DNA of 64,000 nt from Bombyx mori (lineage: Eukaryota; Arthropoda; Insecta; Lepidoptera; Bombycidae), in the NCBI RefSeq assembly GCF_030269925.1, contig NC_085131.1, positions 4,938,501 to 5,002,500 on the forward strand, given 5' to 3'. This document shows positions 1 through 64,000 of this stretch, piece after piece (the first letter of the stretch is position 1; each line of letters begins with the position of its first letter). The notes under the pieces were generated by a model. The model was not told the DNA's origin, made no database searches, and saw only the letters and a program-made list of their open reading frames with translations. The position numbers and the translations under genes were made by a program.

Positions 1-400
1 AGAACAGATACTGCAGGCGGTAATTATTAGAAAAATTAAAAATAAAACGCGTATGCCACCCGACCATGGACATGATCAACTTTTATGAATATCATATGTA
101 CGTAATTAATGATGTTTAAAAAAAATAGCATAATGCTGTGGTCATTTAAGTTCTTCAAGGGAGGGGGGGGGGGGGGGAAATTGTGTTATCGGTTTTTCGA
201 AGTAACGTGTCAAAATATTCATATTACGTGAATTTTTCTTCAAAAATTGCCAACAAAGCTTCAAGAGTCATAAAAAGGTCGTGAAAAGTGTCACTCTCTC
301 GTTGTTCATGCCCCTAAAAACGTTAAAGCCACTTTTTCAGTGACACGCCACAAACTGAAAGTATGAGGTGGCAAAAGGATCATCGTTCACAGGGACGCAA
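1..400. other. AT-rich stretch, no gene seen
   Basis: No reading frame or repeat family is recognised. A homopolymer G run at about 165-177 is the only low-complexity feature. Confidence 0.5.
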
Positions 401-414
401 TTGAGATTTTATTT

Positions 415-715
415 TAGAAATTGATTCCTCTTTTTCTCTATCTTATCCCACTAGGTGGGGTCGGCACAGCTAATTTTTCTCTTTCATTCCGTTCTATCAG
501 CCGTCATCTCAACACTCACTCATGTCACTCTCATGTCGACATTCACACACTCCATCCATGTCTCTCGTTCTTCGGTCGACCTTTTCTCCCTCTATCTTGT
601 ACTACCATTTCCATACATCTCCTAGTCACATGCATCTTCTCTCTACGCATCAAATGTCCATACCACGCTAACCGTCCGCTCTTTAATTTGTTGATTACCG
701 GGGCTACTTTCACTT
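415..715 (-). pseudogene. RTE-like LINE ORF2 C-terminal remnant
   Basis: Read on the minus strand, this stretch keeps the flavour of the C-terminal tail of arthropod RTE/BovB-type LINE polyproteins: a block like HVTRRCMEM, then GR(K)GRPKN, then a WKxK-like segment followed by CADPT-like codons. Stops and frame changes break it up. A second copy of the same segment lies at 36694-36945 in the same orientation, which supports an interspersed family. The plus-strand ORF over this interval is a shadow. The family assignment comes from motif resemblance only. Confidence 0.5.
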
Positions 716-1022
716 CTTCCGTTTTAGAAATTGATTCTTAAAACAAAATTCAATTCAATATAATTTTTAATTAACTTAGATGAAGATTCAGATTGATTAC
801 AAAATGCAGTGCACGTGTTTAATTTATTCATGCATTCCACATTTTACACCAACCATAGTTGATGTGACAAACAAATTTTGTTTGATTCTAGAAATGTGGT
901 TTTAATCGGTTCATATGAGTAGAAGTACTTATAAAGCGTTTATACGTATCACAACATGAGTACCAGTGCCTACCACGCCAAGTATATTATTGGGTTTGCT
1001 ACTTATATTACAACTAGAAACT

Positions 1023-1419
1023 CTATAAATAGATAAAGCGATCGCCATTTTTAAATATTAGGTATATTCGTCTAATTTAAATTGAGTAAAACAGCAAAAC
1101 GTCTAAGTAAATTGCAAAATTGTTGTCTCGAATTGCTTACAGTGATAAATTTAATCCTAACTCCGCTCCTGTTATCCAATGACGTCGCCTCACCGTTAAG
1201 CCTAGAGGGCGGGCAGGGCGCACGCATCAAATTTTTCGATGACTTAATCTTCTGGATTTGTTCTACGGCGCGCGTGAGCCGTGTCACTAAGCAGACACGA
1301 TGGGGATTCGGTCGACTAATTTCCAGTTTATCTTTTAGGATAACCGAATTGGTTTTTATAGAAAACAATTGTTGGTGAACTGTCGTCGCGCTCGTTTCGT
1401 TTGGCTCGGCCATTGTAAG
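1023..1419 (+). promoter_or_regulatory. Possible TATA promoter and first exon
   Basis: A textbook TATA box (TATAAATAG, about 1024-1032) is followed by about 380 bp that are richer in G+C and CpG than the surroundings and end at a consensus splice donor, GTAAGT at 1414-1419. ORFs are open on both strands (98 aa plus, 113 aa minus), but neither resembles a known protein. The reading as an untranslated first exon is inference from the two signals alone; chance matches are possible. Confidence 0.25.
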
Positions 1420-1437
1420 TTCTCTTTTTTATTAGTA

Positions 1438-1738
1438 ACTAGCTGACCCGGCAGACTCCGTAGTGCCTCAATCGATAAATAAAAGACCTAAACTTTTGTA
1501 TAAAATAAACTTAAAACAAACAAAAGGAATCCGCCCGAGGGGGGGTGGACACATCAAAGGAAAAACAAAAATGTTATTTTTATTTAATTTCGAGCATTTT
1601 CATATTTATACCTTCTCTGAACTTCCACAAATAATTCGAGACCAAAATTAGCCAAATCGGTCCAGCCGTTCTCGAGTTTTAGCGAGACTAACGAACAGCA
1701 ATTCATTTTTATATATATAATAAGATAAGATAAGATGC
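1438..1738 (+). repeat. Interspersed repeat, family C (CTGACCCGGCAGAC start)
   Basis: About 300 bp starting CTAGCTGACCCGGCAGACT and ending in an AT-rich ATATATA / GATAAGATAAGAT tail. Near-identical copies lie at 11764-12068, 15367-15662 and, inverted, 42935-43242. The opening and the end (ACTCGAGAACGGCTGGACCG on the other strand) resemble 3' tails of lepidopteran RTE-like LINEs. No coding capacity is conserved among the copies. Confidence 0.75.
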
Positions 1739-2138
1739 CGACGAATTTATGCATTATATCTGATACTAAGTAAGTTTTGGAGCTCATATATATGAAAGTC
1801 GCCGAAAGATCGACAGCAGAGTGTTTCGCAGTTGAAGCAGTGGTAGGATACAAAATGGATTTGCCACACTGCTTACGCCAAAGTCGATTTCACCGCTCTC
1901 TTTCTATTTCTCCCGCGAAGATTTTGCATTGCACACTCAAAAGTGTTGGAGATCTTTTACTGTCAATTAAAGCCTATAAAGATTTTCTCTACAGGACATG
2001 TACGGATCAACTGCAGATTTTACGTGTTTATCGATAAACCATTACATTCTAATTATAGTTATTGTATCCCTAAATCCACAAATTTTATTTCTAATTTAAA
2101 TAATACATGTAAAACACGTAGAAATATTTAATTACATA
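1739..2138. other. No gene or repeat recognised
   Basis: Small overlapping ORFs only, with no family resemblance. CA/AT-rich sequence between two repeats. Confidence 0.4.
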
Positions 2139-2140
2139 AA

Positions 2141-2310
2141 ATAATCATCATCATCATCATCATTTCAGCCTATCGCCGTCCACTGCTGAACATAGGCCTC
2201 TCCAATAGATTTCCAGTGCGACCGGTCCATTGCCACCTGCATCCAACGAGACCCAGCGCTTTTTACTAGGTCGTCGGTCCATCTAGTAGGTGGCCGTCCC
2301 ATTACTAATT
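2141..2310 (-). pseudogene. RTE-clade LINE ORF C-terminus with (GAT)n tail
   Basis: The minus strand encodes the characteristic C-terminus of RTE-type LINE ORF2: a GRPPTRWTDDL block, WMQVAMDRSHW, then EAYVQQWTAIG and a stop, followed at once by a (TGATGA)n simple repeat (2145-2165 on the plus strand), the usual 3' tail of this clade. Only about 50 codons remain, so this is a strongly 5'-truncated copy. A second, less similar copy on the plus strand ends at 35512. Confidence 0.8.
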
Positions 2311-3168
2311 AATAATGCACGATTAATAACAGATGGCGTTAATGTAGAATTTTTACTGTACTACACGTGCACTTTTGCAGGCCCCTGTACATCATCTTAT
2401 AAAGTTATTGAAATGAATAATAAACAATATTCGTCGGTAAGACCGCAAACAGTCGGAATATAAGCGTCCCCTTAACGTAATCCTCGCGTTTCCCTTCGAT
2501 CGGGTCGGCTTTGCTTTTCCCTGAATTGAATTGAAAGCAGGATGAGCGCTTTTTGTTTATAGATTCTGTTTCCAAGAGAGAAAAATATATATTTGATTGC
2601 CTTTGTATACACAAAGCACTCAAAGCGAATCTTGTAGTTAGACTTTGTGAGGATACGCTCCTAGATTTATTTCTTAGACTTTGTAGATTCAGTTATTTAT
2701 GAATTTATTATTTAAATGATATTATAATCCGGTTTCTGCTTTGATGATACATATTTACATAGCTTTATAATTGTAAATTTGTATTTGTAATTAATGATTC
2801 GATTTGTTTTCGTTGTTTTTGAAAATTACTTATATTACTTATATTTATATTGTATAATTATTATTAATTAATTATTAAAGCTGAGATATATGTGGTACTT
2901 TGGATATAACGTCATTAAATTGCTTGCTAGACATTGCTGTTTTTCATTATTCTTCGGGTAGTATTTTGATAGTATTTTGCTTTCACACGACTACCCGACC
3001 CTTCAAATTGAGATGTGTGTCTGCTTGTTATCATCAGTAGCTATGTTTAAACGTCGAACTCTACCTGTCAACTGTCAACGACATCCGAAGATCGCATGAA
3101 ATGTCATTCGAAAAATATACCACGGCGCTTGACATGCGCTTACTGCCGTAAAAACCTTGGCAGTTACA
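2311..3168. other. AT-rich stretch, no gene seen
   Basis: No coding or repeat family is recognised. It contains a short ORF on the minus strand (2405-2623) without resemblance to anything. Confidence 0.4.
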
Positions 3169-3169
3169 A

Positions 3170-3606
3170 TTGAAGTCGTCGTGGCCTAAAAGATAAGACG
3201 TTCGGAGCATTCGTGTTGAAGCGATGCACCGGTGTTCGAATCCCGTAGGCGGGTACCAATTTTTCTAATGAAATACGTACTCAACAAATGTTCACGATTG
3301 ACTTCCACGGTGAAGGAATAACATCGTGTAATAAAAGTGAAACCCGCAAAATTATAATTTGCGTAATTACTGGTGGTAGGACCTGTTGTGAGTCCGCGGT
3401 ACCACCGCCCTGCCTATTTCTGCCGTGAAGCAGTAATGCGTTTCGGTTTGAAGGGTGGGGCAGCCGTTGTAACTATACTGAGACCTAACAACTTATATCT
3501 CAAGGTGGGTGGCGCATTTACGTTGTAGATGTCTATGGGCTCCAGTAACCACTTAACATCAGGTGGGCTGTGAGCTCATCCAACCATCTAAGCAATAAAA
3601 TAAAAA
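3170..3606 (+). mobile_element. Bm1 SINE, full length
   Basis: This complete copy has a tRNA-related head with an A box (TGGCCTAAAAG, 3182-3192) and a B box (GTGTTCGAATCCC, about 3232-3244). The conserved body follows: ACGGTGAAGGAATAACATCG, TTTCTGCCGTGAAGCAGTAA, TTTCGGTTTGAAGGGTGGGG. The tail is GGTGGGCTGTGAGCTCATCC and ends AAGCAATAAAATAAAA. Bm1 is a Pol III-transcribed Bombyx SINE that encodes no protein and depends on LINE reverse transcriptase. Short ORFs seen in Bm1 copies are by-products of the shared body. Confidence 0.88.
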
Positions 3607-4197
3607 GTCGCTAAATACTTTTTTGTTTAAATAATAAGTTCCGATAATCCTCTAACAAGTAACGATAGAAAGTAATTACCAGATGATCACGTGTACCGAT
3701 ATTAAATAGGTGTTGGGGCCGCAATCAATTTACACATTGTTCACGGTCGTAATCTATACGAGTTGTTTTAATTAGAAACGTCTGTACGCGCGGCTGTAAT
3801 TATTTACTTTGTTCCTCCGATAATATGTGGTTCAAGTAATATTATATTATGAAAATTGAACAATGAATGTGCTATATTATTCGGTTAAATAGGGTAATGT
3901 TATTTTAGGATTTAATGAATAAGATATGATGAATATAGTAATATGGTAGTAGACGTAAGAAATTGAAAAAAATAATTGTTTCTTCTATAATTTTTTTTAT
4001 GAAAAACATGCATTTTTTGTTTTATTTTATTCAGTAAATACAATAAAGGGATTCGCGAAGCGGCTGCTCTTAGGCTGTCGTCGGGACTTTTTCGGAGGCG
4101 TTCGGGTAGCTAGCTATTAGTATATTCCAGCTCTCCGGTTCCGTCCTCGCGAAAGTAGAAAGAACTTCAAGAGACCAGCTATGTACTCTAATAATAC
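3607..4197. other. No gene seen
   Basis: AT-rich sequence. A GC-richer patch at 4055-4170 has no recognised identity. Confidence 0.4.
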
Positions 4198-4300
4198 CTG
4201 ATGTCTCAAGGTAGGTAGGTGGCAGTATTTACGATATAGCTCCTATCAGGGTTCCAGTAACCACTTAACCGTTCACTTATCTAAAATATTAAAGGAAAAC
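4198..4300 (+). mobile_element. Bm1 3' fragment, diverged
   Basis: It keeps the order of the Bm1 3' part (TGTCTCAAGGTAGG, then CCAGTAACCACTTAAC) with many substitutions. Confidence 0.5.
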
Positions 4301-4317
4301 CAAAAACACTTAAACAA

Positions 4318-4522
4318 TTTTTTTCCCTACCTATGCTGATAGCCTTTAGAGCCTATATCAGCTTCTCCTTGACGTGTAGGTGAGCTCACGGGGCTCAAAC
4401 CGGGTGTGTTGCTAACACTGACCCTAGCAAGAGCAGTGCCTCGCAGAATGTACCACCGGATCGGAAACGCGACCCACTGGGAAGATCCGGCGAGAAACTC
4501 AATGGGCTAACAATTTATAATG
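4318..4522 (-). mobile_element. Jockey-like LINE 3' end (sister of the 18.6-kb LINE)
   Basis: The segment reads, on the plus strand, CTACCTATGCTGATAGCC, GAGCTCACGGGGCTCAAACC, ACCACCGGATCGGAAACGCG and GAGAAACTCAATGGGCT. The last two blocks match the 3' UTR of the LINE at 18610-23786, while the terminal part differs, so this is a related subfamily. Other copies: 10805-10948, 13680-13846, 51095-51410 (minus) and 33535-33780 (plus). Confidence 0.7.
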
Positions 4523-4826
4523 AACTAGCGGCCCGCCCCGGCTTCACTTGGGAAGTAGCGCACGCAATGTAAAGAATTTTAGGTAATTTTTTTTACACCC
4601 TGAATTACATTATTGAAGTTTCAGTAAGGATCCCTAATTTTTTTTAAATATAATAAAGCTAAAAATAATAGCTAGCTCTACGAGCTATAAATATAGCCTA
4701 TGTCAGCCGGGGATAGCGTAGCTTTCCAACAGTGAAAGAATGTTTTAAATCGGTTCAGTAGTTTCGGAGCCTATTCAATACAAACAAACAAACAAATCTT
4801 TCCTATTTATAATATTAGTATAGATT
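4523..4826 (+). repeat. Interspersed repeat, family F (RTE-like tail)
   Basis: Starts GAACTAGCGGCCCGCCCCGG and ends CAAACAAACAAACAAATC followed by TATAATATTAGTATAGAT. Copies lie at 38374-38640 (plus) and 45630-45885 (minus). The layout is typical of 3' ends of RTE-like LINEs in insects. No ORF. Confidence 0.7.
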
Positions 4827-4989
4827 GACGTGACTAAGAAATTTTGGTGTGAGGCATATCGATCCAGCGAACTCATCTCGCGTTACCATGGCTGCATCGC
4901 GCTGAGCACACCGAACCGACGCTAATTGGATGTCCTTTCACGTTTATGGTTTCACTCATGTCAATTAATACGTGTTTTGCAATGCGAGA

Positions 4990-5056
4990 AATACAATATG
5001 TAAAGAGAAAGAGAGAAAGATAGAGAGAGAGAGAGAAAAAGAGAGAGAAAGAGAGG

Positions 5057-5087
<31 letters not shown>

Positions 5088-5088
5088 C
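4990..5088 (+). repeat. (GA)n microsatellite
   Basis: About 100 bp of imperfect GA/GAAA repeat. It abuts repeat family G, as the (GA)n at 17267-17282 also does, so it is probably that element's tail. Confidence 0.85.
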
Positions 5089-5225
5089 ACTTTATTGCAC
5101 ACGAAAACACAATTTACATTCAAGAAATAGTCAAAAAGCATATACATTTGTACAATAGGCGGTCTTATCGCTAAAAGCGATCTCTTCCAGACAACCGTTT
5201 AAGATATAGCAGGTTGTTGCGGTGT
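5089..5225 (-). repeat. Interspersed repeat, family G
   Basis: Begins after the (GA)n with ATACACTTTATTGCACACGA and contains CTTATCGCTAAAAGCGATCT and CCAGACAACCGTTTAAGATA. A second copy with the same neighbour (GA)n is at 17283-17410. Orientation is inferred from taking (TC)n as the 3' tail. Confidence 0.55.
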
Positions 5226-5479
5226 ACCATAGACAATACATTATTATAGAATATATATACATACAATAAACAGATACCGTTTACATATATTATAATATGA
5301 AATATATAGCAATATGTAATTGAACTCTCGTCATGTTACTTCCAGATCGCGGCCAATGAATTGAACCTAAAGGTCAGTGATTCCGAAAATGACGCACTGA
5401 CGCCAACCCCATAATAAGCGCAGCCGTTCTGTAAGGCAGTGCTATTGCGAGGGCAAGTGTTAGTAAACTCTATCAAGTT

Positions 5480-5660
5480 GAGGCTCTGAGCTCACCTACT
5501 GGTCTACAAGTAGTTGGAATGGCCTCGTCGATTACGACGAAGAGTTCCACGAGGACAGTGATCGGTGTTTGAAGAGCTTTAAAGCACTGAGAGCGGATCC
5601 GGAAGATCCGGAGAGACATGTTTAGGGTGAAGTCGCCTTTACGTTGCCTCGTCGCCTAGA
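5480..5660 (-). mobile_element. Decayed Jockey-like LINE 3' UTR fragment
   Basis: Resembles 51300-51405 (blocks around CCTCGTCGATTACGACGAAG, GACAGTGATCGGTG and GGATCCGGAAGATCCGGAGA). With 5944-6200 it appears to form one old LINE copy split by a SINE. Confidence 0.5.
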
Positions 5661-5665
5661 TCGGA

Positions 5666-5943
5666 TATCGGCCATCTGGTGTAGTGGTAAGTGACATCGT
5701 CACTGCCCAAGGGGTTCGCGGGTTCGAATCCCGCCAAGAAAAGATATTTGTATGATAAATATAAAATGTCTTTTCCAGTGCTATGGATGTACATATATTA
5801 AATATATGTGAGTGTTTGATAAAAATCTTACATTTATTTCCGTTATCTGGTACCTGTAACAACCTGTAAGTTCTTTACGAACTTAGCACGGGACCAGTTA
5901 ACATAGGGTGATCGTTAGTAAATATTTATTTATTTATTATTTA
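5666..5943 (+). mobile_element. tRNA-derived SINE (not Bm1)
   Basis: It has an A-box-like TGGTGTAGTGGTAAGTG (5679-5695) and a perfect B box GGTTCGAATCC (about 5721-5731), then about 200 bp of unrelated body with TTCTTTACGAACTTAGCACG and a (TTTA)n tail. The head is tRNA-like, but a long body and simple-repeat tail follow it, so I read it as a SINE rather than a tRNA gene. Confidence 0.65.
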
Positions 5944-6200
5944 TTTAATTACTGGTGGCCACGATAAAAGGGTTATGGTTCTAACGCTTCCTTAAGATAC
6001 TTACGTATCGGTTCTAAATTTAGGTCATCGTGAAGATCAACATTCCTAACGTATTACGTTTCTCAAAGGGCTATCCTGCAGGAGCGGAATTGGATGGCCT
6101 GGAGAGACTGAGGCTTTAGTGGCCCGTGTATGAGCGAACAATACGCTTGCATAGACTATGACGGCACGTATGCAAGTTTTGTATATGTACAATTAATAGT
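5944..6200 (-). pseudogene. Decayed LINE ORF2 C-terminal fragment
   Basis: The minus strand reads VRNVDLHDDLNLEPIRKYLK, closely matching VRNVDLHDDLGLESIRKYMK in ORF2 of the LINE at 18.9-21.8 kb. The block CTTGCATAGACTATGACGGC / TATGCAAGTTTTGTA is also shared (compare 19300-19320). Frames are broken elsewhere. It belongs with the 3' UTR piece at 5480-5660, separated by an inserted SINE. Confidence 0.7.
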
Positions 6201-6465
6201 ATGCCTATTCGAAAAGTATCAAAACGACATAAATATTTGCATTAAAATTAGTAACAGAAATCTTATAAAGCTACAAACAGATTTTGTCGTATTTGATTTG
6301 AGCCCTAAGTCAACATTACATTGCCAATCGAAATACCTGTCTAGTCGACTGGAATCGTTGGATTGATACAAAATCCTGTGCCATTTTAGTTAAAATTTTG
6401 AGTATTTATTCAACTAATATGAATGTTTGTTTGATTGATTGAATTGTTTGAACATGGGTTATGTT

Positions 6466-6680
6466 ATCACTACATAGTATAAAGCAAAGTCGCTTTCTCT
6501 GTCCCTATATCCCTATGTATGCTTAAATCTTTAAAACTACGCTACGGATTTTGATGCGATTTTTTTAAATAGAGTGATTGAAGAGGATGGTTTATATGTA
6601 TAATAACATCCATTAAATAGTGGAGAAATCAATAATAAATTACAGTTTCCGAAGCGAAGCGAGGGCGGGTCGCTAGTGTC
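6466..6680 (-). repeat. Interspersed repeat, family H (RTE-like tail)
   Basis: On the minus strand it starts ACTAGCGACCCGCCCTCG, contains AAAATCCGTAGCGTAGTTTT and ends in TTTATACTATGTAGTGAT. The opening parallels family F. Single copy in this window. Confidence 0.5.
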
Positions 6681-7928
6681 TTATATAAACGAATTTCAAT
6701 ACAGATAATAATAGGACACGAGCACAGCGAACTATGAAAGCAAAACTATTTATTGTGCAAAAGATATTTCTCTCGAATAGCTGTCGATTCATCCTTTGTT
6801 CGTTGTTCGTGTTTACACCGCCAAACGTTGTTTTGGATAGAAAAATGTGCGTAGTTATGGGTCAGCCATTGCCGGATAATCGGGGCATTCGTACGTTGAG
6901 ATTTTCCTTGCTGTTTCCTTACGAAAACCTTCAAACGGCAACTATATTATTGGCCGCTAATCTGTCTTATGTTTTCTTCTTTTATTCCAATGTTGGTTTA
7001 GCAATAGAGTTTACAAATGTTAGTAAAACGAAGTTCTTTTTGAAACAGATGCGGTTGATGTTAATATAAATATTGATATATTTGACACAATTTTTAGGTT
7101 AGGTTTTTTTTTCTTCTTTATTTTAATAGAAAGAGGTTGTTATCGGCAAACAGAACTGATAGAATTTTCGGCAAAACTTATATTTAGCGATTTGTACAAT
7201 AATATTTTTAAACGAAATCATCAGAGTTCTGCTATCCAAAATTGGGGAAAGTAAGGAAATTAATAAGTTTTAGTGAGGGTAAATTTCAAATAACATAATG
7301 ATGGATGAACATAGAGTTTTATGATTTCTTCCCCATTTAGTCGGGGGCGTTGTGAAAGAGATGGCAACGGAGAGATTATAGGAAAAAGAACATTTGTAGC
7401 TTCATTTATTTTCGTATTAGATAAGTTAGTTTCAGCGTCATGTGCCCGATTTATTAAAATATTATAATATTATTTTATTTAGCAAAACAAATCGAAATGG
7501 CTTGTAAGTAATAAATAGAATATTATTAATAAAAACATAAATAACTCGAGCTTAATATTTACCTTTTAAGTAACAAAAGACGGGAAAGTCATTTACGACA
7601 CTTAAAAAAAAGTTTATACAAAGAAACGACAATTTTCTATGTTTAACTAACCATCGCACATTTCTCTCCAAGGGTAATCAAAGTGACCTTTTTTCTTTTA
7701 CGAGCGTACCAGCGAGATGTCCGTTTACCGAATGTAATGTGAATTTGTAAAGAAAATCTAACACCTTGTTCTATTGGATCAAGCGCATCTATTTTAAAAA
7801 GACACTTATTTTTTTCGGGTAGGATTACTTTTTGACTGCTTTAGAAGGCGACTTCCCCCTAGTAAAGGTTATGGTTCAAAATCGCGCGGTGCGCTACCTG
7901 CACTCTAGTGTGCTACAACTAGGTGAAG
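6681..7928. other. AT-rich stretch, no gene supported
   Basis: A 111-codon ORF on the plus strand (6734-7069) has a hydrophobic start but no recognised domain and sits in AT-rich DNA; I do not call it a gene. The rest shows nothing. Confidence 0.35.
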
Positions 7929-7929
7929 G

Positions 7930-8096
7930 TTAGCTGAAGGTGGGTCCTTCAGATATGAGTTATAAGGTCTCAATATAGTACAACGGCTGTCCCACCCTTC
8001 AAACCGAAACGCATTACTGCTTCACGGCAGAAACAGCCAGGGTTGTGGTAACTACCTGTGCGGACCCACAAGACGTCCTACCAATATTTATCAAAA
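7930..8096 (-). mobile_element. Bm1 SINE fragment
   Basis: Middle part of Bm1 on the minus strand (CTTCAAACCGAAACGCATTA, CTGCTTCACGGCAGAAACAG, GTGCGGACCCACAAGACG). Both ends are missing. Confidence 0.8.
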
Positions 8097-8185
8097 CCTC
8101 CTAATGTTCAGTGGCCACCGAAGCCTATAGACATCAAGTGAATACCGTCACTCATCGTGAGACCTGTCTCAATTTTATAGGAACT

Positions 8186-8604
8186 AGAGGTCCCGCAGTA
8201 GTCGAAATTCGACTATAATTAATTGGAATTGTAAGTTTGTACACTATTATGATTGTATTTTATACTTCTATAATCACAAATTTCGCCAAGACTACACTAT
8301 AAAAAATATTAACAAAGACAAACAATATTTAATCTATTCTCAATTTGAAAACAGACGTCAAGAACAAAAGTTTGACAATAAATAGTATGCATGCGTGTGT
8401 GCGTCAAATACACGGTATGTAGTGTGTGTAATGTTTTCTTTATTGATTTAATGCATCTTTTAAGCATTATTTTAAAAAAATATTAGCATTGTGCACTTCT
8501 TCTCTATATTCTCTATAAGTGTGGAAAATTTCATACTCCTCCGTCCGCGCAATTTTCGTAAAAAGGGGTACAAAGTTTTTGCTTCACGTATTAATATATA
8601 GATT
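8186..8604 (+). repeat. Interspersed repeat, family E
   Basis: About 420 bp from AACTAGAGGTCC, with a short internal palindrome (AGTCGAAATTCGACT), to the tail AAAAAGGGGTACAAAG / CTTCACGTATTAATATATAG. Copies at 40588-41022 (plus) and 28741-29180 (minus). The terminal ATTAATATATAGAT resembles RTE-like tails. No ORF is conserved between the copies. Confidence 0.7.
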
Positions 8605-9130
8605 ACGCAATTTCTTTTACGGGTGTTTCTTTTTTATATTCTCATCATACGATGTTATTCCCTCACGGTGGAAGTCATTCGTGAACGCTATGACTATTCA
8701 TAAAGTATCTGCATATATATAACACAGAGTGGGCAGATATCTTTATTTTTTTTCTTGACATTGTGGACGCACAGTGGGTAATCGTGCAAAGAGATTGAGC
8801 AGGACGAAAATACGACAGCCCGAGACGTCTTCACACTTCCTAACATAGATAATACCTGCACATAAATTAGCTATAGATAAGCAACTCAAGCACTCAATAA
8901 AAATGTTTACGGGCGTCAGCCACTAGATGGCTTCGCTTCGATTAGTTTCTCATTGCTCCTGTAGATGGCAGTAACATATTACCTATCCTATATATTATTT
9001 TTAATGAAGGCATTTAATGACAAATAGTAATTGAGAAAATTTAATCGATTTGACTATAACAAATTTTTTAATTTTATTTTCTGTCTTCAGTTGTTCGATA
9101 ATTAAATGCCTTAACTTTAACAAAATATAA
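8605..9130. other. No gene seen
   Basis: Unrecognised sequence apart from the CTCF-like motif at 8920-8931. Confidence 0.4.
8920..8931 (+). promoter_or_regulatory. CTCF-like motif
   Basis: CCACTAGATGGC fits the core CCASYAGRKGGC. Together with the site at 9358 it makes two same-orientation matches about 440 bp apart. Sequence match only. Confidence 0.3.
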
Positions 9131-9182
9131 GTTTAGGGGCATCCGTTACAAGATGTCACTAGTTTACATACAAAAAAATATT

Positions 9183-9247
9183 TGTCTTAAAGTATCGCAG
9201 TTTCAGTGCCCTGATATTAGTCTTAAAGTATCGCAGTTTCAGTTCCT
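9183..9247 (+). repeat. Short tandem duplication
   Basis: GTCTTAAAGTATCGCAGTTT followed by CAGT occurs twice, about 37 bp apart. Confidence 0.7.
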
Positions 9248-9357
9248 AAGTCAGGCAACGAATGTGTCTCGATTCCACTCGAGCGATGACATTTCGACTC
9301 TACCGAAGCACGCCACCCGAATTGAGCCGACGTTTGACGAAGAGTTGCGGCTCATAA

Positions 9358-9371
9358 CCACTAGATGGCGC
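9358..9371 (+). promoter_or_regulatory. CTCF-like motif
   Basis: CCACTAGATGGCGC matches the extended CTCF consensus at nearly every position. CTCF is an insulator protein present in insects; occupancy here is unknown. Confidence 0.35.
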
Positions 9372-9449
9372 TCTTTCGTTTCGCTTGTCATCTCCGGATG
9401 CGAATAATAAAATAAGTACCAGTTTATTTTGCGTGTTGTATGCATCCGC

Positions 9450-10205
9450 GAGTCGTCTAATTCTGAAACTTTTTATTGGCCGTTGTTGGAATTGAGGGAC
9501 TGGCTAGTACTACATATTTACAGACAAACGGTGGATGGCGGCTGAGATGTTTCAATATATCTGTTTAATACAATTAGGGATAGTTAATCGTATCGGGAAT
9601 ACTCGAGTAATGATAAGAAATATTGACGAGGTTAAAGTCTTTCACCTTAAAATTGTGTAATCCTGCAAGAGCCTTAGTTGATTTTTGAAAGTTTTTGTCT
9701 GATACTGAGTTAATTTTGTGTTTTAAAATATGTGACTGTTGGTAGGAATTGGAATATAGAATTACTACAGTCGTTCATATCTAGATTGCGTAATGTGTTC
9801 TGGCCGATATCCAGACTTGGTCTCGTCTTTCTTAAATCGACATGTTCTATGAGTCACTAGATAAAACTAGGAACCGATTTTATTATTGCCAATTTTTAAA
9901 ATGGATCTGAACTTTTTTATCTATAGTTTAAACAAAATTAGGTAAGCTTAAGAAGTAATCAAACGAATTTTATGTTCATATTTAGCGTTTTAAAAAAAAT
10001 ACTAATTGTTTTTTTTATGTTTTCGGCCACATTCGCATAAGTCAGATTCCACACCTTAAGGCCATGATGGTCTTCTGTGTTATATGAGTTATACCATAGT
10101 TAAGTGTAAATATATACCAGAGAAGAAAAAAAACACATCTAGAATAAGAATATCAAATATCTTTCAGAAAGACGCTGACTTCGAAAGACCAAAGGAGAGA
10201 AACTT
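9450..10205. other. No gene seen
   Basis: AT-rich, no recognised family. Confidence 0.4.
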
Positions 10206-10210
10206 AACAG

Positions 10211-10320
10211 TAGGCAGCGGCTTGGCTCTGCCTCTGTCATTGCTGAAGTCCATGGGCACCGGTAACCACTCACCATCAGGTGGGCCACATGCTCGTCTGC
10301 TTAAAGGGCAATAAAAAAAA
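10211..10320 (+). mobile_element. LINE 3' tail, family B (Bm1-like tail)
   Basis: GGCAGCGGCTTGGCTCTGCC, TGCTGAAGTCCATGGGC, CACCATCAGGTGGGCC, GCTCGTCTGC, then AATAAAAAAA. The last 60 nt parallel the Bm1 tail. Other copies: 14659-14778 and 49201-49312 (plus); 31029-31140, 41383-41498 and 47282-47376 (minus). Confidence 0.75.
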
Positions 10321-10804
10321 TCTTACTAAATAAAAAAACAACATAATACTTTTTCCGGTTCAGGACTTTCTAAACAAATTCATTGTTTTTAGAATCTAGC
10401 GCCTTATATGAGTTTATCCCGATGTACATTTTAAGAAATCAAGCGGTGAGCAAAACGCTTATTTATCGGGTCTTCGTCGAGCTCTCTTAACTCACAGTTA
10501 AGACGTAGTTAAATAAGAAATATGTTATGTAACATTACGTGAGCCGAGAGTTGAGGGAGGCTTATCGAGGACTGGCACCCGCCCAAGTGGGGCCCCGGCT
10601 TTGTATCCGACCGCGGCACAAGTCCGACACTTAATGCCCCAAGGTACAAAACCATGTGTAAACCTTTATATGCAAAACGTTATAAACAACAAAGAGATTT
10701 GCCGGTTTCGTTTTAATCTATTATGTGTTTTCGTTAAGTTTGCGAAAGTACACTGCTTAGGTAAGCACCAGTACAACAACGCAAAACAGTAAAAGGGCTG
10801 TGTT
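10321..10804. other. No gene seen
   Basis: Unrecognised; a 63-codon ORF at 10601-10792 has no resemblance. Confidence 0.4.
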
Positions 10805-10948
10805 TTTTTTTTCCTACCTAAGCTGATAACCTTGAGAGGCTATTTCAGCGTAACCTTAACTGGTAGGTGAGCTCACGGGGCTCAAACCGGAGTGATGCTA
10901 ACACTGACCCTAGCAAGAGCAGGGCTTCGCAGAATCTACCACCGGAGG
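10805..10948 (-). mobile_element. Jockey-like LINE 3' end
   Basis: Same family as 4318-4522 (GAGCTCACGGGGCTCAAACC, CCTAGCAAGAGCAGGGCTTC, ACCACCGG), with a T run at the low-coordinate end representing poly(A). Very short, 5'-truncated. Confidence 0.7.
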
Positions 10949-11763
10949 GCTGTGTACTTAGTAGAGATAGTTAAATAGAAAATGATTTGTTCGAAAAAAA
11001 AAAAGTTGTTGTACTGTCACTGTACTTATGCTTCCTTTATTATCAAGTAATAACATGTATTAATGTATTTGTTACCAATAACGCTGTGTGGTGGACGTTT
11101 AACAATTATTGTAATGTAGCCCAGGTCAGAGAATGCGGGCAAAAAATAATACAATAAATGGATATTTTATTACACTTTTTTGTATTATACTTTTAAAGTG
11201 TAGTTAATAACGAATATATTTTGTTAATTTAAATATCACTTTACTGCAACACGATTTTTTAAGAAGTTCTGCAAGTCACACGGACTGTTAAGAGATGCGG
11301 ACCGTTGTATGGAGAGGCCTAAGTCTAAAAATTTGCAAAATGAAAATAAAACTAACAAATGTTCTCTCTTTGTTTACGAAAGAAGAATTTTATTGTTTGT
11401 CAATTTTTGTTTACGAGATGTCACGTCGCCAAAACAAATTTACGTTACAAACGTTCCGACCCGAAAAAAGAATGGTCAATTACTTTGATTTTATTCAGAA
11501 GTTTGATTGGGACATCTCCGAAGCAGAGTTCCGAGTATTGTAAACAGAAAATTGTATGAAATTACAAGGCATTACGTATTCGCAGCGTGTTCAGTCCTTT
11601 AGTTTTCGCATCACGAAACGGTAAATGAAATAAGAATCTATCATAATTTACTGCTCCAAACGTTAGCTTTGGAGAGCTGAAGGGATTGCTGGTTGGAATT
11701 TCACGGATTCCATTTGGGGTTGGTTATTTGATTAATAAGAATTAAAATGTATCAAATAAGAAT
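10949..11763. other. No gene seen
   Basis: Two overlapping small ORFs (11295-11559) without recognisable domains; AT-rich otherwise. Confidence 0.35.
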
Positions 11764-12068
11764 TTATAAACCACTAGCTGATCCGGCAGAGTTCGTAGTG
11801 CCTCAATCTATAAATAAAAGACCTAAACCTTTGTATAAAATAAACTTAAAACAAACAAAAGGAATCCGTCCGACGGGGGACACATCAAAGGAAAAACGAA
11901 ATTGCTATTTTTATTTAATTCCAAGCATTTTCATATTTATCTAACTTTTAAACCTTCTCTGGACTTTCACAAATAATTCAAGACCAAAATTAGCCAAATC
12001 GGTCCAGCCGTTCTCGAGTTTTAGCGCGACTAATGAACAGCAATTCATTTTTATATAGATAGATAGAA
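11764..12068 (+). repeat. Interspersed repeat, family C
   Basis: Second copy of the 1438-1738 repeat, starting CTAGCTGATCCGGCAGAGTT and ending in ATATAGATAGATAG. Confidence 0.75.
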
Positions 12069-12668
12069 GATTGTAATTTTGTAATTTCGAATGTTTTAGT
12101 TACATTAATTAACTCGCGGTTATGGAAGGTTTATGGTTTTTTGAATGATAATAATTTTGGAATATGAAAACAGTAAACCGACATAATATAATATACTACC
12201 AGCAGATATTATTATATTAACGAAAGTTTTAATCGGAAAAGTTTCTTAAGGTGACATCGGTTGAGCACGCAGGACTCTGAGACTTGATCGAATTATAAGG
12301 AACGAAAATATCTATATCGAGCGGTTCTTCGTAATTGCTTGATTAATTATTAGCAGGGGAGGTTGGATGGGGTTAAAGCGAGACAAGGGTCGACCCGAAG
12401 ATCCACGGCGCACGACATCAATAAGCATTAATTGGCAAAGACCATCAGAGCTATTAGGGCGGCCAGTCCAATTAGCGATATCAGTTGAAATCTCGGCCGG
12501 CTCCAGACGACGACCTAACAACTTTAGTTCTCAACAATTGAGTTAGGTTGCCAAAAACCTCTAAAATGTCGTTTGAGCATGGCTTTCGATTTAAGTGAAT
12601 TGGAACGCTACGTTTTAAACTTACTTAAATATTATAGTTTAAAAGGAGACAGATTCTTGAATTGAGTT
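12069..12668. other. No gene seen
   Basis: Unrecognised; a minus-strand 69-codon ORF (12312-12521) has no resemblance. Confidence 0.35.
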
Positions 12669-12986
12669 TAAATCTAAGTAGATTATGACCGAGCTTTGCT
12701 CTGTTTTTTTTTTTTGATAACGCCATCTTGTTGTGTCTTTAAAGCGGTTAGTTGCCCTCAATTAAGAAAAATAGTATTATTATTCGCCAATAGATGTCGG
12801 GTAAAGTTGATTATTGAAAACACGAATAAAACAACATTTTCTGGAAATAAATCGTAGCTAGATCGATTTATCGCCCCCGAAATGCCCTGTATACTAAATT
12901 TTATGAAAATCGTTGAAGCCGTTTCCGAGATTTAGATTATATATATATTAATATACAAGAATTGCTCGTTTAAAGGTATAAGATTA
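12669..12986 (+). repeat. Interspersed repeat, family I (RTE-like tail)
   Basis: Nearly identical to 46377-46731: GACCGAGCTTTGCTCTG, T run, GATAACGCCATCTTGTTGTG, AAATCGTAGCTAGATCGATT, ending GCTCGTTTAAAGGTATAAGA. High similarity of the two copies suggests recent spread. Confidence 0.75.
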
Positions 12987-13678
12987 AGTATGGTATATCA
13001 CATTTCTATTTTGATGATAAGCAATTTTTCATAAAACGGATATTTGAATTATAGGAAGATTTTCTAAAAGACTAAGATAAATAAAAGAAAAATAGATGCG
13101 AAGTACATCGTTAACCATTGGATTAAGGATTGACAATGTAAAGAAACAAATTAAATCAATTGTAAGCTTGTACTATACACAAATTAGAAGTTTACTACAA
13201 TACGTTTAATTTCCTTAAGCTCTTGTTTAAATTAAGGCATTACAATTCTTATCTTCGTTTGATTTGCACGACGAGAAGATACAAAGAGCAGGCTTGAGGG
13301 TGAAAACGGGGAATATTGTTTGGCGCGTTCTCCGATTGCGTTATGTAGGGCGCGGGGATTCCTATCCCCTTCTTTGTTGAGACTCGACTGACCTACAAAC
13401 ACAGTTTCGGATTCTCAGAGGAACCCTTTTATTGCATTATTATTCCCCGCTTTATTGAATTTATTAGAACTGAGATCGCTTCGTCAATGTGTCAATCTAA
13501 GATGCGCCGTAAGAGTTAGTTTAATGCCATAAAAAATAACTTGACATACGCGATCCACGTATTTTTGTTTTGTTTAACTACGATTTAAAGGTAGATAGAA
13601 AATATGGTATACAGGATAGGTATATAGTTAGAAAATGTAATTAAACACTAAAAGTAACTCAATACAAAAATATTTACT
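12987..13678. other. No gene seen
   Basis: AT-rich apart from a GC-richer patch at 13260-13400, which contains a small inverted repeat (GGGGATTCCTATCCCC) and has no recognised identity. Confidence 0.4.
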
Positions 13679-13679
13679 C

Positions 13680-13846
13680 TTTTTTTTTTATTCCTTACCT
13701 AAGCTGGTTAGCATAGAGAGGCTATTCCAACGGAACCTTAACCTTAGCATCGTCGTCAGGTTTGAGCTCACGGGGCTCAAACCTGACGACGATGCTAACA
13801 CGAACCCTAGCAAGAGTCGTGGTTCGCAGAATCTACCGCCGGAAAT
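13680..13846 (-). mobile_element. Jockey-like LINE 3' end with perfect hairpin
   Basis: Same family as 10805-10948. The 20 nt at 13744-13763 differ from every other copy and are the exact reverse complement of 13779-13798, which makes a perfect 24-bp stem (13744-13767 with 13775-13798) around a 7-nt loop. Confidence 0.8.
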
Positions 13847-14657
13847 ATTTATTCTCATATTATTATATGACAGCACTTTTGCCCCTACGCATTCGATATC
13901 AAATTTATTTATATTCGTCTCGCGTGGTTGCATGACCCGATCGAAAAAAGACAAGGAAATAATATACTCAATGACTTTTAATATTTACCTTACGTTCTCC
14001 CGCAATTGTTACTATTGAGGCATATTCTAATAAAAATCCCGCGCTGCCGCAGCGGGTGATCCGCGGTGAATTGCTTTTAAGGATCCGATGCCATTTCTAT
14101 ATGATGTTTGTGAACCAAGCGAGTGCTCAGGGGTACGCACGGAGAGATATAGAATAGCACGGATATTTCGGTCTATTATCTTTGTTTTATTGGCCTCTGA
14201 CATCGCTATGTTGGCGGTGTTTCTCTCGTACCTTTTGTCATATTACGTTTCATCGACAACGTCTTTGTTTGGGTTTCTTTCTTTGTTCGTACAATATCTT
14301 ACTTTTGCTTTTATTGTATATAATGATTATGTCGAAATGCGTTTAATTTAAACCTTTATAGCTTTCGTTATTCAATTAATTACATTGGCCCTGGTAAGTT
14401 ATACTGTACTACGACACGGGTATAATGGCATGTTGGAGTGTGTGCCTCTAAATTTTGACTTTTGGGGTCTTATTCTATAAACTTATTAATGCCTTTCATC
14501 TGTGTTTTTGTGGTACTTGAATGTGTAACGCTTAATTTAGTTTTATCATCGGTGTTAAGTTGATTTAGTTTTGTGAATGTTTATTTAGTTTGCTGCGAAC
14601 ATTTTTGATGGTACTGCATTTTAATAAGCAGTCACGAGGCTTGTGGAGAGTATCAAG
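13847..14657. other. No gene supported
   Basis: An 87-codon hydrophobic ORF (14088-14351, plus) follows a GC palindromic patch (GCGCTGCCGCAGCG near 14041). It has no recognised domain or promoter context. Confidence 0.35.
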
Positions 14658-14658
14658 C

Positions 14659-14778
14659 GGTAGGCAGCGCCTTGGCTCTGCCCCTGGCATTGCTGAAGTC
14701 CATGGGCGACGGTAACCACTCACCATCAGGTGGGCCGTATGCTCGTCTGCCTACAAGGGAAATAAAAAAATAAAAAAG
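14659..14778 (+). mobile_element. LINE 3' tail, family B
   Basis: Copy of 10211-10320, ending in AATAAAAAAATAAAAAA. Confidence 0.75.
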
Positions 14779-14880
14779 TCAACCATTTTACGTGAAACGT
14801 GCAAGTACCTCACACAAATAAGTATTCTCAAATGATATAACATACTATTTATTCATTTGTTAATAGTTATTTATTATTGG

Positions 14881-15126
14881 ACTGGTGGTAGGACCTCTTG
14901 TGAGTTTGCATGGGTAGGTAGCACCGCCCTGCCTATTTCTGCCGTGAAGCAGTAATGCGTTTCGGTTTGAAAGGTGGGGCAGCCGTTGTAACTTGAGACC
15001 TTAGAACTTATATTTCAAGGTGGGTGCCGCATTTACGTTTGTAGATGTCTATGGACTCCAGTAACCATCTAACACCAGGTGGGCTGTGAGCTCGTCCACC
15101 CATCTAAGCAATAAATAAATAAAAAA
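14881..15126 (+). mobile_element. Bm1 SINE, 5'-truncated
   Basis: Starts at ACTGGTGGTAGGACCTCTTG, lacks the tRNA head, and keeps the body and tail. Confidence 0.85.
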
Positions 15127-15366
15127 TCACCGAAAACTCATTGATTGATATGTTATCTCGTGAATTTAAAATTGAGATCGAATGGAGTGTAGTTTTCTGA
15201 TTAGTAGCCGGGAGGGCGCTGTAAGTGCCAATTAGGAGTGTTTACAAGAGCTTCACTTTGTAAATATTTACAGGCCTGTTACCTAACTACGTGCGAACGA
15301 TCCCACTTCTCCCAATAATAAAATAACCCCGAATTTACTGAACGCTAACGAAACATTTATTGACGA

Positions 15367-15662
15367 CTAGCTGACCCGGCAGACTTCGTAGTGCCTCAAT
15401 CGATAAATAAAAGATCTAAACTTTTGTATAAAATAAAAACTTAAAACAAACAAAAGGAATCCGTCTGACGGGGGACATATCAGAGGAAAAACAAAATTGT
15501 TATTTTTATTTAATTCCGAGCATTTTCCTAATATTTATCTACCTTTTAAACCTTCTCTGGACTTCCACAAACAATTCAAGACCAAAATTAGCGAAATCGG
15601 TCCAGCCGTTCTCGAGTTTTAGCGAGACTAACGAACAGCAATTCATTTTTATATATATAGAT
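15367..15662 (+). repeat. Interspersed repeat, family C
   Basis: Third copy, CTAGCTGACCCGGCAGACTT to the ATATATATAG tail. Confidence 0.75.
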
Positions 15663-16098
15663 TCTAGTCATGTAGGTTGATACCTTTGTTGCTTGACTTA
15701 CTTTATAGAACTTGTAAATTAGAGCATTCATAATATAAACACGCAATATTATGTAATAACAATGGACATAACATTCACTTGGCTGGAAAATGAGTTGTTG
15801 TAATTCTATTATTACAACTATACCTATTTGGATATTTGTGAATAATACGAGTGAACATTTTGGCCACAGATATGGGATCATGAGAGAATTGTGTTTACGA
15901 AAATTTTTATTTAACATTTTGATAACCGGATTGACCGACTTTCTACTTAATCAGTCAGTAGGGTACGAGATAGATATTATCCGGTTTCATTCACGGCTAG
16001 TGTGGAGTTCTCTATTTATTTAAAGCAACAAAAGAAGTATATTTATTTATTTTTAAATAAATATAGTTGTAGTATAGTATAAATATAGTTAACGGCAT
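15663..16098. other. No gene seen
   Basis: Two overlapping ORFs on opposite strands (15588-16023) show no domain. AT-rich. Confidence 0.35.
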
Positions 16099-16357
16099 AT
16101 GTTTAATATTGCGGCTTTTTGTATGATCATGTACGTGTTGTCTGCTATGTCTAATATTTTTAATGATTGGAGTATATCATTATTATTATATCAATATTAT
16201 AGTTAGTTATAGTTGTCTAACTAGTTATAGCTATAACTTAATTATAGTTGTCTAACTATAATATTGATATAATAATAATGATATAATACAATCTTTAAAA
16301 ATATTAGACATAGCAGAGAACACGTACATGACCATGCAAAAAGCCGCAATATTAAAC
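16099..16357. repeat. Long inverted repeat / foldback element
   Basis: Left arm 16099-16206 and right arm 16252-16357 are reverse complements over about 105 bp with roughly six mismatches, around a 45-bp loop that itself repeats TATAGTTGTCTAACT. Matching blocks include TTTAATATTGCGGCTTTTTG and GCTATGTCTAATATTTTTAA. It could be a foldback MITE or a hairpin RNA source. Confidence 0.85.
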
Positions 16358-16940
16358 ACATGACGTATAGTCCGTAAATTGTTGCGGGAAGAATTAAATA
16401 TTCTGCAAGCAGAAAATGAAGCTCACTTGGCATAGGTCCGTGATCTTCATTATGCCGAAATGTCTTAAATATTTCGAGAAATACAATACCTTTGAAAACA
16501 ATAATAATAAATTAATAATAATAATTAGAAATTATTATTATTTTCTCTGGTTTTGACTGGTCATAGATAACGGTTTAATCTCGCGTTTTTTTATAGTCAT
16601 CAATTTATAATATTTAATTTCGCTCTTTCGTACCAAGTACCAAGACAACTATAAATCAAAAAGATAACACCATCAACACTGTAATTTTTTACTCCATTCC
16701 CAATATATGTAATACAAAACTCTCGTATATTTTTTGTCCAAACAAAACAATATCCTGAGAGTTCCTTGGCCTATCCATTACTTTAAGTGTATTTATGTGG
16801 GCTCCTTTGTGAGGTTAGAAGACGAATAGAGGCAATCGTCACGGTCCATCGGGCGTTATGACGCAGAAACTAACCGAAACACCAACACATTATGCTCGTT
16901 TGAAACGATACAGAGGCGTTTTGGGTAAGGATTCTATTTA
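16358..16940. other. No gene seen
   Basis: AT-rich. The last part (about 16800-16940) may be degraded upstream LINE sequence belonging to the next entry. Confidence 0.35.
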
Positions 16941-16941
16941 A

Positions 16942-17202
16942 CGTCCGATAAATTGTCGCGGAAAGAGACGTGCTGGGCGAAGAGAGAAGTCATGGCTCCG
17001 GAATATCCGGGAGTGGACCGGTATTGCCTCCGTCGAACAGCTGTTCCGGTTGGCTGCTGATAAAAATGAATACAGGAAGCTAACCTTCAGGATTGAAGAG
17101 GCACTGAAAGAAGGAGAAGAAATTCTCGCGGTAGGCGGGCTTACGACAAACCAGATATTAAGTGCACACATTCCAATCAAAAGCGGGATGGGTATATTTT
17201 AA
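16942..17202 (+). pseudogene. LINE ORF C-terminal remnant
   Basis: An 86-codon open stretch ends at TAA 17200-17202. It contains GKRRAGRREKSWLRNIREWT followed by GIASVEQLFRLAADKNEYRK, the pattern of basic GRR(x)SWLxNIRxWTG and V(E/Q)xLFRLAxDR seen at the C-terminal end of many insect LINE polyproteins, where such tails follow the reverse transcriptase. No start codon or RT domain is present, so it is a truncated relic. The minus-strand ORF over the same bases is its shadow. Confidence 0.55.
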
Positions 17203-17266
17203 TTGCAGACCGAACGAAGCGGTGGCAAACATTAATATACTCAAAAACATAGTAAAACTGACAAAA

Positions 17267-17410
17267 GAGAGAGAGAGAGAGAGCGAATATACTTTATTGC
17301 ACACCAAAATTCAATTTCTTTTTTTTTTTAGACAGACAGTAAGTAGATATAGTACAATATGCAGCCTTATCGCTAAAAGCAATTTCTTTCAGACAACCGT
17401 TTTATTTACG
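17267..17410 (-). repeat. Interspersed repeat, family G, with (GA)n
   Basis: (GA)n, then ATATACTTTATTGCACACCA, CTTATCGCTAAAAGCAATTT and CAGACAACCGTTTT, matching 4990-5225. Confidence 0.55.
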
Positions 17411-17423
17411 GAAACTGAAATGA

Positions 17424-17664
17424 TTTTTTTTGCTTAGATGGGTGGACGAACTCATAGCCCACTTGGTGTTAAGTGGTGACCGGAGCCCATAGAAATCCAC
17501 AACGTAAATGCCCCCACCCGCCTTGAGATATGAGTTCTAAGGTCTCAATATAGTTACAACGACTGCCCCAGCCTTCAAACCGAAACGCATTACTGCTTCA
17601 CGGCAGAAATAGGCAGGGTGGTGGTACCTACCCGTGCGGACTCACAAGAGGTCCTACTACCAGT
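17424..17664 (-). mobile_element. Bm1 SINE, 5'-truncated
   Basis: From T8 (poly-A complement) through TGCTTAGATGGGTGGACGAA to GGTCCTACTACCAG; lacks the tRNA head. Confidence 0.85.
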
Positions 17665-18089
17665 AATATAGACAGATAAAGATACAGCAGGTATATCGCG
17701 GTGTACTATTAACGGAAAAGGTTTTTATTTATTTATTATGACTTCAACATTTACATTAAATGTTAAGAGAATTTGTAAAGCTGTCAGTAACTATTAATTT
17801 TTGCTGAACAAAAACAACAAATCGTTTCATCCAGTAATGATGAGAAGTCGAATTTCGTAATACAGTTCACTTGATTAATTGGATTGACTTACTTGACACT
17901 GTTGGGGGCCTTGTCGGTTGGGTGATGCGGGTTTGGGTCGGACCTTCTTCACGGCGAACGGGGGCTTGGCTTCGAGCCCTGTCACTGCAACGGACACTGT
18001 GGCTATACCGTTCAATATTCCGCTCGAAGTTGGCAATGACGTGGTGCAATCTGCGGACAGACGTATATATATGATTTAACTATAATTGA
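17665..18089. other. No gene seen
   Basis: Overlapping 60- and 67-codon ORFs on opposite strands (17867-18074) have no recognised domain. Confidence 0.35.
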
Positions 18090-18239
18090 GGCCTATACTT
18101 GAGACCTATACTTGAGACCTTAGAACTTATATCTCAAGGTGAGTGGCGCATTTACGTGGTATATGTCCATGGGCTCCAGTAACCACTTAACACCAGGTGG
18201 GCTGTGAGCTCGTCCACCCATCTAAGCAATTAAAAAAAT
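18090..18239 (+). mobile_element. Bm1 SINE 3' fragment
   Basis: Starts with a duplicated CCTATACTTGAGACC and continues through ATATCTCAAGGTGAGTGGCG to AAGCAATTAAAAAAA. Confidence 0.8.
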
Positions 18240-18596
18240 ATCTTAAATTGAACTTAAACAAAAATTTTGCAAATTGTGATTTGATATTTCATCACAAAAT
18301 AGTGTGCTATCTCTACACAAACACACATATCTACTTGCTATCAAACAAAGAATATCCGTAACTAGCACGAGGCTCAATAATCCGGTAGCTGATTTTAGAA
18401 AAGACACCTTTAATAATCACAATAATTTTTACACGCGCTAAAAAATGTGAGCCGTCACGGGACGCCTGGCAGATGTGAAACATCGACATTATTTTGTAAA
18501 AGTAATATGCAGAAAAGAACAGATTGTGATATGAACTAAATATGTCATAATGATAAAATTAAAAAAAAACGAAAAAATATTTTGTTTTCAAGTAAA
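18240..18596. other. No gene seen
   Basis: AT-rich host flank of the LINE. Confidence 0.5.
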
Positions 18597-18607
18597 ACAC
18601 AGGTTAT

Positions 18608-18609
<2 letters not shown>
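18597..18609. repeat. LINE target-site duplication, 3' side
   Basis: ACACAGGTTATGT, identical to 23787-23799. It fixes both ends of the LINE. Confidence 0.9.

Positions 18610-18647
<38 letters not shown>
18610..18647 (-). other. LINE poly(A) tail
   Basis: An uninterrupted run of T on the plus strand (38 beyond the target duplication). Such long pure tails decay quickly, so this supports recent insertion. Confidence 0.9.
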
Positions 18648-18650
<3 letters not shown>

Positions 18651-18875
18651 ATTGAAGGATTACTGGTGGCCCGGAGGCCTTTCCAGTTTCACCAGGACAG
18701 GTGGGCGAGCAAAGGCTCAGCCAGGAGGGGTGGGATTTGCTAACAGCTACCCGAGCGCCTCCGAAGGAGACCTAACAACTCAAGAGTAGCTGCTTCGCGA
18801 ATGAATCTACTACCGGATCGGAATCGCGACCCACTGAGAAGATCCGGCGAGAAACTCAGCGGGCTGATGCATGGG

Positions 18876-20291
18876 TTAGGTTGCACGTCGACCTCTTTGT
18901 CGAGTTCGACGAGTACGGGTACCGGGGTCCCTAAGCCTGCTCCTAGTATTAGAGCTGAAGGCATCTAATGCAAAGGTTATTGGATCTGATGGATCCGTAA
19001 GGACGTGTCTAGGGCGTCGACGGTGACTGGCTCCTGCGTGATCAGGATTCGGGGAGTAGTCAGCGGCGGCAACGATAAGGCGATTATCATGACGCATAGC
19101 CTTATCGAAGTATCGTTCTGACGCTGACTTCATGTATTTCCGAATTGATTCGAGGCCCAGGTCGTCGTGTAGGTCAACGTTCCTCACGAACCACGGAGCC
19201 CCGACAGCTAACCTGCAAAAGCGGGATTGTAGGGATTGGAGGGTGTCTATGTGTGTGCGGGCCGCGTGAGCGAACACCACACTCGCGTAAGTCATGACGA
19301 GCCTTATGCAAGTTTTGTAAAGTGTCACCTTGTTCCGAAGGGACATTTTACTCCGCTTACAGATCATGGGGTAGAGTCTACCGAGAATAAACGCGGCACG
19401 GTCACGGACTGATTTTATATGCGGGCGGAATGTCATCGATGCATCCAGGGTAACGCCCAGGTACTTGACCTTCCTGGCCCAGGGTATGGGTTGTCTAAAG
19501 AGAGTAATCGGGGGTGTGAGATTCCTCCTCCTAATCCGGGAGGAAATCCGTGAGGAGCTTCCCCTCTGAAATAGCACCGCAGTACTTTTCGATGGGTTGA
19601 TGTCTATGCGCCATTTTCGGAACCACTGTCCTAGGGCTAGGGCTGCGCTCTGAAGCTTCTTCGCGATTAGGGACTTATTTCTACTAGAATAGTAAACAGT
19701 CGTGTCGTCGGCGAATAAAGCTAAATGGGTCGGCGGCGACCGGGGAATATCGTTGACGAATAAGCTAAATAGGAGGGGTGAGAGGACAGAGCCTTGTGGG
19801 ACTCCAGCTGTGAGAGGTCGTGGGGAGGAGCGGGTACCCTCGACTCGATATCGAAAAGAGCGGTTCGACAAGAAGTCCCGTATGATGAGCACGAGACTAT
19901 CCGGCACGCCCATGTTGAATAGTTTGAAAATCAAACCATTGTGCCAGATTTTGTCGAACGCTTTTGCGACGTCGAAGAAGAGAGCTCCCGTGTATAACGG
20001 TTTTGGTCGATTAAGCCCCACAAGAATGTGCTCCGTGAGGCGGTGCACCTGTTGAACGCATGAGTGATTTGTACGGAATCCGAATTGTTCATCGATGAGA
20101 ATGCCCTTGGATGAGACGAAGTCTCTGAGGCGTTTGTAGATCAGACGCTCATACAGTTTGCCTAGAGACATGAGGAGGCTAATCGGGCGGTAGCTCGTCG
20201 GATGATTTTTTTGGTTTACCGGGCTTATGTATGCCGATAACGTCCGCTTCTTTCCACACCGCGGGAAAGATACAGTTCGCCATAGCGGCAT
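18876..20291 (-). CDS. LINE ORF2, C-terminal part: reverse transcriptase
   Basis: This 471-codon frame carries the palm of the reverse transcriptase that would copy the element RNA at the nicked target. Visible blocks: SYRPISLL (about 33-40), EQFGFR (68-73), FFDVAKAFDKIWH (105-117, first catalytic Asp), GVPQGSVLSPLLF (163-175) and FADD (193-196, the YxDD box with Phe). A basic C-terminal tail of about 200 residues follows, ending TAA at 18876. The first 27 or so residues are out-of-frame sequence: the true protein runs in from the 20179-21759 frame and switches at the T7 run 20206-20212. It should be read as half of one ORF2, not as a separate gene. Confidence 0.85.
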   Translation of the reverse strand: MPLWRTVSFPRCGKKRTLSAYISPVNQKNHPTSYRPISLLMSLGKLYERLIYKRLRDFVSSKGILIDEQFGFRTNHSCVQQVHRLTEHILVGLNRPKPLYTGALFFDVAKAFDKIWHNGLIFKLFNMGVPDSLVLIIRDFLSNRSFRYRVEGTRSSPRPLTAGVPQGSVLSPLLFSLFVNDIPRSPPTHLALFADDTTVYYSSRNKSLIAKKLQSAALALGQWFRKWRIDINPSKSTAVLFQRGSSSRISSRIRRRNLTPPITLFRQPIPWARKVKYLGVTLDASMTFRPHIKSVRDRAAFILGRLYPMICKRSKMSLRNKVTLYKTCIRLVMTYASVVFAHAARTHIDTLQSLQSRFCRLAVGAPWFVRNVDLHDDLGLESIRKYMKSASERYFDKAMRHDNRLIVAAADYSPNPDHAGASHRRRPRHVLTDPSDPITFALDAFSSNTRSRLRDPGTRTRRTRQRGRRAT

Positions 20292-21759
20292 TGAAAATAG
20301 ATGCCAACATCACGATGAGTTGGACGGGTAGAAGTTTAATAACGCGGTTAGATATACCGTCGGAACCGGGAGCCTTGCGAGGACGTAGGTCTTTGATCAA
20401 GTCTTTAACTTCCATCGGGGTGACGGGTGGTAACGCATCCGAGGGTGGCAAGGAGGCTCTGCGTTCTACCTCACTGTCTACTAATTCTACATGAACAGGG
20501 TCTACGGATTGAGTGCTGGGCGTGCACTGGGTTTGCAATGTATCGGCCAGTAGCTCTGCTTTTTCGTCATCATCGAACGCCACGAGTCGGCCTGAGGGGC
20601 CTACGAGGGGGGGCATAGTTACTACCGTATCCGATTTGAGAGTACGAGCTAAGCGGTAGTAAGACCTTTGGGAGGGCGCGAGTCTTTCTAAGAAATCAGA
20701 CCATCTGGCATCTCGGACTTCGGCGATGCGAGACTTTACGTCGCGTTGTAGGGCACGCATTCGAATACGATTATCCACGGTAGGATACCTATCGTAGGCG
20801 CGGATCGACGCGTTCTTAGCTCTAAGGAGTTCCCTAATATCGTCGGGCAATTTGAAGCGGTGAAGGAAGTCCTCCGCTACAACTTGTTTCGATGATCTAT
20901 CTAATGTCGAGGTGATGTGTGACGTTAAGATGTCTATGGCTTCAGCGGTATCCTGAGGAGACGGGGTAGAGTCCGGGTTAAACGGGAGCGATGGTGGATC
21001 AGATTCAGCCAGGCTGATGCCCAGCGTGTGCCAATCCACCACAGTCCTCGTGACGGGAACGGAATCGGGAGCGCGACCGAGCTTCATAACGACGGGACGG
21101 TGGTCTGAATCTAACTCTGAAACTACTTCGATCGAGTGTAAGCGCAGAGTTACGTTTTTTAATAACGCTATGTCGAGTATATCCGGGCGATGCGCGATAT
21201 TTAGCGGGTAGTGAGTCGGGGTTAGCGGAGCGACGATATCGAAGGCGAGATCATCGACTAACGCGTCAAGCCGCCTGCCATTCGGGGTTGTGGTGTGTGA
21301 GTTCCACCTGACGTGTTTACAATTTAGGTCGCCCGCCAGAATGACAGAGCTTCCCATGCCGAGCAGCGCCTCGATATCACTGCTTAGAACGATCTTATCC
21401 GGTGGAAGATAGACGGACGCGATAACGATCGGCGCGTGTCCAGTCAGTGAGATTCGGCATACTGATGCTTCGATGTTAGAAAGCGCGGGGGGGTCGAGAG
21501 GGACGCAGTGCAGGGCTCGTCTATAGTAAATGACGGTACCACCACCACGAGCAGTAAGCCTGTCGTTCCTAACCATGTTATAGTTCGCGATTTTAGGGTC
21601 GCGGCGCGCGGGCTTAAGCAGGGTCTCCTGCACCAAAAAGATGTCAATTTGATGGTCACGCAAAAAATCACAAACCTGATCACGTTGATTTGCGAGACCG
21701 TAAGCGTTAAAAAATCCTATCGTTACGGATAGGGGCTTTATTCTACTTATGTACGCCAT
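20179..21759 (-). CDS. LINE ORF2, N-terminal part: AP endonuclease and RT start
   Basis: This 526-codon frame begins with ATG 21757-21759. Residues 1-230 form an apurinic-like endonuclease that nicks the target: VQETLL (43-48, metal-binding Glu), GDLNCKH (143-149), RPDILDIAL (191-199) and SDHRPV (218-223, catalytic Asp-His). A linker follows, and then the RT N-terminus with RPRKAPGSDGI at about 459-469. After GIHKPGKPK the frame leaves the homologous path and ends 10 codons later. One surplus base in a homopolymer (plus-strand T7, 20206-20212) explains this, since homology resumes at once in the next frame. The ATG lies three bases after the ORF1 stop and in the same frame, which suggests stop-restart translation. 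Confidence 0.85.
   Translation of the reverse strand: MAYISRIKPLSVTIGFFNAYGLANQRDQVCDFLRDHQIDIFLVQETLLKPARRDPKIANYNMVRNDRLTARGGGTVIYYRRALHCVPLDPPALSNIEASVCRISLTGHAPIVIASVYLPPDKIVLSSDIEALLGMGSSVILAGDLNCKHVRWNSHTTTPNGRRLDALVDDLAFDIVAPLTPTHYPLNIAHRPDILDIALLKNVTLRLHSIEVVSELDSDHRPVVMKLGRAPDSVPVTRTVVDWHTLGISLAESDPPSLPFNPDSTPSPQDTAEAIDILTSHITSTLDRSSKQVVAEDFLHRFKLPDDIRELLRAKNASIRAYDRYPTVDNRIRMRALQRDVKSRIAEVRDARWSDFLERLAPSQRSYYRLARTLKSDTVVTMPPLVGPSGRLVAFDDDEKAELLADTLQTQCTPSTQSVDPVHVELVDSEVERRASLPPSDALPPVTPMEVKDLIKDLRPRKAPGSDGISNRVIKLLPVQLIVMLASIFNAAMANCIFPAVWKEADVIGIHKPGKPKKSSDELPPD
20206..20212 (-). other. ORF2 frameshift site (homopolymer)
   Basis: Seven T on the plus strand (seven A in the ORF). 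Six would keep a single ORF2 across the RPRKAPGSDG and SYRPISLL blocks. It could be a real mutation or a sequencing error. Confidence 0.8.
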
Positions 21760-21762
21760 TGA

Positions 21763-23604
21763 TTACCGGCGGAGTGAGGGGAGGACGTACGTATTTAACG
21801 ACGCGTATACGTCAGCGTATTCTTGCACAACGGCGATGAAGTGTTGTGCAGTGGAGGCGGCGCGAATGGCGTCACCCAAAGCATTAACACGCTCAAAGTT
21901 GATCGACTGAAAAAAGTCGATCGCTAGAGCGAGATTGTCGGACGCGGTCGGAGTGCTGGTCGCGGGGGAGGAACGAATCACGGGGGAGGGACGTATCGCG
22001 GGGGCGGGACGAATCGCGGGGGAGGGAGCTACAGCCGTGTTCGTGTACGGCAACGGTTTAGCCCAGGCCGAGCCGCTGGGCACCGGCGCCGGCACGAAGG
22101 CAGGCTTAGCCTTCGGCACAGAGGGTGCCGTGGCTTTGATGTCAGGGCCGGAAGCTCGGAGGCGGTTTTGGCGCGCGACGCGGCGATTTATTTTAGGGGC
22201 TCGGGGGCATCCACGGTAATTCGCGGGGTGACCCTGTGTTCGGCACAGGACGCAGCTAGGTGGTTCAGTCGCGGTTTTTTGATCGCGAGTGCAAAGAGTC
22301 GTGGAGTGATCGTCCAAACACTTGACGCATCGAGGGCGCGCGTGACAATTACGGGAAGAATGCCCGTACAACTGACAATTGTGGCACTGGCTCGGAGTGC
22401 CTTTTTTATGAGGGGTTTCCACAGTGATTCCGGAAAGCCTACAGACCGTTCGGACGTTAAAGATTTGTTTACCTTCGGGGGTAGACTGGAGGGCGACGAG
22501 AACCATATTGTATGGCTCCCTCCCGCGTCCTGTGTGCATGCGGTGCACGGAGTTTACGGGTAGGCCTTGTTCGAGTAGGTCGGCCTTTACGAGCTCGGCA
22601 TCTAACTCCTTGGGGATGCCACGTATGACTGCACGGAGCTCACGCTCCTCCTGGAGCGTATACGTATGATAACTTATACGCTCCTTTCGGAGGTAGCTTG
22701 AGAGGGCTCTATGGTCGTCGGGTGTTGCTACTTTTATTTGTATCCCGTTCGCGAGGTTACGGGCACTGACAAAATTTATGTTATTGGCCTTAAGGGCCAG
22801 GGAGACACGGTCCCAAGCAGCCTTCTCTTGAAGAATTAACGGAGGAGGGGCCGTTTGTGCCACCGGGCGCGGCGACGGCGTGGCACGGGGACAGGGAGCG
22901 ACGGGGGTCGGAGGGCGGGGGCGCGACGCGTTCGCGGCTTTGCTTATTTTAGCGGCCGCGGAAGCTCGGGACTCCGCGGCGCGCTTCTTACCCTTTTGCA
23001 CGAGGGTGAATCCATCTGTCAATGAGGCGGGAACGAGGTCAACCTCCATATCCGAGTCAGAGTCGGAGGACGAGGAGGAAGGCGCGGGAGCGGCGGACGC
23101 GACGGAGGCCGCAGACGATCGCTGAGGTATAACGGAAGCTGCCGCGGTAGACGCGGGAGTTTTTCGCGGGAGTATGGGTGACACGGGTGTGCTGGGCGCG
23201 ACGGAGGCTGCGGTGTACGGCGCGGGAGATTTGCGCGCGCTTGCAGGGGACGCGGGAATGGCAGGCGTGGCGGAAACGGCGGTCGCGGCGGGCACGGCAG
23301 AACAGTTCACGGCGCGTTTAGCTTTGTAAGCTAAAAATTCTGTTTCGAGGGCCGGGTATTTCTCGCTTAAGAATTCCGCGAGCAGTGTGTTGGTTGGAGA
23401 GAACTCCATTTCTTCGGACTGCCCAGGGGGGGCTGCCCCGGGACTTAAACACGCGCTCGCCTTGCGGCGAGGCCCCTGCGTCGGTAACACTAAATTGGCC
23501 GAAGCGATTCTAGGAATTTTAGAAATTTTAGTGAATAGATTAAATATAATAGAATTAGAGTGAATAGAACCACTGCACAGTTCCCGGGCGGCAATGCCTT
23601 GCAA
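21763..23604 (-). CDS. LINE ORF1, gag-like RNA-binding protein
   Basis: The frame is 613 codons and would coat the element RNA in a ribonucleoprotein. A long Ala/Pro/Ser-rich low-complexity part (about 100-255, with an acidic serine stretch SSSSDSDSDMEVD near 186) precedes an RRM-like middle (about 265-400). Three zinc knuckles follow at about 407-466: CHNCQLYGHSSRNC, CVKCLDDHSTTLC and CVLCRTQGHPANYRGC, the last being diagnostic of Jockey-type gag. A proline-rich repeat (PAIRPAPAIRPSPVIR) leads to a helical C-terminus. I favour Met66 (codon at 23409) as start, since the first 65 residues look like translated 5' UTR. Stop TAA at 21763-21765 is followed by ORF2 after one sense codon. Confidence 0.85.
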   Translation of the reverse strand: MQGIAARELCSGSIHSNSIIFNLFTKISKIPRIASANLVLPTQGPRRKASACLSPGAAPPGQSEEMEFSPTNTLLAEFLSEKYPALETEFLAYKAKRAVNCSAVPAATAVSATPAIPASPASARKSPAPYTAASVAPSTPVSPILPRKTPASTAAASVIPQRSSAASVASAAPAPSSSSSDSDSDMEVDLVPASLTDGFTLVQKGKKRAAESRASAAAKISKAANASRPRPPTPVAPCPRATPSPRPVAQTAPPPLILQEKAAWDRVSLALKANNINFVSARNLANGIQIKVATPDDHRALSSYLRKERISYHTYTLQEERELRAVIRGIPKELDAELVKADLLEQGLPVNSVHRMHTGRGREPYNMVLVALQSTPEGKQIFNVRTVCRLSGITVETPHKKGTPSQCHNCQLYGHSSRNCHARPRCVKCLDDHSTTLCTRDQKTATEPPSCVLCRTQGHPANYRGCPRAPKINRRVARQNRLRASGPDIKATAPSVPKAKPAFVPAPVPSGSAWAKPLPYTNTAVAPSPAIRPAPAIRPSPVIRSSPATSTPTASDNLALAIDFFQSINFERVNALGDAIRAASTAQHFIAVVQEYADVYASLNTYVLPSLRR

Positions 23605-23628
23605 TTAGGCGCAGGTACAAATTCCGAG

Positions 23629-23722
23629 AAACACTTGGGCCACAGATGTGCCACGAACAATGATCTATTATCACCGGTAGTCACTTCCGACAAAACACTT
23701 GGACGCCAGATGTGCCACGAAC
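23629..23722 (-). repeat. Tandem segments in LINE 5' UTR
   Basis: AACACTTGG...CCAGATGTGCCACGAAC-type blocks occur at 23629-23658 and 23694-23722 (about 64 bp apart). Repeated 5' UTR units often hold promoter activity in LINEs. Confidence 0.65.
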
Positions 23723-23751
23723 CGAGGTCGGGCGATCGAACGAACAATGAG

Positions 23752-23787
23752 CACGTCCACGCGCGGCGGTTGCTCAAATCGGAATGA
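23752..23787 (-). promoter_or_regulatory. LINE internal promoter: initiator and DPE
   Basis: At the element 5' end the minus strand reads TCATTC, an arthropod initiator with A+1 at 23785. GGACGTG falls exactly at +28 to +34 (23758-23752), a perfect downstream promoter element (RGWCGTG). No TATA is needed. Drosophila Jockey-type elements use the same architecture. Confidence 0.75.
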
Positions 23788-23799
23788 CACAGGTTATGT
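23787..23799. repeat. LINE target-site duplication, 5' side
   Basis: ACACAGGTTATGT, identical to 18597-18609. Confidence 0.9.
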
Positions 23800-24640
23800 G
23801 TACTGTAGTAAACAACACTGTATTACATACACTACGGAGTATACGCTATAGGTATCCGAGCACAGTGTAGCGAGAGAGATGGCTTAACGCCGGATCGAGT
23901 GGGAGAGAATCGCACAGTCGATTGCACATGGCGACGCGTCGCCACACCATGCACACTACTGCATATAGACTGTATATATATATACCATCGAATAGCGTGG
24001 CGACGCGTCGCCGCGGCATGCGTCGCCACGCCAGAAATCGGTTTTACGTTCGGCTATAGAGGTTTCACATAAAAAAATATTTAATTTTCACCTCCCTTCA
24101 AGTAGTCCCTGTTATTGAAACTAACCTAATAATAGCTTGTTTATTTAATAAAGTTCGTGAACGCTAAAGTAAGTAAACGACTGATCGTGTACTTAATGAA
24201 TATTTCAACTTGAATCAGCGGTATATCCTAATTTCGAGCGCTGGATATTAATTTAGAAAGCAAACAAGTGAATTGAAATGTACCCCCTCGAATTTCAGAG
24301 TTGTTCCACCTTTTTCGGACGTTCCGTTAAAAACTGTTGAATCAAGCGAAAGCGAAGACTGTTTGCCGAGAGGATCGATATCGTGAAAACACGTAATTCA
24401 AGTTGTTCTGCAATAATTTCATTTGCGTTTGAAATTACACGTTTTTTTTTCTGTCGCGTTTTATTGAATATCGTTGTATTTTTTTTTGTTTTTGCATCTA
24501 AATGTGTGAACATATCCACAAAAAATATTAGTCGGTCTGATTATCGAGCCAAAGGCTTCAATCTCAGGTTTAGTTTTTGGATTAATAGAATTTTTGAATA
24601 ATTTTTAGTTTTCGTGACCACAGAACGACAAATATATTTT
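23800..24640. other. No gene seen; two GC palindromes
   Basis: Contains TGGCGACGCGTCGCCA (23929-23944) and a related palindrome at 23999-24012 within a larger hairpin up to about 24032. The remainder is AT-rich with short overlapping ORFs on both strands at 24295-24601. Confidence 0.5.
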
Positions 24641-24643
24641 TAA

Positions 24644-24851
24644 TTTTTTTATTGCTTAGATGGATGGACGAAGCTATATACATCTATGACGTAAATCCGC
24701 CACCCACCTTGAGATATAATTTCTGAGGTCTCAAGTATAGTTACAACGGCTGCCCCACCCTTCAAACCGAAACGCATTACTGCTTCACGGCAGAAATAGG
24801 CAGGGTGGTGGTACCTACCCGTGCAGACTCACTAGAGGTCCTACCACCAGT
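24644..24851 (-). mobile_element. Bm1 SINE, 5'-truncated with internal loss
   Basis: TTGCTTAGATGGATGGACGA through AGAGGTCCTACCACCAG. The segment that normally carries CACAGCCCACCTGGTGTTAA is deleted. Confidence 0.85.
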
Positions 24852-25340
24852 AAAAACTTACTTACTTACTAACAATACTTATAGGTACTCAAAGCGTAAA
24901 ATTTCAGAGAGATCGTTCGAGTTACTGTTCACCGTATAATATTATAATTCTTTTTTTTTTTTTTGTAAACTGTATTCGTCAATAGCTAATGAAATACCAA
25001 TAAAATACATTCGATTGACTGAGCTCGTTCCGCTCGCGTGAACACTCTGTAGGCGAGTATTTATTCCACATTCGCTCTCTCATTTCCTGGCATAATTAAT
25101 CTGACGTTTGTTTTGGGATACGTCTATTAAGAACAAATGTTAGAGGAGGCTCTATGCAAAGCTTAGCCTTTGAATAATTTAACGGCAGCCGGCTTCGAAC
25201 AGAAGTAAATAGCTTTACAATTTACTGGCGTATTGTAAGTAGGTACTACTACTTCTCTGCCACAAAGGAGTCATTGTTTTCGATTTAAAAAACGCGATAG
25301 CCGTTACACAACCAACCGAGACTGTGACCTCATGTATCAC
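24852..25340. other. No gene seen
   Basis: Unrecognised, AT-rich. Confidence 0.4.
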
Positions 25341-25350
25341 TTACCACCCT

Positions 25351-25575
25351 ACCACCTTTTTTTTTCGGGCCGAACCTCCTTCGCACCTAAAGCACTCGGG
25401 GGTAGTCCATGATTGCGAACAGCGGGCCCAAGGATGTTTTTAGAATCCTACCCACTAAACGACTCCCCTGCACTCTTCGCCCAAGCGTCCGATCCCCTCC
25501 GAGGTCAGAACCCGGATAACGTATGGAGCTACCGCGGTCAACACTTTAACGGTGACCTTCATTGGTGGGACCAAC
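25351..25575 (-). mobile_element. GC-rich LINE 3' tail, copy A
   Basis: ACCACC, T9, CGGGCCGAACC, then blocks CACTAAACGACTCCCCTGCA, AAGCGTCCGATC and CCGAGGTCAGAACCCGGAT, shared with 60869-61100. T9 is the complement of poly(A), so the LINE lies on the minus strand. Only non-coding 3' sequence remains. Confidence 0.65.
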
Positions 25576-25577
25576 CT

Positions 25578-25745
25578 ACCACCACCACTATTTTTTATCG
25601 GGCAGGGGGCCGAACCTCATATGAGGTGTCCGCACTAAAGGGGCATGTGGGGCATGTGAGCCTTGACGGTGTCCAGATGTTGGGAGCAGGCCGCGGGCCT
25701 AAGGATGATTTTAGGGGCCTACACCTCCCACCCTACTACAAGCAA
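25578..25745 (-). mobile_element. GC-rich LINE 3' tail, copy B (tandem)
   Basis: ACCACCACC, T6, ATCGGGCAGGGGGCCGAACC, then GGTGTCCGCAC and GGGGCATGTG. A different truncation of the family in 25351-25575, again next to ACCACC. A plus-strand ORF spanning both copies is a by-product of GC content. Confidence 0.6.
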
Positions 25746-25789
25746 ATGCTGGTAAAAAATCGTAGTGCACTATTACCCATTCGTACGAA

Positions 25790-26128
25790 ATACGTACTTA
25801 ACAAGTGTTCACGTTTGACTTCTACGGTGAAGGTATAGATAGCATCGTATAAAAAAATCAAACCCGCAAAATTATAATTTGTGTGATGAATGGTGGTAGG
25901 ATCTCTTGTGATTCCCCACGGTTAGGTACCACCATTCCGCCTATTTCTGCCGTGAAGCAGTAATGCGTTTCAGTTTGAAGGGTAGGGCAGCCGTTGTAAC
26001 TATACTCAACTGAACTCATATCTCAATATGGGTGGCGCATTTACGTTTTAGATGTCTATGGGCTCCAGTAAACACTTAACAACAGGTGGGCTGTGAGCTC
26101 GTCCTCCCATCTATGCAATAATAAAAAA
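25790..26128 (+). mobile_element. Bm1 SINE, head missing
   Basis: Starts within CGAAATACGTACTTAACAAG and continues through the body to the tail. The tRNA head is replaced by the GC-rich LINE tails. Confidence 0.8.
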
Positions 26129-26708
26129 ATAATAACTAATTTTACAATTTAATCTCGCCTTTATTGTTTTCGACGAACAAAAACTTCATCGTTTTTGTGA
26201 TCACGGACGATGGAAATTACTATTATACATGGGCATATTACATAAAGTGGTAAGTCCCTTAAGATCTGAATTAATTAAATGTTATATTAATTAATGCAGA
26301 TGTTTTTGAAGCCGTATAAAAAATAGTTATCAACGTAAAGAATGGTACTTCGACACAAAAGATCCGTCTACGAGCAGTCCAAGACGGACATGGCCAGCGT
26401 CCATATATTCTTGAACCCGATCAGTTGTGTTCACTATTGATTCTCAGGCCATCACTCCGGATGGGATGTTCTTTGTCATTGGACGCGTCCCATTAGTTTG
26501 TTTATGTTTGTGCGAGCCGCGTATCCATCTCGGCTGACCGGAGGCGGCTAATGGAATACGAGAAAAATCTCCCGCAATATCTCAAACTGGGCACACATCA
26601 GTAACGAAACGGCAAATTTTTGAGAGGTCGCTCAGATGAATAGATAACATTGCCTCTTTGAACGTTGAAGATGTTGATTCACGAAGTAAACTTTGTTTTA
26701 TTTTGTTA
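26129..26708. other. No gene seen
   Basis: GC-richer patch at 26350-26560 without recognised identity. Confidence 0.4.
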
Positions 26709-27113
26709 CTAGCTTCTGCCCGCGACTTCGTCCGCGTGGAATAGTTCACAAATAATTCTTTATTTTAGAACAAATTTGGTTAGCATAAAAAACGTTATAG
26801 TGAGTCAACCTTAACATATAGACATATGCTGTCGCGGACTTTTTTTAGATCTTTTAAAGGGGAACAATTTTGTCATACATTATTTTAGCGAAACTTTAAC
26901 CGTTTCTAAAGCACACGCAGCGGAAGCTCTCAAAAGAAAAGAAAAAAACGATTTTGAAACATTCTTTATTGGTGCTCCTTTTGTATTGGTATTAGTGCGA
27001 TGTTATATAGCCTATAGCCTTCCTCGATAAATGGACTATCTAACACTCAAAGATTTTTTCAAATCGCGCGTTCAAACGAACAAACTCTTCAGCTTTATAA
27101 TATCAGTATAGAT
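26709..27113 (+). repeat. Interspersed repeat, family J (RTE-like tail)
   Basis: Starts CTAGCTTCTGCCCGCGACTT and ends CTTTATAATATCAGTATAGA, the classic frame of insect RTE-like 3' ends. Single copy here. Confidence 0.55.
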
Positions 27114-27288
27114 TCGAGCTTCAGCGCATTGTTTCGTTAGAAAAATAGTTAGGATGTTTTTAGGCATTCGTGAACGCGTATTATGTTTATTTAGTAAAAT
27201 TAATGGTACCTAGCATGAGTAATTTCGACTCTGGCATAGGCACATTACTGGCTTGACACGAATGGTTTTCTTAGACATTACTCCGCGC

Positions 27289-27495
27289 GTTACCACCACC
27301 CTGCCTATTTCTGCCGTGAAGCAGTAATGCGTTTCGGTTTGAAGGGCGGGGCAGCCGTTGTAACTATAGTGAGACCTTAGAACGTATATCTCAAGGTGGG
27401 CGGCGCATTTACGTTGTAGATGTCTATGGGCTCCAGTAACCACTTAACACCAGGTGGGCTGTAAGCTCATCCACACATCTAAGCAATAAAAAAAT
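27289..27495 (+). mobile_element. Bm1 SINE, 5'-truncated
   Basis: GTTACCACCACCCTGCC to AAGCAATAAAAAAA. Confidence 0.85.
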
Positions 27496-27970
27496 CTTTC
27501 AATTAAAACCACTTTGATTCTGTTAAATAGTTGTTATCGACCCTAATTAGCGTTTATGAATATTCGGAATTTAAAAAAAAAATCTCCAAACTTTATTAGA
27601 TTTAGTTTACTCCCACGTTCATTTTAATGTTTAATTCGATATTCATTTTATCCGAGCTGTGAAAGTCATGTCTGATTTTTCTTTGTAGAAAGAACTATTG
27701 ACGCGTGAAGCGGGCCTGAACTTTTTATTTAAATATCTAATTAATATAAAGTCAGCAAATTGGGTAAGCACATCGATCGTATTGCGTGTGAACCTAATTT
27801 ATCTAAGAACTTTTTCTTACACGCTTAAGGCAAGAGAAGTTTGGCGAAATCACTAATAAGCAAACTTTTAGAGCCTAACAAAATAAAGTAATTTGAGAAA
27901 AGCGAGTAATACCGGTAATTATAATGAAGATTCTGACTAATGAATTTTCTCTAACATGATTTAATGTGGG
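27496..27970. other. No gene seen
   Basis: AT-rich. Confidence 0.4.
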
Positions 27971-28210
27971 TTTTTTTAATGCTTATATGGTTGGACGAGC
28001 TTACAGCCCACTTGGTGTTAAGTGGTTACTGGAGCCCATAGACATCTACAACGTAAATGCACCACCCACCTTAGTTATAAGTTCTAAAGTCTCAGTATAG
28101 TTACGACGGCTGCCCACCCTTCAAACCGAAACGCATTACTGCTTCACGGCAGAAATAGGCGTGGTGGTGGTACCTACCCGTGCGGACTCACAAGAGCTCC
28201 TACCACCAGT
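27971..28210 (-). mobile_element. Bm1 SINE, 5'-truncated
   Basis: T7 AATGCTTATATGGTTGGACG to AGAGCTCCTACCACCAGT. Confidence 0.85.
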
Positions 28211-28740
28211 TTACCATTACTAAGACAAAAAGAAGATAGGTAATCCGACAATCTATTATACTTCCAGTCCCCTATACATAATATTTAAGCTAAACCAATT
28301 ACTATATTTAAATTGATTTTAAAGTATGCTTTACTGGAGATTGAAAAATTTTAGTATTTTTAATTAAATTTAGAACATTAGGGTATCTAATTAATTTTCG
28401 AAGGTGAATATGCGCTTTGAGCTAAACAGGCTCGTGTACCTCTCCCCTAGAAACTTATAGGCGCTTCATTGTTCGCTCGTTAATACTCATATTATGTAAA
28501 TAAAGGAACTAAAGCTACACCTGTACATTAATTACAATTTAAAACTTGCGACGCTGGTCCGCTGGGTTAACGGCCGGCAATGTATGAAATTCATTTTGGC
28601 GATTCACAGCCCCAGGGATTTAGTTGGAACTAGTTTTCTAGTTCTGTTTGTACGCAGTCATAGTAGGGTCGTTTAGCTCAATGGCGTTTCGCGATATTCG
28701 TTCGAAATGATTATGTTCGGCGGGTTCCTTTTTTTAAATA
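28211..28740. other. No gene seen
   Basis: Unrecognised; the tRNA-like patch near 28668 was rejected. Confidence 0.4.
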
Positions 28741-29180
28741 TTATCTATATATTATTAATACGTGAAGCAAAAACTTTGTACTCCGTTTTACGAAGATTGC
28801 GCGGACGGATTATTATGAAATTTCCCACACTTACAGACAATATAGAGAAGGAGTGCACAATGCCAATATTTTTTTTTAATTATTCACTAAAAATACATTA
28901 AATCAATTAAGAAAACGTTACACATACTACCATATATTTGACACACACACATACCGTCTTTGTTTATTGTCAAACTTTTGTTATTGCATAAAGTCTGTGG
29001 TCAAATTGAGAATAGGTTAATATTGTTTAACTTTATTAATATTCATTTATAGTGTAGGCTTGGCTAAATCTGTGACTATAAAAATATAATAGTCTTTGAC
29101 AATAGAACCATCATAATGTCCAAACTTATAATTTCAACTAATTATAGTCGAATTACGACTACCGGGAGACCACTAGTTTA
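28741..29180 (-). repeat. Interspersed repeat, family E, inverted
   Basis: Reverse complement of 8186-8604: CTATATATTATTAATACGTG at one end and GTCGAATTACGACT at the other. Confidence 0.7.
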
Positions 29181-29764
29181 ATTATATAAGAATCGATTTT
29201 GGGACTTTCAGTTCTGGTGTAGTTGTTGAATGTTGGCAGAAAATGTTCTGTGATTACTATTTGTCTAAGCTGAATATGCATTGTACAGATATTTTATTAT
29301 CTGAGACAAATTGCTACAAAACATAGGTTACTTACTAACTAACTGACAATACTTTGTGAAAATTTATTTTTGTAACACAAAATAAATAGAATAAAACAGC
29401 GCTGAAACGATAAGAGCTTAACAATTTTTACGGTGGATTACAGCCAACAGCATTTGCATATTAATTATTTCTAATGTTATGAATATTTTTTAGTTGTTTA
29501 AATTATTATTTCATTTAAAGAAACACTTGAAAAATTTAGGATTATAAACTTATTACAGATCGTTTGAAATTTTGTTGATATAGAAATATATTTGAAACTA
29601 TGCGCTTTTGTGATTCCAAAAGCATCAAGTTATTGCTCAATATACTAAAACTTGAAAAACATTTAAGAACTATGTTTAGCTGAAAATAAAATATGTAGCC
29701 AATTTAAATTACAACCCTTTTTTTTTAACAACACAAATGCTATCGTTACGATTACTATTTGTAT
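29181..29764. other. No gene seen
   Basis: AT-rich. Confidence 0.4.
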
Positions 29765-29765
29765 A

Positions 29766-29876
29766 GTGAAACGTTTATAATAAAGCAAACACATTTTTTT
29801 TTCAACTTCGTCTTCACATCTGTCATCGGTTGGTTATCTTACACAGGGTCTTTGAACTCGGATGAGTTAACAAGAG
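29766..29876 (+). repeat. Direct duplication flanking Bm1, copy 1
   Basis: About 110 bp (GTGAAACGTTTATAATAAAG to GATGAGTTAACAAGAG), repeated at 30134-30244 with a handful of differences. Confidence 0.85.
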
Positions 29877-30131
29877 TTTTTTTTATTTTTTATTGCTTAG
29901 ATGGGTGGACGAGCTCACAGCCCACCTGATGTTAAGTGGTTACTGGAGCCCATAGACATCCACAACGTAAATGCGCCGCTACCCACCTTGAGATATAAGT
30001 TCTAAAGTCTCAAGTATAGTTACAACGGATGCCCCGCCCTTCAAACCGAAACGCATTACTGCTTCACGGCAGAAATAGGCAGGGTGGTGGTACCTACCCG
30101 CGCGGACTCACAAGAGGTCCTACCACCAGTA
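29877..30131 (-). mobile_element. Bm1 SINE between long direct repeats
   Basis: 5'-truncated Bm1 on the minus strand. Its flanks are about 110-bp direct repeats instead of the usual short target duplications. Confidence 0.85.
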
Positions 30132-30133
30132 CA

Positions 30134-30244
30134 GTGTGAAACGTTTATATTAAAGCAAACACATTTTTTTCAACTTCGTCTTTACATCTGTCATCGGTTG
30201 GTTACCTTACACAGGGTCTTTGAACTCGGATGAGTTAATAAGAG
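30134..30244 (+). repeat. Direct duplication flanking Bm1, copy 2
   Basis: Second copy of 29766-29876. Confidence 0.85.
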
Positions 30245-30529
30245 TGTGCTCTAGAGACCTCCGTTTAGAATGACCGGGTAAATTCATCGAGGCATCGCAA
30301 ACTCCTGAAGGGCCCTCCACGTAACGGAATCGAGTGGCAACCTTTTGCAATAAAATTAACCGAAGGGTTTCGCTTTTTGGGTCACCTAGTTTGATTCAAC
30401 TAATTTGTCCAAACATACCTTTGTTTGCTCGTGCTTCCCTTCAAAAGTATTAGTTTGCGGAAGGTTTTCGAAGTGTGTTATTTTAATTTAGATTTGCCTA
30501 TTGTTTAACTGTGTGCGATCGACAAAACA

Positions 30530-30619
30530 TGCATCTCTGCTGCAATTTGATTTGATTCCTAACCTTATGATTAGTCATCTGTCTGAGATAGTATTTTTTT
30601 ATGACAGAGACGGGTAAAC
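30530..30619 (+). repeat. Direct duplication beside Bm1, copy 1
   Basis: GCATCTCTGCTGCAATTTGA to GACAGAGACGGGTAAA, repeated at 30753-30841. Confidence 0.85.
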
Positions 30620-30621
30620 TG

Positions 30622-30731
30622 GGTTTTTTTTTTATTGCTTAGATGGGTGGACGAGCGCACACTCCCCTGGTGTTAATCGGTTACTGGAGCACATAGACAT
30701 CTACAACGTAAATGCGCCACCCACCTTGAGT
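30622..30731 (-). mobile_element. Bm1 SINE 3' fragment
   Basis: T run, ATTGCTTAGATGGGTGGACG, to CCACCCACCTTGAG. Confidence 0.8.
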
Positions 30732-30752
30732 ATGCACATGTGAATACAGTAA

Positions 30753-30841
30753 GCATCTCTGCTGCAATTCGATTTGATTCCTAACCTTATGATTAGTCAT
30801 CTGTCTGAGGTAGTATTTTTTTTATGACAGAGACGGGTAAA
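30753..30841 (+). repeat. Direct duplication beside Bm1, copy 2
   Basis: Second copy of 30530-30619, again followed by a Bm1 fragment. Confidence 0.85.
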
Positions 30842-30845
30842 TTCG

Positions 30846-30985
30846 TGTTTTTTTTTATTGCTTAGATGGGTGGACGAGCTCACAGCATACGTGGTGTTAA
30901 GTGGTTACTGGAGCCCATAGACAGCTACAACGTAAATGCGCCACCCACCTTGAGATATAAGTTCTAAGGTCTCAAGTATAGTTAG
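30846..30985 (-). mobile_element. Bm1 SINE 3' fragment
   Basis: Same orientation and insertion point relative to the duplicated block as 30622-30731, but with different point changes. Confidence 0.8.
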
Positions 30986-31028
30986 ATGTTTTTACCGGAC
31001 CCCTTAGATATAACAACGTGAATCTATG

Positions 31029-31140
31029 TTTTTTTTTGTTGCCCTTGTAGGCAGACGAGCATACACCCCACCTGGTGGTGAGAGGTTACCGTCGCCCATG
31101 GACTTCAGCAATGCCAGGGGCAAAGCCAAACCGCTGCCTA
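31029..31140 (-). mobile_element. LINE 3' tail, family B
   Basis: T run, GCCCTTGTAGGCAGACGAGC, to AAGCCAAACCGCTGCCTA. Confidence 0.75.
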
Positions 31141-31370
31141 CCCTTTTTTTTAAGTGTCATAATTGTATAGTAATTACACGAATCAAAATGTTTTCGGGTC
31201 TGATTTTTATTACGCGATCCTTCCTTGTGGAAGCCATTCATGAGTATGGGCTAAGTCCGTATATCAATACAAAAATCAGTAGCTGTTTGTGTGATTTGAA
31301 CACCGGGAAAGTCGCATCGCTCGATGTGAGTATTCTAGGTGTCTTATCCTTTTGATCACTAGATCACCAG

Positions 31371-31455
31371 ACTGGCTCGCTGGTGCAATAGTTAGCGTCT
31401 CTGACTGTAGCGCGCAGGTTCGTGGGTTCGATTCCCGGATCGAGGAAATCATTAG
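31371..31455 (+). mobile_element. tRNA-like SINE head
   Basis: A-box-like TGGTGCAATAGTTAGCG and perfect B box GGTTCGATTCC. Acceptor-stem pairing is poor, so a functional tRNA gene is unlikely. No clear tail follows. Confidence 0.4.
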
Positions 31456-32715
31456 CAGTTGGCGGTAAGTCCGTATTTCGATAAAACTTTTTAAAAAAAA
31501 ACTGAGCTATCGTACAAATCTCACACCTCACAAAACTTAAATTAAAATTACGATGATGAATGAAAAAAAAAGTTTAAAAAGAAATTTTGTAACTGAACAA
31601 TCTTAATTCATTTTTTTGCTCGATGAACAGTCAGAATAGATGAACAGTCAACGAATTATCTAACACTTTTCGAGTGGGTACCATAAAACAGATAATTCCA
31701 TGACATAAAACGTATAAAAGGCAGTAAATTGATGCTTTTATGAGGGAACAATTACATTGGAATATCGACTTAATGGCTCGGATAACATTTATTGGTAAAC
31801 CGAAAGATTACTTTTAATGTCTTCGGAATGATGAGCTCTTTGTTTTTATAATAAACCTTAGATTTCATGTTTATTATGTAACCGAATGTACATCGATTGT
31901 TTTACAGTTATTTAATATTGTTAGTACTACACAAAAAATATTTCCGCTACATTTTCCTTGTTTTCCTGTTACAGCTAAAATTATGGGTATGACAGCTGAA
32001 AAGATCAGCAGACTCAACTGAAAATAAATACTTTTGTAATGTAAATGCTTAGGAAATTATGGGAAACATTAATTTGTGCGGTCTATGGTCAGACGGTATT
32101 TATCTATCTATAGTCAATAGACTATGACTGACTATGACATGTCTGCGATTAAGAAAACATAATTTTGCTTCGAATAAAAGAATTGGGTAATAACTAGTCG
32201 TACAAGTTTAGCTAGAAGCTTAGGTCACATGGGTACATGTGTTTGTCTTTCTTCTAGTGCGCGTAGCAGTTGCGGATACCAATTTTATACTTCGTCCGAC
32301 TTCTAAAATTAGTCGGGCTGTTAGCTAGTTCGTTCACTCATCTCTAGTAGTAGGAAACCTACCCGTTCGGTTTCACAATACGTGATACCTCGTAAATGTT
32401 TAAAAATATTGAGGGTTGATTTAAATAGGATGATGGTTCTTTTTTAATAAGAGTAGACATAAAATCTATCGCGTGGCCAGTTATAAAAGAAAAACAAAAA
32501 AAAAGAAGACTACCGCTGACCGCACCGTGCACATTGTGTGCATTTGTTTTTCAATGGTTTTTCATCTCAATATTATTATGGACTTTTACTACTTTTCTAT
32601 TATGAACTCTAACGGTCAATCATACTCCTACTCCGAATTCTTACAGACGACCATTCTCGTCGTTGCGCGAGTGTTATACCCGTTTTGTGAAAACAAACAG
32701 TGTCAAACAAACAGT
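31456..32715. other. No gene seen
   Basis: AT-rich; an 87-codon ORF (32473-32736) runs into Bm1 and is not credible. Confidence 0.4.
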
Positions 32716-32716
32716 T

Positions 32717-33160
32717 TTGAAGTCGTCGTGGCCTAAAGGATAAGATGTCCGGTGCATTCATGTTGAGCGATGCATCGGTGTTCGAATCCCGCCAATTTTT
32801 CTGATGAAATACGTGCATACTTAACAAATGTTCACGATTGACTTCCACGGTGAAGGAATAACATCGTGTAATAAAAATCAAACCCGCAAAATTATAATTT
32901 GCGTAATCACTGGTGGTAGGACCTATTGTGAGTCCGCACGGGTAGGTACCACCGCCCTGCCTATTTCTGCCGTGAAGCAGTAATGCGTTTCGGTTTGAAG
33001 GGCGGGGCAGCCGTTGTAACTATACTGAGACCTTAGAACTGATATCTCAAGGTGGGTGGCGCATTTACGTCGTAGATGTCCATGGGCTCCAGTAACTACT
33101 TTACACCAGGTGGGCTGTAAGCTCGTCTACCCATCTAAGCAATAAAAAAATAATAAAAAA
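32717..33160 (+). mobile_element. Bm1 SINE, full length
   Basis: Head with A box TGGCCTAAAGG (32729-32739) and B box GTGTTCGAATCCC (32778-32790), full body, and tail AAGCAATAAAAAAATAATAA. Confidence 0.9.
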
Positions 33161-33534
33161 AACAATTTAGAGGAATGCCGTCAAGTCATCAGGCCGACCG
33201 CCACCAATACGCGTCGTCCACTAGTCAGGCAGCCAGTAGGTACGTCTCCTTCTCATTACCTAGCCTCGACCTACCCCTCTTTTTTGTTCACCTTGTGGCG
33301 ATACTCGTCCCGCAGAAACCTCCAAAAATATAGAACCAGCGCACCGCCGTGGTGAAAATTTGTAAAGATTTTGTTCTTCCCATTGGACGCTATGATGCCT
33401 TCAATGTTAAGGTCGTTTTTGAACATTTATAAAATTTGAGTTACGTATAGGCGGTTAGCTTGATACGAATACTCGTTGTCTTATCCTTCCTATTCGACTC
33501 AAGCGACAGGATAACGCAAAGATACTGTCCTCGA
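33161..33534. other. No gene seen
   Basis: Moderately GC-rich, unrecognised; possibly decayed LINE sequence upstream of the next entry. Confidence 0.35.
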
Positions 33535-33780
33535 AAGAGGTCTTATCGGATTCCTCCGGATCTACTCTCGGTGCTTGTACGATCAAGCGCCAGTCACTGC
33601 CCTCATCGAAATCGTCGATTATGACGAAGAGTTCGACAAGCGAAGTTACTTATTGACACAGCCCACTGAGTTTCTCGCCGGAACTTCTCAGTGAGCCGCG
33701 TTTTCGATCCGGTGGTAGATTCTACGAAGCACTGTTCTTACTGGGACTAGTGTTAGGCTAGTGTAATTTTCTTAGGTGAT
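33535..33780 (+). mobile_element. Jockey-like LINE 3' end, decayed
   Basis: Reverse complement of the 51095-51410 family: GGATTCCTCCGGATCTAC, ACAGCCCACTGAGTTTCTCG, GATCCGGTGGTAGATTCTAC. Confidence 0.65.
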
Positions 33781-34930
33781 CTCTTCAGTTCAACTAGGTA
33801 GTTGAAATAGGTATCCGGGCGCAGCTGTAACATCCCCCTATGCTACCAGGGAACAGGTAGGGAACGAAAAAGAACCGATGAAGATGATAAAACTTCAGGT
33901 AATAAAGAAGGAAATTATGACTAAAATTCGTTATTCATACTTAGGTTTTGTTAACGAATGCTTTGTCGAAACAATGGGATGTTATTTTTTTATTTTTTTT
34001 ATTTACTCGGACATTTTCAGATCTGTTTATTAGATATTAAAAAAAAAAACATAAAGTTCCTTAGTAAAATGTTTTTTAGCTCACATTTATATATACAATT
34101 CAATTCAAATTCAAATTAAAAATAATTCTTTTCACATTAAATATGAAAATTAACTTTACAAATGACATCAAAACGAGCCACAAACTCGAGCATAACTGGT
34201 GAAAACATAATTTGCGTGTTCTTATCTGGATTGAATACGTTCAAGAGGATAAAATTGGATATTACATTTAATAAATGGACGGCAAAAAACTGCGTGGGTG
34301 GTGTCCGATGCGGTGGACAAACCAAATGGATGCAGAATGGTCTCAAGAAATCTTCCTCCTTAAATGCTGCATAGCGATTACAATCGCGATACTATCTGTC
34401 AAGAAGGAAACGAATAATAATAAGAAAAATAACACTAACAAAGAACAGAAATTTACTACTTCAAGTTTAAGACGTAAAATACCTACTATGAATCCTTAAT
34501 AAAATCTCAACAGTGCCTTTCAAAGAGCTCCGCAATCTTTCTCGCGGTACGAGATAAAATATGAAATTAATTAGTTGAAGAGTTATGTGGCACATTCATC
34601 AGATGAAGTTCCGGGGAGCCGGTTCGCGAGACTTTAATCACATTAACAGTCCGTTCTGTTCGTGAACGACAAGCCAGGAAGGGCTCACAATTTATATTCA
34701 CATTCTTATCGGTACATTAAACGTAAACCAATGTGAATAAGATTCAAATTTGTGTGGCTAGACTTTTATTATGTGACATTTTCGGTAAGTATTTGTAACA
34801 TTACGAAGAAGTTCTCTATTTTGTTACGTATATTTTGTTTCGAGACATTTAATGCCATGTTAGGAAAAAGCAACCTAGTACACATTTTTTCTTCCCAATC
34901 GTGTCACTCTTGACAGAGTGGTCGTGATCG
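33781..34930. other. No gene seen
   Basis: AT-rich; three overlapping short ORFs at 34137-34499 have no recognised domain. Confidence 0.35.
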
Positions 34931-35005
34931 TCATGTAGTGTTGAAAGGGGCAGACTTGATGCGTCTCACGATGTCCCGCCATCTCTCTCTATTACACATT
35001 ACCAT
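34931..35005 (-). pseudogene. LINE ORF2 C-terminal remnant
   Basis: Minus-strand codons read RERWRDIVRRIKSAPFNTT and stop, a typical last stretch of lepidopteran LINE polyproteins. Upstream coding sequence is absent. Confidence 0.5.
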
Positions 35006-35329
35006 TGCTCAATAAGATGTGAAATACAGAGGTAATATTTAAAATAATAGCGTGCCGCGTATTTTGCTTGCACCACGCTATGAAGTTGAAGTATCTAAGG
35101 CGTCAGAAGTTTCTGTAAAAAAAAATCCGCTCAATCAGAAAAATCAAAACACGGACGCGTCGACATGGACAAATAAACAAAAATTTCTTACTTATGATAA
35201 CTACGCTTTGGACACGCTACGAATGTTAATCGCAGTGCTTAGATTCCACCACAGAACTGCTACGAATCGATTACCGAATCACGTTCCGATGCTAGGAATT
35301 TGAAATAAACAGGCCGCAAGCGTAGGTAG

Positions 35330-35530
35330 GGGAGGAAAGTCCTCGAATGGAGGCCACGGATGGGTACCAGGAGCGTGGGGCGTCCTCCAACCAGGTGGAC
35401 CGACTACTTAGTACGCACGGCGGGAAGTCGTTGGATGCGGAAGGCGGAGGACCGCATTCTGTGGAAGGCATTGGGGAAGGCCTATGTCCAGCAGTGGGCA
35501 GATAAAGGTTGATGATGATGATGATGATGA
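35330..35530 (+). pseudogene. RTE-clade LINE ORF C-terminus with (GAT)n tail
   Basis: The frame ending at TGA 35510-35512 reads KVLEWRPRMG, then SVGRPPTRWTDYLVRTAG, then a segment ending KAYVQQWADKG and the stop. (GATGAT)n follows directly. The same protein tail is at 2141-2310 on the minus strand, but the two differ at many positions, so they come from different RTE subfamilies. About 60 codons survive; an in-frame TAG sits just upstream (35327-35329). The minus-strand 96-codon ORF here is a shadow. Confidence 0.85.
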
Positions 35531-35659
35531 AGCGTAGGTATAGCGTCCCTGAATAGAATTTTAATTTATAGCCAAAAAACAAAAACGTGATCTTCCAAGT
35601 ACCGAATGAATCTTTTCCTAGTAGACCAAGTGTCCGAATATTGTTCAGAGCTTTTTTCT

Positions 35660-35900
35660 TATTTATTGCTTAGATGGATGGACGAGCTCACAGCCCACCT
35701 GGTGTTAAGTTGTTACTGGATCCCATAGACATCTACGACGTAAATGCACCACCCACCTTGAGATATATCTTCTAAGGTCTCAAGTATAGTTTCAACGGCT
35801 GCCCCACCCTTCAACCCGAAACGCATTACTGCTTCTCGGCAGAAATAGACAGGGTGATGGTACTTACCCATGCGGACTCACAAGAAGTCCTACCACCAGG
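35660..35900 (-). mobile_element. Bm1 SINE, 5'-truncated
   Basis: ATTGCTTAGATGGATGGACG to AGAAGTCCTACCACCAGG. Confidence 0.85.
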
Positions 35901-36690
35901 AAAAAGCTTGTCTCTCTGCAAGATTTTCTCCAAATTTTTGATGATAGAATTCGCTAAACATCTCAACCTCCTTTAATCCCTTAATAAATAAAGGGTAAAA
36001 CTCTACTCCAAACAACATGTGGGCTTAGTTAATATTATTATTCACGGTTCGCCTCACACCACTTCGACGATAGAGCTCACAATAAATCCGCTATTGGAAA
36101 ATAAATAAAACAACGGCTGATCCTACTCTTAAGACGGAATATTTTATAACATAAATATAACGCCATTGTATATATAGTATGTATAAAGCGAAATTTTATT
36201 ACAAAAACCACAAGGCTACTTAGTAAAGGCCCGATTAACGGGATCGACATTGTACAAACAGGCCAGCGCTCTCCGATAAAAAGGTAAAGTAATAAAATTA
36301 GATTAAACCGCCTCAGCTGGTGGCTAGTGTTGCAAATCCCTGAAGAAATCAATCTCAGCGAGAAATTCTGTCGAATAAAGTCCTTGAGACGCTCATAGTT
36401 TACAATTCACAGACGTCAACGTTCTACGAACGAGTCAAGGGCACCTCTGTGTTCCTTTGTGATCATTGATGTACAGGCTGTTTGTTCTCTTTGAGTTTTA
36501 TATTTGTGAACGTAATGTTCATTAATAGACATTTGATCTCATTCTATTCGACTTGTTTGTGTTTGATCCTTGTTATTGATTGTAAAACTTTATTGAGTTT
36601 TTAAGGTGTTTTTGTGACAAATAAATAACATTATTTTTGGGGATCACATAAATACTGGTACGTCAGAATTTTGAAGTCAAGTTAAATAAA
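35901..36690. other. No gene seen
   Basis: A minus-strand 91-codon hydrophobic ORF (36077-36352) lacks any recognised feature. Confidence 0.35.
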
Positions 36691-36693
36691 AAC

Positions 36694-36945
36694 TTCTTTT
36701 TCTCCACCTTATCCCACTAGGTGGGGTCGGCACAGCTAATATTTCTCTTCCATTCTCTTCTATTAGCCGTCATCTCAACACTCACTTCTCTCTCTCTCAA
36801 ATCATCATTCACACACTCCATCCATGTCTTCTTCGGTCGACCTCTTTCTTCCCCATCTACCTTGCATTACCATTTCCATACATCTCCCAATCACATGCAT
36901 CTTCTCTCTACGCATCACATGTCCATTACCACGCTAAGTTAAATA
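36694..36945 (-). pseudogene. RTE-like LINE ORF2 C-terminal remnant
   Basis: Second copy of 415-715 (shared CTTATCCCACTAGGTGGGGT and CACAGCTAAT blocks). Frames are broken. Confidence 0.5.
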
Positions 36946-37180
36946 TAAAGATTTATTTGAATAACACAATTTCTGCAAATAATAATTTGAGTACTATCTT
37001 CTCATCAAGATAATTACCTGCAACTTTCGACACTCGGAGGTTAGAAAATTAAAGTAAGCAGCTTGTCCTCCTTTCTTCCTTCTATGATATTACAGTAAAA
37101 TCATTACTATATTTAGTTGTATTTACTATACGTTTGTACTCGATATTTTTATTAACATCATTTAGTATCATCGTCATTCT

Positions 37181-37335
37181 TATTTCTGCCGCATAGTGTA
37201 TCCCGGCTTGCAGGGTGGTACAGCCCATCTGAGAGTGGATGGTGGTGGCATTCGTATTTGTGATTTCTATGCCTCCTGGTAACTACTAGCAATTAGGTAG
37301 GCCATGAACGCGTAAAAGTCTACTATAAAAGCTAT
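37181..37335 (+). mobile_element. Bm1-like SINE fragment, strongly diverged
   Basis: TTATTTCTGCCGCATAGTGT, CTTGCAGGGTGGTACAGCC and CCTGGTAACTACTAGCAATT follow the Bm1 order. Confidence 0.45.
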
Positions 37336-38373
37336 GCAATAGCTTAAAAAATCACACATTTAGAAGCAACTACCAAACTATGCAGCGATCGTAGTCATTT
37401 ATAGTGTTTATATTGAATTGAGAAATTATGTTCTGAAAATATAAAAAAAAAAAAAATACTATAATAGTGTTTTATCGGATTTCTCGATTTTTGATCACCC
37501 TGTATATCCCCTAGTTATAATAATGAATAAAATATTCACAGAAAGGCACCCTTATCAAGGTGTTGTCGGAGCGAAGTGGTTTTGTCCTTGGGATATATTT
37601 TTCTCGGAGTTTTGATGCGTAATAAGGTGGGGCTTTGAGAACAACGCTGAAGGAAGCTTGCAAGATTTTATCTAAGTTTTACTTGTGTTGTGAGTTTGTT
37701 ATCGATGTCGTATTCCACTTTTGTTAGGACATTAATACGTCATAGTGATAACCTATAAATATTACATATAACACAAATTAGTTGTTGCTGAAAGTAAATA
37801 TTGTACTTTTTGACGAGGCATGTTGCTGATAACTTTATTTCTGTAATCTGACGAAGCATGTTGCGGATAATAACATGTACTTTTAGGTTAGGAATATTGT
37901 GTTCTTTTTTTTTATAATAAATAAATCAATTAGTTGTTTTTAGGTTTTCAACAGTTACTCTTTAGTTTTCTAGAATTTTCTTAAAGAAAACTGATCGTAA
38001 AATGGTCCCTGCGATATTTAATATGACAAATTAGAAGCAATAAACGTTTAAATTATATTTAATCGATTCACTGTCGAGAATAGGCAAACGGATTTATATA
38101 AAAACAATCTAAATAGCCATAATTAAATCCCAATCACTGTTTTTTGTGAATTAATGGTATATATTATTAATCTGGTTAGCTGTGGACTGCATTTATGGGT
38201 TAATCGCTCCTCAGAAGGTAAGCGGTCGGTACATCCCGGATTTTATTGGGACATTTTTATTAAAATCATACAATAACCATGGCATAATTAAAAGATAATC
38301 TGGCTTACTGTCTAGTGTGATCCTGTTATGTCAAAGACTTCCTTAGGCGGTCACGGCATAAACTTATTTGAGA
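37336..38373. other. No gene seen
   Basis: AT-rich, unrecognised. Confidence 0.4.
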
Positions 38374-38640
38374 CTAGCGGCCCGCCCCGACTTCGCTTGG
38401 GTAGTATCGCACGCGATGTAAACAATTTTAGGTAATTTTTTTACACATTGGGTTACATTATTGGAGTTTCAGTAAGGATCCCTAATTTTTTTGAAAATAT
38501 ATTCAATATAGCCTATGTCACCCGGGGATAGGCTAGCTTTCCAACAGTCAAATATATTTTTAAATCCCTTCAGTAGTTTCGGAGCTAATTCAATACAAAC
38601 AAACAAACAAATCTTTCCTCTTTATAATATTAGTATAGAA
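38374..38640 (+). repeat. Interspersed repeat, family F
   Basis: ACTAGCGGCCCGCCCCGACT to TATAATATTAGTATAGA. Confidence 0.7.
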
Positions 38641-38916
38641 GTATAGATACTATAATGTCACACAATTTCACTTTTTTATATACATAAAAATAACAATACG
38701 TGTAAAATCCATTTGAATTAAAAAAGAAAAAACTACCGTGGAAAAAGCGATTTAGTGGGAAAAAAATTCCAGTCCGCGTCAAAACCATGGTTAGAATTAA
38801 ATTTCTTGTACAATCTATAATCGAATGATGAATAAACAAGAGATAAGGGTATACTAATTATAATGCCTGAAAAAATCACTAGATTAAAACCTAATATTTT
38901 TTTAAATATTATAATT

Positions 38917-39036
38917 ATGGAGGAATGGATGAAGGACAAATGGGAGTGGAATGTTGCTGACGAGGATGTCGAAGACAGAACGAAGTGGAGGAGTAAAATA
39001 AGGAAAGCTGATCCCACCACCATGTGGGATAAATAA
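38917..39036 (+). pseudogene. RTE-like LINE ORF2 C-terminus
   Basis: Forty codons to TAA 39034-39036: WMKDKWEWNVADEDVEDRTK, then WRSKIRKADPTTMWDK. The (E/D)DRxxWRxKIRxADPTxxWDK ending is typical of RTE/BovB-like polyproteins. A (GA)n tract follows. The minus-strand ORF with repeated Leu-Ser is a shadow of the microsatellite. Confidence 0.6.
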
Positions 39037-39038
39037 CT

Positions 39039-39070
39039 AGGAGCAGAGAGAGAGAGAGAAAGAGAGAGAG
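39039..39070 (+). repeat. (GA)n microsatellite
   Basis: Imperfect GA repeat after the LINE relic. Confidence 0.85.
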
Positions 39071-40230
39071 TTTCTAACCTCAAGCGTCATAACTAGCCTA
39101 TCGTAGATCCCTGGATAACTTGTCGTAAATTTTGGCCTCAAATGACGTCACACGCAATGAAATTGATCTCAATCGATTCGTAATGTTATCCTGTAAGTTT
39201 TAGGTTTTGCATAGTGGAGAATCCAGAGATATCTTTTTCACGATTCAATAATACTTCAAACATAGTTCAAATTCGTGGACCATAATATATAACTTCTTTC
39301 ATTCGTTATGTTCAAAACAAATACAGTACATTAATCAAAACGTAATGTATGTATGTATGTATGTAAGTATGCACGCGTGCTTTGTACATCGTTTGACGAA
39401 CGACGTTCGCTAATTACTCTGTACGGAGACACAAGGAGGGCTCCCGGAATTCAGATTAATTCTCATATGTTTCAAGTGTCACAATTATTATATTACTTGC
39501 GTTCAGAATTCGTGCGAAACATGATTAAGGGACATTTATCTTGCGACGTTTCGCGTTCGGTGTTGATTCAAAGTCGCATATGGATTTTTGAAGTTATAAT
39601 TCTTGTTGAATAAGGCGGTCGAATGAGCGTTGTTACTGAATTTCATGGGCCACCAGATGGGCTCGGCTGGATCGCATGCAGCGTACTGATACTCTGAGTA
39701 ATAAAAGCACTGACTTCTTATGAACAATTGTATTTTGTCTGAATTAGAACATTTAAATTCAAGTCTGATTGAAGAGTACTGAAGACGCGTCCGTTCGCGT
39801 GAGAGGCGCTTCGGCAGAGAGCAAACAGAGTAGTGAATGATAAAACTGAACATTAACATAGATTATTACGGCTTCGTACTGATCTAATACAGATAAACCA
39901 TTTCGTTTTTACAGAGTAATAATTACATGTGAATTTGCGTGAACACTTTTTAAGCGCGTTATGAAAAATTGATGAGAGTGAAATTTTACGATGCGCGCGC
40001 ACCGTGACACAAAATTAACAGAATGAAGTTGCCCACTAAATCGCTCGTTACAATACGACTCGTTACAATTAGAAGATAACCTAAGTAGAGTTAATGGTTA
40101 AATTTCTAACAAATTCAATGAAGTGAAATTTGTTCTATTTATTCATTAAATGAGATTTTTATTGTATGAATTGAAATATTTAATAAATGAATAATATAAT
40201 ATAATTAATAATAAATAACTAGGAACAAAT
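39071..40230. other. No gene seen
   Basis: A (TGTA)n tract lies at about 39345-39364. Opposing ORFs at 39353-39859 show no domain. Confidence 0.35.
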
Positions 40231-40470
40231 CACGCACGGTCATCGGACCCAACTTAGTGATCCCCAGTAGACCCCTACTTATTCCCTGTATTATGGGTAT
40301 TAGCGACTGACATACAAACCTAAATACGTTTAAATATTTACATAATTATATAGATAAAAAAACATCCAGCCAAAGAGCAAACAAACGTGTTCATCGAATG
40401 AATGTGGGAATCGAACCCACGATCGAGTCAGTCAAAATATTAAAATTGTTATACTATGGGTAATGTTTTG
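40231..40470 (-). mobile_element. Possible tRNA-derived SINE
   Basis: A minus-strand B box (GTGGGTTCGATTCCCAC, 40409-40425) is followed by about 180 bp of body and an AT-rich end. No clear A box, so 5'-truncated or unrelated. Confidence 0.35.
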
Positions 40471-40587
40471 TTGTTTGACGAATCTTAGTTATCCCATGAA
40501 TCCTTTTGGACGGTGCATATTCAGCCCATGGTCATAATTAGCACTCATCGTGAGACATATTGATGACACAATTTTATTATTACTAGT

Positions 40588-41022
40588 GGTCCCTCTGTAG
40601 TCAAAATTCGACTATAATTAATTGAAATTATAAGTCTGAACATTATTAAGGTTTTATTGTCAAATATTATTATACTTCTATAATCACAGATTGCACCAAG
40701 ACTACACTATAGACAAATAATATTAATGAAAAACAATATTAGTTTATTCTCAATTGGACCATAGACTTTCAACAGTAACCAAAGTTTGACAATAAACACA
40801 GAGTATATGTGTATGTATATGTGTTGTGTCAAATACATGCTAGTGTGTGTAATGTTTTCTTTATTGATTTAATGAGTTTTTTATACATAATAAAAAAAAA
40901 ATGCATTCTACACTCCTTCTCTATATTTTCTATAAGTGTGTGAAATTTCATACTCCTCCGTCAGCGTAATTTTCGTAAAAAGGGGTACAAAGTTTATGCT
41001 TCACGTATTAATATATAGATAA
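40588..41022 (+). repeat. Interspersed repeat, family E
   Basis: Third copy: GTCAAAATTCGACTATAATT to CTTCACGTATTAATATATAG. Similarity to the 8.2-kb copy extends upstream through CACTCATCGTGAGAC. Confidence 0.7.
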
Positions 41023-41382
41023 CTAAGCCTCAAAAACTTATAATTGCTTCGTGGCAGAAATATGAGGCCCTGTTTGTTATATGTAATAAATTCGAAATTT
41101 ATAAATTTTGTAATGTTTATTTTTATAACACGATGCTATTCTTGTACCATGGAAATCGGCTGTGAATTTAAGCTAAGTACGCATTTGCGCACATATTGGT
41201 GCCGACTGCGGGATTTATAACTTCGTATAGTCGCATTGTTTGATATGAATACACGGATAGTCATTAAATTGTTTTCAGTCTGTTTTAAAATTGTTTTCAG
41301 AAAAAAAAAATTAGAATAAATTGGTTTTTTGTAAATGATAATAATATTTTTCTTGAGATAGATTTTAAACGATTTTTTTTAA

Positions 41383-41498
41383 ATTTTTTTTTTATTTCCC
41401 TTGTAGGCAGACGAGCATACGGCCCACCTGATGGTGAGTGGTTACCGTCGCCCATCGACTGCAGTAATGCCAGAGGCAGAGCCAAGCCGCTGCCTGCC
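41383..41498 (-). mobile_element. LINE 3' tail, family B
   Basis: CCCTTGTAGGCAGACGAGCA to GCCAAGCCGCTGCCTGCC. Confidence 0.75.
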
Positions 41499-41955
41499 AT
41501 TGAGTACTCTTAAAAATTAAAAAAAAAAGAATTTTATTAACTTCTCATGTTGTTATAATTACCGTCTCTATATTAGAAACATATATATATATATATATAT
41601 ATATTAAAATACTGAATACTATCTTGCTTTATTTGGACGGGAATCATATGCAATAAAAAAGCGTTTTACGTACACAAGCTCCAGTGATTTAGGTAAAGCT
41701 CGTAAGCGAAATGGACAATTTGTATTCATGATGGCGCTTTCTGCCCGGTTCCGAAGGTGTGTCATTGCCTCTGTAATTTTGTACTATTCTCGGGGGAAAA
41801 ATTCTGATTCCGTACTGTTATTATGATGAAAAGACCTCGCTTCCGTATTTTGTATACATACGACTGAATTATTTTCTCCAAAACTAAATATTAGTAGTTG
41901 AGTTGCGTTTAGTTGAGAAGTATGTATTCAGTTTTTGAATAAAAATAAATTAGAA
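41499..41955. other. No gene seen; (TA)n
   Basis: (AT)n at 41581-41606. Otherwise unrecognised. Confidence 0.45.
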
Positions 41956-41962
41956 GAAGCAT

Positions 41963-42368
41963 TTTTGGAACGAAGTTCCTTATGGGACGATGCGGAGGGG
42001 TACCCTAACCGGAAAAACACGTCCGTAACGTAAGATTTTTATTTTATTATTTATATATAGTCTTAGTATGATGACTATACAGTGTCTCATGTATAGTCTA
42101 CGTGATGACGGTTATTAATATTATTCATATAAATAGCTGTTTCTTTGTATATTATTATTTTATATTTTTTATAAATCATTGTGGATAAAATAAAGTTGAT
42201 AACTTTGTAAAGTAGTTTATTTATTTATTTTTATCAATAAAAATATCATAATAAAAAAATGTATACCCGAATAATTGTTTTCTTTATACCTCGAACAGAA
42301 CATAAAATAAATATTTTTATAATAACGAACTTCGTTCCTATCCGGTGTCCCACAACACCACACATTTT
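41963..42368 (+). mobile_element. MITE-like element, copy 1
   Basis: Bounded by GGAACGAAGTTCC on the left and, on the right, GAACTTCGTTCC followed by GTGTCCCACAACACCACACA. Both ends match the element at 52975-53402 in the opposite orientation (ACGTCCGTAACGTAAGATTT; ATACCCGAATAATTG). The core (about 42050-42210) is AT-rich and differs from that of the other copy. No transposase. Confidence 0.7.
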
Positions 42369-42372
42369 TTTT

Positions 42373-42930
42373 GTACTTGACTTTGGTATGTATAACTAAA
42401 AACGAATTTTTATACGTTCATTCCAGAGACAAAAAGTATGTAGAAAGTTTTTGGTAAGCGTTTATGTGACATTAACTTAAACATTACCGAAAATGAATAA
42501 ATTTAATTATTAGCATTCGTTTAAAACACATCCCGTGCACGAACGTAATACTAAAAACATAATTCGCAGACTGCTAATTGGTTGTGACAATTACCCTCGA
42601 GCAACGTGAATACCGTGTTCGCGCAAACACATAAGTATAAGTAAGGCAAAGTAACTAGTCACATAACACGGCAATACACGTTAACTAGAACGGCTTACAC
42701 ATCTCGGTCGGATAATACCGGATCGGATGGAATCTCCTCTGTCGTGTAACAGTCAGACCCGAGTTCAGAACGCGATAAATTTTCCAACACACGTGACAAG
42801 CCAGATAAATAAGTTAAAGGCTCGGTTGCAGTACTAGCGAACGAATGCATAACAACTTTGAAAGAAGAAATAAGAGTTGGTAAGTTTTGGTTTACATTAT
42901 TGAAATGTATTCAACTGATAATTATCTATA
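42373..42930. other. No repeat; possible exon with splice donor
   Basis: Non-repeat, moderately GC-rich sequence at about 42660-42880 ends at GAGTTGGTAAGTTT, a good donor. An E-box (CACGTG) is at about 42792. No ORF of note. Confidence 0.25.
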
Positions 42931-42934
42931 TATA

Positions 42935-43242
42935 AAAATAAAAATAATAAAATATATATAAAAATGAATTGCTGTTCGTTAGTCTCGCTAAAACTCGAGA
43001 ACGGCTAGACCGATTTGGCTAATTTTGGTCTTGAATTGTTTGCGGAAGTCCAGAGAAGGTTTAAAAGTAGATAAAAATGAAAAGGGTCGTAACTAAATAA
43101 AAATAACAATTTTGTTTTTCCTTTTGATTTGTCCCCCGTCGGACGGATTCCTTTTGTTTGTTTTAAGTTTATTTTATACAAAAGTTTAGGTCTTTTATTT
43201 ATCGACTGAGGCACTACGAAGTCTGCCGGGTCAGCTAGTGTA
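42935..43242 (-). repeat. Interspersed repeat, family C, inverted
   Basis: Fourth copy, reading AACTCGAGAACGGCTAGACC to CTGCCGGGTCAGCTAGTG on the plus strand. Confidence 0.75.
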
Positions 43243-43316
43243 TCTTTTTTATTTGATTGGTTTTGTTAATTTTAAGTATGTTTCAATGATACTATGTACA
43301 CACATTTAAGCAATAA

Positions 43317-43340
43317 AAAAAAAATATATATATATATATG
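43317..43340. repeat. (TA)n microsatellite
   Basis: A run followed by (TA)n. Confidence 0.8.
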
Positions 43341-44716
43341 GACTTGTTGTTGTCTGAAATAAACTAAATCATTCATTCAATCATTCATTAAGTTTGAAAA
43401 TGGCTCATAAATAAATGAAACAGATTAATCACATTATTAAAGTAATAACTTAAATACGCAAGCGAGAAATCTTGAGACTTATAACTAGTCCCAGTTGAGC
43501 AACTTAACAAAAGGAAAATGGGATAGGAACGTAAGGTATTAAAGTTTGTGAATTATTTTATCTTCTTAACTTAGTGTTTCTTCAGTTTTGAACACGTTAC
43601 AATGGTGACGTCGTATTTTATTACCATTTAGTATTTGTGAAATTGCAAAAGTGCGGGAAAAACAAGATAAGTCACAGGAAGTGAGTTCGGGTTCTTCTAA
43701 AAAGTTCATTGAATTCTAAGTAAATTCTCTAAATTTTATTGACAGGTAATTTCATTTATCTCGTCCGATACCTATTCAAAGTTGTTTGTCTGTTTGTGAG
43801 AGATATCACGTCATTTAACTACATCTCATTTCATTCCAAAATCAATTTCAATTCAATTCATGTATAGATGTAGTGAAAAATTATTTTCCTTCGGGAAAAC
43901 TCGGATCTTTATCGGAATACGGTGAAACCTGAACTGTCAATGAATAATCGTATTAAATGAGTCACATTTTCATATCCATAAAAATGGAACTTTATAGCTT
44001 AGTGTCAAATGTCGAAATGAATAATGTCATCTTTGTACTGAAGCTATTTGAGAGAGCACGATAAATACGAGCTTTTCGGAAAAATTACGAAGGCAAATCT
44101 TTTCTCACTAAATCTATATAATTTACAGACATGAACGTGTTCAATGTGGGACCTTTCACTTTCAAGTAATTTTATTGAATATATGTTTATTTACGTGTTG
44201 ATAAAAATATGACAGAATGAAAAAATCCAAGTTAACGTCCTTCAAAAACGATAGCTATGTAATCTTCTTACGCTCGAATTGGGACAGTGACCTAAATTAG
44301 CTAAGGCGAGGCCTTTGTGAGTGCTAGGCGTGTACGTTGCAGTCAGTGGTTGGCATTGTTAATTAAGTTCTATTTATTTCACAAAGAAGTGGGTAGGCTT
44401 TAAATATATTTCGGGCGTAACGTGGGCAGCAGTCGCTTGAGTGAAAAGTGTTAATTTGCTTTCGAGGATAGTTGTTCGTATTTAATATTATTCGACTAGG
44501 AATTCAACTAGGATTGGAATACCGAAGGTGTAATTTTAGTAGATAGTAATATAACTATTGGATGTTTCAATGTTTGGCTGATGTGCTAATAGTAATTAAA
44601 AATATTTAGATGGAGAAAACTTTGATGTCGTCTGTTATCTAATTACTGTGGTCTGTTTGAGTAAAAATATTTTGAAGATTTTGATGTAGCTATTATTTTG
44701 AATGTTAAAAAGTGTA
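43341..44716. other. No gene seen
   Basis: AT-rich, unrecognised. It is one of the longer repeat-poor stretches and so a candidate for host regulatory or intronic DNA. Confidence 0.4.
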
Positions 44717-44960
44717 TTTTTTTTTTATTGCTTAGATGGGTGGACGAGCTCACAGCCCACCCGGTGTTAAGTTTTTACCGGAGCCCATAGACAACTACAA
44801 CGTAAACGCGCCACCCAACTTGAGATGTAAGTACTAAGTTCTCAAGTATGGTTACAACGGCTGCCCTACCCTTCAAACCGAAACGCATTACTGCTTCACG
44901 GCAGAAATAGGCAGGGTGGTGATACCTACTCGCACGGACTCACAAGAGGTCCTACCACCA
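44717..44960 (-). mobile_element. Bm1 SINE, tandem copy 1
   Basis: 5'-truncated Bm1. It shares private changes with the next copy (CCCACCCGGTGTTAAG, AACTACAACG, CAACTTGAGATGTAAGT). Confidence 0.85.
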
Positions 44961-45215
44961 TTTTTTTTTAATTTGTTTTATTGCTTAGATGGTTGGACGA
45001 GCTCACAGCCCACCCGGTGTTAAGGGGTTACCGGAGCCCATAAACAACTACAACGTAAGTGCGCCATCCAACTTGAGATGTAAGTTCTAAGGTCTCAAGT
45101 ATAGTTACAACGGCTGTCCTACCCTTCAAACCGAAACGCATTACTGCTTCACGGCAGAAATAGGCAGGGTGGTGGTACTTACCCACACGGACTCACAAGA
45201 GGTCCTATCACCAGT
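44961..45215 (-). mobile_element. Bm1 SINE, tandem copy 2
   Basis: Directly adjacent, same orientation and truncation as 44717-44960, joined by a T-rich run. Confidence 0.85.
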
Positions 45216-45629
45216 AAAAATACTTATAATTTGAAAAAAAACAATAGAATTCTGAATGAAATCATTGGTTTATTTATAAAACTCTTTACGATTTCAGAAA
45301 GAATAAACCTTGTGTAATATCTTAATTAAACACCCTGAACAAATTCAATTTACAAATTTTATTTCAAATATCGGACGTTCTAAGTGTCTTTATGCGAGGA
45401 CGCTGAAATATTTTATTCGACATTTATTAAATTCGAATCTCCGAAACTCTCGTCAAATAAAATGTAGATTAGTAAAATACAATGTACACGATACAATGGA
45501 CCTCTCGACACAGATAGCACGTTGCCTTATAAATGAATTGGCCGATAAAATCCACACAGTAAAATTAATCATTTATCCTTAACGTCGTGTCTCATTATCT
45601 ATTATAGAACCCCTCGGAAACTTAAATCT
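45216..45629. other. No gene supported
   Basis: A 90-codon plus-strand ORF (45310-45582) has no recognised domain. Confidence 0.35.
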
Positions 45630-45885
45630 ATACTCCTATACTAATATTATAAAGAGGAATGCTTTGTTTGTTTGTTTGTATAAGAATATGCTCCGAAACT
45701 ACGGAACCGATTTGAAAAATTCTTTCACTGTTTGGAAGCTACACTATTTCCGAATGACATAGGCTATAATCTTTATTGAAAAAATAATAATTGGGATCCT
45801 TACTAAAACACCAATAATGTAATCCAAGGTGTAAAAATGTTACATAAAATATTCTTTACATCGCGTGCCCTGCGAAAACTATTGA
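45630..45885 (-). repeat. Interspersed repeat, family F, inverted
   Basis: Reverse complement of the 4523-4826 repeat (CTATACTAATATTATAAAGA, TTTGTTTGTTTGTATAAG, CATCGCGTGCCCTGCG). Confidence 0.65.
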
Positions 45886-46376
45886 TGACAGAATAAAATA
45901 ATGTACTACGACTTTGTAGAACGCATTATTATTTACAAAAAGTATCGCGGCAGCATATGTAAACTATTATAGTTATGCCGCAATAAGTGTTCTTTTATTT
46001 TAAAAAATTAAAACAACGACGGTGAAATTTTTGTTAAAGATCCGATCGGAGCCGGAGTGGGCTGCTAGTATGATATAAACAAACCGAAAATATCGAACGA
46101 GCCATTACATGCTTTACCTGAGGAGGCCCAAGAGCCGTAAGAATGAATTAGCCCGCAGAAACCTCTTGTCCTATTCGTCACCTATCCAGAACATCTGCGT
46201 TGTAATTTACGGCCCTACCCCACTTAAGGGCTGTCTCCACGAACGGGTGCAATCGCGTCAGACCCAGAATATGACAAGAACCTCGAAAATTTATCGGTTC
46301 TTACGTAATGTTGTATCGTATAAAGCTGAAGTAGGTCATAGTGGCTCTGTCGTTTTGTTTTTGTAAGTAAACTAGC
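45886..46376. other. No gene supported
   Basis: Opposing ORFs at 46109-46499 without domains. TTTTTGTAAGTAA near 46358 resembles a donor site but nothing else supports an exon. Confidence 0.3.
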
Positions 46377-46731
46377 CGTACTTGCCCGCTTCGCTGCGCA
46401 TTTAAAATTAACACTACTAGACGATGACTGAGCTTTGCTCGTTTTTTTTTTTTGATAACGCCATCTTGTTGTGTCTTTAAAGCGGTTAGTTGCCCTCAAT
46501 TAAGAAAAATAGTATTATTATTCGCCAATAGATGTCGGGAAGAGTTGATTATTGAAAACACGAATAAAACAACATTTTCTGAAAATAAATCGTAGCTAGA
46601 TCGATTTATCGCCCCCAAAATCCCCGGTATACTAAATTTTATGAAAATCGTTGGAGCCGTTTCCGAGATTCAGATTATATATATTATATTAATATATATA
46701 CAAGAATTGCTCGTTTAAAGGTATAAGATTA
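46377..46731 (+). repeat. Interspersed repeat, family I
   Basis: Near-identical to 12669-12986. Confidence 0.75.
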
Positions 46732-46739
46732 TTTAATGT

Positions 46740-46905
46740 CATTATTATTAGGGAGTTCAACACTCATATAAATATTAGCCTATCCATTAAGTACATGTAT
46801 TTTCTACATGGATACCAAGTTTCAAGTCAATCGGATTCATGGTTCACTAGTTATAACGGAACATCTGTAAAAACCACTGTAGATTTATATATTAGTATAG
46901 ATACT
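46740..46905 (+). repeat. RTE-like LINE 3' tail, family K
   Basis: TACCAAGTTTCAAGTCAATC, GGTTCACTAGTTATAACGGA, and the end GATTTATATATTAGTATAGA. Confidence 0.55.
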
Positions 46906-47281
46906 TTCGTAGAGCTCACAATGGCGTTTCCTCATATTATTCGTGTTTTAATTCCGCATATTCAATCGCTTTTGAATACCGTTTCTGTATTTTATTTTAC
47001 TTTATCGGGATCTGTATATATCACTGTATCAGTATCATTAAAAATAATTTGTAAGGGACGGACAAACACTTGCTGTAAGTACACTTTGAGAGATACTTTA
47101 TTTTTGGTATTTCTTTTGTATTTAGAAAAAGGTGTTTCTACTATTGTGCTCCTTTCCTCATTTCGAATTTGATTTCCTCGAAGAAAACTCGTAATTAAGT
47201 TTCACTTTGTAAATGTTATTTATGGGTTATTTTGCGAGTTCCTAAATGTAACTGTTGCTATAGTGACTCTTGTATGAAAAG
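46906..47281. other. No gene supported
   Basis: A 125-codon ORF begins inside the preceding repeat tail, so it is not a gene. Confidence 0.4.
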
Positions 47282-47804
47282 TTTTTTTTTGTATTGCCTC
47301 TGTAGGCAGTCGAGCATACGGCCCACCTGATGGTGAGTGGTTACTGTCGCTCATGAACTTCAGCAATGTCAGCTCCTAGGCGAAGGAGGCGGGGTGGGCG
47401 ACGCGGGCACGATGCCCTCGTTAATTTCCCGTAGGGACTGTTGGGTACCGGGTGCGGGGGCGCCCGGTGCTCTGCTGTCGGTTCCGTGGTGAGGCGGCGC
47501 AAGGTGGCTCCTGGGCGCTGCTCACGGTGTGTCTCCCGAAGCGACGTCCTGCAGGATCTTCCTGGGGATGGAATCCCGTCCTATGGTCAGGACGGGTACC
47601 GGCGATGGCGAGCCTTCGGCGCGCACTGTGCGGTACCGTAGGTTTCGTGGAGTCGGAGTGGTGGAGCTCGATGGGGTTTAGTCAGTTTTGCGGGGCGGGT
47701 CCTGCGTGGTAGACTCCGCGCAATGCCTCGCGCGCCTTTCTTAAGGTGTAGTCTCCCGGTAGGAATTGGAAGAAGAGAAGGACGTCTTCCCTGTTCTCCT
47801 TCCG
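47282..47804 (-). mobile_element. LINE 3' region, family B with GC-rich body
   Basis: The 3' tail (47282-47376: T run, GCAGTCGAGCATACGGCC, CACCTGATGGTGAGTGG) continues into about 430 bp of GC-rich sequence, absent from the other family B copies. Two minus-strand frames are open there. One ends ENREDVLLFFQFLPGDYTLR, KAREALRGVYHAGPAPQN and a stop near 47680, and looks protein-like, possibly the C-terminus of the LINE's ORF2. The family is unknown to me. Confidence 0.55.
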
Positions 47805-47860
47805 CCACCCACCTTGAGATATAATTTCTAAGGTCCCAAGTATAGTTACATATACACACA
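47805..47860 (-). mobile_element. Bm1 SINE fragment
   Basis: CCACCCACCTTGAGATATAA to AAGTATAGTTAC, abutting the GC-rich LINE. Confidence 0.6.
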
Positions 47861-48622
47861 TAGTTAGTTACATATATACACATAGTTATAGTGTAGTGTA
47901 AAAGTGAGACCCGCTAAAGGGGATTGCCCACTCTCCATAGTGTGCTAGGCCCAAGGTGGACATTAAATATTACTATAAAAATGGACTGATTCAAATTCTT
48001 AAATGTATTAGATATCTAAAAAATATATTGAAATTGACGCCACTATTATAAAAAATATAATAAAAATAAAAAACTCGTTTTGAGGTTAATTTTCTATATA
48101 AATACCTCAAGAACTTTTCTTTTTTTAATGTTTAAGATGTTCCTAATGTATTTTTATCCAATTGTAGTTATTAGGGTATAAAAAACACACATACTTCTTT
48201 AAATATCTATATTATTCTATATTTTCTTCATCTTCATACACAATTAGTAAATCATCTAAAAATAGCACAGGAGAGCATATACACGGTTTTAAATCTCGGT
48301 CAGGTTAAAACCACAATTCACACAATGGTTTTCAGCCGTAGTATGAAACGTTATTGATAAAAGCAAAATAAATCGAAGAAAAATCAAAACACATCCATTT
48401 TGAACGCAAGCACAAGCAGCAAGCGAAGTGTCAGTCAGTCAGATTAAAATCAGTGTTGTCAGTATAAAGAAAAATAATTACATGAAATTCATATATCGAT
48501 CATTTTTTTAAATAACCGATATTGGATTTATTTCTTAATCTTTTTTTTACGAGTACACATTATATTTTATTTTTTATGTTTTTGTTTTAGTTGTACATAT
48601 TTAAATAACAATACAAGTTAAG
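47861..48622. other. No gene seen
   Basis: AT-rich. Confidence 0.4.
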
Positions 48623-48758
48623 TTTTTTTTTATTGCTTAGATGGGTGGACGATCTCAAAGCCACCCTGGTGTTAAGTGGTTACTGGAGCCCACAAACATC
48701 CACAACGTAAATGCGCCACCCACCTTGAGATATAAGTTCTAAGGTCTCAAGTATAGTA
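48623..48758 (-). mobile_element. Bm1 SINE 3' fragment
   Basis: T run, ATTGCTTAGATGGGTGGACG, to AAGGTCTCAAGTATAG. Confidence 0.8.
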
Positions 48759-49200
48759 ACAAGTTACTGAGTAAGTATAGTAACAAGTCCAATGGGTATG
48801 TCTTTGATGTTATTTTATGTCCTTAAAATCGATTAAAATCGATTGATTAATGATAATATTTAAAATGATTTATTTATATGTTTTTTTATATACTTAAAAT
48901 GTTTACTTAATACATAAAAGTTTTTGAAGTTGGCAATATTTTTCCCGCAAAAATAAAATTCTTGTTTTTTCAATAGAGTTACTTTTTTTAAACTACTTAT
49001 TGTAAACTGTAGTGGCGCTTATTTGGAAGAAAGTAAATGCATATTTATTTATGACAACATTAATGCACTAAGTATTTTTTCTCTAATCTATTGTCCGCTT
49101 TGGGCCTGAAATGGGCCGTCCCCTTTAGAAATTTGTCGAACAAGATAATATTGAATAAGATAAATAAGCAGTTCGTTCGACTTCTATAGAAGATCATTTA
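48759..49200. other. No gene seen
   Basis: AT-rich. Confidence 0.4.
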
Positions 49201-49312
49201 GTAGGCAGCGGCTTGGCTCTGCTCCTGGCATTGCTGAAGTCCATGGGCGACGGTAACCACTTACCATCAGGTGGGCCGTACGCTCGTCTGCCTACAAAGG
49301 CAATAAAAAAAA
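49201..49312 (+). mobile_element. LINE 3' tail, family B
   Basis: GTAGGCAGCGGCTTGGCTCT to GGCAATAAAAAAAA. Confidence 0.75.
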
Positions 49313-49930
49313 ACAACATATTATCGAGAAGTGAAAGGCTATTTGGTTTAAGCGACATTTTTGCAACTTTGCAGGAGAGCCATTTAAAATTTAAAATTAG
49401 GAGAAAAATATCATGACAAAAAAAAATCATCTTTTTCACCTATTTGAATGGGGTAAACTTAATTGAAGTTCAATTAAAAGCATCGTATTGTTGATACTGA
49501 TACCAACTAAAACGCACCTTTAATTACAAACATAAGTGTCGCGTATTAAGCAAAATGTCACTGAAGCCAAATCGATTTTCATCCCTCGATATAAAGAAAT
49601 TAAATATAAAACAATAAACTATCATAGTTTTTTACTTTCGCGTATAAACTCTTTGTTCCTTTGGATCACGCTTTAAAGACGTTGAGATATCACCTAGAGT
49701 CTAGACTATCTGCGGTCACAGCCATATTTCAGAGACGGAATTTGACATTCACGTCCCATTGGGATCGTAACGATGTGATAGAGCTTTTCTCCGAATCGGG
49801 ACACGTCGTAGAAAAACCTCTGTATTTCGTGATATTTTACACGTGATGGGTGTTAGTCTTATTACCTATTATCGGTTTAATTATAATAGGAAATATCAAA
49901 TTGAATGCCGTTATCTAAATGACGACATCA
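49313..49930. other. No gene seen
   Basis: AT-rich; a 61-codon ORF (49661-49846) has no resemblance. Confidence 0.4.
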
Positions 49931-50103
49931 GTGTGCTTAGTGTCAGGTTTTTAACGTTCTCGATAACGTAAAAGTTAACTCAAATTTGTATGGAGTTGGA
50001 AAGTTTGCTTACGTTTGCCGCTAGGGGCGCTGTTCCAACTGCATACAAATTTGAATTAACTTTTACGGTATCGAAAACGGTAAAATACTCGCACTAAGCA
50101 CAC
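49931..50103. mobile_element. Hairpin MITE, 173 bp
   Basis: GTGTGCTTAGTG at the left end and CACTAAGCACAC at the right are exact inverted ends. Inverted similarity continues inward about 70 bp (AACTCAAATTTGTATGGAGT against the complement of GCATACAAATTTGAATTAAC), around a short loop with GCCGCTAGGGGCGCTG. No coding capacity. The clear boundaries suggest a non-autonomous DNA transposon of unknown superfamily. Confidence 0.75.
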
Positions 50104-50109
50104 ATGTCA

Positions 50110-50200
50110 GATTTGTGGTTGGCAGCGGATTGGCTTTTACCTTTGGAATTGCTGATTCCATGAGCGACGATGATCTCTTACCGTCGCTTGAGTTGCATGC
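50110..50200 (+). mobile_element. LINE 3' tail, family B, diverged
   Basis: TGGCAGCGGATTGGCTTTTA, TTGCTGATTCCATGAGCGAC. Confidence 0.5.
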
Positions 50201-51094
50201 CTTATATCTATAAATCTATCTATACCTATTATATCTAAAAAACTTTTACTGGTGATATTGTTCGTTTAGTTTGGACACATATTAAACACTAAACACACTG
50301 TGGAAAATTGAAAGACCTAAGTCTCTTACGGCTCCATCTTTGATTTCGTGGATTGAGGCAATTTGAATTTTATTTCGCTTCAAGGTTCACATCAGTAGCG
50401 CAACATGTTTTTAGTTTCCTTTTAAAATAAAAAAAAATACGGAGCGAATTTAAATATTTTCATTCGTATTTATAAAACAACCCTCGCAGTCTTCGCTTAG
50501 AAGGCATTCTACATAATAGAAGAGACCGTTCAAGTCTCTACGATCTACAAATGCTTTCTTTATATCTTACGATACGATGCTGACAGAAGAAATGGTCACA
50601 CAGTCGGAGAATTTTTCTATTGAAATGCGCACATCATTCATTGTCTTATATTATAACGTAAAATAACCATAGAAATAAAATATAATAAAATAACCATAAC
50701 TATATAAAATAACCATAGAAAAAAATATAGCACAAGTAACGGTACAGTATTGATAATATCGATTCGATTACAAGACTGAAAAAATCGTAACGGATTATTC
50801 GTAATAGTAAAAGCATTAGGTTAGTCCGGGCTGGTTTAGAAGAAATAAAGATACTATTTAGAACGAACCAAAAAGGAAATAGTAAAAATATATTTTAAAA
50901 AATCCAATATGTCCAATAACATGTTCATAGATGAATTATTGTTTTTAATATGTACGAATATTAAAAACAATAATTTGAATAGCTTAGCTGAGAAAATTAG
51001 TATATTATTATAACATTATAATAGACTTCAAGTAGGTAGCGATAAAGTTTTTTTTTTAATTAAATAGTCAAATACCCATTTCATTTAGCTTCTT
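50201..51094. other. No gene seen
   Basis: AT-rich; AAATAACCATA is locally repeated around 50660-50720. Confidence 0.4.
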
Positions 51095-51410
51095 TTTTTT
51101 ATCCTACCTAAGTTGGTAGCCTAGAGAGGCTATTCCAGCGGAACCTTAACTAGTAGGTGAGCTCACGGGGCTCAAACCTGACGACGATGCCAACACGAAC
51201 CCTAGCAAGAGCCGTGCTTCGCAGAATCTACCACCGGATCGGAAACGCGACCCACTGAGAAGATCCGGCGAGAAACTCAGTGGGCTGTGTCTGAGAGTTA
51301 ATTTACTCGTCGAGCCCTTCGTCGCAAGTAACAGGTTCGACGAGAACGGTGACCGGTGCTTGAAGTACCTAGAAGCACCGTTAGTGGATCGGGAGGATCC
51401 GAGATGACGT
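51095..51410 (-). mobile_element. Jockey-like LINE 3' end
   Basis: CCTACCTAAGTTGGTAGCCT, GCTCACGGGGCTCAAACCTG, GGATCGGAAACGCGACCCAC, GTTCGACGAGAACGGTGACC. It extends further 5' than other copies of this subfamily. Confidence 0.75.
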
Positions 51411-52974
51411 GTGTCATTTAGCGATTAATCGTATCGTTATCGTACACTATCGTATCGTATAGTAAAATAATACATTTCGACACATTGCCGTAGACGCAAG
51501 GAGTTGTCTCGGGCGTTCTCATTTGCTAATGCAGTTTGCTCTCTTGTGCCTCGAATGTGTGTTATTCATGTAACATTCTATTCATACATTTTATTTAATT
51601 AAACGTTATATATAATTTCAGAGTTTGTGAATGCCATGCTATCATAGAGATATGAATGTGGAGTTTTCCTCGTTTGTTATGAAAGGAGAATGACTTTGGG
51701 GCATTTCGTTGACTCTTTGTGTCGTGTATGTTGGATGTTCCGGCGGCTAATTGCTAAATATGGGTCATACTTTGTTGATTTTATGTTCGTTACTATATCC
51801 GACATTCAAGATCTCATATTTTGTAACTGAAAAAGTCGTGACGTAATGTCGATGTCGTCGATGAGCGTAAGACCATGGAAAGTGATCAGAAATTATATCT
51901 TTTTAAAGTCGTTAATCAATTGACCATCGAATTCATGACCGGTGACGTCACTCGGAAAGCTATTTGTTTAACAAAAAATGTGCGCAGAATTTTCCAATAT
52001 CTCATTCCGTAAAACAAATAAAGTTTTGTCAACAATAATATATTATATATATGTAGCTTATATACGATTTATCTTAAAAGAGGTTAATATGTTATAAAGA
52101 TGACATAAATGGAATTTTGAATATTGAATCATCAGAAGAAGGAACATTAGAAATATAAAAGCAATTTGAGATTTTGAAATATAAAAAACATACAAAAGTG
52201 GTGAAGCAATAGCTTTAAATGTTGTTTCTCTTTATAGAGCAACTCAATTTGTCCTATAGTTTTACTAAGCTAAACTGTATTTTGATGTAAATGAAATAAT
52301 ACATTACATATATACTAGCAATAGACCAGAAACGTCAGAGTTGAGACATGAATTCAAAGTCTTTGTTGTATGCATGACATCAATCCAACCCTTTGAAGCG
52401 TCAATAAATGAGTAGGATGGGACTCACCAAACGCCCCACCACCAGGAAAACGTGTATTTCAATTTCAGATTTCAAATTTAAGTATATTTCATTTAGATAC
52501 CTTCCAGACAAATTTAAAAGCCACCCCAATAGCTATTATATCTTTTACCCCATTGGCGTTGTTGAAATATGATTTCAATATCTCATAGACAACGATTTCC
52601 TTTCGCGGAAACAATAGCCACTGTATCGATCATTTGTTTTGTATTGTGTTCCGAATAACAACCCTTGACCGCAGCTTCTATAGTAAATTCTGTTTTGAAA
52701 GGAACTGTGTTTGTTTTCGAAGTATACTTCAGTTATTTCTTGTGTTCTGTTGCAATTGTCCGTCCAATTGGAAGGATTGTCTTTGAGCAAAATGTTCAGT
52801 GAATGCAAATGTTGATACAGTTGTTTACGCTGCAGGAAATGTTGGGCTGCTTAATCGAAATATTGCATAGTTGCAGTAGATAGCTAATAAAGCTAATAAA
52901 GCTTAGTAAGATTTTCGGGAGTTTCCAATACCGTAGATTTGCGATCGATGGCACATTGACAGTAAAAAAAAAGA
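51411..52974. other. No gene seen
   Basis: Long AT-rich stretch, no recognised repeat, only a minus-strand 77-codon ORF (52575-52808) without domain. Confidence 0.35.
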
Positions 52975-53402
52975 TGTGTGGTGTCGTAGGACACCGAATA
53001 GGAACGAAGCCCCTTATTAGAAAAATATTAATTTTCAGTTCTATTCGAGGTATAAAGAAAATAATTATTCGGGTATAAATTTTTTATTATGATTTTTTTA
53101 TCGATAAAAATAAAAATAATCGCAATGGTCAACCACTCCGCCGTACAATGGAGTAGCCTCGCCCTGGGGGAACCGCCTGCATAATCACGGCATCCCTTGC
53201 GCCAGGTAAGTATGATTTAGCAAGAGAAATACGAGAACGTCTATCAACTGTGTAACATCTCGTCACCGCGATTCTGGAATTGTTGAATCTACGTGCAGTG
53301 ACATCTGTTGATAACAAAATAATAGAAAAAATCTTACGTTACGGACGTTTTTTCCCGGTTAGGATAACCCTCCGCACCGTCCTATAAGGAACTTCGTTCC
53401 AA
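52975..53402 (-). mobile_element. MITE-like element carrying U1 snRNA sequence
   Basis: Same family as 41963-42368 by both ends (GGAACGAAGTTCC side at 53388-53400; GTGTCGTAGGACACCG and GGAACGAAG side at 52981-53010). The core, about 53115-53330, is different and contains a U1 snRNA-like segment plus about 110 bp of upstream sequence of unknown origin. The 62-codon minus-strand ORF across it is an accident. Confidence 0.75.
53115..53213 (-). pseudogene. U1: U1 snRNA 5' portion (pseudogene)
   Basis: The minus strand starts ATACTTACCTGGCGCAAGGG, the invariant U1 5' end that pairs with 5' splice sites. Stem-loop I follows with GATTATGCAGG (GATCACGAAGG in typical U1, so the U1-70K loop is altered), then CCCCCAGGGCGAGGCTATTC. 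The stem-loop II region has ATTGTAC in place of ATTGCAC (the U1A site), and GTTGACCATTGCGATTATT comes last. The match stops before the Sm site and stem-loop IV, so only about 99 of about 164 nt remain. Identity is from known U1 sequence recalled by motif. It cannot form a normal U1 particle without the Sm site. Confidence 0.88.
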
Positions 53403-54308
53403 AAAAAAATGGCGACAAGAATGCCTTAAGTCTTTAAGCGGCTATCATCGGTAGACGTGCTCAGAGTCTACCTGGTGTTAAGTGGTTAATGAAACGCATA
53501 TGCAATCGGACTCACCACGTGAATAACTTCACCGTATTGCGAATACCTTTTCAGACGTCAAACCGGAAACCAGGCTATTATTTAAAGCCTAATATAATTG
53601 CTACAACTATAGCTCTTATCAGAGCTCATGTATTTTATATGTAAGCGTCCGTATATTGAATAATTTTAGTGAGCAGCGCATACCCACATAAAGAATATTG
53701 CCAAATATTGATTCATAATTCATATAAATTGATTTAAAATACCCCACTCAAATTGATTTGTAAATAGCCATTTGCCGAATTGAATTATAGTAAGCCATTA
53801 AAATCAGTGTTGCAATTTGTTACATCCATAATTTGTCGCCAAATAAAAGAAACTCGCATTACGATAGACGGAAAAAAAAATGTTTCGGCATACAATATTC
53901 GCACAAAAGTAGCAACATTCATATATTTGATACAGATTTATTGCGATCCGTATTTCATCGGTCGGAGACGATTTTGACCGTCAAATAAGTTGGAAACGAA
54001 ACATCCATTAGGCGTAATGGATTGTTACAATAGTAGGGAGAGTTCTCAGCGTCAATCACGAGCGCCGGGTCTTCATTTTCGACGACAATGCGAACAGAAT
54101 TAGTGTTAGATATTCCAGAGCCGCGGTCGTCTTATTGCGAAATCACTAAGAATGTATGTTTTTTTCGAGAATCAAAATTGTATTGTAGTTGAAATTATTC
54201 TATTGTACTTTTGGTGGTGCTTTAACGAGCAATTGTTTTGTGGTAAACGATTTTTTTTTTGTAATGTTGGCAATGTTAAATATGCGATTATTACCGTAGC
54301 CATAATAA
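53403..54308. other. No gene seen; Bm1-like trace
   Basis: 53455-53575 weakly follows the minus-strand Bm1 order (GTAGACGTGCTCAGAG, CTACCTGGTGTTAAGTGG). The rest is unrecognised. Confidence 0.35.
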
Positions 54309-54425
54309 TTCAAAAGTTGGAATTGTAACAAAATCTGTCAATTCAGATTACGTCAAAAGTCGGAATTGTAACAAAATCTGTCAATTCAGATTACGTCAAA
54401 AGTCGGAATCGTAATAAATCTGTCG
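54309..54425 (+). repeat. 43-bp tandem repeat, about 2.5 units
   Basis: Unit contains AAAAGTCGGAATTGTAACAA and TCTGTCAATTCAGATTACGT; the first unit has GTTGG for GTCGG and the last is incomplete. Confidence 0.85.
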
Positions 54426-54540
54426 ATCTAGGATGGATGTATTGTGAGCTCACACGGCCGGGTAGATGTCCGTGGGACAATCAAGCACGGCTTCAAGAGT
54501 AAGATAGTCGTTTATTGAAATACTATTTTATTGATTTTTA

Positions 54541-54903
54541 TTATTGAGGGATTACTGGTGGCCCGGAGGCCTTTCCAGTTTGACCAGGTCCGGTGGGCGA
54601 GCAAGGGCTCAGACAGGAAGGGTGGGATGTGCTAACAGCTACCCGAGCGCATCCAAAGAAGATCTAAAAACTCAGAAGCAGCTGCATTCGCGAAGCAATC
54701 TACTATCGGATCGGAATCGCGACCCGCTGAGAAGATCCGGCGAGATCCGATCAGCGGGCTGTTGTTTAGGTTAGGTTGCACGTAGAACTCTTTGCCGAGT
54801 TCAATGAGTAAGGTTACCGAAGTCCTTAAGCCTGCTCCTAGTGTTAGAGCTAAAGGCGTCTAATGCAAGGGTTATTGGATCCGATGGATCCATAAGGACG
54901 TGT
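54541..54903 (-). mobile_element. Truncated copy of the Jockey-clade LINE
   Basis: Matches 18648-19008 of the full LINE (GGATTACTGGTGGCCCGGAG, GCTAACAGCTACCCGAGCGC, TAAGCCTGCTCCTAGT). It covers the 3' UTR and the end of ORF2, with substitutions and no long poly(A), so it is older. Confidence 0.85.
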
Positions 54904-54956
54904 AAGGCTGAAATACTAATACGAAAATACAGAATACTAATACTTTTAATTACTTT

Positions 54957-55085
54957 TTATTGCAGAGATGATTGAACGAGATGACTGTCAATATAATGTT
55001 AAATAGTTACCGAAGCCCATAGACGAACGCGAACGTCGCCGCCATTCACCTTGAGACATGAGGTCAACATCTTAATTGTATTATA
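54957..55085 (-). mobile_element. Bm1 SINE fragment, diverged
   Basis: TTGCAGAGATGATTGAACGA, AATAGTTACCGAAGCCCATA, CACCTTGAGACATGAGG keep Bm1 order. Confidence 0.55.
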
Positions 55086-55650
55086 TAACAACTGTTCTAG
55101 TATTTAAATTCATTTAATTAGATCCCCTAACTCCTGGCCTAAATTCTTTAAAAAATACTTACATATTTAAATTAAAAACTACAAAAATTACACTTTAATC
55201 CCAAGCAATACCAAAGATGTAATGTATTTTTTTAGTAAAATTATTTCAATTTATTTATCATCGATCCCTTGATACGTACGCAATTTTTTTATATTAACTT
55301 TTTAATGTTGGTGATGATTACGTTGAAATATTTCGTTACGTATAAAACAATGACTTAAATAATTCAATGTTGTTGTTCATGACCTAATTGATTATAATTC
55401 ACATACGAAGCAAATAATTAATGCCAATAGTTATCATGTTATAAGGGACGATTAAGCGCAAATATTATTATTGACCCAATTATGAGCTTGGTAAGAATTA
55501 GCCTAGTACACGTATTAGTTGGCTTAATTAACATTGCTTAGAGAAATATTACATTATTAATAATTATTACGTTTTCCTGTATTTTGTTTGGTAGCTCGAC
55601 ATTAGAGGCATGAAAAGTGTTTGATAACGCTTTTTGCAAAAAGCAAGCTT
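55086..55650. other. No gene seen
   Basis: AT-rich. Confidence 0.4.
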
Positions 55651-56093
55651 CTTTTATTTATTTATTTTATAGATGTATTGACGAGCTCACAGCCCACCTG
55701 GTGTTAAGTAGTTACTGGAGCCCATAGACATCTACAACGTAAATGCGCTACCCACCTCGAGATATAAGTTCTAAGAACTCAGTATAGTTACAACGGCTGC
55801 CCCACCCTTCAAACCGAAACGCATTACTGCTTCACGGCAGAAATAGGCTGGGTGGTGGTACCTACCCGTGCGGACTCATAACAGGTCCTACCACCAGTAA
55901 TTACGCAAATTATAATTTTGCGAGTTTCATTTTTATTACACGATGTTATTCCTTCACCGTGGAAATCAATCGTGAACATTTGTTGAGTACGTATTTCATT
56001 AGAAAAATTGGTACCCGCCTGCGGGATTTGAACACCGGTGCATCGCTAAATACGAATGCACCGGACGTCTTATCCGTTAGGCCACGAGGACTT
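55651..56093 (-). mobile_element. Bm1 SINE, full length
   Basis: Complete on the minus strand: tail near 55670, body, and tRNA head with B box complement GGGATTTGAACACC (56023-56036) and A box complement around TTAGGCCACG (56082-56091). Confidence 0.9.
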
Positions 56094-56124
56094 CAATTTT
56101 ACAAAAAATTGCTTAAGCTAGCAT

Positions 56125-56317
56125 GCTTATTTCTGCCGTGAAGCAGTTATGCGTTTCGGTTCGGGCGTGGGGCAGCCGTTGTAACTATACTGAGACCTTA
56201 GAACTTATATCTCAAGGTGGATGGCGCATTTACGTTGTAGATGTCTATGGACTCCAGTAACCACTTAACATCAGGTGGGCTGTGAGCTCGTCCATCCATC
56301 TAAGCAATAAAAAAAAA
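56125..56317 (+). mobile_element. Bm1 SINE, 5'-truncated
   Basis: CTTATTTCTGCCGTGAAGCA to AAGCAATAAAAAAAAAC, head-to-head with the preceding copy. Confidence 0.85.
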
Positions 56318-56567
56318 CTTTTTTAGCCTTTTGACTGCGGTCACCGGTAGGTACCCCGTGGCGCACTGAAGTAATGTCATGTCGATTTCTGTGACTAAGG
56401 CGTCGGAATATCCAGTAGATAGACTGGGATAGATGACGTCTGTGAAAGAGGAATCCGATGATACTGAGAATGAGCTTATTTCTAAGAGACTTTAACGACT
56501 AAAACATACTTTAACAAACAAAAGAAGGCAAAGTTAGCAATAGAAATATCTTCACGATCGCGACGTT

Positions 56568-56693
56568 TCAGAGCCTTCGATTCGCCTCGAAGGCTCCGTC
56601 GGCCGGGCGTCCTTGGGGTGAACTACGCCGTCTGGTTGTAGTGTTGAGGACCGCGTCGAAGGCTTGGCCCCCGGCCCGCAAAAAAAAAAGTAA
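56568..56693 (+). mobile_element. GC-rich LINE 3' tail, copy C
   Basis: GTTTCAGAGCCTTCGATTCG, GTCCTTGGGGTGAACTAC, GTCTGGTTGTAGTGTTGAGG, then CCCCGGCCCG and A9. Reverse complement of 61085-61175 plus the terminus; the plus orientation is confirmed by the A run. Confidence 0.7.
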
Positions 56694-57211
56694 AGACTAT
56701 CCAGGCGCCTTAGTAAAAGAAATCGACGTAACTACTTCAGAGCGCCGCGTAGAGCACCAATGACCTACATGTTAGTCAAATGGCTTAAGCTGGTTTTACG
56801 GTTTAATTTTGCGTATTTATTGTCATCACATTATTTCCGATGTTTCAAATACTTCACAGCTTTCGTGGTCATGGACCTAGAAGTAGCGATATGATTAGTT
56901 AATTATGCCAACGATTCGTGAGAACCGAAGTAAATAAACTAGGTAGGTAACTAGGTAATATCGTTGCCATCATTTACGTGGTAATCTAACTTTTCTTGGT
57001 TTTATAGAAGCAATGCTCTAAGAAGTCTACGATAGTTATCGTTTTTCTGCTTGTTTTTATTTCTTTGTTCGTTAGGGCGTCATGAAAAAACTCATCTGAT
57101 TGTGATAATACTTTTTGTATCTGAAGCCTTATTACCTATAGATATTTATAAAACTGAAAATAATATATACAGTCCGCCACGACGAAGGGAAAATACACTA
57201 GAAAAGCTGCA
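56694..57211. other. No gene seen
   Basis: Unrecognised. Confidence 0.4.
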
Positions 57212-57394
57212 TTTTTTTATTGTTTAAATTGGGTGAACGAGTGAACAGCCCACCTGGTGTTAAATGGTTACTGGACCCCATGTACATCTACAACATAAAT
57301 GCGCTACCCACCTTGACGCATTACTGCTTCACGACAGAAATAGGCAGGGTGGTGGTGCCTAGCCGCGCGGACTCACAAGAGGTCCTACCACCAG
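57212..57394 (-). mobile_element. Bm1 SINE with internal deletion
   Basis: Jumps from GCTACCCACCTTGA straight to CGCATTACTGCTTCACGAC, missing about 65 bp of body. Confidence 0.8.
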
Positions 57395-57596
57395 TCAAAA
57401 TCAAGTGAGCATACAACCCGATATAAGGGTCATAGCTGTTCATAGTGTCAGTGTTGCCTGTTTCAATGAATCAAACAACCGAAGACGTTGTCGGGTAATT
57501 TTCTGATGAAGTACAAGTCTCATTAAAAAAATGCAAAAACATGCAAACGTAGCCCGGAAGGCTCCTAATTGGATTACATCTTGGCTGGCTGGGTTG

Positions 57597-57893
57597 GCTG
57601 CCCTACCCTTCAAACCGAAACGCATTACTGCTTCACGGCAGAAATAGGCGGGGTGATGGTACCTGCCCGTGCGGACTCACAAGAAGTCCTACCACCAATA
57701 ATTATTGAAATTATAATTTTGCGGGTTTGATTTTTATTACACGATGTTATTCCTTTACCGTGGAAGTCAATCGTGAACATTTATTGAGTACGTATTTCTT
57801 TAGAAAAATTGGTACCCCGCCCGGAATTCGAACACCGGTGCATTGCTCAACATGAATGCACCGGACGTCTTATCCTTTAGGCCACGATGACTT
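57597..57893 (-). mobile_element. Bm1 SINE lacking its 3' part
   Basis: tRNA head (B box complement GGAATTCGAACACC at 57823-57836, A box complement near 57875-57886) and body are present; the tail beyond GCTGCCCTACCCTTCAAACC is absent. Confidence 0.85.
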
Positions 57894-57954
57894 TAAATCT
57901 ATCTAACAATAGTTGGTATTGCACTTCTCAAACGATCTCGATCAATAATACTAC

Positions 57955-58003
57955 ACTGAGATATGAGTTCTAAAGTCTCAGTACAAGGCTGCCCTGCCCT
58001 TTC
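57955..58003 (-). mobile_element. Bm1 SINE fragment
   Basis: GAGATATGAGTTCTAAAGTC and GGCTGCCCTGCCCTTTCA. Confidence 0.6.
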
Positions 58004-59255
58004 ATAATTAAATAGAGTTTAAAATTGTACTTCGTTGACCGTTTTTATTTATCCCGAACCCTAGCGCGTAGCAACATAATTTCAGCTTTATTTTGCGGTG
58101 CCATTTTGTGTTAGTATTAGTCATTGAACGTCAATACCTGAGAATACCTTTTTATAAATGCGAAAAGCGTTCACAAATACTAGCCTTTAGTATATTATTG
58201 TCAATTTATCGACGCTATTTTAGGTAAAGATCGCTAATAAAACACCTCGTAGTTCAGGTTGTGAAAATACATAGTTCTTGAAACGACTGGAATATGAAAG
58301 TATTTCTAGTGAAATCGAGGCAGACAGTCCTTGAACTCAACTCCAATTATGGTTTCCTGTCGTTAACTTGTTTTGGGGGCTTAGGAAGGTAATTTGCGCG
58401 GTTTATTTTTACGAATTTTGATAAAGGCAAATTTTACGCCTTTGAAATTTCCAGGGGAAAATTAAGAATTGAGGCTTCGGTTTTTAATTGCCAATTAAGA
58501 TTACGTTGTTATTATTGTTATTATTTTATTTTTTCGGTTGGATAGGTAAACGTAGCTTGAACTTAAACTGGCTATCTGATTGCCACCATCCTCGAAATAC
58601 AAGGTTGAAAGCTCAATATGATTAAATTATGGCATTAACATTTATACTTCCTTTAGTTTAGTTTCTTCAAGCAAGCTTTAGGCGAGACACTAAGATAAGG
58701 AGAGACATCTTTGAGCATTTTCAATTTTTTTTAATGCAAACGAAGACAATATAGTTTGAGAACCAATGTATTTGTACGGTACTTTCTTGGTTTATATTAT
58801 TATCTAATGATAAAGATCATAGCTGCCTTAAGATAAGAGGTTAGCAGGGCCGGATAACAACACGTGGCTTCCTTTGCCAACTTTCTTCTACAAAATTGGC
58901 AAAGAAAATTGGTTCGTGGAAAGAGCTGGATATTTGTATTTTTGCTTCAAAATAAGCCCCACTAAAAAAACTACTAAAGTAAATTTAACACGAAGCGTAC
59001 ATTTCTTTTTTTGTTTATTATAGCGTAATCTAGACATGTAATAATATAGTAACGCCTCAAGGGCCATTAAACTTAAGTTTCCAAATTATTTGCAGCTAGC
59101 GAGATGTCAGCGGGCAAAACACATCAATCTCTCAACTTGGCTCGAACGTAACAACTGATGCTGCGGGATCATTCATCTTAATACTTTAAAGCTGCAATCA
59201 TCAATCCTTGGTCATAAATGAAAAATGGGATATCCAAAGTACGGCAAATATATTT
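58004..59255. other. No gene seen
   Basis: AT-rich, repeat-poor. Confidence 0.4.
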
Positions 59256-59259
59256 GATT

Positions 59260-59420
59260 GACCGGGTCGCGTAGCAGCTAGCACCCCTTGCTGCTAGTCG
59301 TGGGTTCGAATTCCACTTCGATATTTGAGTACACGTTAGTTTCTATGGGTTTAATATCTATTTATTAAATGTCTATGTTTAGCCATATTAAGGTATGTAT
59401 ATACTACTTGGCTGCCACAA
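59260..59420 (+). mobile_element. tRNA-derived SINE
   Basis: A-box-like CGCGTAGCAGCTAGCAC and perfect B box GGTTCGAATTCC (59301-59312), then a non-tRNA body (CACGTTAGTTTCTATGGG). Different from Bm1 and from the 5666 SINE. Confidence 0.5.
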
Positions 59421-59633
59421 CACTATGTGTATTTCGTTACGAGAAAAAGAAATTGGGCGTGAAATGCCTTTACATTTTTTTAAAATTAATAAACCATATA
59501 AAACAGTACAGATTTTACTTTGAAAATTTCTACATCTAATAATATTTTTAAAACAGGATTGATTATTCTAGACATGATTTTTGATCTTAGTGTAATTGAC
59601 AGGAAATAATCTTATTTTATTAATACTCGTATA

Positions 59634-59770
59634 TGCAACTATATTGAGACCTTAGAACTTATATCTCTAGGTGGGTGGCGCTTTTACGTTGTAGATGTCT
59701 ACGGGCTCCAGTAACCACTTAAAACCAGGTGGGCTGTGAGCTCGTCCATCTATCTAAGCAATAAAAAAAA
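59634..59770 (+). mobile_element. Bm1 SINE 3' fragment
   Basis: ATGCAACTATATTGAGACCT to AAGCAATAAAAAAAA. Confidence 0.8.
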
Positions 59771-60694
59771 GATAATAAGGCATCTTTTTTGCATTCATCA
59801 TTATCAATCACGGGCTAAACTATCAACAAGGCTATCCTTGTTTCATGTAGTTAAAGCTGGTATAGCTACAGAACGATGGCTTGCTAGCCTTTGTGACGTG
59901 GTTCCATAGAATTGGACATTGAATCGCTTGCTGGTCTTGCTAAAGCACCTCAATGCTTTAGCAAATATGTTAAGTAATCGTAGAACGTTTTGAAATATGA
60001 TCTATTGTGTATGAGAAATTGCAAATTTTTAAAAACGAAACTGGTTTGACTTTGTGCATCGCTAACCGTAACTTTTGAATATAATGAAACAAGTTCTACA
60101 TAAGGTCTTATATTAAGAAGGTGCCTTCATCGTCACTTTTAAAGCACAAAAATAACTTCCTGTTAATTTATCATTCGTATTGATTTTTAAGCATCTGTTC
60201 TCTTAAATGATCTGTTATTTAAGTTACAAAGAAGGAAACGGTATTAGAAAGAAGACGGCTGTATTACTGATCAAAATTTACTTTTAATGTTTCGGTATCC
60301 CTCGAGCCAAAAACTGGTCCCACTGGTAAATTCGTTAAACCGTGTCCTCTTTCTGTAGAAGTGATATGAACGGGGATATCCAAAGGCCATGATCCACTTT
60401 GGAATTCCAAGCCAAGAGAATACGTACGATGTAAATAAAGTTATGATTTCTCTGACAAATCGAGCAAAAGGCTAGACGACAAAAGTCTTTGTTATCCTTT
60501 TGTTAATTTATGAAGAGCGACTCGAAAGGGTTGTCGCAGCGTTTCTTCTCGTTTTGTTTTCATTTTAATTTATTACACGAATAAGTCAAAGGTTGCTTTG
60601 TTGTGTGCGAGTTGAATCTCTTTTGAGATTTTTATTATGTTTTTTTTGTTATCGCTGACGGTTGAACAAACCTCACGGTCGACGGCGTAAAATG
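59771..60694. other. No gene seen
   Basis: Contains a perfect 11-bp stem with 6-nt loop (59937-59964). Otherwise unrecognised. Confidence 0.4.
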
Positions 60695-60868
60695 CTTACT
60701 TTGAGATATGAGGTCGAAATCTCAATTGTATTGCGTAAAAAATATTCCCGAAGAATTTTCACGGTTAAAGAATATCGTGTCATAAAAATCATACCCGCAA
60801 ATAATGAAAATTGCGTTATCACTAATAGTAGGGAGTATTGTGAGCCTGCACGGGTAGGTACCACCACC
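60695..60868 (+). mobile_element. Bm1 SINE, left part of interrupted copy
   Basis: Diverged Bm1 body (TTCACGGTTAAAGAATATCG, ATACCCGCAAATAATG, TGCACGGGTAGGTACCACC). It continues at 61545 after an inserted LINE tail. Confidence 0.7.
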
Positions 60869-61544
60869 GTTTTTTTTTTTCGGGCTGGGAGCCGAACCTC
60901 CTACGATGTCCCCGCGCCTAGGGGGCGCGCGGCGTATGTGGGACTTGACGATCTGCAAGGTGTTAGGAGCAGATCCCGGGCCCAAGGAATTTTAGAGCCC
61001 ACCCACTAAACGACTCCCCTGCACTCTTCGTCCAAGCGTCCGATCCACTCCGAGGTCAGAACCCGGATGAGGTAGGGGGGTTACCGCGGTCAACACTACA
61101 ACCAGACAGCGCGGCTCACCCCAAGGACACCCAGCCGATGGAGCCTTCGAGGCAAATCGAAGGCTCTGAAACGTCGGCCGTCTCGGTACGGCCCGCCCAG
61201 ACGGTGCCGCTATTGTCCCGGAATACCCCGCTGGACCAGAACCAGCCTGCCGGGTCGGGACGCGATACACCGCCAACCGGTCGCTCTTTCGTATCTCCTT
61301 GGCAGCGCGCTAGAGCTGCTGGTAACGCGCCGCGCGGCCTGAGGTCGCCCCTCAGGTCGCCCCTTGACCTTCACCGGGGGCAAGCCGCCATCTACAGGGG
61401 CCGGGACGTACGGACGTATTCCCTCCTCCGGCCCCCGGCTCGACGGCGACGGATCGGTGCGGAAAGGGAAGAGCTCTCCCTTTCTCGTTCCGCCGCCTCC
61501 TTCTGCGATACGGTGGACTCGCAGAAGCCGAGCATCGAGGTACT
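60869..61544 (-). mobile_element. GC-rich LINE 3' tail, copy D, inside Bm1
   Basis: T11, CGGGCTGGGAGCCGAACC, then the same blocks as copies A and C, extending about 670 bp. Flanks GGTACCACCACC and GGTACTGCCACC look like a target duplication inside Bm1. Overlapping ORFs on both strands (60992-61569) follow from high GC content; none resembles a LINE protein clearly. Confidence 0.7.
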
Positions 61545-61680
61545 GCCACCCTGCCTATTTCTGCCGTGAAGTAGTAATGCGTTTCGGTTTGAAGGGTGGG
61601 GCAGCCATTGCAACATACTGAGAACTTCGAACTCATATCTCAAGGTGGGCTGTGAGCTCGTCCATTCAAATATGCAATAA
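61545..61680 (+). mobile_element. Bm1 SINE, right part of interrupted copy
   Basis: CCACCCTGCCTATTTCTGCC onward, tail partly deleted, ending TATGCAATAAAAAAAAAC. Confidence 0.8.
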
Positions 61681-63452
61681 AAAAAAACACACACGTATAT
61701 ACATGATAATACGCCCTATAACCACAGTAATGTGCATAATATGTCTCTTCCAGTGATTATATAATATAAATTTCCGTGAACGTATTCAACGTCTCAATAC
61801 GATTTGCATTTACAAATGTATTAGTGAGCGTTTACAGTACGTGCATACATACGTGTAGATTTGTTTGTTAATTCAAATGGCAATTTGCGTCTCTCACTCG
61901 GGGGAACGTTACGACATAAACGGTTTTGTGAATAGCGTTATGTTTGGTTTGAACACCAACCATATAATATAAATATATTAAAGTCTATTCTAGTATGTCA
62001 CATAATGTATTAAAAGAAAATGATTTTTATTTTATTGTTATTCTGGAACAGACATGTTTCTTAGTTATATTGTTACTCTATAGTTGTAACTAATTGCAGC
62101 TGAATGAGGACTTTTTGGCGGGAGCGCGAGAAGTGAAGTTGTGTGATTTGTTAAATTTTGTCTATTTAGTGTTTCTTTAGGTTTAAATATGTAATAACGG
62201 TTGTTTATTAACTGTTTGGTATCTGTGAAGGTGCACAAATGTGGGAAAATCAAACGAAGCCGCTGAACGTAGCTTCTCGGGATCCTCCAAAAAGTCAATT
62301 GAAAAGTCTCAGTAAATGACCATCATTTTACTGAGATTATATTTCATACCACATCATCTCATCTCATTTCAGTTAATTTCATTTCATTTCAGTTCATATT
62401 ATCATTTTTCATAAACATAATAAAATAAATTAAAGAAGACTTGACCTAAAGGTCTTAGTTACCAGGTCATTAAATCCCATAAAAAAAGGAGTCACCATGG
62501 AGTTAATAAGTACCTACAACTGGAGTGCTGTCTAATGCCGAGAAATCGGTCTCGAAAGAGAATACTTTTTGGTCGCGGTGTCCTTGTCTAATGTGGTGAC
62601 CATATATAATTTAATTATAGGACAAAATTATACACATGCATAAGTTTTGAATTTACCTTAAGTAATTCTGTGTAACCCTATGTAAATACAAAACACGTGC
62701 TTGCAACCTTTTATTTATGTAAATTCAATTCTAAGCATTGCTTCGTCGTCATGGTGACTTTTTTTCGACGGTTTTTTTTGGAAATTGCTGCGTTGTCGAA
62801 AATCTAGCACTGAGTTTTATTACAAACATCATTACCTCAGTTCTATTACTTAAACTTCCTCAAACTCGTGTTTAACGTCCGAATACTCAACCGCGACTTA
62901 AATAATATATTATGTTGAACTTAATTACGCAATTCCTACTTTAATGCACTGGCTAAGTGGGCCGTGCAAATTAATATTTGACACACTGAGTGAGACACTG
63001 CAACACACATGGTCTGCGCGTATCGGGTGCTCTTTTCCTACATTCACATCTTCAATTGATTTAAAATTGTTTGTATTTTTACTTCTGTGCTATTTTCATG
63101 ACACGTGTATATTAAGTCTACTAGTTACATTTTAGGAAATAAAACACAATGGGTAATAAAATGAAATGAACTGAAATTCATTTATTTGTTATATGTAGAC
63201 AATTAAATAACTCTTAAATGACAAGTCAATACACATAACACGATACACATAGTACTTGATCTCTATTTACAAAATATTGGTTATACATATTATTATTATT
63301 AAGTTCAGTTAATTTTCTGTAGTCTTATAATATAACATTTCCTCTATTTTAAATAAATTCTTTTTTTTCAACGAAATACATAATTTATTTTAATCAATAT
63401 CTAAGTGGACCATGAGTATCATTAAAATTTCGCAATTTAAATTTCAATTCAA
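61681..63452. other. No gene seen
   Basis: AT-rich. Short ORFs at 62065-62298 (minus) and 62944-63135 (plus) show no domain. Confidence 0.35.
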
Positions 63453-63638
63453 TTAAAAATCGCCATTTTTCTCTAATAAATCTAAAATCGACTTTATATT
63501 TACAATCACTATTTCGCGACTTTTAAGTTTTTGTTTCAATACCTTAACATCTTGTCGTAATTTTGCTTTTCTCGGGGTATTTTTTATTTCTTGCGTTTGA
63601 GTACTTGATACTTCTTGTTTGACCTTTATATAGGACAT
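63453..63638 (-). CDS. Short coiled-coil ORF, THAP/P-element-like
   Basis: Sixty-one codons starting MSYIKVKQEV. Residues about 26-55 (RKAKLRQDVKVLKQKLKSRE then IVIVNIKSILDLLEK) form a basic-start, heptad-like helix with the pattern LxxxVKxLxxKLK..., reminiscent of the coiled coil that follows the THAP domain in P-element/THAP9-type proteins. No zinc-binding THAP residues are found upstream on the minus strand within the window; an in-frame stop lies shortly before the Met. It could be an exon, a decayed transposon fragment or chance. The function is not established. Confidence 0.3.
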   Translation of the reverse strand: MSYIKVKQEVSSTQTQEIKNTPRKAKLRQDVKVLKQKLKSREIVIVNIKSILDLLEKNGDF

Positions 63639-64000
63639 TTTCCAGAAATTCCAACGTCATATTTACTAGAAGATCCTACTCGTTCGCTTAACGTCAGGCA
63701 AATGATATACATGCTTCCGTGCGACGCTATTCAATACAATAAAAAAAGTTCAAAAAATACCACGTGATGGCTCTTATAATATGAAAAATACATTGCAAAA
63801 TTATAGTTTTCACGATTGTTTTTTCAAATTTAGTATATGACATAGATTAAGTACAATTTACAAGACAAATGGTATTAAATATTATAATGAGAAAAAATAT
63901 CTCACATTTTAAAAATATATGCTCACACTAGTAAAAATTTATCAATGAATCTGACATATGGAAGGATATTCCACAAACTGGAGACGATTCTCGCTTAAAA
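63639..64000. other. No gene seen
   Basis: AT-rich window end. Confidence 0.4.

Follow-up and report, generated by a model that had tools for sequence, protein, structure and literature searches.

A putative non-autonomous Helentron of the silkworm Bombyx mori carries the promoter and the 5′ part of a U1 snRNA gene

In the silkworm, a short mobile element with many copies contains the promoter and the first part of a U1 snRNA gene, and we consider it very probable that a non-autonomous Helentron (HINE) captured this stretch of gene DNA, underwent internal deletions, and was then amplified. One copy lies in the window, by which we mean the whole stretch of 64,000 nucleotides analysed here (C25:4938501-5002500 in our own-genome search space of 461.7 Mb and 30 contigs). 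There, the whole element occupies 52966–53405 on the minus strand, with its 5′ end at 53405 and its 3′ end at 52966, both ends being common to 22 of 29 other loci, and the consensus of its copies is 441 bp long. The preliminary description had placed a U1 portion within a mobile element, and this holds, given that copies with the same ends were found both with and without U1. Not part of that description were the U1 promoter of some 120 bp, the number of copies, the forms that extend to the Sm site, and another type of element around this core.

The U1 part of the window copy comprises nucleotides 1–98 of the snRNA, running on the minus strand from its exact 5′ end at 53213 to 53116, as aligned by cmscan to the model RF00003 with 49.9 bits and an E value of 1.6e-11. 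The gathering score of the family is 69.5, which this 3′-truncated piece does not reach, since its true match is limited to roughly the first 98 nucleotides; at that threshold the copy falls outside membership of the full model. Being sub-gathering, the U1 match is omitted by a default scan of the whole window, which gives two mir-2807 family matches only (49975–50059, on both strands, with 89 and 67.3 bits); the sequence at that place is an inverted repeat and may represent a small palindromic element instead of just a miRNA gene. The RF00003 alignment includes neither the Sm site nor stem-loop IV; the window copy represents a fragment of a U1 gene and not the gene itself. Some 99 nucleotides of U1 from the exact 5′ end, on the minus strand and lacking the Sm site and stem-loop IV, had been reported from the letters beforehand, and the covariance model bears out these claims, the RF00003 match that had been proposed as a check being present, though sub-gathering. 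In the consensus of the 23 copies used for comparison with U1 genes, the 98 nucleotides are identical at 95 positions to the U1 genes L005 and L010 of the same genome; therefore, the segment is U1, and a chance likeness is dismissed. The three differences from L005 are clustered in the loop of stem-loop I, and the window copy additionally has a mutated loop in stem-loop II, with ATTGTACG in place of ATTGCACT. Read on the plus strand, the U1 5′ end gives the reverse complement CAGGTAAGTAT (53203–53213), an 11-nt sequence fully complementary to the 5′ end of U1 and found only once in the window when both strands are searched; transcription in this direction would turn it into a consensus 5′ splice site.

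The likeness to U1 genes does not stop at the start of the RNA. The RF00003 search of the genome, in which the best 42 of 4649 first-look candidates were scored, gave nine loci with at least 141 bits, eight of which (L003–L010) entered the comparison of U1 genes, while L060 was left out. Aligned to the U1 gene L004 from −120 to +99, the copy consensus is identical in 196 of 220 columns, with 22 mismatches and 2 gaps, and the captured promoter from −1 to −120 corresponds to window positions 53214–53333 (minus strand); with the other seven U1 genes, the best local alignment begins between −62 and −97. Near −60, all eight U1 genes compared have the block ATCGCG[N]TGACGAGAT, which, by its name and place in insect snRNA genes, we take to be the PSEA promoter element. 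The window copy carries this PSEA-like block as ATCGCGGTGACGAGAT (53257–53272, minus strand) at the same position as in true U1 genes, the only such site in the window at up to 2 mismatches, and the copy consensus also has it at the distance found in the genes, with a G at the variable N that none of the eight genes has. Insect snRNA promoters are known to carry a conserved PSEA (PMC9841428). Judging from the promoter alignment, the donor is a U1 gene with an L004-type promoter, and the donor signals are split, with the promoter nearest to L004 and the coding part nearer to L005 and L010 (95/98 vs. 91/98 for L004).

Since the homology to a U1 gene continues through the promoter to −120, it was U1 gene DNA that was captured, and not reverse-transcribed U1 RNA. 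A truncated retropseudogene that landed in a repeat by chance would account for the match beginning at the exact 5′ end of the RNA and being truncated at its 3′ side, and 3′-truncated snRNA pseudogenes do share such an exact start and shortened end; but we give this explanation next to no chance, because a retropseudogene has its homology confined to the RNA, whereas here it runs 120 bp upstream of the RNA start, and because the U1 segment is common to the members of a repeat family and occurs with longer 3′ forms in the same element. For the family of the U1 element, a simple U1 retropseudogene is thus refuted by the promoter homology, and a U1-headed SINE is likewise ruled out, given that the element retains promoter DNA upstream of U1. 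The snRNA-headed SINEs (SINEU) and the U6 snRNA pseudogenes generated by L1 likewise owe the dispersal of their snRNA sequence to a mobile element; both are RNA-level events without upstream promoter DNA.

Other U1-like sequences of the genome deserve mention here. L060 (C6:9699320, 141 bits) is a near-intact U1 gene, and next to it 38 nt are identical to a repeat also flanking the L032 copy, where this repeat is present twice; the 38 nt were considered as an element end and rejected as a separate repeat. The loci L051, L054, L056, L057, and L058 are U1-like without the ends of the U1 element, and the match of L051 to a U1 gene extends from about −3 to +204, beyond the 3′ end of the RNA, so that a simple RNA-derived pseudogene is ruled out there. 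In ten lepidopteran species including B. mori, qPCR gave 2–31 U1 genes per haploid genome (PMC8190105), which is in keeping with the nine full-length U1 matches found here and with element copies having been left out of that range.

The copy family was searched with the core of the element (53325–53100, 226 nt) as the query, and the best 40 of 664 first-look candidates show 89–100% identity over at least 209 of the 226 nucleotides, the one at 100% being the window copy itself. Among 29 further loci (L012–L040), 22 contain the element from end to end, four are cut or split (L022, L028, L029, and L036), and three have the core only, inside another element (L017, L032, and L040); hence, the other genomic copies with the same ends plus U1 that the preliminary description had proposed to look for do exist, with both ends kept at 22 of 29. 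Ten more copies (L041–L050) were added, nine of them matching the element fully or nearly end to end and L045 lacking the last part, and the set used for conservation comprises 33 copies. The RF00003 scores of the scanned copies of the 98-nt form vary from 35.2 bits in L042 to 72.5 in L044 and 74.2 in L030, the latter two exceeding the gathering score of 69.5 despite holding only this form; the core-only L017 has 64.6 bits. About 0.9 kb from the copy in L030, a mir-3389 family match of 96.6 bits was also seen (L030 480–548). The three core-only loci represent a second type of element with other termini, which has this U1 core with its 98-nt junction unchanged, in about 480–500 bp around the core, and which shows the 5′ palindrome GAAGTGAAACTTC and a 3′ end reading AAGTTTCACTTC followed by a hairpin-like GTGTG...CACAC.

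With respect to the class of the element, the term “MITE-like” of the preliminary description was right about a mobile element and has to be replaced as to its kind, given that the ends appear to fit a non-autonomous Helentron better than a MITE. Behind the TTTTT terminus, the 5′ end has the palindromic subterminal repeat GGAACGAAGTTCCTTAT, which matches exactly in the window copy (53384–53400, minus strand) and is found at four places in the window at up to 3 mismatches vs. 0.25 expected; one inverted copy with 2 mismatches lies toward the 3′ end (53001–53017, minus strand), and a hairpin GGTGTC-CTAC-GACACC, recognized both as a motif here and in the fold of the 3′ end of the copy consensus, stands ahead of the terminal T run (52980–52995, minus strand). 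In the copy consensus, this hairpin reads GGTGTC-CCAC-GACACC and is followed by ACACATC and the T run. The order of the element is TTTTT-GGAACGAAGTTCC at the start, an inverted copy of GGAACGAAGTTCC about 35 nt from the 3′ end, and the hairpin after it. All 54 copies listed, including two duplicates of window copies, have T runs at both ends, and their flanks otherwise differ.

The insertion sites are consistent with these ends. A paralogous empty site for the copy L042 lies in the window itself (26833–27051, minus strand), where the joined flanks of L042 align on both sides across a T-rich site with 76.7% identity and without a duplicated flank, this being the sole two-sided case. A second empty site (L072 vs. 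L014) aligns mainly on the 3′ side, across the T tract, and a third match (L019 vs. L033) is weak, with 72% identity. No flank duplication other than of Ts was found at the empty sites seen, one two-sided and the other mainly one-sided, and the target is T-rich without a target-site duplication, the T tract blocking an exact count of Ts. HINEs are described as having palindromic subterminal inverted repeats (subTIRs), a 3′ palindrome, a T-rich target, and no target-site modification, and they were formerly called MITEs (PMC4067079); the U1 element resembles HINEs, including DINE-1, in all these features, with subterminal repeats that are close to the 5′ end but set back from the 3′ end, and with its palindrome by the 3′ terminus. 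The distances of these repeats from the termini, 5 nt at the 5′ end and some 35 nt at the 3′ end, fall just outside the 2–4 and 38–60 nt reported for mite HINEs (PMC4067079).

A cut-and-paste MITE that captured U1 DNA by Pack-type transposition would also be short, AT-rich, and present in many copies, with inverted repeats near its ends, as the U1 element is. We regard it as very unlikely, given that terminal inverted repeats at both ends and a duplication of fixed length are missing, and the repeats are instead asymmetric, standing at the 5′ end, yet about 35 nt inside the 3′ end and followed there by a hairpin, while the empty sites seen have no flank duplication beyond Ts; the MITE reading was rejected on this end structure. 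Known families of silkworm MITEs were considered as well and rejected, none of the terminal inverted repeats in the table of BmMITE-1 to -17, 17 families in all, being similar to the U1 element when compared by eye (PMC2997013). As separate observations, viral contigs scanned with the element ends gave one empty scan and another with two 16-base matches (L001 and L002), and the window has, at 18876–23604 on the minus strand, stop-to-stop frames of 477, 527, and 613 amino acids that look by eye like a non-LTR retrotransposon, with reverse transcriptase, endonuclease, and zinc-knuckle parts.

How the putative HINE may have come by its U1 gene piece is indicated by related forms in the same genome. 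The window contains a family member that lacks U1 (41962..42372, plus strand), a sister whose end blocks are 88–90% identical to those of the U1 element, in agreement with the earlier claim of a sister with the same ends and no U1, whose bounds had been given as 41963–42368. When this U1-less element was searched at full length, the best 40 of 2055 first-look candidates in the genome were 90–100% identical; since the ends are shared, some of the 2055 may be copies with U1. The U1-less consensus (20 copies) and the U1-element consensus (33 copies) read alike in their end blocks, and L062, the sole U1-less copy scanned, has no RF00003 match at E 0.001. Among ten other U1-like loci (L051–L060), four hold parts of the U1 element. 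The most complete form, L052, is composed of the 5′ block, the U1 gene sequence, and then the core and the 3′ end of the U1-less element; its U1 stretch has 224 identities in 256 positions with L004, and its U1 part ends after AATTTTTG within the Sm site and diverges beyond, without stem-loop IV. L053 and L055 have internal deletions with U1 retained to about nt 130, L055 lacking most of the 3′ end as well, and in L059 the 5′ block and the promoter are missing. These longer forms score 115.5 (L052), 104.6 (L053), and 91.8 bits (L055) with RF00003. By comparison, the window form has kept U1 nt 1–98 but neither the remainder of U1 nor the U1-less core, and it is best read as a deletion derivative in which the missing Sm site is due to a later internal deletion.

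The preliminary description had left open whether U1 was gained or lost inside a mobile element. The sequence was gained, since it derives from a gene; in the long form L052, a longer U1 stands beside the U1-less core. As for the U1-less copies, they may never have acquired U1 or may have lost it again. The junctions fall in AT-rich stretches common to donor and acceptor, ATTTT on the left and AATTTTT and similar sequences on the right, and we propose filler-DNA repair because these short stretches are shared, a model described for insect Helitrons (PMC6544945). Under such a model, a putative HINE, presumably moved in trans by a rolling-circle transposase, would have taken up into its interior a copy of some 250 bp of a U1 snRNA gene, which extended from about −120, in the snRNA promoter, to about +131, inside the Sm site, with the U1-less form as the likely acceptor. 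The insertion would have occurred at the ATTTTT tract of the element, probably as filler DNA during the repair of a break. Later internal deletions would then have given rise to the shorter forms, and the form with U1 nt 1–98 would have been amplified, the window copy included, its core also entering an element with different termini.

Whether the U1 cargo was merely carried along was considered through the divergence of the 33 copies. Per site, U1 1–11 has 0.050 substitutions (18/363), U1 12–50 has 0.046, and U1 51–98 has 0.048 (76/1579); the values are 0.038 in the PSEA-like block, 0.031–0.034 in the remaining promoter, 0.045 in the tail (147/3270), and 0.057–0.059 in the ends. Outside homopolymers, the promoter has 0.032 (93/2868), U1 has 0.046 (111/2434), and the ends plus tail have 0.053 (206/3915), and a bootstrap over copies gives ratios of 0.45–0.81 for promoter to ends and 0.52–1.00 for promoter to U1; all these values come from copies picked by their similarity to the core that holds the promoter and U1, which lowers the divergence there, and the lower promoter divergence may, therefore, be either a sampling effect or constraint. 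In the 33 copies, the U1 5′ end is no better conserved than the remainder of the element; 22 of them keep ATACTTACCTG, and the exact 19-nt promoter block is kept in 15. The samples of U1-less and U1-carrying elements diverge by 2.9% and 4.6%, respectively, figures that are unusable for age because both samples are top matches.

It could be argued from the copy consensus, with its U1 5′ end intact, its three differences from L005 confined to loop I, and its promoter block in place, and from a promoter less diverged than U1 and the ends, that the U1 promoter or the U1 5′ end serves the element or its host, and that this selected cargo explains the spread of the U1 form. We find this quite unlikely, given that the selection of copies by core similarity lowers the divergence of promoter and U1 by itself, that U1 1–11 and U1 51–98 have diverged like the tail, that the exact 11-nt 5′ end is lost in 11 of 33 copies and the exact promoter block in 18 of 33, and that the U1-less form seems to be abundant too. 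Most likely, the U1 part is passenger cargo that amplified together with the element.

Helentrons with captured gene parts have been described before, and Helentron proteins are reported in B. mori; in Culex, a Helentron captured histone gene fragments (PMC4067079). The cargo of the U1 element differs in being an snRNA gene with its promoter, and snRNA is unmentioned in the main text of that report on HINEs. In the Helitrons of the silkworm, many gene fragments have been captured and new elements have arisen from combining others (PMC3789558). That survey took intact elements by their TC...CTRR ends and captured genes by BLASTX, its main text does not mention snRNA, and owing to this definition and to the protein search a non-coding Helentron cargo would be missed. 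The nearest precedent for promoter or splice donor effects is the bat Helitron HelibatN3, in which the NUBPL promoter was captured along with a splice donor and from which new transcripts arise (PMC4778049). Like the U1 element, HelibatN3 has a captured promoter and gene start amplified by rolling-circle transposition and carries a splice donor; in its case, the promoter is that of a protein gene and the donor is a real sense exon–intron donor, whereas the U1 element has an snRNA promoter and a donor-like antisense of the U1 5′ end (PMC4778049). A different relation to such genes is that of Dada transposons, which target small RNA genes. Among the literature matches listed, none describes snRNA capture by a Helitron or Helentron, their scope not extending to subscription journals and Repbase, where the family may already have a name; promoter capture by Helitrons is already known, and the snRNA cargo looks new.

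As regards consequences, the sequence suggests two possible side effects: ectopic snRNA-type transcription, whose product would be the U1 5′ domain lacking a complete Sm site, and a consensus splice donor that would move with the element on its opposite strand. A transcript offering an intact sequence for pairing with 5′ splice sites had been put forward as a possibility in the preliminary description. A more far-reaching proposal, which we advance as rather improbable, is that Helentrons have distributed many mobile promoters of snRNA type over the genome and that every one of them fires a U1 5′ domain lacking an Sm core, while the antisense strand would provide an 11-nt perfect U1 target, so that splice-donor use and the U1-dependent suppression of premature polyadenylation near insertions could change; if this were true, the lower promoter divergence would be constraint and not a sampling effect. 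A practical caution is that score-based counts of U1-like sequences can include element copies, two of the scanned 98-nt copies passing the Rfam cut-off. In summary, the survey of Helitron captures in the silkworm by protein search (PMC3789558) left non-coding cargo unseen, and the cargo found here is the promoter and the working end of a spliceosomal RNA, dispersed genome-wide. The presence of the U1-less element, the long form, the deletion forms, and the form with other termini in one genome makes a stepwise reconstruction of the capture feasible, and these forms permit a direct test of a captured snRNA promoter, or of an antisense consensus splice donor, at new sites.
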